Origin: Protaetiibacter mangrovi
GTDB lineage: Bacteria > Actinomycetota > Actinomycetes > Actinomycetales > Microbacteriaceae
Assembly: GCF_024752305.1 (NCBI RefSeq)
Contig: NZ_JANTHX010000002.1
Span: 1 to 42,123, forward strand
Direction of reading: 5' to 3'
DNA length: 42,123 nucleotides
Positions 1 to 42,123 of this stretch are shown one piece after another. The notes under the pieces were generated by a model that saw only the letters and a list, made by a program, of their open reading frames with translations, ran no database searches and had not been told where the DNA came from. Each line of letters begins with the position of its first letter. The stretch's first letter is position 1. The position numbers and the translations under genes are program-made.

Positions 1-42
1 TTCGCCTACCTCAGCCGTTCACAACGTGTCGAGGAACTACAC

Positions 43-1038
43 CTAGACCGGGACTCGGTCGACGACCTCGGCGGGGGAGAGGAACGACCCCGTGCGCTCG
101 ACCTCGTGCACCAGGGCGACGATCGCGGCGTTGACGGGCGCGAGCAGCGCGTGGTCGGCGGCCGCCCGCACCACGGCCCCGTTGAGGAAGTCGATCTCGG
201 TGAGCTGACCGCGACGGATGCTCTGCAGGGTCGAGCCGGGGTTCGGCACGGCGCCCATGCGTCGGGCCAACAGCCGCGGGAACTGCTCGCCGATGCCGAG
301 CGGGAGCACGGCCAGGAGGTTCAGCACCGATCCCGACACCCCCTGCACCTTCCCGAAGCGCACCCCCATCCGGCGTGCGAGCCGAACGGTCTCGCGCATG
401 CTCGCGGTCATCACCCGGCGGAGGCCGCGGTCGACGACCACCTCCTGCACGCTGAGCCCGGTGATCGCCGGGAGCGCGTTGACGTGGTTGATGAGCAGCT
501 TCGTCCACTGCGCCGCGGTGATGTCGTCGCTCACCTCGACGGGCATCGCCTCGCCGACGACGCCGGCGATCCGTTCGAGGAGCACCCGGTCGGCACCGGG
601 GCCCGCGCCGATGACGACGGGGTTCGGGCCGGTCACCGTCACGTGCCCGGGTTCGAGGTACGACGCCGCGAAGAGCGCGAGCGCTCCCAGCAGCGGCGCA
701 TCCGGGAGCTCGCGATGCGCGACCTCGAGCCCCCCGAGACCGTTCTGCACGACGAGGATCGGCACGCCCTCGAGGCGGGTGGCGTTGGCGGCGAGCGCCG
801 TCGCCGAGTCCTGCGCCTTGGTGGCCAGGATGGCGAGCTCGGGACGCTCCGTCAGCGTCGCGTGGGCGGTGATCGCGGCGCGGTGCTCGCCCCATCCGCC
901 GTCGAGCAGCAACCCGCCCGCGCGCAGGGCGTCGAGCTGCGCGCCGCGCGCGGTCACCTCGACCTCGTGTCCCTTCGCCGCGAGCAACCCCGCGAAGGTC
1001 CCACCGACCGCCCCAGCCCCGATCACGCCGATCCGCAT
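43..1038 (-). CDS. Ketopantoate reductase family oxidoreductase (ApbA/PanE-like)
   Basis: This 331-residue protein belongs to the ketopantoate reductase family, whose founding member reduces 2-dehydropantoate to pantoate with NADPH in pantothenate synthesis. The N-terminus carries the Rossmann dinucleotide-binding loop GVIGAGAVGGTFAG (residues 4-17). ATKAQD (around residue 72) and the TKLLINHVNALPAITG segment (about 190-205) match the ApbA hinge and substrate-lysine region, and RRGQLTEIDFLNG near residue 285 matches the C-terminal ApbA motif. The ATG start at 1038 sits directly before the nucleotide fold. No other pantothenate gene is adjacent. The family also contains relatives acting on other 2-oxo acids, so the substrate is uncertain while the fold assignment is firm. 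Confidence 0.88.
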   Translation of the reverse strand: MRIGVIGAGAVGGTFAGLLAAKGHEVEVTARGAQLDALRAGGLLLDGGWGEHRAAITAHATLTERPELAILATKAQDSATALAANATRLEGVPILVVQNGLGGLEVAHRELPDAPLLGALALFAASYLEPGHVTVTGPNPVVIGAGPGADRVLLERIAGVVGEAMPVEVSDDITAAQWTKLLINHVNALPAITGLSVQEVVVDRGLRRVMTASMRETVRLARRMGVRFGKVQGVSGSVLNLLAVLPLGIGEQFPRLLARRMGAVPNPGSTLQSIRRGQLTEIDFLNGAVVRAAADHALLAPVNAAIVALVHEVERTGSFLSPAEVVDRVPV

Positions 1039-1080
1039 GTCCCGAGCCTACGAGTTCGCGAAACGAGCGTCGGCGAGGGC

Positions 1081-1110
1081 TTGGTCCGTGTTTGTAAAGC
1101 TTGCTAACAT
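1081..1110 (+). promoter_or_regulatory. Candidate sigma70-type promoter of the LuxR-type regulator
   Basis: TTGGTC (1081-1086) and TAACAT (1105-1110) are separated by 18 bp, in a short AT-richer patch between the start of the oxidoreductase gene and the regulator. A transcript would begin near 1117. That places an in-frame TTG at 1101 upstream of the RNA start and favours the ATG at 1152 as the translation start. Seen by eye only. Confidence 0.45.
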
Positions 1111-1151
1111 ACCGCATTGCCTGCAACACCGACGACGTGAGCGGAGCGTGG

Positions 1152-3173
1152 ATGGGGACGAGCGCGAGCAGACCGGCACGTCATCCGCTTGCCGCCCCGG
1201 ACAACTCCTCCGCCGTCGACGGTGCATCGCGCATCCTGCGTCGGCTCGATGCGCACGACTTCGCCCTCGCGCCGGCGGTCGCCGCACGGCTGGAGCGTGA
1301 GCTCGCGGGTGACGACGACGCGATCATGCAGATGATCGCGTGGATGACACCCGGCCAGCGACGCGGCGGGGAACCGCTGCCCGACCCGCTGCCGCTCCTC
1401 GATCAGATCGAGCGCTCCGTGGGGGATCCGGCGCTCGAGGACTGGGAGTACGAGACCCTCCTCGCGGCGGCGGTCTGCGTCGACGATCGCACGGAGGTGC
1501 TCCTCGCCCTCGCCGGTCGGCCCATGGGCGACCTGGTCGAGGGGGGAGTCAGCCGGCACCTCCAGCTCGTCGCCGGGCACTTCGCGTTCGCCGACCGGCG
1601 GATGCGCGTGTGGGTGCACGAGAGCGCCTCGCTCGCCGCGCGCACAGCGGTCCATGCGTCGTTGCGGGCCCTCTACGAGCGTCGTGGCGACGCCGGTCGC
1701 GCCGTATGGCATCGTGCGCTGTGCACGCTCGAAGGCGACTCCGAGCTCGTCGCGCCTCTTCTCGCGCTCGCCCGCGAGACGCTCACGGCGGGTGACGCGG
1801 AGCGGGCGCTCGCGATCGCACGGGAGGCGACGAGCCACGCGGCCGACGGCGCGTTGCGGGATCGAGCCCGACTGCTCACGGCGCTCGCTGCTCTCGCCGG
1901 AGGCTACGTCGACGACGCGCGCGGGTGGCTCGCGGCAGTCGGGGGATCGAGTCGATCGGCGGCAGGTGACACCCTCGGCGCCTATCTCGCGACCACCGGC
2001 GCACAGGTCGCTGTCGCCCCCGAGGACGAGCTCGACCGGTGGGCGGCGCTCGGTCCGGGAGATCACGACGCGAACGTTGACGTCGAGACGGCGGCCCGTC
2101 AGGTGGCGTCCGCAGTCGCGCTGGCGTTGGACGGCGACTACGCGGAGGCGCTTCGCCTGGTCGCGACCAGCCCGGCCCCGCCGTCGTCGATCGCCGGCGA
2201 TCCGGCGGGCGGGCTGGAGTGCTCACCGCTGGGTCGCGCCTATCGCGCCGTGGTCGCGAGCCTCGTGCGGTTCTGGAGCGGCGACGTGAGCGGCGCGCAC
2301 CGCGAGCTCCTGGACTCGGCGTTCGAGCTGCCCGTCGCGATCCCCTTCGGCGGTCTCGCGGTCGCCCTGGCGCGCCGACTCGAGATCGCGATCGCCGGGG
2401 AGCCGGATCTGCTCTCCCGCGTGCTCGCACGGGCGCGTTCGCAGCCCGCGGGCGTGGTCCCGTTGGGTGACCAGGCGACGGTCGACTTCCTGGCCGATCG
2501 GCCGGACGACGCGGTCGTGAAGGCACGCCTGGATGCCGAGCTCGGCTGTGTCGCGGACGCGCTCTGGGTGCCCGGGGCCGTCGAGCTCGCGGCCTCCCGC
2601 GGGAACGGCCCGGGGGGCGCGGATCGAACCGGTCGTCGGGCGCACCGTCCGCCCGACGCCGTTCTCGCCGCGGACATCCGGGCGGGGGCACGCGCTGCAG
2701 AACGTCCGGAACTGATCGCGGTGACCGAGAGCGCCCGCGAGCTCGAATCGCCGTTCGAGCGCGGACGGGCGGAGGCGGTCATCGGGAGGCGCTGGGCTGA
2801 GCTCGGCGATCCCGTGACCGCTCGCGGGCACCTGCTCGTCGCAGAGCGATTGCTGGAGGAGGCCGGGGCTCTGGCCTGGCGCGATGCGGTCAGGCGGGCG
2901 CTCGTACGGTCGGGCTCGGTGCCGCCCCGCCCGGCTCCGCCCAGGAGCAGCGCGGATCCCGCGCGGGCCACCTGGCGCGAGTTGCTCACCGACCGCGAGC
3001 TCGAGGTGGCGCTGCTCGTCGCCGACGGCGCGAGCAATCGCGAGATCGCCGATCTGCTCTTCGTCTCGGTGCGAACCGTCGAGGTCCACGTGGGGCGCGT
3101 GCTCGCGAAGCTCACGCTGCGATCCCGCGTCGAGTTGGCGGCGCTCGTGCACCGCGTCGGCCTCAGCGCCTGA
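1152..3173 (+). CDS. LuxR-family transcriptional regulator, large, C-terminal HTH
   Basis: The 673-residue protein ends in a typical LuxR/GerE helix-turn-helix (last 60 residues). It reads LTDRELEVALLVADGASNRE, followed by IADLLFVSVRTVEVHVGRVL and the terminal AKLTLRSRVELAALV. The long N-terminal part is alanine- and arginine-rich and helical, of the kind seen in LAL/MalT-like regulators with TPR-like repeats, but I find no Walker A motif, so it is not a typical LAL ATPase. A Pro/Gly/Arg-rich stretch around residues 480-515 (about 2590-2695) looks unlike the surrounding helices. The ATG at 1152 is preferred over TTG at 1101 because of the upstream promoter-like sequence. It lies directly before the chitinase gene in the same direction, so control of chitin use is plausible but unproven. 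Confidence 0.82.
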   Translation: MGTSASRPARHPLAAPDNSSAVDGASRILRRLDAHDFALAPAVAARLERELAGDDDAIMQMIAWMTPGQRRGGEPLPDPLPLLDQIERSVGDPALEDWEYETLLAAAVCVDDRTEVLLALAGRPMGDLVEGGVSRHLQLVAGHFAFADRRMRVWVHESASLAARTAVHASLRALYERRGDAGRAVWHRALCTLEGDSELVAPLLALARETLTAGDAERALAIAREATSHAADGALRDRARLLTALAALAGGYVDDARGWLAAVGGSSRSAAGDTLGAYLATTGAQVAVAPEDELDRWAALGPGDHDANVDVETAARQVASAVALALDGDYAEALRLVATSPAPPSSIAGDPAGGLECSPLGRAYRAVVASLVRFWSGDVSGAHRELLDSAFELPVAIPFGGLAVALARRLEIAIAGEPDLLSRVLARARSQPAGVVPLGDQATVDFLADRPDDAVVKARLDAELGCVADALWVPGAVELAASRGNGPGGADRTGRRAHRPPDAVLAADIRAGARAAERPELIAVTESARELESPFERGRAEAVIGRRWAELGDPVTARGHLLVAERLLEEAGALAWRDAVRRALVRSGSVPPRPAPPRSSADPARATWRELLTDRELEVALLVADGASNREIADLLFVSVRTVEVHVGRVLAKLTLRSRVELAALVHRVGLSA

Positions 3174-3187
3174 CAGGTGCGGGCGCC

Positions 3188-3216
3188 GGTACGTGGAAAC
3201 ACGTACCCCGGGGTAC
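3188..3216. promoter_or_regulatory. Overlapping inverted repeats upstream of the chitinase
   Basis: GGTACGTGgaaaCACGTACC (3188-3207) is a perfect 8-bp inverted repeat with a 4-base spacer. It overlaps the perfect 14-bp palindrome GTACCCCGGGGTAC (3203-3216). The pair starts 14 bp after the LuxR-type gene's stop codon and lies about 120 bp upstream of the chitinase start. It could be an operator for the chitinase, for instance for the adjacent regulator, or the first repeat could act as a hairpin terminator, although there is no T-tract. Confidence 0.45.
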
Positions 3217-3335
3217 ACCGCGGCCCGGGGATCGTGTGGATGCTGCGGATGCCGCATCGCTCGTCTCGCTCTAGCGTGGCGGCACCAGGCGCGCCGACGC
3301 CCTGTCGCCGCGCCGACCTGAAGACAAGGATCGAC

Positions 3336-5153
3336 ATGACGAGAACGAGATACCGCGCGCGCGGCATCATCGCCGCGCTCGCGACGGGTGCGATGGTGGC
3401 GACGCTCGCGGGGATGACAGCGGGTTCCGCCGTCGCGGCTCCGCAGGCGGCATCCGCGGCCCAGGACACCGCGGTCAACGGCTACCGCAACGTCGGGTAC
3501 TTCGCCCAATGGGGCGTCTACGGGCGCGGGTACAAGCTGAGCCAGCTCGAGCGCTCGGGCGGAGCCGCGGACCTGACCCACCTCAACTACGCATTCGGCA
3601 ACATCCACTATCAGAGCCTCGAGTGCTTCATCGCCAACAAGGCGCAGGGCACCGGGCCGAACGGCTCCGACGGTGCCGGTGACGCGTGGGCCGACTTCGG
3701 CATGGGCTACTCCGCCGCCGACTCGGTCTCGGGCGCGGCGGACACCTGGGATCAGCCGCTTGCGGGCTCCTTCAACCAGATCAAGCAGCTGAAGGCGAAG
3801 CACCCCGGCCTCAAGGCGCTCATCTCGCTCGGAGGCTGGACCTGGTCGAAGAACTTCTCGGCTGCGGCGAGGACCGACGCGTCCCGCAAGAAGCTCGTCT
3901 CGAGCTGCATCGACCTCTACATCAAGGGCAACCTGCCGGTCATCGACGGACGCGGCGGCACGGGTGCCGCAGCGGGTGTGTTCGACGGCATCGACATCGA
4001 CTGGGAGTGGCCGGGCTCGCTCAACGGGCTCGAGGGCAACATCGTCGACCAGGCGAACGACAGGAACAACTTCCGCCTGCTGCTGAAGGAGTTCCGCACC
4101 CAGCTGGACGCACTCGGGGCCCAGACCGGCAAGCACTACCTGCTGTCCGCGTTCCTGCCGGCGAACCCCGCCGACATCAGCGCGGGTGGATGGAACGACC
4201 CCGAGCTGTTCGACTACCTGGACTACGGCAACATCCAGGGCTACGACCTGCACGGCGCGTGGGACCCCTCCCGCACCGGCCACCAGGCGAACCTCTACGA
4301 CGACCCGGCGAACCCGCTGCCTGCCGACAAGCGCTTCAGCGTCGACAAGGCCGTGACGGCCTACCTCGGCGCGGGCATCGCTCCGGCGCAGCTCGGCATC
4401 GGCTTGGCCGCGTACGGCCGCGGCTGGACCGGGGTCGCCTCTTCGACGCCGTGGTCGAGCGCATCCGGTCCGGCCCCCGGTACCTACGAGGCGGGGATCG
4501 AGGACTACTACAAGCTCAAGTCGGTCGGCACCGGGTACTACAGCGCGGCCGTGGGAGCGGCGTGGCGCTACGACGGTTCCCGCTGGTGGAGCTACGACAA
4601 CGCGCAGACGACGGCGCAGAAGGCGCAGTACGTGATCGACAAGCGCCTCGGCGGGACCATGTGGTGGTCTCTCGACGGCGACCGGGACAACGAGCTCGTC
4701 TCGGTCGCGGCCGACAAGCTGCGCACCGGCGTGCCGGGCGACGGGACGGATCCGACCGACCCGACCGATCCCACCGATCCGACCGATCCGACCGACCCCA
4801 CCGACCCGACGGATCCGACCGATCCGGGCGAGTGCACCGCAGCCCCATGGAGCGCGAGTGCCGTGTACACGGGGGGTGCCACGGTGTCGTACGGCGGCTC
4901 GGAGTACAGCGCCAAGTGGTGGACCCAGGGTGAGACTCCCGGAAGCGCGCAGGTCTGGGCGCTCGTCGCCGCCTGCGACGGCGACGGAACCGACCCGGGC
5001 GGTCCGGGCGATGGCGCCGCCGCGTGGAGCGCGGGCGCGGTCTACGTCGCCGGCGACCTGGTGACCTACCAGGGCTCGACCTACAAGGCCAAGTGGTGGA
5101 CGCAGGGCGACACGCCCGGCGCATCCGAGTGGGGACCCTGGGCAGAGCAGTAG
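3336..5153 (+). CDS. Secreted GH18 chitinase with two C-terminal chitin-binding modules
   Basis: This 605-residue enzyme should hydrolyse chitin outside the cell. Residues 1-34 form a Sec signal peptide (basic start, hydrophobic core, SAVA before AP). The GH18 barrel begins at about residue 50 (YRNVGYFAQWGVYGRGY). The family motif FDGIDIDWEW begins at residue 216, placing the catalytic acid at Glu224. ISLGGWTWSKNF and GTMWWSLDGDRD are further GH18 landmarks. A (Asp-Pro-Thr)8 linker is followed by two CBM5/12-type modules, each with the pattern W-A--Y---V-Y-G--Y-AKWWTQGxTPG. The ATG at 3336 has AAGGA six bases upstream; an upstream in-frame ATG near 3177 would add a charged tail before the signal peptide and is not favoured. 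Transcription ends at a strong hairpin just downstream. Confidence 0.95.
   Translation: MTRTRYRARGIIAALATGAMVATLAGMTAGSAVAAPQAASAAQDTAVNGYRNVGYFAQWGVYGRGYKLSQLERSGGAADLTHLNYAFGNIHYQSLECFIANKAQGTGPNGSDGAGDAWADFGMGYSAADSVSGAADTWDQPLAGSFNQIKQLKAKHPGLKALISLGGWTWSKNFSAAARTDASRKKLVSSCIDLYIKGNLPVIDGRGGTGAAAGVFDGIDIDWEWPGSLNGLEGNIVDQANDRNNFRLLLKEFRTQLDALGAQTGKHYLLSAFLPANPADISAGGWNDPELFDYLDYGNIQGYDLHGAWDPSRTGHQANLYDDPANPLPADKRFSVDKAVTAYLGAGIAPAQLGIGLAAYGRGWTGVASSTPWSSASGPAPGTYEAGIEDYYKLKSVGTGYYSAAVGAAWRYDGSRWWSYDNAQTTAQKAQYVIDKRLGGTMWWSLDGDRDNELVSVAADKLRTGVPGDGTDPTDPTDPTDPTDPTDPTDPTDPTDPGECTAAPWSASAVYTGGATVSYGGSEYSAKWWTQGETPGSAQVWALVAACDGDGTDPGGPGDGAAAWSAGAVYVAGDLVTYQGSTYKAKWWTQGDTPGASEWGPWAEQ
4749..4826 (+). 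repeat. Tandem 9-bp repeat encoding the (Asp-Pro-Thr)8 linker
   Basis: Eight consecutive Asp-Pro-Thr codon triplets plus a final Asp-Pro. Codon choice alternates (GAC/GAT, CCG/CCC), so the DNA repeat is imperfect while the peptide repeat is exact. It joins the catalytic domain to the binding modules, as Pro/Thr linkers of secreted glycosidases usually do. Confidence 0.9.
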
Positions 5154-5167
5154 CCCGGTCGACAACG

Positions 5168-5196
5168 CGCGGGCGCCCGGATTCCGGGCGCCCGCG
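5168..5196. terminator. Bidirectional hairpin terminator between chitinase and exporter
   Basis: A perfect 13-bp stem (5168-5180 with 5184-5196) closes a 3-base ATT loop. It lies 15 bp after the chitinase stop and 14 bp after the end of the convergent exporter gene, so it can serve both. There is no long T-tract, which is common for terminators in high-GC actinobacteria. Confidence 0.8.
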
Positions 5197-5209
5197 CTGC
5201 CGTCACCGG

Positions 5210-6691
5210 CTACCGCACCTCGAGCGCGGGCTCCCGCGCGGGCGCGGGCTCCGCCGCGGCGGTTCCCGCGTCGTCCGGGCGGATGCGACGGAGTCGCCCG
5301 GACGGCAGGAAGAGGGCTGCGACGGCGGTCGCGGCGACGACCCCCGCACCCGTCAGCACCGCGGGGATCGCGGCGTCGACGTACCCGGTCGGGCTCAGCT
5401 CGCCGCCGGCGCCCGTGAACACGGCCGTCAGCACGGCGATGCCGAGGGCGATGCCGACCTCGCGGATCGTCGAGTTGGTGCCGGACGCCTTCGCGGTGTC
5501 GGTCGGGACGATGTTCGCGAGCACCGCGGTGGACGACGGCGCGAACACGAGTCCCATGCCGACACCGGCCATGACGAACGGTCCGACGAGCAGGGCGTAC
5601 GAGACGTCCGCCGACATCTCGAGGGCGATCCAGGCGAGCGCCGCCGACTGCAGCACGAGGCCCGCCACGATGAGCTGCCGGGTGCCGATCCGCGAGGAGA
5701 AGGCGCCGGCGAGCGGGGCGACGACCATCGGGGCCATGGTCCAGGGCATCGTCAGCACGCCCGCCTCGAGGGGCGAGTACCCCTGCACGATCTGCAGGAA
5801 CTGGATCAGGATGAAGACCGATCCGAACATCCCGAAGCTGAAGCCGAGACCCACGACGTTCGCGAGCGAGAACGAGCGGTCGCGGAACAGGCGCAGCGGC
5901 AGCAGGGGGGCGCTCGCCCGCAGCTGCCAGAGCACGAAGAGCACGAGCAGAAGGCCGCCTCCGACGAGTCCGGTCAGCACCTCGGCGCTGTCCCAGCCCG
6001 CGTCGTTGCCGCGCACGATGCCCCACACGAGGCCGAGCACGCCGAGCCCGGCCAGCACGACGCCGAGGATGTCGGCGCGCAGCCGCTCCCCGAACGGGTT
6101 CGGCAGCAGCGCCAGCACGACGGGGATGGCGATCACGCCGATCGGCACGTTGAGCCAGAAGATCGCGTTCCAGTTCCAGCCCTCGACGACGGCGCCGCCG
6201 ACGAGCGGCCCGAGCGCGACGGCGAGACCCGCGATCCCTCCCCAGATGCCGATCGCGAGGGGGCGACGGCGTTCCGGTACGGCGCCCGCGAGCAGCGAGA
6301 GCGAGAGCGGCATGATGCCGGCGCCGCCGAGCCCCTGCACGGCGCGCGCGATGATGAGCTGCGTCGGGTCGGTCGCGATCGCGGCCGCCGCGGAGGAGAG
6401 GGTGAAGAGGGCGATGCCGACCGCGAAGACGGTGCGGCGCCCGAAGCGATCGCCGAGCGCGACCGCCATCAGGATGAAGCTCGCGAACGCCAGGGTGTAG
6501 GCGTTCATGAACCACTGCAGCTCCTCGATGCTGGCGTCGAGGTCGAGGCGGATGGCGGGGAGGGCGTTGGTCATGACGAGGTTGTCGAGGGTCGCCATGA
6601 ACATCGGCAGGCCGGTGGCGAGCACGACGAGCCCGAACGGGACGCGCCGTGCCGGGCGGGTCGGCGCCTGGGGGGCGGGGGAGGTGGACAT
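5210..6691 (-). CDS. DHA2-type MFS drug exporter (EmrB/QacA-like)
   Basis: This 493-residue integral membrane protein has the length and about 14 hydrophobic segments expected of DHA2 proton-driven multidrug exporters. Characteristic segments are MFMATLDNLVMTNALPAIR in helix 1 (the DHA2 LDxTIVNVALP-like region), GDRFGRRTVF (MFS motif A, around residue 83) and ARAVQGLGGAGIMPLSLS (motif B region). The start has GGAG about eight bases upstream. It is transcribed away from a TetR-type gene across an 82-bp gap containing two operator-like repeats. That is the classical layout of a repressor-controlled efflux pump. The substrate cannot be read from the sequence. Confidence 0.92.
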   Translation of the reverse strand: MSTSPAPQAPTRPARRVPFGLVVLATGLPMFMATLDNLVMTNALPAIRLDLDASIEELQWFMNAYTLAFASFILMAVALGDRFGRRTVFAVGIALFTLSSAAAAIATDPTQLIIARAVQGLGGAGIMPLSLSLLAGAVPERRRPLAIGIWGGIAGLAVALGPLVGGAVVEGWNWNAIFWLNVPIGVIAIPVVLALLPNPFGERLRADILGVVLAGLGVLGLVWGIVRGNDAGWDSAEVLTGLVGGGLLLVLFVLWQLRASAPLLPLRLFRDRSFSLANVVGLGFSFGMFGSVFILIQFLQIVQGYSPLEAGVLTMPWTMAPMVVAPLAGAFSSRIGTRQLIVAGLVLQSAALAWIALEMSADVSYALLVGPFVMAGVGMGLVFAPSSTAVLANIVPTDTAKASGTNSTIREVGIALGIAVLTAVFTGAGGELSPTGYVDAAIPAVLTGAGVVAATAVAALFLPSGRLRRIRPDDAGTAAAEPAPAREPALEVR

Positions 6692-6727
6692 GATGGCTCC
6701 GTGCGGTCGAGGCGGATGCGGTTGGTG

Positions 6728-6773
6728 GTAATCGAATGATTACAAATGGCGAGAGTAGTAATCGGTTGATAAC
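6728..6773. promoter_or_regulatory. Two TetR-type operator sites between exporter and repressor
   Basis: GTAATCgaatGATTAC (6728-6743) is a perfect 6-bp inverted repeat with a 4-base spacer. GTAATCggttGATAAC (6758-6773) is the same site with one changed half-site base. Their centres are 30 bp apart, close to three helical turns. The second ends on the base before the TetR ATG, so binding would block both divergent genes. Confidence 0.75.
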
Positions 6774-7409
6774 ATGTCAAGCATGACCACGACGGCTCCC
6801 GACACCGGCACGCGCATGCGCTCCGAGGACCGCCGCGTCCTCGTGCTCGAGGCGGCCACCCGGGTGTTCGGCGAGCGCGGCTACCACGGCGCGACCACCG
6901 ACGCGGTGGCCAAGGCGGCCGGGGTCAGTCAGCCCTATGTGGTGCGGATGTTCGGCAGCAAGGAGGCGATGTTCCTCGCCGTGCTCGAGCGCGCCGTCAG
7001 CCGCATGATGGCGAGCTTTCGCGCCGCGCTCGAGGAGAGCACGGCCGAGTCGGAGACGCCCGACGCCGAGACGCTGCATCGTTGCATCGCCCACAACTAC
7101 GTGGAGCTGCTGTCCGATCGCGGCCTGCTGCTCAGCCTCATGCAGGCCTTCATGCTCGGCGCCGATCCGGTGATCGGTCCGGAGGCGCGCGCCTGCATGC
7201 GCCGCGTCTACGAGTTCCTGCGGGACGACGCGGGCATGTCGCCGGCGGAGGCCCACGGCTTCCTGTCGACCGGCATGATGCTCAACACGCTCGTGGGGCT
7301 GCGGATGGCCGACGACTACGAGAAGGAGCCCGCGGTGCGCGAGCTGCTCGACGAGGTGTTCCCCACCAAGCTCCCCTTCCTGCTGTCGCTGCGGGACCGC
7401 CAGTCGTGA
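6774..7409 (+). CDS. TetR/AcrR-family transcriptional repressor
   Basis: The 211-residue protein has a TetR DNA-binding head at residues 17-63: VLEAATRVFGERGYHGATTD followed by AVAKAAGVSQPYVVRMFGSKEAMF. The helical C-terminal half is the usual ligand-binding part. The gene is divergent from the DHA2 exporter, and the intergenic sites fit autorepression and control of the exporter. There is no convincing ribosome-binding site before the ATG at 6774 or the alternative ATG at 6783, and the operator touches 6774, so the mRNA may be nearly leaderless. Its stop overlaps the truB start by 4 bp, so read-through into the truB-ribF genes is likely. Confidence 0.9.
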   Translation: MSSMTTTAPDTGTRMRSEDRRVLVLEAATRVFGERGYHGATTDAVAKAAGVSQPYVVRMFGSKEAMFLAVLERAVSRMMASFRAALEESTAESETPDAETLHRCIAHNYVELLSDRGLLLSLMQAFMLGADPVIGPEARACMRRVYEFLRDDAGMSPAEAHGFLSTGMMLNTLVGLRMADDYEKEPAVRELLDEVFPTKLPFLLSLRDRQS

Positions 7410-8305
7410 CGACCGGTCTCCTGCTCGTCGACAAGCCGCAGGGCGTCACGAGCCACGACGTGGTGGCGCGCGCCCGCCGCCTCCTCGGCACCCGCAAGGT
7501 CGGGCACGCCGGCACCCTCGACCCGATGGCGACCGGGCTGCTGCTGCTGGGCGTCGGCAGCGCGACCCGGCTGCTCACCTACCTCGTCGGGCTCGACAAG
7601 GAGTACGCGGCCACCATCCGCCTCGGTGCGCGGACCGACACCGACGACGCCGAGGGCGAGGTCACGGCGACGGCCGACGCCTCGGGCGTCTCGGATGCGG
7701 ACATCGCCGCCGGTGTCGCGGCGCTGACCGGCCCGATCGAGCAGGTCCCGTCGACCTTCAGCGCGATCAAGGTCGACGGTCGTCGCGCCTACGACCGGGC
7801 CCGCGCGGGGGAGCAGGTCGAGCTCGCGTCGCGGCCCGTGACCATCCACGCCTTCGACGTGCACGCCATCCGTCGCGAGGGGCGGCTGCTCGACGTGGAC
7901 GCGCGCGTCGCGTGCAGCTCCGGCACCTATATCCGGGCGCTGGCCCGCGACCTGGGCGCCGGGCTCGGCGTCGGCGGCCACCTCACGGCGCTGAGACGCA
8001 CCCGGGTGGGGCCGTTCGACGTCGCGGATGCGCTCGAGCTCCCGGACCCGCGCGAGCATCCCGACGCGCCCGCGCCCGCCCTGCTGACGTCCGCCGAGGT
8101 CGCCGGCCGGCTCTTCCCGGTGGTCCGGCTCGACGCCGACGCGACCCGCGACGTCGCCCACGGCAAGCGCATCGAACTCGAGGCGCCCGACGCCGCCGTC
8201 GCCGCGGCGCTCACCCCCGATGGGCACCTCGCCGCGCTCGTCGAGCTGCGCGGGGGGCGCACCCGCGTGCTCCTCGGGCTCCCGACTGCGGAGGTGCTCC
8301 CGTGA
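7406..8305 (+). CDS. truB: tRNA pseudouridine(55) synthase TruB
   Basis: This 299-residue cytoplasmic enzyme isomerises U55 in the T-loop of tRNAs. The N-terminus has LLLVDKPQGVTSHDVV, and KVGHAGTLDPMATGLLLLG holds the TruB catalytic-loop motif GHAGTLDP with the nucleophilic aspartate. SGTYIRALARDLG is the second conserved motif, and a PUA-like tail follows. The GTG at 7406 overlaps the upstream TetR stop (GTGA) and places the first conserved residues at the expected distance from the N-terminus. In many actinobacteria truB follows rbfA; here a TetR gene precedes it instead. Confidence 0.96.
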   Translation: MTTGLLLVDKPQGVTSHDVVARARRLLGTRKVGHAGTLDPMATGLLLLGVGSATRLLTYLVGLDKEYAATIRLGARTDTDDAEGEVTATADASGVSDADIAAGVAALTGPIEQVPSTFSAIKVDGRRAYDRARAGEQVELASRPVTIHAFDVHAIRREGRLLDVDARVACSSGTYIRALARDLGAGLGVGGHLTALRRTRVGPFDVADALELPDPREHPDAPAPALLTSAEVAGRLFPVVRLDADATRDVAHGKRIELEAPDAAVAAALTPDGHLAALVELRGGRTRVLLGLPTAEVLP

Positions 8306-8670
8306 TCCTCGGCTTCACCGTCGCGCAGCTCGTGCTCGCCTGCCTCGTCGGACTGGTCTGCGTGATCGCGGGACTGGCGGGGCGCAAGCCCAACGACCTC
8401 ACCGTGCTCTCGGTGGCGCTCGTCGAGCTGCTGCTGCTGGCGCAGCTCGTGGTGGCGATCGTGGCGCCCGCCGTCGGCAACGCGCCGACCGGCAACCCGC
8501 TGGAGTTCTGGATGTACCTCGTCTCCGCGCTCCTCATCCCGCCCCTCGCCATCGTGTGGGCGCTCGTCGAGCGCACGCGCTGGTCGAACGTCGTGCTGGG
8601 GGCCGCGGCCTTCGCGGTGGCCGTGATGCTCTGGCGCATGGAACAGATCTGGACCGTGCAGCTGGCCTAG
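8302..8670 (+). CDS. Small membrane protein between truB and ribF
   Basis: The 122-residue protein has about four hydrophobic segments (roughly residues 3-22, 31-53, 66-86 and 94-110) and few polar stretches, so it is an integral membrane protein. The GTG start overlaps the truB stop by 4 bp, which indicates translational coupling. I recognise no enzymatic motif. Genes of this kind are found between truB and ribF in related actinobacteria (from memory), but I know of no assigned role. Confidence 0.8.
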   Translation: MILGFTVAQLVLACLVGLVCVIAGLAGRKPNDLTVLSVALVELLLLAQLVVAIVAPAVGNAPTGNPLEFWMYLVSALLIPPLAIVWALVERTRWSNVVLGAAAFAVAVMLWRMEQIWTVQLA

Positions 8671-8675
8671 TCTGG

Positions 8676-9113
8676 ATGGCGATGTCCGCCCCCTCCCGTC
8701 CCCGCGCATCCGGCATCGGCCGCGTGCTCGTCGCCGTCTACGCCATCCTCGCCATCGCCGCGCTCGGGCGATCGATCTTCCAGATCATCGACCGGTTCGA
8801 CGAGGCGCCGATCGCCTTCTCGCTCTCGGCGGTCTCCGCGGTCGTCTACGTGCTCGCCACGGTCGCGCTCGCGGCGGGCTGGGATCGCCTCGCGTGGATC
8901 ACCATCAGCTTCGAGCTCGCGGGGGTGCTCGTCGTGGGCACGCTGTCGCTCGCGGCCCCGGCGCTGCTCGGTCTCGACGACGCCAACCCCTTCGGCCGGG
9001 AGGCCACCGTGTGGAGCGCGTTCGGTGCGGGATACCTGTTCATCCCGCTCGCGCTCCCGGTGCTGGGGATCCTCTGGTTGCGCAGTCGCGCACGATCCGC
9101 GGTCGACGCGTGA
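8676..9113 (+). CDS. Small four-helix membrane protein upstream of ribF
   Basis: A 145-residue protein with four predicted transmembrane segments (about 17-36, 49-70, 75-98 and 113-135) and a basic C-terminus, hence probably in the cytoplasmic membrane. Either ATG 8676 or ATG 8682 could be the start; neither has a strong ribosome-binding site. It lies 5 bp after the previous membrane gene, and its stop overlaps the ribF ATG (TGATG), so it belongs to the same operon. The function is unknown. Confidence 0.78.
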   Translation: MAMSAPSRPRASGIGRVLVAVYAILAIAALGRSIFQIIDRFDEAPIAFSLSAVSAVVYVLATVALAAGWDRLAWITISFELAGVLVVGTLSLAAPALLGLDDANPFGREATVWSAFGAGYLFIPLALPVLGILWLRSRARSAVDA

Positions 9114-10063
9114 TGGAGTTCTTCTCGGGGCTCGGAGGGATCCCGAGCGGCTTCGGGCCGAGCGCGGTCACGATCGGCAAGTTCGACGGCGTGCACACCG
9201 GGCACCGTGCGGTGCTCGACCGGCTCCGCGCGATCGCGGCGGAGCGGGGCATCGCGAGCGCCGTGGTGACGTTCGACCGGCATCCGCTCTCGCTGCTGGC
9301 GCCCGCCTTCTGCCCCGATCCGCTCGTCAGCAACGCGCAGAAGCGCGAGCTGCTCGAGTCGTCGGGCGTCGACGCGACGCTCATGCTCGAATTCGACCAG
9401 GCGCTCGCCGACCTCGAGCCCGCGGAGTTCGTGCGCCGCGTCCTCGTGGACGGCCTCGGCGCGCGGGTGGTGCTCGCCGGCAGCGACTTCCGCTTCGGAC
9501 GCAAGGGTGCCGGTGACGTGGCGATGCTGCGCGAGCTCGGAGCCGCGGCGGACTTCGAGGTCGTGCTGATCGACGATGTGCGCACCGATGCCGACGGGTC
9601 GGCGCGACGCGCCTCCTCCACCTGGGTGCGCGAGGCGCTCGAGGCCGGGCGCGTCGACGAGGCCGCGCAGGTGCTCGGCCGCCTGCCCACGGTGCGCTCC
9701 GTCGTGATCGAGGGCGAGCGGCGGGGGCGGGAACTCGGCTACCCCACGGCCAACCTCGACCCGGAGCGTCTCGAGGGCTTCCTCCCCGCCGACGGCGTCT
9801 ACGCGGCGTGGGCCACGGTCGACGGGGTGCGGCACGCGGCCGCCGTCTCGATCGGCAACAACCCCACCTTCGACGGGGTTCCGCAGCATCAGGCGGAGGC
9901 GCACCTGCTCGACGTCGACATCGATCTCTACGGGCGCACGATCGAGCTCGCGTTCGTCGCACGGTTGCGGGGCATGGTCCGCTTCGCCTCGCTCGACGAG
10001 CTGATCGCGGCGATCCGCGCCGACGCCGACCAGGCGCGCCGCCTGCTCGCGGAGAGCGCGTGA
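9113..10063 (+). CDS. ribF: Bifunctional riboflavin kinase / FAD synthetase
   Basis: This 316-residue enzyme phosphorylates riboflavin to FMN and adenylates FMN to FAD. The N-terminal nucleotidyltransferase half shows AVTIGKFDGVHTGHRAVL (GxFDGxHxGH, residues 18-35) and SDFRFGRKGAGD. The C-terminal kinase half shows GRELGYPTANL and SIGNNPTFDG. The length matches the prokaryotic bifunctional type. It is coupled by overlap to the membrane protein before it and to the transporter after it. I see no FMN riboswitch upstream. Confidence 0.96.
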   Translation: MEFFSGLGGIPSGFGPSAVTIGKFDGVHTGHRAVLDRLRAIAAERGIASAVVTFDRHPLSLLAPAFCPDPLVSNAQKRELLESSGVDATLMLEFDQALADLEPAEFVRRVLVDGLGARVVLAGSDFRFGRKGAGDVAMLRELGAAADFEVVLIDDVRTDADGSARRASSTWVREALEAGRVDEAAQVLGRLPTVRSVVIEGERRGRELGYPTANLDPERLEGFLPADGVYAAWATVDGVRHAAAVSIGNNPTFDGVPQHQAEAHLLDVDIDLYGRTIELAFVARLRGMVRFASLDELIAAIRADADQARRLLAESA

Positions 10064-11352
10064 CCGCGCGCCCGCTGTGGGCGGGCCGCACGCTCGCGCT
10101 GCTGGGCGTGCTGCTCGTGGCGCTCAGCCTGCGCACCCCCGTCGCCGCGATGTCGCCGATCCTCGACCGGATCGGCCGCGACATCCCCCTCGATCCCGTG
10201 GTGCTCGGCATCATCGGCGCCGCGCCCCCGCTGGCCTTCGCGGCGAGCGGCCTGCTCGCCCCGTCGCTCGCGCGCCGCATCGGCCTCGAGCAGGCGCTGC
10301 TCGCCTCGCTCGTCGCGATGGCGGCGGGCCACCTCGTGCGCGCGTTCGCCCCCGAGGCACTCGTGCTGACGCTCGGCAGCGTGCTCGCGCTCGTCGGCGT
10401 GGGCGTCGGCAACGTGCTCCTGCCGCCGGTCGTGCGCCGCTACTTCCCCGACCGGGTGGGGCTCATCACCTCGCTGTACGCGACGCTCATGTCGGTCTCG
10501 ACGGCCGTGCCGGCCCTGGTGGCCGTCCCGGTCGCCGACGCCGCGGGCTGGCGGGTCTCGCTGGCCATGTGGATGCTCGTCGCGGCGATCGCCGCGGTGC
10601 CCTGGGTCGCCGTGCTGGTGCGGCGGCGACCTCCGGCCATCGCGGAACCCGTCGACCTCGCCCGCACCGGACCCATCGAGCTCGGCGCGGTCGAGCTCGG
10701 AGACGCCCAGGCCGCCGCGACCGAGGCCGCGGTCGAGCATCGGGCACCGCCGCCGCGCCGGCTCGGCATCCGGCTGCTGCGTTCGCCGACCGCCTGGGCG
10801 CTCGGCGTCATCTTCGGCTCGTCGAGTCTCGGCGCCTATGCGAGCTTCGCGTGGCTCCCGACCCTGCTGGTCGATCAGGCGCGCGTGACCGAGGCGGCGG
10901 CGGGGGCGCTTCTGGCGCTCTACGCCTTCATGGGGTTCCCCGCGGGGCTGCTCGTGCCCGTCATCGCGGCCCGGTTCCCGCGCAGCGCGGGACCGCTCGT
11001 CGCGCTCGGCGGCGCGTTCTTCGTCGTCGGCTACCTCGGCCTGCTGCTCGCTCCGGGCGCGGCGCCCGTGCTGTGGGTGGCGAGCGCGGGTTCCGGGCCC
11101 CTGCTGTTCCCGCTCGCGCTCGTGCTCATCAACCTGCGATCCGACGCCCCGCAGACGACCGTCGCCCTCTCGGGGTTCGTGCAGACGGTCGGCTACCTCC
11201 TCGGGGCGGTGGGACCGTTCGTGGTCGGCATCCTGCACGACGCGACCGACGGATGGACAGTGCCGCTCGTGTTCCTGCTCGCGGTGGTCGTGCTGGTGCT
11301 CCCCGCCGGCGCCGTCCTCGCGCGCGCCCGCACGGTCGACTCCGAACTCTGA
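10060..11352 (+). CDS. MFS transporter, CynX/NimT type
   Basis: The 430-residue protein has 12 hydrophobic segments, split after helix 6 by a charged Ala/Glu-rich loop (about residues 185-230). The opening RTLALLGVLLVALSLRTPVA, with an Arg-Thr-Pro late in helix 1, and the paired helices after it fit the CynX/NimT cyanate-transporter group of the major facilitator superfamily. The GTG start overlaps the ribF stop by 4 bp, so the two are probably cotranscribed. Substrate unknown; members are annotated for cyanate, nitroimidazole or other small organic solutes. Confidence 0.85.
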   Translation: MTARPLWAGRTLALLGVLLVALSLRTPVAAMSPILDRIGRDIPLDPVVLGIIGAAPPLAFAASGLLAPSLARRIGLEQALLASLVAMAAGHLVRAFAPEALVLTLGSVLALVGVGVGNVLLPPVVRRYFPDRVGLITSLYATLMSVSTAVPALVAVPVADAAGWRVSLAMWMLVAAIAAVPWVAVLVRRRPPAIAEPVDLARTGPIELGAVELGDAQAAATEAAVEHRAPPPRRLGIRLLRSPTAWALGVIFGSSSLGAYASFAWLPTLLVDQARVTEAAAGALLALYAFMGFPAGLLVPVIAARFPRSAGPLVALGGAFFVVGYLGLLLAPGAAPVLWVASAGSGPLLFPLALVLINLRSDAPQTTVALSGFVQTVGYLLGAVGPFVVGILHDATDGWTVPLVFLLAVVVLVLPAGAVLARARTVDSEL

Positions 11353-11392
11353 ACCGCGGCGTGCGGGGGCGCCGTCTGCGGGCAGGCGTACC

Positions 11393-11842
11393 GTGAGCAT
11401 CGTGGAGGCGATCCGGTTGGCGCGGCAGATCGACCTGCCGCGCGCCATCGTGTGGGAGGCGCTCGTCGATCCCGTCCTCGTCTCCGGGTGGCTGCATCCC
11501 CACGAGGGCCTGCTCGAGGGCAGCACCCCGCTCGAGTTCCGCGAGCCCGACGATCCGCAGGCCGACGCCCAGCTGGCGGTGGCCTCGCCCACCTTCGGCA
11601 CGGTGCGCGTGCGGCTCCTCCGGGTCGAGGGCGGCACCCGGGGCGAGTCGACCCGCCTCGAGGTGCGGGTGTCGGACGTCTGGGGCCGGCGCGACGATCG
11701 TGCGGCGCTCTGGGAGCTGCGGCTCGACCAGCTCGAGGACCTCCTGCGGGGCCACCCGGTCGACTGGGCCCGCTGGCCCGAGGAGCACGGCGCCGAGGAC
11801 GCGGCAGCACGCAGCGAGGCCCGTTTCCGTCCCGCGCGCTGA
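11393..11842 (+). CDS. SRPBCC (AHSA1/START-like) domain protein
   Basis: This 149-residue protein starts with RLARQIDLPRAIVWEALVDP followed by VLVSGWL, the typical opening of Bet v1-like SRPBCC proteins (a first beta strand, then the helix contacting the hydrophobic cavity). LWELRLDQLEDLLRGHPVDW fits the long C-terminal helix. Such proteins bind lipids or other hydrophobic ligands, or resemble the Hsp90 activator Aha1. The ligand is unknown here. The GTG at 11393 is used; the gene stands 40 bp after the transporter and may end that operon. Confidence 0.75.
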   Translation: MSIVEAIRLARQIDLPRAIVWEALVDPVLVSGWLHPHEGLLEGSTPLEFREPDDPQADAQLAVASPTFGTVRVRLLRVEGGTRGESTRLEVRVSDVWGRRDDRAALWELRLDQLEDLLRGHPVDWARWPEEHGAEDAAARSEARFRPAR

Positions 11843-11872
11843 CCGCGCATCCGCGCCGGCGCACAGACGGCC

Positions 11873-11888
11873 CTGCTCATATGAGCAG
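11873..11888. promoter_or_regulatory. Palindromic operator candidate of the deoxyribose operon
   Basis: CTGCTCATATGAGCAG is a perfect 16-bp palindrome located 58 bp upstream of the SorC/DeoR-family gene and after the end of the SRPBCC gene. SorC-family proteins act as tetramers on palindromic sites near their own promoter, so it is the best candidate for the autoregulatory site. Confidence 0.6.
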
Positions 11889-11945
11889 ATGGATACGCGG
11901 ATGTTGGCAGCGACTCCCCGGCGGCGTTACCGTCGTAGGGGAGAC

Positions 11946-12884
11946 ATGATGGACGACGAACTTCTCGCTGTCCGCGTCGCGGAGCTCTACTACGACGAGA
12001 ACAAGACGCAGGACGAGATCGGCGGACTGCTCGGCATCTCGCGCTGGAAGGCGGGCCGACTGCTCGCCCAGGCCCGCGAACACGGCATCGTGCGCATCGA
12101 GATCGTGCACCCGCGCGCCCGCCGGCTCGCAACCGAGCGCGCCCTCCGGGAGCGCTTAGGCCTGGCCGACGCCGTGGTGGTGCCGACCCCCGAGAACGAA
12201 ATCGGCGTGCAGGGCCGGGTCGCTCAGGCGGCCGCCGACTTCCTCGCCGGGTTCCGCCCCGTGCCCCGGGTGCTCGGGGTCAGCTGGGGGCGCACCCTCA
12301 CCGACGTGGCCGAGCGGATGCCGGACGGCTGGGCGACCGGCGTCACGGTCGTCCAGATCAACGGGGGCGTGAGCCTCAACCGGCGCCCCGGCACCGCGGC
12401 GACCCTCGCCTCGACGATCGCGCAGCGCGGGCGCGGTCACGCCGTGCTGCTGCCGAGCCCCGCCATCCTCGAGCGCCTGTCGACCAAGAAGGCGATCGAA
12501 TCGGACCGCACCGTCGCCGCCGTGCTCGAACGGGCGGAGGAGGCGAACGCCTACCTCTACAGCGCGGGCGTCGTCGACGAGAACTCCGCCCACGTCGAGA
12601 GCGGCTACCTGCGCGCCGACGACGTCGAGGAGCTCGCGCGGCGCGGTGCCATCGGCGACATCGTCGGCAGGTACATCGACGCCAACGGCAACATCGTCGA
12701 CCCCGCGCTCGACGAGCGCACGCTCGGCGTCTCGCTCGAGACGCTGCGCGCCGCCGCGACCGCGATCCTCGTCATCGCGGGCGCAGCCAAGCACGACATC
12801 GCGCGCGCGGTGGTGACGAGCGGTCTGTGCACCGTGCTCATCACCGACGAGGCCACCGCCCGCGCCCTTCTGGAGGACTCATGA
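11946..12884 (+). CDS. SorC/DeoR-family sugar-responsive transcriptional regulator
   Basis: The 312-residue protein has an N-terminal helix-turn-helix (residues 8-40: VAELYYDENKTQDEIGGLLG and ISRWKAGRLL) and a SorC-type sugar-phosphate-binding domain (about 55-312; VLGVSWGRTLTDVAERMPDG, GHAVLLPSPAI, GAIGDIVGRYIDANG). Relatives include Bacillus subtilis DeoR, which senses deoxyribose-5-phosphate. The gene overlaps deoC by ATGA, so the ligand is probably deoxyribose-5-phosphate. Start ATG 11946 has GGGGAG just upstream; the second codon is also ATG. The palindrome at 11873-11888 is the likely target. Confidence 0.9.
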   Translation: MMDDELLAVRVAELYYDENKTQDEIGGLLGISRWKAGRLLAQAREHGIVRIEIVHPRARRLATERALRERLGLADAVVVPTPENEIGVQGRVAQAAADFLAGFRPVPRVLGVSWGRTLTDVAERMPDGWATGVTVVQINGGVSLNRRPGTAATLASTIAQRGRGHAVLLPSPAILERLSTKKAIESDRTVAAVLERAEEANAYLYSAGVVDENSAHVESGYLRADDVEELARRGAIGDIVGRYIDANGNIVDPALDERTLGVSLETLRAAATAILVIAGAAKHDIARAVVTSGLCTVLITDEATARALLEDS

Positions 12885-13891
12885 CCATGCAGACCACCGC
12901 GCTCGCACCCGCCGAGCGCGCCATCCGGGTGCTGGGAGGCGATCTCACCGAGCGCAGCCTGCGGCAGTACCTCGAGGGGCTGAGCGGCGTCGACGCGGTC
13001 GGGCTCGAGCAGCGCGCCGCATCCCTCGCGACCCGATCGATCAAGACCGGCTCGAAGGCGTGGGCGCTCGACCGGATCATCGAGCTCATCGACCTGACCA
13101 CGCTCGAGGGCGCCGACACCCCCGGCAAGGTGCGCTCCCTCGTGGCCAAGGCCCTCCACCCGGACGCGGGCGACCCGACGACGCCGCGGGTCGCCGCGGT
13201 GTGCGTGTACGGCGACATGGTGCCCGTCGCGGTCGAGGCGCTCGGAGCGGCACACGGCGACCCGGATGACGGGCTCGTCTCGGTCGCCGCGGTCGCCACC
13301 GCCTTCCCCTCGGGGCGCGCCTCGCTCGCCGTGAAGCTGGCGGACACGCGCGACGCGGTCGCGGCGGGTGCGGACGAGATCGACATGGTCATCGACCGGG
13401 GCGCCTTCCTCGCCGGCAACTACGGCACCGTCTTCGAGCAGATCGTGGCCGTCAAGGACGCCTGCCGCCGCCCGGACGGCAGCTCCGCGAGCCTCAAGGT
13501 GATCCTCGAGACCGGGGAGCTGAACACGTACGACAACGTGCGCCGCGCCTCCTGGCTCTCGATCCTCGCGGGCGGCGACTTCATCAAGACCTCCACCGGC
13601 AAGGTCACGCCCGCCGCGACCCTTCCGGTGACCCTGCTGATGCTCGAGGCGGTGCGCGACTGGCACCGGCTGACGGGCGAGCACGTGGGCGTGAAGCCGG
13701 CGGGCGGCATCCGCACCTCGAAGGACGCCGTGCGCTACCTGGTGACCGTCGCCGAGACGGTGGGGGAGCAGTGGTTGCAGCCGCACCTGTTCCGCTTCGG
13801 TGCGTCGAGCCTGCTCAACGACGTGCTCCTGCAGCGCCAGAAGCTCCGCACCGGCCACTACTCCGGCCCCGACTACGTGACGATCGACTGA
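12881..13891 (+). CDS. deoC: Deoxyribose-phosphate aldolase
   Basis: The enzyme (336 residues) cleaves 2-deoxyribose-5-phosphate to glyceraldehyde-3-phosphate and acetaldehyde. GDFIKTSTGK holds the Schiff-base lysine (Lys236), and GVKPAGGIRT holds the second active-site lysine (Lys272). It is longer than the roughly 220-260 residues of typical bacterial DeoC and resembles the longer class that includes the animal enzyme, with an N-terminal extension of about 60 residues. GGAGG lies six bases before the ATG. It follows its regulator by a 4-bp overlap and is followed by aldehyde dehydrogenase genes that could oxidise the acetaldehyde. Confidence 0.95.
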   Translation: MTMQTTALAPAERAIRVLGGDLTERSLRQYLEGLSGVDAVGLEQRAASLATRSIKTGSKAWALDRIIELIDLTTLEGADTPGKVRSLVAKALHPDAGDPTTPRVAAVCVYGDMVPVAVEALGAAHGDPDDGLVSVAAVATAFPSGRASLAVKLADTRDAVAAGADEIDMVIDRGAFLAGNYGTVFEQIVAVKDACRRPDGSSASLKVILETGELNTYDNVRRASWLSILAGGDFIKTSTGKVTPAATLPVTLLMLEAVRDWHRLTGEHVGVKPAGGIRTSKDAVRYLVTVAETVGEQWLQPHLFRFGASSLLNDVLLQRQKLRTGHYSGPDYVTID

Positions 13892-13902
13892 GGACACCGC
13901 AC

Positions 13903-15410
<1,508 letters not shown>

Positions 15411-15414
<4 letters not shown>

Positions 15415-16268
15415 CCCGCCTCACCATCCCGAAGACCTACAAGCTCTACATCGGGGGCAAGTTCCCGCGCAGCGAGTCCGGGCGCAGCTACGAGGTGCTC
15501 GGCGCCGACGGCGGCTTCCTCGCGAACGCGTCGCTCGCCTCCCGCAAGGACGCCCGGGATGCCGTGGTCGCCGCCCGCGCCGCCGTCCCCGGATGGTCGG
15601 GTGCCACCGCGTACAACCGCGGCCAGGTGCTCTACCGCGTCGCCGAGGTGCTCGAGGGCCGCCGTGCGCAGTTCGTGCAGGAGATCTCGTCGTCCGAGGG
15701 CGTGACGGCCGCGGAGGCCGGCCGTCAGGTCGACGAGGCGATCGACACCTGGGTCTGGTACGCCGGATGGGCCGACAAGTTCGCGCAGGTCGCGGGCGCC
15801 GGCAACCCGGTGGCCGGTCCGTACTTCAACCTCTCGGTCCCGGAGCCGACCGGTGTCGTCGCGATCGTGGCGCCGCAGGGCGAGGCGAGCCTGCTGGGTC
15901 TCGTCCGCGTCGTCGCGCCGGCTCTCGTCGCGGGCAACGCCGTCGTCGTGGTCGCGGACGAGGCGCACCCCCTGTCGGCGATCAGCCTCTCCGAGGTGCT
16001 CGCCACCTCCGACCTCCCCGGCGGAGTCGTGAACGTGCTCACCGGGTCTCCCGCCGAGGTCGCGCCGTGGCTGGCCTCGCACTCCGACGTCGACGCGCTC
16101 GACCTCGCGGGTGCCGGCGCTCTCGAGTGGGTCGACCTCGAGATCGCGGCCGCCGAGACGCTCACCCGCGTGATGCGTCCCGAACCGGGAGTGCCGGAGC
16201 GCTCGCTCGACCGCATCCTCGCGTTCACCGAGACGAAGACCGTCTGGCACACGAAGAGCCTCATCTGA
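15411..16268 (+). CDS. Aldehyde dehydrogenase-like protein lacking the catalytic half
   Basis: This 285-residue protein aligns with the N-terminal nucleotide-binding half of aldehyde dehydrogenases: YIGGKFPRSESGRSYEV, a helix with YNRGQVLYRVAEVLEGRR, VPEPTGVVAIVAPQGEASLL, AGNAVVVVADEAHPLSA and LPGGVVNVLTG. The catalytic domain with the cysteine and EEIFGP motifs is absent, and it ends in LDRILAFTETKTVWHTKSLI. The reading frame is intact, closely packed and has a good ribosome-binding site (AAGGGAG), so it looks like a maintained gene and not a decayed one. It may be a partner subunit of the preceding enzyme; whether it binds NAD is unknown. Confidence 0.85.
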
Positions 16269-16293
16269 CGCGTCGCGCGCCTCGGCGATTCGA

Positions 16294-16333
16294 GGTAACG
16301 GAACGATAACGAACGTGTTACAGTCGGGTCACC
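16294..16333 (+). promoter_or_regulatory. Four 11-bp-spaced repeats, possible degenerate PHO box
   Basis: GGTAACG (16294), GATAACG (16305), TGTTACA (16316) and GGTCACC (16327) start exactly 11 bp apart and share the pattern xxTxAC. The last matches the PHO unit GTTCACC at six of seven positions; the others match at three or four. The spacing is that of PhoP direct-repeat units, and the downstream gene is of a class often in the PHO regulon, so the site is suggestive. Confidence 0.4.
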
Positions 16334-16369
16334 TCGCGACCCTGCGGGGAACCCGAGTCGGAAGCGGAC

Positions 16370-17251
16370 GTGTCGATGGTGACGCATCCTGTTCGGCGGG
16401 CATTGGCCTCCGCCGTCGTGACACTGGCGCTCGTCGCCGTGCTGCTGCTGGTGCCCGACGCGGTGCGCGTCTACGCGACGAACATGATGGGCGCGTTGCG
16501 CGCACCCGGTGAGCCGGCCTTCGTCGCCGGGCACCGCGGGGATCGCGCGGACGCCCCCGAGAACACCATGCCGGGCTTCGCGGCGGCTTTCGCCTCCGGG
16601 CTCGACTTCGTCGAGACCGACGTGCAGCTCACCGCCGACGGCGTGCCCGTCCTCATGCACGACGACACGGTGGACCGCACGACCGATGGCACGGGCGCCG
16701 TCGCCGACCTCACCGTCGATCAGATCCGCGCCCTCGACGCCGGGTCCTGGTACGCGCCGGAGTTCGCGGGCACCCGGGTGCCGCTGCTCGTGGAGTTCCT
16801 CGACGCGCTCGCCGGCAGCAGGCAGAAGGCGATCGTGGAGCTCAAGGGGTACTGGGCGCCCGACGGCATCCGGACGGTGCTCGACGCGGTCTACCTGCGC
16901 GGCGTGCAGAACCGCGTCGTGTTCGCGAGCTTCGACCTCTCGACCGTCGCGCACCTCGCCGACACGGCCCCCGCCATCCCGCGCGTCATCATCAAACGCG
17001 ACCTCCCGCACGACCCGGTCGGCCTCGCGCGGTACTACGACGCCATCGCCATCCTCACGACGCCGACGTCGCTCGAGAACGACCCGGATGCCGTCGCGCG
17101 CATGCACGAGGCCGGGCTCGGGGTGCTCGTGTACACGCTCAACAGCACCGAGCGGTGGTCGGAGGCGCTCGCCGACGGGGTGGACGGCATCGTCACCGAC
17201 AAGCCCTCGAAGCTCGACGGCTGGATCGCCGAGACCGCCCCCGGCACCTGA
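16370..17251 (+). CDS. Membrane-anchored glycerophosphodiester phosphodiesterase
   Basis: The 293-residue protein begins with a basic segment and one hydrophobic helix (about residues 10-33) and should be anchored with its enzyme domain outside. It hydrolyses glycerophosphodiesters to an alcohol and glycerol-3-phosphate. GDPD signatures are AGHRGDRADAPENT (His55, Arg56, Glu64), ETDVQLTADGVPVLMHDD (Glu82, Asp84, His97) and the C-terminal DGVDGIVTDKPSKL. The GTG at 16370 has GGAAG a few bases upstream; ATG 16376 is possible. Upstream lie 11-bp-spaced repeats that may be a phosphate-response site. Confidence 0.92.
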   Translation: MSMVTHPVRRALASAVVTLALVAVLLLVPDAVRVYATNMMGALRAPGEPAFVAGHRGDRADAPENTMPGFAAAFASGLDFVETDVQLTADGVPVLMHDDTVDRTTDGTGAVADLTVDQIRALDAGSWYAPEFAGTRVPLLVEFLDALAGSRQKAIVELKGYWAPDGIRTVLDAVYLRGVQNRVVFASFDLSTVAHLADTAPAIPRVIIKRDLPHDPVGLARYYDAIAILTTPTSLENDPDAVARMHEAGLGVLVYTLNSTERWSEALADGVDGIVTDKPSKLDGWIAETAPGT

Positions 17252-17257
17252 TCCGGG

Positions 17258-18583
17258 TCAGAGGCGGGCGACGAGGGCCTCGAAGAAGGCGATCGCCCGG
17301 TGGTAGGTCGAGACGCGGATGCGCTCGTCGATGCCGTGGATCGACTGCAGCTCCTCCTGCCGCAGGTCGAACGGCAGGAAGCGGTAGACGTGCTCGGAGA
17401 TGGCGGCGAAGTGCCGCGAGTCGCTGGCCTGCAGCATGACGTACGGGGCGACCGCGGCCTCGGGGAAGGCGTCCCCGATGCTCGCCGAGATCGCCTCCCA
17501 GGCGGGACCGTCGGCGGGGGAGACGGGGGCCGGATCCCAGCCCTCGATCACCCGCACGCGCACGTCCGGGTCGTCGATCACGCGCTCGATGTCGGCGACC
17601 GCCGACGCGACCGTCGCGCCCGGCAGGATGCGCACGTTGAGCGTCGCGCTCGCGCGCTCGGGAACGACGTTCATGCTCGACGATCCGCGCAGCTGGGTCA
17701 CCGCGCGCGTCGTGCGGGTCATCGCGGCGAGCTGCGGGCTCGACCCCGCGAGGGTGCGCGCGAGGGGGCCGCGGAAGGTGCGCGCGTGGCGCAGCAGCCA
17801 TCCGCGGACACCGCCCATCCGCGCCCCGAGCGCCGCCAGCAGCCCGATCGTGGGCTCGATGAGGTGCGGTGCCTCCGGCTGGTTCTCGAGCCGCAGGATC
17901 GCGCGGGCGAGCACCGCCGTCGAGCCGCCCGGAAGCGGGATCGCGGCGTGACCGCCCGACTGCTCGACCACGAGCTCGACGTTCATCGCGCCCTTCTCGG
18001 TGACGCCCACGACGGCGGTCGGGCCGAGCCCGGGCAGCAGGCCGTCCATCACCGCTCCGCCCTCGTCGATCACGAGCCACGGCCGGACCCCGCGTTCCCC
18101 GAGCAGGGCGACGATCGCCTCCGCTCCGGTGCCGCCGGCCTCCTCGTCGTGTCCGAACACGAGGTAGACGTCGGCGGCGGGGGTGAACCCGGCGGCCAGA
18201 CGCGACTCGACCGCCTCGAGGATCGCGCCGAGCGCCGCCTTGTCGTCGAGCGCTCCGCGTGCCCAGACCGCCCGCTCCTCGCCCTCGCCGACGAGCAGCG
18301 CCTCGAAGGGCGGATGGCTCCAGCGGTCCGGATCGTCGACGGCGACGACGTCCTGATGCGCCATGAGCACGGCCGCCGGGCCGTCGCCGGTGCCGCGCCA
18401 CCGGTACAGCAGGCTGCGACCCGCGACGACCTCGCGCTCGAGCGTCTCGTGCACGAGCGGGAAGTGCCGTTCGAGTGCCGCGTGGAACCCGGCGAACGCC
18501 TCGGCGACGTCGGCCGCGCCGGCGTGCGAGAAGGTGGGGTATCTCAGCAGGTCCCGGAACCTCTCGACTGCGGCATCGCTCAT
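17258..18583 (-). CDS. M20 family metallopeptidase (carboxypeptidase S-like)
   Basis: The 441-residue protein is a zinc-dependent M20 peptidase/amidohydrolase. LMAHQDVVAVDD has the first metal-binding His and Asp, WARGALDDKAALGAI the bridging aspartate, and FGHDEEAGGTGA the catalytic Glu and metal-binding Glu. SDSRHFAAISEHVYRFLPFD near the C-terminus supplies the last metal ligand. The WARGALDDK form and overall length fit the Gly-Xaa carboxypeptidase/CPS1 and PM20D1 branch. There is no signal peptide, so it is cytoplasmic. It converges on the phosphodiesterase gene with only 6 bp between them. Its natural substrate, a peptide or N-acyl amino acid, is unknown. Confidence 0.93.
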   Translation of the reverse strand: MSDAAVERFRDLLRYPTFSHAGAADVAEAFAGFHAALERHFPLVHETLEREVVAGRSLLYRWRGTGDGPAAVLMAHQDVVAVDDPDRWSHPPFEALLVGEGEERAVWARGALDDKAALGAILEAVESRLAAGFTPAADVYLVFGHDEEAGGTGAEAIVALLGERGVRPWLVIDEGGAVMDGLLPGLGPTAVVGVTEKGAMNVELVVEQSGGHAAIPLPGGSTAVLARAILRLENQPEAPHLIEPTIGLLAALGARMGGVRGWLLRHARTFRGPLARTLAGSSPQLAAMTRTTRAVTQLRGSSSMNVVPERASATLNVRILPGATVASAVADIERVIDDPDVRVRVIEGWDPAPVSPADGPAWEAISASIGDAFPEAAVAPYVMLQASDSRHFAAISEHVYRFLPFDLRQEELQSIHGIDERIRVSTYHRAIAFFEALVARL

Positions 18584-18637
18584 CCTCCGATCCTAGGGAG
18601 CGCGGAAGGGGGCGTCGGCGCTCGATACCCTGGAGGG

Positions 18638-19003
18638 GTGAGCTCCCAGCGCCCCGCCTCCCGTTACGGCGACCCCGGATGGCGTCGGCTCGCCCTCGCC
18701 CCCGGTCTCATCGCTGCCGTCGTGCTCTTCGTGGGCATCGCCCTCATCGGGCAGGACGCGTTCACCTACATCAGCTGGGTCGTCGCGGTGCTCGCGCTCA
18801 TCGTGATGGTGTTCGCGATCCAGGCCAAGCACTGGTGGTGGCTGCCGGTCTTCGCGGCGGTGGCCGTGCTCTGGAACCCGGTCCTGCCGTTCGGGTTCGA
18901 CGGCCCGCTGTGGATCGGCGCCCAGTACCTCGCGGTCGTCGCGTTCCTCGCCGCGGGCGTGCTCATCAAGGTGCCGGTGCCCTCGGAGGGATCGCGCCGC
19001 TGA
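18638..19003 (+). CDS. Small membrane protein (DUF6804-like)
   Basis: A 121-residue protein with four predicted transmembrane helices (about 17-36, 43-60, 65-80 and 90-109). The segment WNPVLPFGFDGPLWIGAQYL is the conserved feature I associate with the DUF6804 family, from memory. The GTG at 18638 follows an overlapping GGAGGGG, which is close for a ribosome-binding site. It is divergent from the M20 peptidase across 54 bp. Function unknown. Confidence 0.78.
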   Translation: MSSQRPASRYGDPGWRRLALAPGLIAAVVLFVGIALIGQDAFTYISWVVAVLALIVMVFAIQAKHWWWLPVFAAVAVLWNPVLPFGFDGPLWIGAQYLAVVAFLAAGVLIKVPVPSEGSRR

Positions 19004-19056
19004 CCCGCGGACGCGCCGTCGCGACGCCGGGTACCCTCCCGTCGGCCCCGGTGCGC

Positions 19057-19207
19057 TAGACTGACAACGCCCACCGCCCCGCCGGCCAAGCCGGATCAGG
19101 GGAGTCGCGGGGGCGATCTGCACCGAGAATCCGGTCCGGCGCACCGTCGGATCACACGTAGCCGCGACGCATTCGTCGCGATGGGGCGAACGCCCCCGAG
19201 GAGAACG
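19057..19207 (+). promoter_or_regulatory. Promoter -10 and structured 5' leader of the SNF2-type helicase
   Basis: TAGACT (19057-19062) is a likely -10 element without a clear -35. The predicted leader of about 140 nt contains several hairpins: CCGGC/GCCGG around 19080; CGCGACG/CGTCGCG (19163-19169 with 19174-19180, loop CATT); and GGGGC/GCCCC with a GAAC loop (19183-19196). The last ends two bases before the ribosome-binding site GAGGAGA (19198-19204). No known riboswitch consensus was recognised. Confidence 0.4.
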
Positions 19208-21340
19208 ATGGCCACATCCGGCCAGAAGACGCGCTCCGGCGCGAAGTCGTCGTCGGCGAAGGGCGCACAGCAGCGTCGCCGCCCGCACCAGGACGAGACG
19301 GGCATCATCCCCGTGCTCGCGCGCGTCGTGCGCGGCATCGAGAACGCCGCGGAGCGCGGCAAGGTCAACGCCGCCAACCGCGTGCGCTACCGCGTCGTGG
19401 CGGTGCTCGCGCGCGAGGAGCGCGCCCGCATCAAGGGCGACGCGAGCATCACGGATGCCGAGCGCACCAAGGAGCTGACGCGCCTCGACGGCATCGCCAC
19501 GATCATGGCGAAGACGGCGGCGCGCGATGCGAGCCTCATCCAGCTGCTTACCGACACCGCGCCGCTGAGCCCCTCCGCCCAGGAGGTGCGCCGCACCCTG
19601 CTGATCGAGGCGGGCACGCCGCTGGCCCCCGAGGACCTCGTCGTGGTCACCGAGCCCGAGCAGAAGCCCGCCGTCGAGGAGCGCCAGGTGGTGCCGCAGT
19701 CGGTGCGGCAGTACCAGATGTCGAACCCGTTCCTCGCGCCCGACTTCTCCGCGTACCAGACGGCCCAGCCCTCACCGCGCGGCGACCTCGACAGCTGGGA
19801 GCTCATCGAGCCGCTGTTCCGCTCCTTCGAGATCGGAGCCGGCGGGGGAGCGGCCAGCATGGAGCTGCCCGAGGCGCGTTCGCTCGCGACGCCCGGAGGG
19901 CTCGAGCTCATGCGCCACCAGGCGCGGTTCGTCGAGTCGGCCCGGGAGGGCCACCGCAGCTACCTGCTCGCCGACGAGCCGGGCCTCGGCAAGACCGCCC
20001 AGGCGCTGCTCGCGGCGGACGTGGCGAAGGCCTACCCGCTGCTCGTGGTGGTGCCGAACGTCGTCAAGGTGAACTGGGCGCGCGAGGTCGACAAGTGGAC
20101 CCCGCACCGCAGCGCGACCGTCGTGCACGGCGACGGCGACGACATCGACGCCTTCGCCGACGTCGTGATCGTCAACTACGAGGTCCTCGACCGCCACGTC
20201 GCCTGGCTCTCCCGGCGCGGTTTCCGCGGCATGATCGTCGACGAGGCGCACTTCATCAAGAACAAGGAGTCGCAGCGCTCGAAGAACGTGCAGGCGCTGT
20301 CGCGCTCGATCCGTCAGCAGAGCCCGAACCCGCTGCTCGTCGCGCTCACCGGAACCCCGCTCATCAACCAGATCGAGGACTTCCGGATGATCTGGCAGTT
20401 CCTCGGCTGGATCGATGAGAAGAAGCCGATGCCGCGCCTCATGGAGGCCCTCGAGGAGACCGAGCTGACGCCCGTCGACCCGGGGTTCTTCGCCGCCGCC
20501 CGTCGCGCCGTCGTCGGCATGGGGATCGTGCGCCGCAAGAAGGTCGACGTGGCCGCCGACATCCCCGCACGCCGAATCGCCGACATCCCGGTCGAGCTCG
20601 ACGGCGAGGCGGGGCGCTCGATCCGCGAGGCCGAGCGGGCCCTCGTGGCGCGGCTCGTCGAGCGGTTCCGCCGGCTGCGGTCGTCGCGTCCCGACGCGGA
20701 TGCCGCCGATCTGGTGCGTCTCGTCGCGGCCGCGGAGCTCGAGGAGTCGAAGCAGACCCAGTCGGGTGGCGACAACGTCTTCACGATGGTGCGCCGCATC
20801 GGTCAGGCGAAGGCCACGCCCGCGGCGGACTACACCGTCAACCTGGCGCGCAACGTCGGCAAGGTGGTCTTCTTCGCGAAGCACATCGACGTCATGGACG
20901 CCGCGGAGGCGCACTTCGCGAAGGCGGGCCTGCGCACCGTCTCGATCCGCGGGGATCAGACGTCGAAGGCTCGCCAGGCGGAGATCGACGCGTTCCAGAA
21001 CGATCCGGATGTCGCGGTCGCGGTGTGCTCGCTGACGGCTGCGGGCGTGGGGGTGAACCTGCAGGCGGCCTCCAACGTGGTGCTCGCCGAGCTCAGCTGG
21101 ACCAACGCGGAGCAGACCCAGGCGATCGACCGCGTCCACCGGATCGGGCAGGAGCTGCCGGTCACGGCGTGGCGCATCATCGCCGCCCAGACGATCGACG
21201 GGCGCATCGCCGAGCTGATCGACTCGAAGGCGGGCCTCGCGGCCCGTGCGCTCGACGGCGACACGACCGAAGCGACCGAGGGTTCGGTGCAGCTGGAGGC
21301 TCTCGTGGCGCTCCTGAGCGACGCCATCCGCGAGCTCTGA
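19208..21340 (+). CDS. SNF2-family DEAD/DEAH-type ATPase/helicase
   Basis: The 710-residue protein has an N-terminal lysine/arginine-rich tail and helical region (1-200), then a SNF2-type superfamily-2 motor. The motifs are LLADEPGLGKTAQALL (Walker A, Lys near 262), VVPNVVKVNWAREVDKW (motif Ia), IVDEAHFIKN (DEAH, near 344), VALTGTPLINQ (motif III), KVVFFAKHIDVMDA, CSLTAAGVGVNLQAASNVV and QAIDRVHRIGQ (motifs V and VI, near 644). Such proteins translocate on double-stranded DNA and remodel DNA-protein complexes. There is no nuclease or accessory domain. The ATG at 19208 has GAGGAGA upstream. The next feature downstream is an RNA locus, so it is monocistronic. Confidence 0.92.
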   Translation: MATSGQKTRSGAKSSSAKGAQQRRRPHQDETGIIPVLARVVRGIENAAERGKVNAANRVRYRVVAVLAREERARIKGDASITDAERTKELTRLDGIATIMAKTAARDASLIQLLTDTAPLSPSAQEVRRTLLIEAGTPLAPEDLVVVTEPEQKPAVEERQVVPQSVRQYQMSNPFLAPDFSAYQTAQPSPRGDLDSWELIEPLFRSFEIGAGGGAASMELPEARSLATPGGLELMRHQARFVESAREGHRSYLLADEPGLGKTAQALLAADVAKAYPLLVVVPNVVKVNWAREVDKWTPHRSATVVHGDGDDIDAFADVVIVNYEVLDRHVAWLSRRGFRGMIVDEAHFIKNKESQRSKNVQALSRSIRQQSPNPLLVALTGTPLINQIEDFRMIWQFLGWIDEKKPMPRLMEALEETELTPVDPGFFAAARRAVVGMGIVRRKKVDVAADIPARRIADIPVELDGEAGRSIREAERALVARLVERFRRLRSSRPDADAADLVRLVAAAELEESKQTQSGGDNVFTMVRRIGQAKATPAADYTVNLARNVGKVVFFAKHIDVMDAAEAHFAKAGLRTVSIRGDQTSKARQAEIDAFQNDPDVAVAVCSLTAAGVGVNLQAASNVVLAELSWTNAEQTQAIDRVHRIGQELPVTAWRIIAAQTIDGRIAELIDSKAGLAARALDGDTTEATEGSVQLEALVALLSDAIREL

Positions 21341-21342
21341 CG

Positions 21343-21397
21343 CTCAACCATCCAGTGAGACTTCACGTCTTGCGCGCTGTTCACGGCTGAGTATTCT
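21343..21397 (+). promoter_or_regulatory. Promoter and upstream element of the first ncRNA unit
   Basis: TTGCGC (21370-21375) and TATTCT (21392-21397) are 16 bp apart. Six bases upstream of the -35 is a 21-bp element (21343-21363) containing TCAACCATCCAGTGAGACTT. It recurs with one change exactly 428 bp downstream, at the same distance from an equivalent promoter. The duplicated arrangement supports a real, regulated promoter that begins only 2 bp after the helicase stop codon. Confidence 0.65.
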
Positions 21398-21403
21398 CGT
21401 GTT

Positions 21404-21520
21404 CACCAGACGGCGCGGATCCCCTCGGGGGTCGGCCGGAAGGTGACTGAAAGGCCCTCGGGGCTCGACGAACCGCGGTGCTCCGGCACCGGCGGAACGC
21501 GGCGACCGGGGGCCTTTCGT
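21404..21520 (+). ncRNA. Predicted structured small RNA, about 115 nt (first unit)
   Basis: Transcription predicted from the -10 element at 21392-21397 would begin near 21404. The RNA folds into two domains. The first is closed by TCACC/GGTGA (21403-21407 with 21442-21446) and contains GATCCCC/GGGGGTC. The second is a long 3' hairpin (13-bp stem 21449-21461 with 21506-21518, one G-U pair) enclosing CGGTGC/GCACCG with a TCCG loop, and it probably also terminates transcription. No SRP, tmRNA or RNase P signature is present and no convincing reading frame exists. The ends are predicted only. It shares promoter and terminator style with the long RNA at 21832. Confidence 0.55.
21449..21518 (+). 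terminator. 3' hairpin and terminator of the first ncRNA unit
   Basis: GAAAGGCCCTCGG (21449-21461) pairs with CCGGGGGCCTTTC (21506-21518), 13 bp with one T-G wobble. It is followed by GTCGTGTCGG with no T-tract. The 3' arm and following bases (ACCGGGGGCC, then TTCGTCGT) nearly repeat those of the terminator at 22214-22248. Confidence 0.6.
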
Positions 21521-21578
21521 CGTGTCGGCGACCGTACCGAGGGGGCGGATCGTGCCACGCGCGGGCACCGGATGTCAG

Positions 21579-21728
21579 TCCCCCGCACTGGGGGGAGCGT
21601 TCCCATCGAACGCGCACCTATCGTGATGACTGCACTAGTTGGGGGACTAGCAGGCGGCGGTGATCCTGTCATCATCGCGATTCCGATACGGGGGTATGAG
21701 GGATCGCGGACAGCATCACCGCCGCCAG
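21579..21728 (-). ncRNA. Candidate 6C RNA: two adjacent C-loop hairpins
   Basis: Read on the minus strand, an 18-bp stem with a single mismatch (21726-21709 with 21670-21653) encloses a 9-bp stem with one wobble (21708-21700 with 21684-21676) and an ATAC/GTAT tip whose loop is CCCC. Two bases later comes CTAGT-CCCCCA-ACTAG (21650-21635). A TCCCCC/GGGGGA hairpin (21596-21579) may end the transcript. Paired hairpins with C-rich loops define the actinobacterial 6C RNA. The loops here hold four or five C's, not six or more. GTTAAAC (21736-21730) is a possible -10; no -35 was found. This covers the gap between the two plus-strand units. Confidence 0.55.
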
Positions 21729-21767
21729 TGTTTAACGCGGCCGCACGCCGCGGCACGGGCCGGCGGC

Positions 21768-21825
21768 AGTCTCAACCATCTAGTGAGACTTGACCACTTG
21801 TGCCGGTCTGCTCGCTGAGTAATCT
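21768..21825 (+). promoter_or_regulatory. Promoter and upstream inverted repeat of the second ncRNA unit
   Basis: TTGTGC (21798-21803) and TAATCT (21820-21825) are 16 bp apart, as in the first unit. Upstream, AGTCTCA (21768-21774) and TGAGACT (21784-21790) form a perfect 7-bp inverted repeat with a 9-bp spacer. This repeat includes the element shared with 21343-21363 (one C/T difference). The position, six bases upstream of the -35, suits an activator. Confidence 0.65.
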
Positions 21826-21831
21826 CTACTC

Positions 21832-22250
21832 AACCGATGAGGCGCGGACACGAGGTGAACGGAGAGATCCGGGAGCCGGGAGTCCGCAGCCGAAGCGGGG
21901 CGGTGATCTTCTCGAGCCGGTCGGGTCAGCCCGACGGGAGCGGGGAGTGGCCCCAAGGGATCGCGGAACGCGAGTTCCGTCCGTGGGGCAGCACCGGTGG
22001 CGGGATGACGATCCGCAGCCGCAGACGCCGGGCCGTAGGGCCGGGTCGACGCGGAGGCGGAGAGGATTCCGCGGGGCCGCGAGGCGCCGCGGGGGAGATC
22101 CCACCACCGAGGCCGTCTCGGCACGCGCGGTTCGCCGCGCGTGATCGAGCTGCCGTCCGGCTCGGCGAACGCCCGACCCGAGAGCTCGCGGGAGCGGCGG
22201 CCTCACCGACACAGAAGGGCCCCTGGTGTAGCTGACCGGGGGCCCTTCGT
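21832..22250 (+). ncRNA. Predicted long structured RNA, about 420 nt; possible Ms1-like sRNA
   Basis: The predicted RNA runs from the -10 at 21820-21825 to a strong terminator. Its ends pair (GATGAGGC at 21836-21843 with GCCTCACC at 22200-22207, seven of eight pairs). Internal stem-loops include GTCGGG/CCCGAC (21920-21935), CGGAAC-GCGA-GTTCCG with a GNRA loop (21964-21979) inside GCCCCA/TGGGGC (21950-21955 with 21984-21989), and a perfect 9-bp stem capped by TTCG (22122-22143). A plus-strand frame at 21837-22235 is rejected as coding. RNase P, tmRNA and SRP consensus sequences are absent. Being beside a candidate 6C RNA recalls the 6C/Ms1 neighbourhood of other actinobacteria, so an RNA-polymerase-binding Ms1-type sRNA is possible. 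Length exceeds the roughly 300 nt of mycobacterial Ms1. Confidence 0.6.
22214..22248. terminator. Strong terminator of the long ncRNA, also facing the pabC-like gene
   Basis: GAAGGGCCCC plus TGGT (22214-22227) pairs with ACCG plus GGGGCCCTTC (22235-22248). The stem is 14 bp with one T-G wobble and a 7-base loop, followed by GTCGTGGG. It lies 30 bp from the end of the convergent aminotransferase gene and can serve both strands. Confidence 0.75.
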
Positions 22251-22278
22251 CGTGGGTGCCGGCCGTCCGCGGCCCTCG

Positions 22279-23154
22279 TCAGGCGGTACGCGCGTCGAGA
22301 GCCTCGTTGAAACGCTCCGTGAGCTCCGCGTCGATGGCGCGCTCCACGCCCTCCACGGCCCGCACGGGGGCCACATGCCGCACGCTGGAGACGAGCCACG
22401 CGGCGTCCGCGGCGGCGAGGTCGGCGGGGGTGAGCAGCTCGTAGCCCGTGGGGAAGCCGGCCGCCTCGGCCCAGGCGAACAGATCCGCCTGGGTGGTGCC
22501 GGCGAGGATCCCGAGGTCGACGCGGGGCGTGATCAGCCGGGGACCCGTGCGGAGCACCAGGGTCGACGTCGGCCCCTCCAGGAGGTAGCCGTCGCTCGAC
22601 ACGAACAGCACGTCGTCGGCCCCGCGACGGGCGGCTTCGCGGAGCGCCGCGCGGTTCATGGCGTAGCTGAGCGTCTTGGCGCCCGCGAGCAGCCAGGGCG
22701 AGGTCTGCGAGACGTCGTGCCGGAAGCCCCGGTCGAGCAGCACGAGCCGCACCCCCGAGGTCCGGTCCGCCGTGAAGTCGGGGGCGGCCGTGCCGAACAC
22801 CCACCCGGTCGGGACCGACCCGCCCTCGACGCCGCGCGTCAGCACGAACTTGATGGATCCCTCGTCGACGCCCTCCGCGGTGAGGGCGTCGCCCACCGCG
22901 AGCACGGCGGCGCGCCAGACCGCGGGATCCGGCTGGGGCAGTTCCAGCATCCGCGCCGACTGCACGAGGCGCTCCAGGTGCGCCTCGAGGGCCTGCACGT
23001 GGCCGTGCACGAGGCTCGCGGTCTCGAAGACGCCGTCACCGCGCGTGGCGCCCAGGTCGGTGACCCGCAGCAGCGCCGCATCGGCGTCCGCCAGGCGGTG
23101 CCCGGTCGCGGCTCCCGACGCGGGGTCGAACTCGATGAGGGCGACGACGCTCAC
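22279..23154 (-). CDS. Aminotransferase class IV, aminodeoxychorismate lyase-like
   Basis: The 291-residue PLP enzyme has the class IV fold shared by 4-amino-4-deoxychorismate lyase (PabC), branched-chain aminotransferase and D-amino-acid aminotransferase. RVTDLGATRGDGVFETASLV is the typical N-terminal motif, AKTLSYAMNR carries the PLP lysine (Lys160), and YLLEGPTSTLVL holds the conserved Glu. The size and motifs favour a PabC-type lyase making 4-aminobenzoate for folate, but the family is hard to split by eye. The GTG start overlaps the stop of the upstream gene by 4 bp, so the two are coupled. Confidence 0.85.
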   Translation of the reverse strand: MSVVALIEFDPASGAATGHRLADADAALLRVTDLGATRGDGVFETASLVHGHVQALEAHLERLVQSARMLELPQPDPAVWRAAVLAVGDALTAEGVDEGSIKFVLTRGVEGGSVPTGWVFGTAAPDFTADRTSGVRLVLLDRGFRHDVSQTSPWLLAGAKTLSYAMNRAALREAARRGADDVLFVSSDGYLLEGPTSTLVLRTGPRLITPRVDLGILAGTTQADLFAWAEAAGFPTGYELLTPADLAAADAAWLVSSVRHVAPVRAVEGVERAIDAELTERFNEALDARTA

Positions 23155-23477
23155 GCGGTCCTCCGGCGGGTCGGCTCGGCGTCGAGCATCGACCAGACGG
23201 TCGAGCTCAGCGCGGGGTAGGCGAGGGCGATCTGACGCAGCATCCGGTAGTCGACCTCGGCGCTCGGGCGGCGGTCGTAGTCGGAGCGGATGAGCTCGGC
23301 GCGCAGCGTGAGGACCACGAGTTCGTCGACGCTCGGGAGCTCCTGCATGAACTCCCAGGGGTCCTCGCCCGCGCGCAGCCGCTCGAAGACGACGACCGCG
23401 AGCTCGTCGCCCGCCTCGGCGCGCAGCACCTCGAGGCTCGCCCGGCGCCGTACGCCGGTCTCATCGCGGGAACTCAC
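23151..23477 (-). CDS. Hypothetical helical protein upstream of the pabC-like gene
   Basis: A 108-residue, charged, mostly helical protein (ASLEVLRAEAGDELAVVVFE, then RLRAGEDPWEFMQELPSVDE). It has no membrane segment and no cysteine. It is first in a two-gene unit with the aminotransferase, linked by a GTGA overlap, so the frame is well supported. I do not recognise the family. The 57-bp gap to the divergent J-domain gene must hold both promoters. Confidence 0.72.
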   Translation of the reverse strand: MSSRDETGVRRRASLEVLRAEAGDELAVVVFERLRAGEDPWEFMQELPSVDELVVLTLRAELIRSDYDRRPSAEVDYRMLRQIALAYPALSSTVWSMLDAEPTRRRTA

Positions 23478-23534
23478 CCCTCGAGCCTATGTCGCTCACA
23501 GCCTCGCGGCTGTCGGCGCGCCTACGATCGAAGG

Positions 23535-24437
23535 GTGCCCGACAGCCCGCTCACCGCGTCCGCCTACGAGGTGCTGGGCGTCGGCGCGGGTGCGAGCGAC
23601 GCCGAGCTCCGGCGCGCCTACCGACGCCGTCTGCGGGAGACGCATCCCGATGCCGGAGGTCGCGCGGCCGAGTTCCACGCGGTGCAGCGCGCGTGGTCGC
23701 TCGTCGGCACCCCGCAGGCGCGCGCGGCGTACGACTCCGGTTCCGCATCCGGCTCCAGCGAGCAGCCGGTCTACGCGCCCCGGGCGCCGCGCCCGCGGGC
23801 CGATTCCCGCCCGCAGGCGCGCGCCAGCGGACATCCGGGCGGGTGGTACCGCGAACGCTACCTCGCGGAGCTGCGCGAGTGGGCGGGCCGCGGTGTCGCG
23901 GTGCCCGACCCCTACGATCCGGCCCTCATCCGCTCGGCGCCGCACCAGGTCACCCATCTGCTCGCGGCCGCGATCGCCGAGGAGCAGTCGGCCCGCGAGC
24001 TGGCCGGCCTCGGCATCGGCTACACGGTGTGGCACGACGTCGACACCCCGGCCGGCAAGATCGACCACATCGTGCTGGGCGCGAGCGGGCTCTGGGCGCT
24101 GCTCAGCGAGGACTGGGGTGGCGCGGTGCGCGTCAAGGGATCGGAGCTCATCGGGGCGGCTCTCGAGGGTGAGCGGCCGGTCCGCGAGCTGTCGGCCCGT
24201 GCCCGGGTGTTCGGGAGGCATGCGCACGTCAGGTTCTCGGCCATCGGCGTGGTGGTCCCGGACGGCGACGCGCCGGCGCTCGTCGACCTCGGCTCCGTGC
24301 GCGGTTCGCGCGCGCTGCTGATCCCGCAGCCGCAACTCGCCCACGTGGTGCGCAGCGGCATCCCCGGGGTCGGCACCGGCGGCACCGACCTGTTCGAGCT
24401 GCGTTCCCGCGTCCAGGCTGCCGTGCGATTCGTGTGA
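23535..24437 (+). CDS. J-domain protein fused to a NERD-like domain
   Basis: The 300-residue protein starts with a J domain (residues 8-68; AYEVLGVGAGASDAELRRAY, then the HPD motif at 37-39), which stimulates DnaK-type chaperones. After a Pro/Arg-rich linker (70-105), residues from about 150 contain GYTVWHDVDTPAGKIDHIVL followed by GASGLWALLSEDWGGAVRVKG. This matches the core of the nuclease-related NERD domain (Asp before a hydrophobic strand, then W and Lys). The GTG at 23535 lies just after GAAGGG. The next gene overlaps by 4 bp. A J-NERD fusion is unusual; its partner is unknown. Confidence 0.8.
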   Translation: MPDSPLTASAYEVLGVGAGASDAELRRAYRRRLRETHPDAGGRAAEFHAVQRAWSLVGTPQARAAYDSGSASGSSEQPVYAPRAPRPRADSRPQARASGHPGGWYRERYLAELREWAGRGVAVPDPYDPALIRSAPHQVTHLLAAAIAEEQSARELAGLGIGYTVWHDVDTPAGKIDHIVLGASGLWALLSEDWGGAVRVKGSELIGAALEGERPVRELSARARVFGRHAHVRFSAIGVVVPDGDAPALVDLGSVRGSRALLIPQPQLAHVVRSGIPGVGTGGTDLFELRSRVQAAVRFV

Positions 24438-25381
24438 GCCGCTCGACATCGCCCGGCGGTGCGCGCCAGTATTCCTCCATGGAGTCGGAGACCGCGCGGG
24501 CGATGGACCACTCGCCGTACAGCGACCCGGGGGAGTACGCGCCGAGGTGGGCGGCCCTGTCGCCGGACGCCGACGTCGCCGTGATCTCGGCCGTCGTGCG
24601 CAATCTGGTGTACCACTACCGCGCCGACGGCATCGAGGTGCCGCCCGAACGGCGCGGCGACATCGACCTGCGGTGGGCCGATCGCACCCTGGGCGTCGAT
24701 GCCGAACGTCACCCCGAACCGATCGACGAGCCGCGGGAGCGCTCCGAGCGGGTGGCCGGATGCTGTCGGGACTTCACGCTGCTGACCGTCTCGGCTCTGC
24801 GCGAACGGGGTATCCCGGCGCGCAGCCGGGTGGGGTTCGCGGGCTACTTCGATCCGGGGTACCACTTCGACCACGTCGTGGTCGAGTACCACGACGGTGC
24901 GCGCTGGGTGCGCGCCGACGCGCAGCTCGAACCGGACTGGTATCCCTTCGACACGCACGACCTGCCCGATCGGGGTCTCGCCGGCTTCGCGACCGCGGCC
25001 GAGGTCTGGGCGGCGGTCCGGGGCGGGGATGCCGATCCGCGGACCTTCGGCGTGTTCCCGGGATCCCCCTTCGGCGGGATCCCCTTCGTGTTCGACTACG
25101 TGATCCGCGACATCGCGCATCGCCACGGGGACGAGCTGCTGCTGTGGGACGTCTGGGGGGCCATGCACGGGCAACGGCCGGTCGCGGAGCCGGAGCTGCT
25201 CTGGATGGACGAGTTGGCCGCGCTGGTGCGGGCGGCCGACGACGGGGACGACGAGGCCGCCGCGGCGCTGCGCGATCGCTATGCGCGTGAGGACGCCCTC
25301 AATCCGCGCGGCCGCGTGATGCAGGCGAGCCCCTACGGGCTGCCCGACATCGACGTCGAGCTGCGCCCCTCGACGCGCTGA
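24434..25381 (+). CDS. Transglutaminase-like cysteine protease-fold protein
   Basis: The 315-residue protein has the transglutaminase-like triad in order: Cys111 in AGCCRDFTLLTVSALRERGI, His147 in YHFDHVVVEYHDG, and Asp162 in VRADAQLE. Bacterial members mostly act as proteases or transfer enzymes, with substrates unknown. There is no signal peptide or membrane segment. The GTG at 24434 overlaps the J-domain gene's stop; an internal ATG at 24479 is possible and would remove 15 weakly conserved residues. The two genes form a unit that converges on the DUF2510 cluster. Confidence 0.82.
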   Translation: MSRSTSPGGARQYSSMESETARAMDHSPYSDPGEYAPRWAALSPDADVAVISAVVRNLVYHYRADGIEVPPERRGDIDLRWADRTLGVDAERHPEPIDEPRERSERVAGCCRDFTLLTVSALRERGIPARSRVGFAGYFDPGYHFDHVVVEYHDGARWVRADAQLEPDWYPFDTHDLPDRGLAGFATAAEVWAAVRGGDADPRTFGVFPGSPFGGIPFVFDYVIRDIAHRHGDELLLWDVWGAMHGQRPVAEPELLWMDELAALVRAADDGDDEAAAALRDRYAREDALNPRGRVMQASPYGLPDIDVELRPSTR

Positions 25382-25397
25382 CCGTCTGCGGCGCCGC

Positions 25398-26864
25398 TCA
25401 GATGCGGTGCATGGGGGCGCCGAAGTCCCCGCGCCCGTCAGGGGCGAGGTCGAGCCCCGGGTGGTCCCCCTGAGGCAGCGCCATGGCGCTCGAGGGGGCC
25501 GTTCCGAGCGGACCACCGTCGGAGGGCAGCGGAACGGGCTGCGGGCCCGTCGCGGGAGCCGTGCTGTCGACGGCTGGGGCCGGGGATGCGGTCGCACCCA
25601 GGCGGAACGCGGCGAGGTAGGCGGCGTTGGCGTCGCTCTCGCCTGACGGGGGGGAGGGCTGCGACACCGGCGGCACCGTCACCGGAGACGCCATCGTGGG
25701 GTGAGGCGCGTCGGGGGCCGGCGTGGGGGCCGGCGCTGACGGTGCCGCAGCGTTCGTGGGCGCGCCGCCTCCCAGCAGAGACGGGAGCGCAAGGATGGTG
25801 GGGGCGGGGGTGAAGCCCGGGATCGCCGACGGTCCGGCCTCGATCTCGAGGGCGGGCGCCGCGGGAGCGGGCGCCGAGGCGTAGGCCGACGGCGACGGAG
25901 CAGAGGCGTACGCCGACGGGGGAGCGCCCGGAGGCGTCATCCGAGGGAGTTCGGCACCCGGAGGCGCGACGGGCGGCGCTCCGAGCTGCGGCGCCATCGG
26001 CGGCGGTGCGGACGCGAGGCTCGGGGCGGCGGCGGGAGCGACAGGCGCGGCGGCCGGCGGAACCTGGCGGGCCAGGAGCTCCGGCGGCACGGCGGGCACC
26101 CGCGGTGCCTGAGGCGCCGCGGTCGGTGCCGGCTGCCCCGCGTAGGCGGGCGCAGCCGGTGTCCCGGGGGCCGCACTCGCCGGCGCGGGCATCACCGACG
26201 GCTGTGCCTGCGGTGCGACGGGCGCCGGGGGAGGGGCGCTCTGCAGCGCGGCCAGGCGCGCCTGTTCGGCGCGTTCCTGCTCGACGCGCTCCTGCTCGGC
26301 ACGCAGCGCTGCACGTTCCTGCTCGAGGCGTTCCTGCTCGGCACGGAGCTGCTCGGCACGGAGCTGCTCCGCGCGCTCCTGCTCGGCCCGCTCGTGCGCG
26401 GCGCGCTCCTGTTCGGCGCGCTCCTGCTCGGCCCGCTGCTGTTCGAGACGCGCCCGCTCGGCGCGCTCCTGTTCGAGGCGCTCGTGGGCGGCGCGCTCCT
26501 GCTCAGCGCGGGCCTGCTGCTCCGCGCGTGCCTGCGCGTCGGCGTGCGCCTGCGCCTCCGCGCGGGCGTGGGCCTCCGCGCGAGCCTGCTGCTCCGCGCG
26601 GGCCTGCTGCTCCGCGCGAGCCTGCTCGAGGCGCTGCTGTTCGGCGCGCTGCTCGGCGGCTCGTGCCTGCTCCTCGGCGGCGTAGGCCGCCGGCGCCGGC
26701 ATGTCGCTCGACGGCGGTCCCACGGGCGCGGGCATCGGAGGGGGCGTCGGAATCGGCGTCGTGTACGCGGTCCAGCCCCGCCCGTCCCACCAACGCTGCA
26801 TGGTCGCATCGTTGGGGTCGGGATACCATGCCGCCCGAGGCGACACACCCATGTTGTCCGACAC
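25398..26864 (-). CDS. DUF2510 protein with long Glu/Ala/Arg/Gln helix and Pro-rich tail
   Basis: The 488-residue protein begins with a DUF2510 module (residues 10-33; AAWYPDPNDATMQRWWDGRG followed by WT). Next comes a long charged helix (about 64-208) built of EQERAEQERAAHERAEQ-like units, either a coiled coil or a single alpha-helix of TolA type. An Ala/Pro-rich, probably disordered region fills the rest to the C-terminus (GDFGAPMHRI). There is no transmembrane segment. It is the last gene of a minus-strand cluster of DUF2510 proteins. DUF2510 has no assigned biochemical role; a scaffold or stalk role is my inference. Confidence 0.82.
   Translation of the reverse strand: MSDNMGVSPRAAWYPDPNDATMQRWWDGRGWTAYTTPIPTPPPMPAPVGPPSSDMPAPAAYAAEEQARAAEQRAEQQRLEQARAEQQARAEQQARAEAHARAEAQAHADAQARAEQQARAEQERAAHERLEQERAERARLEQQRAEQERAEQERAAHERAEQERAEQLRAEQLRAEQERLEQERAALRAEQERVEQERAEQARLAALQSAPPPAPVAPQAQPSVMPAPASAAPGTPAAPAYAGQPAPTAAPQAPRVPAVPPELLARQVPPAAAPVAPAAAPSLASAPPPMAPQLGAPPVAPPGAELPRMTPPGAPPSAYASAPSPSAYASAPAPAAPALEIEAGPSAIPGFTPAPTILALPSLLGGGAPTNAAAPSAPAPTPAPDAPHPTMASPVTVPPVSQPSPPSGESDANAAYLAAFRLGATASPAPAVDSTAPATGPQPVPLPSDGGPLGTAPSSAMALPQGDHPGLDLAPDGRGDFGAPMHRI
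26241..26675. repeat. Degenerate tandem repeat encoding the Glu/Ala/Arg helix
   Basis: About 435 bp of loosely repeated 12-24 bp units such as GAGCAGGAGCGCGCC on the coding (minus) strand, encoding residues 64-208 of the protein at 25398-26864. Such DNA can expand or contract, so length differences between strains would be expected. Confidence 0.7.
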
Positions 26865-26974
26865 GTTCAGCCCCCACTGTGTCCGTGATGGATCGAGCCT
26901 AAGCGTCGAAGTCGAAACCGCTCAGTCCCCCATTCGGGTGAGAGGCCCCCTCGGCGCGTACCCCGACGGCCCGC

Positions 26975-27913
26975 TCAGTTGAGCTTGGGGAGGTGCCACT
27001 TCCGATCCTGGGCCTCGGATGCGGCGTCCACCGGCTGACCGGTCGCGGCGGCCTCCGCCTTCGCCTTCGCGGCCGCGGCGCGGGCCGCTGCCACGGAGAC
27101 CGGCCGGCCGTCGTCGATGGCGAGCATCGCCGGGGCGGGCGTCTCGGGCTCTGCGGCGGCGGCGGGCGCCTCCGCAGAGGCCTTCTTGGCCGCGTTCTTC
27201 GCCGCGAAGGCGGCGCGCGCCTGGGCGACCGAGGTGAACTGCTCCTCGCCGCCTCCGGCCGCCGGGGATGCGGGTGCGGCGGGCGGGGCGGCGGGAGTCG
27301 TGGGGCCGGTCTCGACGGCGGCGAGGCCGGCGGCGGCCTGCGCGGCCACCTGGGCTGCAGCGGCCGCGGCGGCGGCGGCCTTCTCGGCCTGTGCGAGGGC
27401 GAAGGCGGCGCGCGCGGCGGCCACCGACTGGCTCTCGTCGACGGTCGGCGCGGCGGGCGCGGGCGCCGGCTCTGCGGCGGCCGGCAGCTCGAGGTCGGGC
27501 AGCACGAGGTCGGAGAACCCCGTCGCGGCGGGCGTCGATGCGGTCTCGGCGATCGGGATGCCCGGCACGGCGCTCATGGGCGGCGGCGGCGGTGCGGCGG
27601 CGATGCCCGCCGTGCCCGCGGCGGGAGCCGGTGCGGCGGCGAGAGCCGCCGCCAGCCGGGTCGGGTCACCGTCCGCGGATGCGGCGGCGGGGACCTCGGC
27701 GGCCGGAGGCTCCGTCACGACGGGAGCAGCGGTCGGAGGCGCCTCGGGGATGTAGGCGGTCGCGGGATCGGGCGTGGGCAGGCTCTGCGGCACCTGCGCG
27801 GGCCGCGGGCGCGTGTGCGAGGTCCATCCGAGACCATCCCACCAACGCAGCGAATCGGTGTCGGTCGGGTCCGGGTACCAAGCGGCGACCGGAGCTGCGG
27901 CACTGAGACTCAC
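26975..27913 (-). CDS. DUF2510 protein with Ala-rich triplicated motif
   Basis: The 312-residue protein starts with a DUF2510 module (residues 10-32; AAWYPDPTDTDSLRWWDGLG). A Pro/Ala-rich segment follows and then three related helices of the form SVAxARAAFAxxxAxKA at about residues 163-181, 227-245 and 273-290, separated by Pro/Ala linkers. It ends DRKWHLPKLN. There is no membrane segment. The GTG start has an excellent GGGGGAGGA site six bases upstream, and TAAACT (27966-27961) may be its -10. No function can be assigned. It is the fourth gene of the minus-strand cluster. Confidence 0.8.
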   Translation of the reverse strand: MSLSAAAPVAAWYPDPTDTDSLRWWDGLGWTSHTRPRPAQVPQSLPTPDPATAYIPEAPPTAAPVVTEPPAAEVPAAASADGDPTRLAAALAAAPAPAAGTAGIAAAPPPPPMSAVPGIPIAETASTPAATGFSDLVLPDLELPAAAEPAPAPAAPTVDESQSVAAARAAFALAQAEKAAAAAAAAAQVAAQAAAGLAAVETGPTTPAAPPAAPASPAAGGGEEQFTSVAQARAAFAAKNAAKKASAEAPAAAAEPETPAPAMLAIDDGRPVSVAAARAAAAKAKAEAAATGQPVDAASEAQDRKWHLPKLN

Positions 27914-28033
27914 GAGTTCCTCCCCCTCGAGCTGCAGCCTCCCCTCGGCTACTGAGAGGCAGTTTAGGGACGCCGGAGCGCGGCGGGAGAGCCCCAGTAG
28001 GGGTGACCCCCGAAGCTGGGGTAGACCGTCCGG

Positions 28034-28228
28034 TCAGGCTTCGTCGCCCTCGGCGTCCTCGACGAGCTCCTCGCCCTCGGCGAGAGGATCCCCGGGCAGG
28101 TACAGGTGCTCGGCGGCGCCTGCGCCGCCCTCGAGCAGCTCTCCCGCCGAGAACTCCTCGCCCTCGAGCGAGGCGCGCGCCCGGAGGGCGTCCGCGATCC
28201 GCTCCTGATCCGATCGACGGTCATCCAT
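28034..28228 (-). CDS. Small acidic protein within the DUF2510 cluster
   Basis: A 64-residue protein with a helical start (MDDRRSDQERIADALRARAS) and a strongly acidic C-terminus (EGEELVEDAEGDEA). It stands alone between two DUF2510 genes on the same strand, 38 bp after the stop of the upstream one, and has no clear ribosome-binding site. Composition and position favour a real gene, but it is short. Function unknown. Confidence 0.55.
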   Translation of the reverse strand: MDDRRSDQERIADALRARASLEGEEFSAGELLEGGAGAAEHLYLPGDPLAEGEELVEDAEGDEA

Positions 28229-28266
28229 GGCACGAGCGTACGCCCGAGCGGGGGAGACCTCGACGG

Positions 28267-29046
28267 TCAGTGGACGGCGAGGGTGTAGCTGTAGTCGCCG
28301 TTCTCCGAGTCGATGCTGACCCAGACGTTCCGGTGGGTGCCGTCCGTCAGCGTCGCGTCGCACGTGTAGATGGCGCCGACCGTCGTGGTGTCGGCGACCG
28401 GCGGGCAGGCGACCGCGGTGGCCACGCCGCTCCCGACGAGGTCGTCGCGGATCTCGGTCTGGATCGTGATGGCGAACTCGAGAGGCTCCGCGGCACCCGT
28501 GGTCCAGAGCGCGAGATGAGCCGCGCCGGCCGCGAGCAGGATGCCCACGAAGGTGCCGAGCTGTCCCCAGCCGGCGACCGTCATCTTGCGGGCGATGAGG
28601 TAGCCGAGCGGCGTCAGGAACGCCCAGAAGACGGCGGGCGGGGTGTGCCCCCACCGCGTCAGCTTGCGGATGTCGAAGATGCCCCACATGACCCCGAGGG
28701 CGTACGGCACGAGCATGATCAGCCAGGTGATGGGCGACTGCACGTAGTACAGCTGGGCGTAGATCGACGCGGCGACGGCCGCGATGAACAGGATCGGGCT
28801 GAAGGCGAGCAGCCAGCTCGACATCGTGGAGGTCGAGGCGACGCGCCCGCGCGGCCGCAGGCTCGCCGTCGCGTCCGCGAACTGCTCGTCGAGCTCCGCC
28901 GACTCGGCGAGCGCCGCGGCCTCCAGGTCGGGCTTGGCCTGGACGTGGTCGGTCCAGGCGATGCCGTTCCACCAGCGCACCTGAGTCGGATCGGCCGGGT
29001 TCTCGTACCATCCGGCCGGGACCACGCGGATTGCCTGATCGGTCAC
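28267..29046 (-). CDS. DUF2510 membrane protein with extracytoplasmic DUF4333-like domain
   Basis: The 259-residue protein has an N-terminal DUF2510 module (VPAGWYENPADPTQVRWWNG, then IAWTDHV), a linker, four transmembrane helices (about residues 77-170), and a C-terminal domain with two cysteines (ACPPVADTTTVGAIYTCDAT) resembling DUF4333. The GTG at 29046 is chosen because AGGAGG (29060-29055) lies eight bases upstream. A longer version from ATG 29115 would overlap the previous stop (ATGA) and remains possible. Topology suggests DUF2510 inside and the cysteine domain outside. It appears to be a paralogue of the gene just upstream. Confidence 0.83.
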   Translation of the reverse strand: MTDQAIRVVPAGWYENPADPTQVRWWNGIAWTDHVQAKPDLEAAALAESAELDEQFADATASLRPRGRVASTSTMSSWLLAFSPILFIAAVAASIYAQLYYVQSPITWLIMLVPYALGVMWGIFDIRKLTRWGHTPPAVFWAFLTPLGYLIARKMTVAGWGQLGTFVGILLAAGAAHLALWTTGAAEPLEFAITIQTEIRDDLVGSGVATAVACPPVADTTTVGAIYTCDATLTDGTHRNVWVSIDSENGDYSYTLAVH

Positions 29047-29111
29047 GCGAACCACCTCCTGTGCATTCGTCTCGGGTTCAGGGCGGTCGTCGTCGACCAT
29101 GCGGGGCAGAC

Positions 29112-30377
29112 TCATCGGTTGGTCGAGAAGACGCCCCAGTCGTCGACTCGCCAGTCGATCCAGCCGTTCTTGCGCTGGAGGCTGACCACGACGTTGGCGA
29201 CCTTGGTGGGCGTGACGGCGCTGCAGATCATGGTGTCGCCGACGAGCAGCGGCGGGACGTCGGGGCAGGTGGCGTTGACGCTGGCGCCGATCGCACCCGC
29301 CTGCTCCGAGATCGACTGCTCGGCCTCGTCCGAGAACACGCCCGGCGCGAGCGCCATGACGATGCCGGGGATCGCGACCGACGAGCCGATGAGCACGATC
29401 GTGAGCGCCGACCAGGTGAGGAACGGACGGAGCCCCCGACCGGTCTCGCGCACGACGTTCGACATCCGCGCGATGAGGTACACGGGTGCGCCGAGGAACG
29501 CCCAGTCCCAGTTGGCCGTGCGGGAGTGGCCCGCGCGTCGCAGCATCGCCCGGTCGACGATCGCGAGGATCACGGTGGCGATGTACGAGCCGAACAGGAT
29601 GATGCCGGCGAACAGCGCCGAGTCCTGGCCGGCATTGCCCGCCACCAGGAACATGAGCGCGAGCACCAGCATGATGACCGGCATGAGGGCGATGATCCAC
29701 ACCGGCCCGGTGTTGACCGACAGCCCGTTCTCGGCCAGCACGGCCCGGCGGGTGAGCGGCTGGGAGCCGTCGTGCTCGGCGAGCACCGACGGCGCGTAGC
29801 TGAAGTTGCCGAACGCCGACGGGTCGAAGTTGGTGGTCGTGAAGGTGCCGAGGCCGGATGCCGCGTTCGGGTCGACCTGGAAGGTCGGCATGGCATCGAA
29901 GACGGGGCTCGGCGAGAAGGACGGTCGGGGCGCGGCCTGCTGCGCCTCGGACGGGTCGATGGGCACGCCGAGCAGGTCGTCGTAGCTGGTGTCGAGCAGG
30001 AAGGGCGCGCTCGTCGGCGCGTCCTCGATCACGTGCTCCTGGGCGTACTTGAGGCCCGGGGAGACCTCCTCGACGAGCCGGGTCTGGCTCGGGGCGGCCT
30101 CGAGCGAGAGCACCGGGTCGGCCGGCGCGAACGCGGGCTCGGCGGCGGGCGTCCCGCCGGCGAAGTCGGTGTGCAGGTCCTCGCGGACGTCGTGGCTCAG
30201 GTACTCGTCGTCGTCGGCGTAGGCGAGCTTCGCCGTGACGGTCTCCTGGGCGACCATCGGCTGACGCGCGTCGGAGGTGTGCTCGGTCCACGCGTGGTTG
30301 TCCCACCAGCGGAGCTGGGGAAGCCCGAGCGGATCGGGGTACCACCCCGCCGGCACATGGCCTTCCTCTTCAGCCAT
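29112..30377 (-). CDS. Larger DUF2510 membrane protein with DUF4333-like domain
   Basis: The 421-residue protein has the same order as its neighbour: DUF2510 (VPAGWYPDPLGLPQLRWWDN), a long acidic Pro/Ala-rich cytoplasmic linker (about 40-215), four transmembrane helices (about 227-340), and a C-terminal domain with two cysteines (CPDVPPLLVGDTMICSAVT). Both proteins share a D...L-R-GH......WAFL.P.YLIAR segment between helices 2 and 3, which suggests tandem duplication. It is the first gene of the minus-strand cluster and is divergent from the DUF3516 helicase over 176 bp. Confidence 0.85.
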   Translation of the reverse strand: MAEEEGHVPAGWYPDPLGLPQLRWWDNHAWTEHTSDARQPMVAQETVTAKLAYADDDEYLSHDVREDLHTDFAGGTPAAEPAFAPADPVLSLEAAPSQTRLVEEVSPGLKYAQEHVIEDAPTSAPFLLDTSYDDLLGVPIDPSEAQQAAPRPSFSPSPVFDAMPTFQVDPNAASGLGTFTTTNFDPSAFGNFSYAPSVLAEHDGSQPLTRRAVLAENGLSVNTGPVWIIALMPVIMLVLALMFLVAGNAGQDSALFAGIILFGSYIATVILAIVDRAMLRRAGHSRTANWDWAFLGAPVYLIARMSNVVRETGRGLRPFLTWSALTIVLIGSSVAIPGIVMALAPGVFSDEAEQSISEQAGAIGASVNATCPDVPPLLVGDTMICSAVTPTKVANVVVSLQRKNGWIDWRVDDWGVFSTNR

Positions 30378-30427
30378 GAGTTACCTTCCTCACTGCGTGC
30401 CGCGGGAGGAGCTCTCGGATTGCTTCC

Positions 30428-30455
30428 CCCCGACGGAACGACTCGTTCGTCGGGG
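30428..30455. promoter_or_regulatory. Inverted repeat in the DUF2510/helicase divergent promoter region
   Basis: CCCCGACG (30428-30435) and CGTCGGGG (30448-30455) are perfect inverted arms, extended inward by AACGA/TCGTT with one bulged G. The repeat lies 51 bp from one divergent gene and 99 bp from the other. It could be an operator or a hairpin in a leader RNA. Confidence 0.35.
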
Positions 30456-30553
30456 CCATGATAGGGGCGGCCTCGTGCGCGCCGATAGACACTCACCTCC
30501 CCCCAAGCCTGGGGACACGGGCCCCGGTCCCAGGCGTGCGGCAGACTCGTGTG

Positions 30554-33085
30554 ATGGCTTCCGACGACCTCCTGGCGCGCCTGCCCCGGCCCTGGGATCC
30601 GGATGCGTTCCTCGTCGCGTTCGACGACTGGACGCGGTCGCGCGGTCTCGCCCTCTATCCGGCGCAGGAGGAGGCCGTGCTCGAGCTGGTGCTCGACCGC
30701 CACCTCGTGCTGAGCACCCCGACGGGCACGGGGAAGTCGCTCGTCGCGGTCGCGGCGCACGCGGCCGCGATCGCGCAGGGGAGGCGCTCCTTCTACACGG
30801 CGCCGCTCAAGGCGCTCGTGAGCGAGAAGTTCTTCGATCTCGTCGCCGTCTTCGGAGCCGACAACGTCGGCATGGTGACGGGCGACTCGAGCGTCAACCC
30901 CGACGCCCCCATCGTGTGCTGCACCGCCGAGATCCTCGCGAACCTCGCACTGCGCCGGGGCGCGGATGCGGGTGTCGAGTCGGTCGTGATGGACGAGTTC
31001 CACTACTACGCCGACCCGGAGCGCGGGTGGGCGTGGCAGGTCCCGCTGCTGACCCTGCCCGGTGCGCGCTTCGTCCTCATGTCGGCGACCCTCGGCGACG
31101 TGACCTCGCTCGCCGCCGACCTCGAGCGCCGGACGGGCCGCGAGGTGGCGCGGGTGACCGGGGTGGAGCGCCCCGTGCCGCTGCACTACCGCTACGAGGT
31201 CACCCCCGTGCAGGAGCTCGTCGAGGGCCTGTTGGCCGACGGGCTCGCTCCCGTCTACATCGTGCACTTCTCCCAGGCGGCGGCCGTCGAGCGCGCGCAG
31301 GCGCTGGCGAGCGTGCGCGTCGCGAGTCGCGAGCAGCGCGACGCGATCGCGGAGGCCGTCGGCGGCTTCCGCTTCTCCACCGGATTCGGGCAGACGCTCG
31401 GTCGGCTCGTGCGCTCGGGGATCGGCGTGCACCACGCCGGCATGCTCCCGCGCTACCGCAGGCTCGTGGAGCAACTCGCCCAGCAGGGGATGCTGCGGGT
31501 GGTCTGCGGCACCGACACGCTCGGGGTCGGCATCAACGTGCCGATCCGCACCGTGCTGCTCACCGGCCTCACCAAGTTCGACGGCACCCGCATGCGGCAG
31601 CTGACGGCCCGCGAGTTCCACCAGGTCGCGGGGCGTGCCGGGCGGGCCGGATTCGACACCGCCGGCGAGGTCGTCGCCCTCGCGCCCGAGCACGAGATCG
31701 ACAACGCGCGCGCCGCCGCGAAGGCGGGCGACGACCCGAAGGCCAAGCGCAAGCTCGTGAAGAAGCGGGCCCCGGACGGCTTCGTCAGCTGGGGGCCGGC
31801 GAGCTTCGAGCGCCTCATCGCGGCGGAACCCGAACCGCTCGCGAGCTCCATGCGCGTCACCGCCGCGATGCTCCTGCAGCTGCTGTCGCGTCCGGGAGCC
31901 GACGCACCCGCCGCCGAGGCGGGGAGCGCGTTCCGGATCGTGCGGGAGCTGCTGGGCGACAACCACGAACCCGCGGGGCGCCGCGCGGCCCTCGCGCGGC
32001 GGGCGATCGCGCTCTACCGCACGCTCCGCACCGCCGGCGTCGTCGAGCAGCTGGGCGGCGGATTCGACGGCACGGCGCGGGTGCGCCTCACGGTCGAGCT
32101 GCAGGCCGACTTCGCCCTCAACCAACCCCTCTCGCCGTTCGCCCTCGCCGCGCTGGAGCTGCTCGACCCCGCCGATCCCGGATACGCGCTCGACGCCGTG
32201 AGCGTCATCGAGGCGACCCTCGACGACCCGCGCCCCGTGCTGTCTCAGCAGGAGTTCCGGGCGCGCGGGGAGGCCGTCGCCGCCATGAAGGCGGAGGGCG
32301 TCGAGTACGAGCAGCGGATGGAGCTGCTCGAGGAGGTCGGCTGGCCGCGTCCCCTCGCCGAGCTGCTCGAGCAGGCCTACGAGACCTTCGCCTCGACCCA
32401 GCCGTGGATCCGGGACTTCGAGCTGCGCCCCAAGTCGGTCGTGCGCGACCTCTACGAGCGCGCGATGACCTTCACCGAGTACGTCGGCTTCTATCAGCTG
32501 GGTCGCAGCGAGGGGCTCGTGCTGCGCTATCTGAGCGACGCCTACCGCGCCGCGCGCCAGACGATCCCGGACGAGGCGAAGACGGAGGAGCTGCGCGACC
32601 TCGTCGAGTGGCTGGGCGAGCTCGTGCGGCAGGTCGACTCGAGCCTGCTCGACGAATGGTCGGCGCTCGTCGACCCCGCCCGGGCCCCCGAACCGGATGC
32701 GCCGGTCGTGCCGCCGCCCCCGCCGGACGTCACCACCAACCGGCGGGCGTTCCTCGTGCTGGTGCGGAACGAGCTCTGGCGCCGGGTGCAGCTCGCGGCC
32801 CTGCAGCGCGACGACGAGCTGGTCGCGCTGGATCCGGATGCGGCCTGGCCGGACGCGCTCGACGACTACTACGCCGACCACGACGCCATCGGAACGGGCG
32901 CCTCGGCGCGCTCCGCAGCGCGGCTCGTCATCCGCGAGTCCGCGGAGCGCTGGCAGGTGCGGCAGATCGTCGAGGACCCGGCGGGCGACCACGACTGGGG
33001 CATCGACGCCGAGGTCGACCTCGCCGCGTCGCGCACCGAGGGGGTCGCGGTGCTGCGGGTCGCGGGGTTGCGGCGGCTCGACTGA
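30554..33085 (+). CDS. Ski2-like DEAD/DEAH-box helicase with C-terminal DUF3516
   Basis: The 843-residue protein has a superfamily-2 helicase core: YPAQEEAVLE (Q-motif region), STPTGTGKS (Walker A, about 55-63), VVMDEFHYYADPERG (DEFH Walker B), LMSATLGD (motif III), GVHHAGMLPRYRR, VCGTDTLGVGINVPIRTVLL (motif V) and HQVAGRAGRAG (motif VI). The C-terminal 400 residues, with RDLYERAMTFTEYVGFYQLG and the terminal RxSAERWQVRQIVEDPAGDHDW segment, fit the DUF3516 domain typical of actinobacteria. It probably unwinds RNA or branched DNA; the substrate is not established here. The ATG at 30554 is used, without a strong ribosome-binding site. Confidence 0.93.
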   Translation: MASDDLLARLPRPWDPDAFLVAFDDWTRSRGLALYPAQEEAVLELVLDRHLVLSTPTGTGKSLVAVAAHAAAIAQGRRSFYTAPLKALVSEKFFDLVAVFGADNVGMVTGDSSVNPDAPIVCCTAEILANLALRRGADAGVESVVMDEFHYYADPERGWAWQVPLLTLPGARFVLMSATLGDVTSLAADLERRTGREVARVTGVERPVPLHYRYEVTPVQELVEGLLADGLAPVYIVHFSQAAAVERAQALASVRVASREQRDAIAEAVGGFRFSTGFGQTLGRLVRSGIGVHHAGMLPRYRRLVEQLAQQGMLRVVCGTDTLGVGINVPIRTVLLTGLTKFDGTRMRQLTAREFHQVAGRAGRAGFDTAGEVVALAPEHEIDNARAAAKAGDDPKAKRKLVKKRAPDGFVSWGPASFERLIAAEPEPLASSMRVTAAMLLQLLSRPGADAPAAEAGSAFRIVRELLGDNHEPAGRRAALARRAIALYRTLRTAGVVEQLGGGFDGTARVRLTVELQADFALNQPLSPFALAALELLDPADPGYALDAVSVIEATLDDPRPVLSQQEFRARGEAVAAMKAEGVEYEQRMELLEEVGWPRPLAELLEQAYETFASTQPWIRDFELRPKSVVRDLYERAMTFTEYVGFYQLGRSEGLVLRYLSDAYRAARQTIPDEAKTEELRDLVEWLGELVRQVDSSLLDEWSALVDPARAPEPDAPVVPPPPPDVTTNRRAFLVLVRNELWRRVQLAALQRDDELVALDPDAAWPDALDDYYADHDAIGTGASARSAARLVIRESAERWQVRQIVEDPAGDHDWGIDAEVDLAASRTEGVAVLRVAGLRRLD

Positions 33086-33094
33086 CCGCTCGGA

Positions 33095-33421
33095 TCAGGG
33101 GAAGTCGAGGTCGTCGTCGTCCTCGCGCACCCGGGCGCTCGGGCCGCGCGAGTAGTCGACCTCGGTCTGGCGCGATCCGTGACCGGCCTGCAGGCTCGTC
33201 ACGAGCCAGGTGATCGCGGGGATCACGGCGGCGATCAGCGAGACGGCGCCGATCACCGCGAAGACGCCGGCGATGACGGGGCTCGTCCGCTCGACGCAGG
33301 GGGAGGCGGTGTCCAGGCAGCCGCTCGCCGCCGAGGTCGAGATGTCGACCACGGCGAAACTGATCGCTGCGACGACGACCGCGACGAGCGCGATCGTGCC
33401 CAGCGCCCTCTGGGAGCGCAC
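33095..33421 (-). CDS. Small two-helix membrane protein
   Basis: The 108-residue protein has two hydrophobic helices (about 7-27 and 48-75) separated by a short loop with two cysteines (GCLDTASPCVER), probably extracytoplasmic and disulfide-linked. A hydrophilic acidic tail follows (VREDDDDLDFP). The GTG at 33421 has AGGAGA nine bases upstream, and TAGCAT (33474-33469) is a possible -10. It converges with the helicase gene. No family recognised. Confidence 0.75.
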   Translation of the reverse strand: MRSQRALGTIALVAVVVAAISFAVVDISTSAASGCLDTASPCVERTSPVIAGVFAVIGAVSLIAAVIPAITWLVTSLQAGHGSRQTEVDYSRGPSARVREDDDDLDFP

Positions 33422-33539
33422 GCGAGGTTCTCCTGCCGGTTCGGGCCGACTTTCCTGATCCGGATGCTAGGGCCGGGGGCTCCGGCGGCGACATTCCCCC
33501 GTCCGGGGGTTCCGGCATCCGGCCCGGCGCTGCGGGCCC

Positions 33540-33579
33540 GTTCACCGGCGCGTCACCGAGAGTTCATCGGCGAGTTGCC
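33540..33579 (+). promoter_or_regulatory. PHO box (PhoP-type direct repeats) upstream of the PiT transporter
   Basis: Four 7-bp units start exactly 11 bp apart: GTTCACC (33540), CGTCACC (33551), GTTCATC (33562) and AGTTGCC (33573). GTTCACC units with 4-bp spacers are the PhoP site known from Streptomyces and related actinobacteria. The box ends 32 bp before the transporter's start codon, a position expected to replace the -35 element. Confidence 0.85.
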
Positions 33580-33611
33580 CCCACCCCGGCGTCATGTTTG
33601 GATAGCCCGCA

Positions 33612-34754
33612 GTGGACCCCCTGATTCTGGTCGCGCTCGTCATCGCGCTGGCCCTGTTCTTCGACTTCACCAACGGCTTCCATGACACGGCCAATGCGAT
33701 GGCGACTCCCATCGCGACGGGGGCGCTCGGACCCAAGACCGCCGTGGCGCTCGCCGCCGTCCTCAACCTCATCGGCGCCTTCCTCAGCACGGAGGTGGCG
33801 AAGACCATCTCGGGCGGGCTGATCCGCGAGGGCGACGGCGGGGTGCAGATCGGGCCGGAGCTCATCCTGGCCGGCCTGATCGGCGCGATCGTGTGGAACC
33901 TGGTGACCTGGCTGCTCGGCCTGCCGTCGTCGTCGAGCCATGCCCTGTTCGGCGGCCTGATCGGCGCATCCGTCGTGGGGGCCGGATTCGGCGTCATCGA
34001 CGGCGGCGTGCTCGTCTCGAAGATCCTGATCCCGGCGGTCCTCGCGCCCGTGACCGCGGGCGTGGTGTCGTACCTGGCCACCAAGATCGCCTACGCGGTC
34101 ACCCGCAAACGGGAGCGCGACGGCTTCAAGAAGGGCCAGATCTTCACCTCGAGCCTCGTCTCGCTCGCGCACGGCACCAACGACGCGCAGAAGACGATGG
34201 GCGTCATCACGCTCGCGCTCATCGCGGCGGGATTCCAGACCGTCGGCAGCGGCCCCGAGCTGTGGGTCATCGCCGCGTGCGCGATCGCCATCGCCGCGGG
34301 CACCTACTCCGGCGGCTGGCGCATCATCCGCACGATGGGTCGGGGCATCACCGACGTCGAGCCCGCCCAGGGGTTCGCCGCCGAGGCGGCGACCACCGCC
34401 ACGATCCTCGCCTCCACCCACCTCGGCTTCGCGCTCTCCACCACCCAGGTCGCATCCGGATCGGTGATCGGCACCGGCATCGGGCGCAAGGGCGCCTCGG
34501 TGCGCTGGCGCACGGCCGGGCGGATCGCCCTCGGCTGGCTCATCACCATCCCCGCCGCGGGGCTCGTCGGCGCGGCGGCCGCTCTGCTCGTGCAGCTCGG
34601 ACCCGGCGGGATCGTGGCGGCCGTGGTGCTCGCGCTCGTGGCGATCACCGGGATCTTCCTGTGGTCCCGCCGCAGCCACGTCGACCACCGCAACCTGCAC
34701 CAGCCGGAGCCGGGCGTCTTCGTGCGACCCAAGAAGCGGAAGGCGCGCCGATGA
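33612..34754 (+). CDS. PiT-family inorganic phosphate transporter
   Basis: The 380-residue membrane protein imports phosphate by ion symport. The duplicated PiT signature is visible as FDFTNGFHDTANAMATPIAT near the N-terminus and SLAHGTNDAQKTMGVI in the second half. Ten or so hydrophobic segments and the SSSSHALFGGLIGA loop agree. The GTG at 33612 has no ribosome-binding site, and a short or absent leader is likely. The PHO box immediately upstream predicts induction under phosphate limitation. PiT genes often sit beside a DUF47 partner; none is here, and instead a small membrane protein overlaps the stop. Confidence 0.95.
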   Translation: MDPLILVALVIALALFFDFTNGFHDTANAMATPIATGALGPKTAVALAAVLNLIGAFLSTEVAKTISGGLIREGDGGVQIGPELILAGLIGAIVWNLVTWLLGLPSSSSHALFGGLIGASVVGAGFGVIDGGVLVSKILIPAVLAPVTAGVVSYLATKIAYAVTRKRERDGFKKGQIFTSSLVSLAHGTNDAQKTMGVITLALIAAGFQTVGSGPELWVIAACAIAIAAGTYSGGWRIIRTMGRGITDVEPAQGFAAEAATTATILASTHLGFALSTTQVASGSVIGTGIGRKGASVRWRTAGRIALGWLITIPAAGLVGAAAALLVQLGPGGIVAAVVLALVAITGIFLWSRRSHVDHRNLHQPEPGVFVRPKKRKARR

Positions 34755-34969
34755 TCGACTGGATGGCCTTCCTCACGGTGTTCGTCGCCGCGCTGGTGTC
34801 GGCGTGCATCGCGGTCACCCTCTTCTCGCTGGGGCTGCGACTCGGCGACGGCACCGCGGCCTGGCGCCGCCCCGTGTCGGTCCTGATGTTCGTGCTGTGC
34901 GCGGCGGCGGTGGTCTTCGGGCTCTACCTGATCGTGGGCGACCACCTGCTGACCCTGTTCGGGGCATGA
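34751..34969 (+). CDS. Small membrane protein coupled to the PiT transporter
   Basis: A 72-residue protein with two transmembrane helices (about 5-28 and 43-63). The ATG overlaps the transporter's stop codon (ATGA), so expression is tied to it. It may be an accessory subunit, although there is no experimental basis in the sequence. The family is not recognised. Confidence 0.78.
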   Translation: MIDWMAFLTVFVAALVSACIAVTLFSLGLRLGDGTAAWRRPVSVLMFVLCAAAVVFGLYLIVGDHLLTLFGA

Positions 34970-35027
34970 CCGCGTCGTGATCCGCGCGTCCTAGACTCGG
35001 ATCACACCCCATCGAAGGAGATGCGCG

Positions 35028-36584
35028 ATGTCCGACACGACCGGTCTGACCGCCTCCGAGCAGTTCATCGTCGGAGGCGAGGACGTCATCACGACCGGTC
35101 CCGACGGCGCTCCCGAACTGCTCTCAGGCGCCGGCCACCCTGGCAGCACAGCCACCCGAACCGAACGCGACTCGCTCGGCGAGCTCGACGTCCCGGCCGA
35201 CGCCTACTGGGGGGTGCACACGGCGCGCGCGCTGATCAACTTCCCGATCACCCGCCGCGCCATCTCGAACTACCCCGACCTCATCCGCGCCCTCGCCCGG
35301 GTCAAGCAGGCGGCGGCGCGCGCCAACCGCGAGATCGGGGTGCTCGATCCCGCGAAGGCCGACGTCATCGACCGGGTGTGCGAGCGCATCGTCGCGGGCG
35401 AGCTGCACGACCAGTTCGTGGTCGGTGTGATCCAGGGCGGCGCGGGTACCAGCACCAACATGAACACCAACGAGGTCATCGCCAACGCGTGCCTCGAGGA
35501 GCTCGGGTACGCGAAGGGCGACTACGCGCACCTGCACCCCATCGACGACGTCAACCGCAGCCAGTCGACGAACGACGTCTACCCGACCGCCATCAAGCTC
35601 GCCATGGTGTTCGGCACGCAGCGACTGTTGGCGGAGCACCGGCTGCTCACGGCGAGCTTCCGCGCCAAGGGCCACGAGTTCGCGCACGTGCTGAAGGTCG
35701 GCCGCACCCAGCTCCAGGACGCCGTGCCGATGACGCTCGGCCAGGAGTTCGCGGGATTCGCCACGACGCTCGCCGAGGACTACGACCGCCTCGAGCAGGT
35801 GATGCCGTGGCTCAACGAGATCAACATGGGCGCCACCGCGATCGGCACCGGCATCACGGCCGACCCGCGCTACGCGGAGGCGGTGCGCCGGCACCTCGAG
35901 GAGGTCACCGGCATCCCGCAGGAGACCGCGCCCGACCTCATCGAGGCCACCGCCGACGCCGGCATCTTCATGACGCTCTCGGGCACGCTCAAGCGCGCCG
36001 CGGTCAAGCTCTCGAAGATCTGCAACGATCTGCGCCTGCTGTCGTCGGGTCCGCAGGCGGGGCTCAACGAGATCCAGCTGCCGGCGCGGCAGGCGGGGTC
36101 GTCGATCATGCCCGGCAAGGTGAACCCGGTGATCCCGGAGGTCGTGAACCAGGTCGCCTTCAGCGTGATCGGCGCGGATGCCACGGTCACCGCGGCCGCC
36201 GAGGCCGGCCAGCTGCAGCTCAACGCCTTCGAGCCCGTGATCGCCCACTCGATCCTGCAGTCGATCGCGTGGATGACGAACGCGTGCCGCACCCTGCGCG
36301 TCAACTGCGTCGACGGCATCACCGCCAACGAGGCACGGCTCGCGGGCCAGGTCGCCACGAGCGTGGGCGTCGTGACGGCTCTGACGCCCTACATCGGCTA
36401 CACCGAGGCGGCGACGCTCGCCCACATCGCGCTCACCACGAACGCCTCGATCGCCGACCTCGTGGTGGGCCGTGAGCTCATGACGCGCGAGCAGGTCGAG
36501 CGCGTGCTCGCGCCCGAGCGGCTCTCCGGCATCGTGCCCCCGACGGGTGCGATCCCGATCGTCGTGGGCAAGGCGATCGAGTAG
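35028..36584 (+). CDS. aspA: Aspartate ammonia-lyase (class II fumarase/aspartase superfamily)
   Basis: The 518-residue enzyme belongs to the fumarase/aspartase superfamily. RTERDSLGELDVPADAYWGV, followed by HTARALINFPI, is the aspartase-type opening. GAGTSTNMNTNEVIAN and GRTQLQDAVPMTLGQEF line the active site, and GSSIMPGKVNPVIPE is the superfamily signature with the catalytic serine loop. The length and the ALINFPI sequence favour aspartase (L-aspartate to fumarate and ammonia) over fumarase. The first 45 residues are an extension without counterpart in E. coli AspA. AAGGAG is seven bases before the ATG at 35028, and TAGACT (34992-34997) is a likely -10. Confidence 0.85.
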   Translation: MSDTTGLTASEQFIVGGEDVITTGPDGAPELLSGAGHPGSTATRTERDSLGELDVPADAYWGVHTARALINFPITRRAISNYPDLIRALARVKQAAARANREIGVLDPAKADVIDRVCERIVAGELHDQFVVGVIQGGAGTSTNMNTNEVIANACLEELGYAKGDYAHLHPIDDVNRSQSTNDVYPTAIKLAMVFGTQRLLAEHRLLTASFRAKGHEFAHVLKVGRTQLQDAVPMTLGQEFAGFATTLAEDYDRLEQVMPWLNEINMGATAIGTGITADPRYAEAVRRHLEEVTGIPQETAPDLIEATADAGIFMTLSGTLKRAAVKLSKICNDLRLLSSGPQAGLNEIQLPARQAGSSIMPGKVNPVIPEVVNQVAFSVIGADATVTAAAEAGQLQLNAFEPVIAHSILQSIAWMTNACRTLRVNCVDGITANEARLAGQVATSVGVVTALTPYIGYTEAATLAHIALTTNASIADLVVGRELMTREQVERVLAPERLSGIVPPTGAIPIVVGKAIE

Positions 36585-36586
36585 CG

Positions 36587-36730
36587 CTACTCGTCGTCGG
36601 CGTCGGGGTCGAACTCCTCGACGCGCTCCTCGGGGTCGAGCGTCGGCGGGGGAGCGGGCTCCTCCTCGTCGAGCGGAACGGGGCGCTCGTCGTCGGGGTT
36701 CGGGTCGTACTCGATGGTGTCGCGGTCCAT
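36587..36730 (-). CDS. Small acidic protein beside the ligase gene
   Basis: A 47-residue, Asp/Glu/Pro-rich protein (MDRDTIEYDPNPDDERPVPL then DEEEPAPPP). The ATG at 36730 is preceded by AGGGAGGGAC at a good distance, which is the best evidence that it is translated. It follows the ligase part of ligD on the same strand by 14 bp and converges with aspA, the two stop codons being 2 bp apart. Function unknown; it is probably disordered. Confidence 0.55.
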   Translation of the reverse strand: MDRDTIEYDPNPDDERPVPLDEEEPAPPPTLDPEERVEEFDPDADDE

Positions 36731-36744
36731 GTCTCGTCCCTCCC

Positions 36745-38268
36745 TCATCCCATTGTGCGCTCCCAGCGCACCTCGGCGGGCGACTTGTCGTGCCGCCACC
36801 CGCGCCACACCGGATGCCGCAGCCGCCCGTCCGGGGTGGCCTCGCCGTACTCCACCTCGCCGACGAGCGCCGGCGTCACCCAGTGGGCGTCGCGGGCGTC
36901 CTCGGGCGGCACGCCGAGGAGCGCGGGGGAGTCGACCGCGAGGGAGTCGAGGCGCGACCGGATGTCGGAGAGCACCCGGTCGGTGAACCCGCTGCCGACG
37001 CGACCCGCGTACCGCAGGCGCCCATCGGCATCCGGCACGCCCACGAGCAGCGAGCCGATCGTGTCGGCACGTGCGCCGTTGCCCGTGCGCCACCCGGCCA
37101 CCACGACCTCCTGGGTGAGGGTGTGCTTGAGCTTCAGCCAGTCGCGGCTGCGCCGACCCTCGCGGTAGGGGGAGAGCGCGCGTTTCGCCATGACACCCTC
37201 GAGACCCAGCTCACGGCTCGTGGCGAGAGCCGCGTCGACGTCGTCGCCGGCGCCGGGCGGCACCCGCACGAGCCCGCCGCCGTCGACGAGGTCCTCCAGC
37301 ATCGCGCGTCGCTCCGCGTAGGGGAGGCCGGTGAGAGAGCGCCCACCCGCCTCGAGCACGTCGAAGACGTAGAACTCGACCCCGACGGCGCGGCGGGCGC
37401 GATCGACGTCGCGCGGGTTCGTGAGGCCGGCGCGCTGCTGGATGCGGGCGAAGCGCGGCACGCCGTGCTCGTCCGGAGCGACGATCTCGCCGTCGAGCAC
37501 CGCGTCGCCGCGCACCCGCTCGGCCAGCACCGCGAGCTCGGGGAAGGTGGGGGTGAGGTCGAGGCCGTTCCGCGAGGTGAGCGCGACCTCGTCGCCCGAG
37601 ATCCGGGCGATGGCGCGGAAGCCGTCCCACTTCATCTCGTAGCGCCACCCGTCGCGGCCGCGCAGCTCCGCGGGCTCGGCCGCGGTGGCGAGCATCGGGT
37701 GCACGGTGCCCGCCGCGCGCGTGCGGGTGCCGACGACCGTCTTGCCGCGCCGCAGGCCCCGACCCGGCGAGGTCGACGGCGGCTTGCGATACGGCTGCGT
37801 GTCGTCGTGCTCGGGGTGCGGGGTCTGGTCCTTCATCAGGTGGATGAGCCATTGGGGCTTGGCGTCGTCGCCGCCCGTGCGGATGAGCGCGAGGCGGTGC
37901 GATCCGTGGTTCCGGCCGTGGATCGTCACGATGACCTCCTGGCCCTCGCGCCACTTCTCGAGCTCGTAGTCGCCGGTGTCCCAGATGGTGACGGTGCCCG
38001 CGCCGTATTCCCCCTTCGGAATGGTTCCCTCGAAGCTCCCGTACTCGATCGGGTGGTCCTCGGTCTGCACGGCGAGGTGGTTGACGCCCGGGTCGGCGGG
38101 CAGTCCCTTCGGCAGCGCCCACGAGACCAGCACGCCGTCGCGCTCCAGCCGGAAATCGTGGTGCAGGCGGGTGGCGTGATGCTCCTGGATGACGAACATC
38201 GGCCGTGTGCCGCTGTCGGCATCCGTTCGCCCGCCCATCGGCTCGGGGGTCTTCGCGGCGTCGCGCAT
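36745..38268 (-). CDS. ligD: LigD phosphoesterase and ATP-dependent ligase part (split from polymerase)
   Basis: From ATG 38268 this gives 507 residues. The N-terminal 3'-phosphoesterase domain shows FVIQEHHATRLHHDFRLERD and HPIEYGSFEGTIPKGEYGAG. The ATP-dependent ligase domain shows YEMKWDGFRAIA with the adenylated Lys (KxDG), LDGEIVAPDE, FYVFDVLE, LEGVMAKRALSPYREGRRS and WLKLKH. Together they process and seal broken ends in non-homologous end joining. The coding frame is open further upstream, to 38457, and residues such as EVDERLGTYRA before Met1 look like native LigD linker. The gene therefore seems to be the rear part of one LigD broken by a frameshift near 38300; ATG 38268 has no ribosome-binding site. 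Confidence 0.85.
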   Translation of the reverse strand: MRDAAKTPEPMGGRTDADSGTRPMFVIQEHHATRLHHDFRLERDGVLVSWALPKGLPADPGVNHLAVQTEDHPIEYGSFEGTIPKGEYGAGTVTIWDTGDYELEKWREGQEVIVTIHGRNHGSHRLALIRTGGDDAKPQWLIHLMKDQTPHPEHDDTQPYRKPPSTSPGRGLRRGKTVVGTRTRAAGTVHPMLATAAEPAELRGRDGWRYEMKWDGFRAIARISGDEVALTSRNGLDLTPTFPELAVLAERVRGDAVLDGEIVAPDEHGVPRFARIQQRAGLTNPRDVDRARRAVGVEFYVFDVLEAGGRSLTGLPYAERRAMLEDLVDGGGLVRVPPGAGDDVDAALATSRELGLEGVMAKRALSPYREGRRSRDWLKLKHTLTQEVVVAGWRTGNGARADTIGSLLVGVPDADGRLRYAGRVGSGFTDRVLSDIRSRLDSLAVDSPALLGVPPEDARDAHWVTPALVGEVEYGEATPDGRLRHPVWRGWRHDKSPAEVRWERTMG

Positions 38269-38299
38269 CGCGCGATAGGTGCCGAGCCGCTCGTCGACC

Positions 38300-39217
38300 T
38301 CAGCGCCCAGGTGGATGGCTCGCCGAGAGTTCGGCGAGCGGATCCCCCTTCTTCGCCAGGCGCTCCAGCACCTCGGCGAACTCGAGCTGGCGCAGCTTCG
38401 GCGAGAGCAGCTCGCGCCAGGTGCGCGGGGCCGCGACCGTCGGCCGCAGACGACCACGCAGCGAGTACGGCACGATCGTCGTCTTCGAGCCGTTGTTCTG
38501 GCTCCAGTCGAGCAGCACCTTGCCGCCGCGGAGCGACTTCTTCATGTCGCTCACGACGAGGTCGGGGTGGTCGGCCTCGAGAGAGCGCGCCAGTTCGTGG
38601 GCGATCGCCGAGACCTGGTCGCTCGACTGCGTGCCGTCGAGGGCGGCGTAGAGGTGGATGCCCTTGCTGCCGCTCGTGACGGGCATCGGGTCGAGGCCGA
38701 TGTCCTGCAGGATCTCGCGCACGAGCTTCGCCACCTCGACGCACTCCGGGAGCCCCGCACCCTCGCCCGGGTCGAGGTCGAGCACCATCCGGTCCGGGTT
38801 GCGGCGGGTGCCGCCTCGCCCGAACCGCCACTGCGGCACGTGCAGCTCGAGCGCGTTCTGCTGGGCGATCCAGACGAGCGTGGCGAGGTCGTTGACGAGC
38901 GGATAGCTGTTCACGTGGTCGCTGTGCTGGATGTCGCGGCGCGCGATCCAGGACGGCGCCGAATCCGGCAGGTTCTTCTCGAAGAACACCTGCCCCGGCG
39001 TCCGTGCGGTGCCGACGCCCGACACCCAGCGCTTGCGGGTCGCCGGCCGGTCCTTGGCGTGGGGGATGAGGTACTCGGCGACCCGCGAGTAGTAGTCGAT
39101 GATCTCGGCCTTGGTGGTGCCGGTCTCCGGATACATCACCTTGTCGAGGTGCGTGAGGCGGAGCCGATGACCGCCGACGCTCACATACTGCTCGCCTGAT
39201 CCGGTCTGGGCAGCCAT
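38300..39217 (-). CDS. ligD: LigD polymerase (primase-like) part
   Basis: The 305-residue product is the archaeo-eukaryotic-primase-type polymerase domain of bacterial LigD, which fills gaps at broken ends. RLTHLDKVMYPETGTTKAEI is the typical opening. RMVLDLDPGEGAGL holds the metal-binding Asp-x-Asp, SGSKGIHLYA the conserved Ser/Lys/His segment, and KVLLDWSQNNGSKTTIVPYS with SLRGR the third motif. The frame runs through DPLAELSAS and then stops within a few codons, while the phosphoesterase-ligase sequence continues in the +1 frame. ATG 39217 is taken as the start; ATG 39241 would add eight residues. The ku gene lies divergently 76 bp away. Confidence 0.88.
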   Translation of the reverse strand: MAAQTGSGEQYVSVGGHRLRLTHLDKVMYPETGTTKAEIIDYYSRVAEYLIPHAKDRPATRKRWVSGVGTARTPGQVFFEKNLPDSAPSWIARRDIQHSDHVNSYPLVNDLATLVWIAQQNALELHVPQWRFGRGGTRRNPDRMVLDLDPGEGAGLPECVEVAKLVREILQDIGLDPMPVTSGSKGIHLYAALDGTQSSDQVSAIAHELARSLEADHPDLVVSDMKKSLRGGKVLLDWSQNNGSKTTIVPYSLRGRLRPTVAAPRTWRELLSPKLRQLEFAEVLERLAKKGDPLAELSASHPPGR

Positions 39218-39293
39218 TTCCGCACCATAACCGGGCGGCATCGATGCGACAACCCCTGTTCACAGCGTCCACATTCGGTGGGACGATGGCGGG

Positions 39294-40124
39294 ATGCGCT
39301 CCATCTGGAAGGGCTCGCTGAGCTTCGGGCTCGTGAACGTCCCCGTGAAGATCTACTCGGCCACCGAGGACCACGACGTGCCGCTGCACCAGGTGCATGC
39401 GGCCGACGGCGGCCGCATCCGCTACAAGCGGGTGTGCGAGCTCGACGGCGAGACCGTCGAGTACTCGGAGATCGCGAAGGCGTACGTCGACGGCGACCAG
39501 ACGGTGGTGCTGACGGAGGACGACTTCGCGGCGATGCCGGTGGAGCGCAGCAAGGACATCGACGTGGTCGAGTTCGTGCCGACCGCCCAGATCGACCCGA
39601 TCATGTTCGAGAAGAGCTACTACCTCGCGCCCGACTCGAAGTCGACGAAGGCCTACGTGCTGCTCATGCGCACCCTCGAGGACGCCGAGCGCACCGCGAT
39701 CGTGAAGTTCGCCCTGCGCCAGAGGACCCGGCTCGCCGCGCTGCGGGTGCGCGACGGCGTGCTCACCCTGCAGACCCTGCTGTGGGACGACGAGGTGCGC
39801 GAGGCCCGCTTCCCCGAGCTCGACGAGTCGCCCAAGATCACGGATGCCGAGCTGAAGATGTCGAAGCAGCTCGTCGAGAGCTTCGCCTCCGACTTCGAGC
39901 CGGAGAAGTTCACCGACGACTACCAGGAGCAGCTGCGCACCCTCGTCGAGGCGAAGCTCGAGCAGGGGGACGCGCTCGACACCGAGGCGACCTTCGGGCG
40001 CACCGCCGAGGGCGGGGGAGAGGTGCTCGATCTCATGGAGGCGCTGAAGCGCTCGGTCGAGAAGCGCCGCGAGTCGACCCCCGCGAAGAAGAAGGCGCCC
40101 GCGAAGAAGTCGAAGAGCGCGTGA
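39294..40124 (+). CDS. ku: Non-homologous end-joining protein Ku
   Basis: The 276-residue bacterial Ku forms a homodimeric ring on DNA ends and recruits LigD. RSIWKGSLSFGLVNVPVKIY is the diagnostic opening, followed by LHQVHAADGGRIRYKRVCEL and EFVPTAQIDPIMFEKSYYLA. The tail is Lys/Ala-rich (TPAKKKAPAKKSKSA), as is common in actinobacterial Ku and thought to aid DNA binding. It is divergent from ligD and overlaps the next gene by 4 bp. Confidence 0.97.
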   Translation: MRSIWKGSLSFGLVNVPVKIYSATEDHDVPLHQVHAADGGRIRYKRVCELDGETVEYSEIAKAYVDGDQTVVLTEDDFAAMPVERSKDIDVVEFVPTAQIDPIMFEKSYYLAPDSKSTKAYVLLMRTLEDAERTAIVKFALRQRTRLAALRVRDGVLTLQTLLWDDEVREARFPELDESPKITDAELKMSKQLVESFASDFEPEKFTDDYQEQLRTLVEAKLEQGDALDTEATFGRTAEGGGEVLDLMEALKRSVEKRRESTPAKKKAPAKKSKSA

Positions 40125-40966
40125 ACCCAGGTGGTCGAGGAGCGCCCGCGCAGCGGACGCGTCTCGAGACCGCCGCACCCTGGTCGCGTCGCGCGCTCGT
40201 GCCCGCGGTCGGCGTCGCCGCATCCGCCCTGCTGCTCTTCGGCTTCCAGCTGCCCGGCTGGGGGCACCTGGTGCTCGTCGCGGCCGTCGGACTCGCGTGG
40301 TGGATGGACGAGGAGCTCGGCGTCGACCTGACCCTGATCGGGGTGGGCATCGCGATCGTCTCGTCGACCTCGGTCGAGGCCGACGTCTCGTGGCCGAGCT
40401 TCGTGCGCATCGGCGCCGTGCTCGCGCTCGCGGTGGCGACGCCGTTCCTGCTCGACCGGTTCCTGCTGCGCCGCCGCGCCATCCGGTTCCCGTGGCGCAG
40501 CCGCGAGAAGAAGACGTGCCTCGAGATCGCCTACCTGTTCGCGGTGCCGTTCCTCGGGTGGCTGATCCTGCCGTTCTACTTCATCCGTTCGGGGGCCTAC
40601 CTCAACTGGCCGCACATCACGGATGTGTCGGAGCTGCTGCGCTTCTTCGTGGGGGTGAACGCGGTCGGAACCTGGGACGAGCTCTTCTTCATCTGCACCT
40701 GCTTCGCCCTGCTGCGGCGGCACTTCCCGGTGCTGCCGGCGAACCTCATCCAGGCGGTGATCTTCGTCTCCTTCCTGTGGGAGCTCGGATACCGCGCCTG
40801 GGGTCCGCTGCTGACGTTCCCGTTCGCACTGCTGCAGGGCTACCTCTTCGCGCGCACCCGCTCGCTCGGCTACGTGCTGTCGGTTCACCTGCTCTTCGAC
40901 GCGATCGTGTTCCTCGCGATCGTGCACGCCCACAACCCCACGTGGATCCCGATCTTCCTGTATTGA
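40121..40966 (+). CDS. CPBP-like (CAAX protease/bacteriocin-processing) membrane protein
   Basis: The 281-residue protein has about eight hydrophobic segments. NAVGTWDELFFICTCFALLR resembles the first CPBP/Abi glutamate motif, and a later helix ends in SVHLLFDAIVFLAI, which could give the second-motif histidine. The canonical EExxxR is not exact (WDELFF), so peptidase activity is uncertain. The GTG at 40121 overlaps the ku stop. The first 20 residues are encoded by a dispersed repeat (40133-40171), so translation might really start later, although no better start is obvious. Confidence 0.7.
   Translation: MNPGGRGAPAQRTRLETAAPWSRRALVPAVGVAASALLLFGFQLPGWGHLVLVAAVGLAWWMDEELGVDLTLIGVGIAIVSSTSVEADVSWPSFVRIGAVLALAVATPFLLDRFLLRRRAIRFPWRSREKKTCLEIAYLFAVPFLGWLILPFYFIRSGAYLNWPHITDVSELLRFFVGVNAVGTWDELFFICTCFALLRRHFPVLPANLIQAVIFVSFLWELGYRAWGPLLTFPFALLQGYLFARTRSLGYVLSVHLLFDAIVFLAIVHAHNPTWIPIFLY
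40133..40171. repeat. Dispersed GGTCGAG...GAGACC palindromic repeat, copy 2
   Basis: A 39-bp element beginning GGTCGAGGAGCG and ending GCGTCTCGAGACC, related to the copy at 15362-15396. It overlaps the beginning of the CPBP-like frame and encodes GRGAPAQRTRLE, an Arg/Gly-rich segment unlike a membrane protein start. Confidence 0.6.
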
Positions 40967-41058
40967 GGGGACGCGGCGCTCCGCGCGCTCCCGGTTCGCG
41001 TGTCTGATCCTCCGGCTCGGGTGGGGTGGTGACTTCTCCACCAATACGCTCCTGACTC

Positions 41059-41074
41059 TCGAACATTCGTTCGG
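41059..41074. promoter_or_regulatory. LexA (SOS) box upstream of the DUF222/HNH gene
   Basis: TCGAACATTCGTTCGG matches the actinobacterial LexA site TCGAAC-N4-GTTCGA at 11 of 12 defined positions. It lies 18 bp before the start codon, close to the ribosome-binding site GGAGG (41081-41085). LexA binding there would block transcription until DNA damage. Confidence 0.75.
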
Positions 41075-41092
41075 GTCGTGGGAGGATCGGGT

Positions 41093-42123
41093 ATGGCTTC
41101 GATCACCGACTCCCTCACCCGGGTGGGTGACCTGTCGGTGCCGTTCGCCCCGCTCTCGGTGGCGGGTCTTGAGGATGCGGAGCTGCTCGTGTCGCAGCGT
41201 GAGATCGCGGAGGTGCGTCGTCGCTTGGATGCAGTCGCGGCGACCGTGGCGGGTGAGATCGCCCACCGCTCGCGCCGCGAACTCGGGCATGCGGGTCTCG
41301 CGCAGTCGGAGGGGGTGCGGACCGCGGAGGAGCTGATCGCGAAGGTGTCCGGCACCTCCACCCGGGATGCCCGCACGCTGGTGAAGGCAGCGGAGCTGCT
41401 GCCCGCGCGTGAACTCGCCCCGGACGCGGCACGGGTGGCCCGGTGGCAGCGGCTGCTCGGCGACGCGGTCGCGGCCGCGACGATCTCGGTGGAGGCGGCG
41501 GAGCTGATCCGCACTCGCCTGACCGCCGCTGAGGGTGTCGACGAGGACGCTCTCGCGACCGCGGTCGGGCGGCTGCTGGGTGAGGCGGCGGGGTTGACGA
41601 TCGAGCAGCTCGCGATTCGTGCGGGCCGTGTGCGTGACGAACTGGATCTGGCCGGCATCGCCGCCCGAGAGCAGGAACTGCACCAGAAGCGGTTCCTGCG
41701 GGTCACGCCGCAGTTGGATGGGATGACCCGGGTGACGGGGTTGCTGGATCCGGAGTCCGCGGCGATCGTGGTGCCGATCCTCGATGCCGCCACCTCCCCC
41801 CGACGCGGCGGACCCCGATTCGTCGCACCGGACGCCATCGAGCGTACGGAAGACATCATGCGCGACGAGCGCAGCACGGAACAGCTCACCCTCGACACCC
41901 TCGTCGACCTGGTCCGTGCCGGTGCGCAGGTCGACCCGAACCGGCTGCTCGGGGACCGGAAGCCCGCCGTGCGGATCCTGGTCACGAAGACCGACCTCGA
42001 TACCCGGGTGGGTGCGGCGTTCTTCGAAGGACAGAGCGAAGCGGTGTCGATCGACACGGCGGAACGGTTCATCTGCGCAACTGGCGCCATCCCGATCCTG
42101 TTCGACGACGACGGACGCGCCCT
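41093..42123 (+). CDS. DUF222 protein, HNH endonuclease family, 3' end outside the window
   Basis: The frame from ATG 41093 is open for 343 codons and runs off the window edge. It begins MASITDSLTRVGDLSVPFAP and contains the DUF222 region: EIAHRSRRELGHAGLAQSEG, STRDARTLVKAAELLPAREL, and RFLRVTPQLDGMTRVTGLLD followed by PESAAIVVPILDAAT. In this family an HNH nuclease domain follows at the C-terminus, so it should lie beyond 42123. Relatives in mycobacteria are the 13E12 repeat genes. Codons ending in T (GGT, CGT, GAT) are commoner than in neighbouring genes, which suggests a different history. A LexA-type site precedes it. Confidence 0.88.
   Translation, partial: MASITDSLTRVGDLSVPFAPLSVAGLEDAELLVSQREIAEVRRRLDAVAATVAGEIAHRSRRELGHAGLAQSEGVRTAEELIAKVSGTSTRDARTLVKAAELLPARELAPDAARVARWQRLLGDAVAAATISVEAAELIRTRLTAAEGVDEDALATAVGRLLGEAAGLTIEQLAIRAGRVRDELDLAGIAAREQELHQKRFLRVTPQLDGMTRVTGLLDPESAAIVVPILDAATSPRRGGPRFVAPDAIERTEDIMRDERSTEQLTLDTLVDLVRAGAQVDPNRLLGDRKPAVRILVTKTDLDTRVGAAFFEGQSEAVSIDTAERFICATGAIPILFDDDGRA

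Follow-up and report, generated by a model that had tools for sequence, protein, structure and literature searches.

The locus lies in a window of 42,123 nt (the whole stretch of DNA analysed) from Protaetiibacter mangrovi, contig NZ_JANTHX010000002.1. Here, a gap of 938 bp separates an SNF2-type helicase gene from an aminotransferase class IV gene, which the initial annotation had labelled pabC-like. A search for tRNA and tmRNA genes found none. The initial annotation had also proposed that the gap holds two tandem non-coding transcription units whose promoter is duplicated and which share a common control. The flanking genes and the promoter features are as follows.

19181-21340, + strand: SNF2-type helicase gene (Pfam domain)
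21343-21366, + strand: upstream promoter element, copy 1 (direct repeat D1; information content in the 26-site alignment)
21370-21397, + strand: core promoter 1, with -35 TTGCGC at 21370-21375, a 16-bp spacer and -10 TATTCT at 21392-21397 (sequence)
21771-21794, + strand: upstream promoter element, copy 2 (direct repeat D1; assembly-wide 23-mer search)
21798-21825, + strand: core promoter 2, with -35 TTGTGC at 21798-21803, a 16-bp spacer and -10 TAATCT at 21820-21825 (sequence)
22279-23154, - strand: aminotransferase class IV (pabC-like) gene (Pfam domain)

The block CTCAACCATCYAGTGAGACTT is present twice, at 21343-21363 and at 21771-21791, with a single base difference. In both copies the element is followed by six bases, TTGYGC, a 16-bp spacer and TAWTCT, and the copies are offset by 428 bp; this anatomy had been described correctly to the base. 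The composite promoter pattern occurred twice in the window and not once in 100 dinucleotide shuffles. When up to 3 mismatches were allowed, the 21-mer element was found in the window at these two places only, and a related 23-mer had exactly 2 sites in the organism's own assembly (2.98 Mb, 16 contigs). Each promoter is followed by a hairpin ending in GGCCYTTCGTCGT. The nearly identical 3' arms reported for the two hairpins were recovered at 21505-21523 and 22235-22253 (D2), where both units have ACCGGGGGCC, then [TC], then TTCGTCGT, and GGSSCYYTTCGTC occurs in the window at these two places alone (0.06 expected). A sigma-70 consensus scan of the gap called no promoter, a simple terminator scan of the gap called no terminator, and neither hairpin carries a T run. 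Both units are therefore recognized by conservation and comparison and not by a match to a consensus.

Conservation of the promoter in relatives

To describe the promoter in relatives, a profile was built on 26 sites (alignment A1) and used with a match threshold of E <= 0.01. It matched 35 of 398 Microbacteriaceae genomes, from 15 of the 85 sampled genera, with about four chance matches expected; without the weakest three matches (E 0.006-0.01), the figures were 32 genomes and 13 genera. Two promoter sites were found in 15 of the 35 matched genomes. In the order-wide sample, the promoter model matched 2 of 297 genomes, namely, the window's own and one with a weak match (21.5 bits). Earlier similarity searches had given matches in 15 and 16 of 60 genomes, and several of the matches outside the genus spanned only 27 to about 70 nt, with E values of 1e-3 to 1e-5. 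The genome-wide searches with the promoter, middle-element and unit-1 models used stricter filters, by which weak matches are lost. Loci L081 and L098 (genome G072) were identical in sequence and were counted once in A1, A2 and A4.

Within the 26-site alignment, information was highest in the TTG of the -35, invariant in all 26 sites (2.0 bits per column), and in the element (columns 4 to 26; 1.73). The -10 region had 1.24 bits per column, the beginning of the RNA 1.18 and the spacer between the -35 and the -10 only 0.61. The sites were gathered by pattern, so the uniformity inside the element is overstated, but the differences between the parts of the alignment remain meaningful. Two details proposed earlier did not survive the comparison. 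An activator had been suggested to bind a CTCA...TGAG dyad, but both halves were intact in only 5 of the 26 aligned sites; the consensus dyad was no better than shuffles (p about 0.42), and a dyad operator was rejected. The exact offset of 428 bp is no constraint either, since the two elements lay between 202 and 707 bp apart in the 15 loci compared.

The search covered nine genomes of the genus, counting the window's own. All nine have unit 2 with its promoter, and seven have unit 1. G003 and G007 have a single promoter and no unit-1 match, and unit 1 is thus dispensable. A 20-mer of the element matched five viral contigs, in four near-identical stretches and one related stretch. These matches were set aside as chance because the TTG and the -10 were missing at the correct distance. 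An origin of the locus from a phage or plasmid was likewise discarded, as blastn searches of both collections gave no match.

Predicted structures of the RNAs and their probable kinship

The predicted RNAs and their parts, together with a further structured element between them, are as follows.

21404-21524, + strand: unit 1 RNA, about 120 nt, with its putative start set by the spacing from the -10 (folds, alignment A2, covariance model)
21449-21524, + strand: terminator-like hairpin of unit 1, with arms at 21449-21461 and 21506-21518 and the tail GTCGTG (inverted repeat I7; no T run)
21580-21595, + strand: CCCCCGCACTGGGGGG box upstream of the middle element (sequence; similar imperfect boxes in relatives)
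21630-21737, presumably + strand: middle structured element, or unit G (inverted repeat I2; alignment A4)
21832-22252, + strand: unit 2 RNA, about 420 nt, multi-branched, with a putative start (alignment A5)
21835-21843, + strand: 5' arm CGAUGAGGC of the unit 2 closing helix, whose 3' arm GCCUCACCG lies at 22200-22208, with one A-C mismatch (helix 1 of A5)
22177-22192, + strand: small hairpin of unit 2, CCCG-AGAGCUCG-CGGG, with the palindrome GAGCUC in its loop (unit-2 comparison)
22214-22252, + strand: terminator-like hairpin of unit 2, with arms at 22214-22226 and 22235-22248 (inverted repeat I1; helix 17 of A5)

The predicted lengths agree with the approximately 115 and 420 nt given earlier. 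As for the number of units, the two that had been announced are both present, and the third structured element, at about 21630-21737, lies in the gap besides them.

The structures tested were derived from the alignments' own members, namely, the alifold consensus of A5 and the single-sequence folds of L003 (A2), L112 (A3) and L001 (A4); the percentage of paired cells therefore favors them, and shuffles and slid partners are the fairer measures, although sequences that are related can surpass shuffles even when no structure exists. In the predicted fold of unit 1, UCACC (21403-21407) and GGUGA (21442-21446) form a closing stem, followed by ACUGAA and the terminator-like stem. The CACC/GGUG closure leads through a purine-rich internal loop to an inner hairpin, and the long 3' stem comes after it. 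A total of 26 unit-1-type sequences were available, of which 14 entered A2 and 11 entered A3, and L116 was left out. In A2, 89.3% of the cells were paired, and 13 pairs were changed on both sides, a count reached by none of 500 shuffles, which gave 7.5; with slid partners, the count dropped to 3 to 11. The closing stem alone was weaker (78.5% paired), and further pair types gave a less clear result (34 of 500 shuffles as high). All 14 sequences of A2 have a nearly invariant internal loop in the 3' stem, CUCGACGAA opposite AACGCGG, and the hairpin above this loop is highly variable in length. The shorter form of unit 1 found in other genera (A3) had 84.3% of its cells paired and 8 both-sided changes against 4.7, with 5 of 500 shuffles as high. 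A search with the unit-1 model yielded no clear member beyond its 14 training sequences; two extra matches scored 34.6 and 31.5 bits. The same model matched unit 2 weakly (22158-22255, 31.2 bits), and only via the 3' end.

For unit 2, 15 sequences were compared, nine of which, all from the genus, form A5. This alignment has 117 pairs, with 94.9% of the cells paired. Changes on both sides were found at 29 pairs, against 11.9 for the shuffles, of which none among 500 reached that number; with slid partners, the count fell to 3 to 8. The closing helix was paired in 97.2% of the cells, and seven of its eight pairs are invariant in the genus, so that covariation is no test of this helix. The length of unit 2 varied between genomes from about 110 to 526 nt with constant ends, the end in L102 and L109 being read by eye. 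The palindrome GAGCUC was present in 11 of the 15 sequences, in the same hairpin context in all 11 (ten by script and L022 by inspection). The loop was kept even though its closing stem differs, being CCCG/CGGG in the window and CGCG/CGCG in L013. It is possibly a self-kissing loop through which unit 2 would dimerize.

Unit G consists of a short hairpin with the loop UUGGGGGA (21635-21650) and a long hairpin (arms at 21653-21670 and 21709-21726) with the apical sequence AUACGGGGGUAU. It was found at 20 places, 18 of which entered A4; L017 lies near a contig end and L115 is a near-duplicate of L112, and both were left out. In A4, 84.1% of the cells were paired, and there were 13 both-sided changes against 8.6 in shuffles (6 of 500 as high). 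RNAalifold alone gave 18 pairs only and did not predict the short hairpin, which is absent in 3 of the 18 sequences, where GGGGG is retained. A CCCCC-N5-GGGGGG box and a possible -10 lie upstream of the element on the + strand, suggesting that the G-rich strand would be the one transcribed. The CCCCCGCACTGGGGGG box may be a regulator site, and the stretch at 21580-21737, with its two GGGGG loops, is possibly a separate sRNA gene. In the order-wide sample, the middle-element model matched 1 of 297 genomes, the window's own.

We then compared the two units with each other. The initial annotation had described a conserved promoter without conservation of the product. This does not hold, as AC[AU]GAA, sought anywhere in the RNA, was present in 14 of 14 unit-1 and 15 of 15 unit-2 sequences, and conservation extends to the first bases of the RNAs. 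A2 and A5 place the motif at the base of the 3' stem, and inspection by eye of the six other unit-2 sequences gave the same position. Judged from these comparisons, units 1 and 2 are related: their 5' ends are akin, AC[AU]GAA and a GGCC-rich hairpin are common to both, and their middles differ. The homology of the 5' ends rests on a short sequence, because the closing stem of unit 2 is nearly invariant and its pairing is unlike that of unit 1. All 13 helicase-linked second units have the start CAA[CU]CGA, and none of the 13 first units does; with one genome entered twice, these represent 12 distinct genomes from five genera. In a FastTree tree of 30 promoter-plus-start sequences, the first units grouped together and the second units were for the most part separate; the deep nodes are poorly supported, as the sequences are short. 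The duplication that gave units 1 and 2 is thus probably older than the split of the five sampled genera. Both copies have kept their identities and so probably have different jobs. In G289 and G326, the tandem copies are closely alike and lie, by eye, beside a NusA-like gene; there, duplication has probably taken place recently as well.

Taken as a whole, the proposal of tandem non-coding units with a duplicated promoter and likely common control was borne out in relatives, where both the element and covarying stems are present, a check that the initial annotation had itself put forward.

Proposed regulation and function of the tandem units

The gap has a conserved promoter, covarying structure and no conserved open reading frame. 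We consider it likely that the locus belongs to a clade-restricted family of tandem sibling sRNAs that have their own sigma-70-type promoters and answer to one common regulator. The sibling relation rests on the promoters, the 5' starts and the 3' ends, by which the two predicted non-coding RNA genes, side by side, appear related; the promoter, with its presumed regulator site, is common to both. The non-palindromic block ACCYTCAACYATCTAGCGAGACTTSACG abutting the -35 is most simply seen as the site of one DNA-binding regulator, which would set both promoters together from this asymmetric block. The 5' ends would be folded into the closing stem, and AC[AU]GAA with the GGCC-rich 3' hairpin probably protects and ends the RNA. 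Between these ends, unit 1 would have a small hairpin and an elaborated 3' stem, and unit 2 a large multi-branched domain. Given the regulator's signal, the RNAs may act in trans via these divergent middles on mRNAs or a protein. If this is true, an RNA family with an exceptionally conserved promoter is defined, and its regulator could be retrieved with one DNA probe; as the ends are common while the whole RNA measures from about 80 to about 526 nt in different genomes, the part played by the ends could be studied apart from that of the middle.

Tandem sibling pairs are a known kind of organization. In Escherichia coli, the OmrA and OmrB genes are described as lying in tandem, with the first 21 and last 35 nt nearly identical and the middle divergent; both RNAs are under EnvZ/OmpR, measure 82 to 88 nt and need Hfq (PMC4211561). 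The likeness to the window concerns the organization, the common ends and the divergent middle; no relatedness is claimed, the comparison being one of layout and not of sequence. In the window, by contrast, the predicted RNAs measure about 120 and 420 nt and have a third structured element between them. PrrF1 and PrrF2 of Pseudomonas aeruginosa are likewise tandem siblings, first found via Fur sites and terminators (PMC4211561). They are 95% identical to each other, whereas the RNA bodies in the window differ. Read-through of the PrrF genes gives a longer RNA, PrrH. As an RNA family, the pair in the window appears to be new, and no sRNA work on Microbacteriaceae was found in the literature searched, which includes few subscription papers. 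What is unusual in this family is the great length variation between common ends and the third structured element nested within it.

The block could instead be part of an unusually strong constitutive promoter, contacting RNA polymerase in the manner of an UP element, and the RNAs would then be abundant housekeeping RNAs. We regard this as unlikely. The fixed spacing from the block to the -35 (26 of 26 aligned sites) and a dyad symmetry no greater than chance would suit such a contact. UP elements are A+T rich, however, and the block is not; it is sequence-specific over about 23 bp. A contact of this kind would also be expected on other strong promoters, yet the assembly has only two sites within 3 mismatches.

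An equally doubtful alternative to siblings under one regulator is that unit 2 forms an RNA-protein particle or dimerizes through its GAGCUC loop, unit 1 being a reduced relative whose function is different or vestigial. The 117-pair structure kept in nine genomes, the palindromic loop in 11 of 15 unit-2 sequences and the loss of unit 1 in two of the nine genus genomes are all consistent with it. On the other hand, unit 2 is down to about 110 to 230 nt in other genera, and the palindrome is missing from the short forms L008, L096 and L098 and, within the genus, from L007. The large domain is thus not needed family-wide.

A more elaborate proposal adds the middle element, making the gap a three-RNA regulatory cassette in which the siblings, one of them large and self-dimerizing through a GAGCUC kissing loop, flank a G-loop sponge of 6C RNA. 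We hold this to be improbable, more so than the two alternatives above. Like 6C RNA (RF01066), the middle element has a layout of two hairpins with single-base runs in the loops; the runs are of C in 6C RNA and of G, on the + strand, in the middle element. The UUGGGGGA loop could pair with the CCCCCAA of 6C loops. A search for RF01066 in 21300-22300, on both strands and up to E 5, gave no match. A clear 6C-like gene was present in 18 of the 20 genomes with a middle element, with CCCCCAA in at least one loop of each, and G004 and G005 had poor 6C matches only (E 0.73 and 0.52); genomes lacking the middle element were hardly sampled for 6C, so that this co-occurrence proves nothing yet. Three order-level genomes had no 6C match at E <= 0.001. 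No covariation was seen between the middle-element loop and 6C, as the UCGGGGGA variants (G017 and G291) still face CCCCCAA, and the basis of the sponge idea is thus simple complementarity of G and C. Sponges that act on sibling sRNAs are known elsewhere, as with CrfA in Caulobacter (PMC12559287). If the proposal were true, an actinobacterial C-loop sRNA would have its own dedicated antagonist, placed between two RNAs that share a switch of their own.

The 6C-like RNA of the window's own genome was found at G000:C3:169008-169084 (L084 1501-1577) on the - strand, with two UUCCCCCCAA loops and 42.5 bits against a cut-off of 47. All 6C matches in the middle-element genomes scored below the Rfam cut-off, which seems to miss the 6C RNAs of the window's group.

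Against the favored family of regulated siblings, both units might also be RNA polymerase-binding RNAs of the 6S/Ms1 type, which we judge very improbable. Ms1 is also a structured bacterial RNA of a few hundred nucleotides and is described as present in the majority of Actinobacteria (PMC9130861), but the same source gives HAD hydrolase and oxidoreductase genes as its syntenic neighbors, and the flanks here are the SNF2-type helicase and aminotransferase class IV genes. The RNAs of the window have no covariance-model match, and their distribution is narrow (2 of 297 genomes order-wide, one being the window's own). No Rfam family reached its gathering score in the window or in the loci of 12 relatives. 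BjrC68 and istR gave E-value matches at 15.7 and 14.9 bits, far below the Rfam cut-off, and were rejected.

That the gap encodes small proteins is hardly credible, although nine ORFs of 61 to 132 aa lie wholly within it, because none of them is full-length and stop-free (>=90%) in more than two of eight genus relatives and it is the base pairs that are conserved (A5). The coverages were partly lowered by the lack of unit 1 in G003 and G007 and by the split of the G004 locus over two contigs. For the ORF at 21837-22235, none of the eight relatives has 90% or more of the length free of stops: from the ATG at 21837, seven of them stop after 13 to 55 codons, and L006 runs for 177 codons in an alignment that spans just 54% of the window's ORF. 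Small protein genes were thus rejected, the frames being broken in relatives.

Gene neighbors at other loci

The flanks were surveyed at 36 loci bearing a promoter site, mostly over only 1.5 kb and with some loci sharing one genome. Both the helicase and the pabC-like gene were nearby at 13 loci. Eight loci had the helicase only, in L111 as a weak partial match; three had the pabC-like gene but no helicase; one had the DnaJ-NERD gene alone; and at 11 none of the window's flanking genes lay beside the unit. Conversely, among 21 regions of 700 nt downstream of the helicase outside the window's genus, only that of G017 contained the units; G026 and G030 had none there but carried promoter-profile sites elsewhere in the genome. 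A further 14 genomes with a helicase match had no locus and stand outside this count.

In the window, the protein encoded at 23535-24437 has, according to Pfam, a DnaJ domain at its N terminus together with a NERD (nuclease-related) domain. In another genus, a relative adjoins the same sort of sRNA unit (L106). At L101, L105 and L107, also in other genera, the units adjoin what appears by eye to be the end of a nusA gene, and at L101 and L105 they are closely alike tandem copies.
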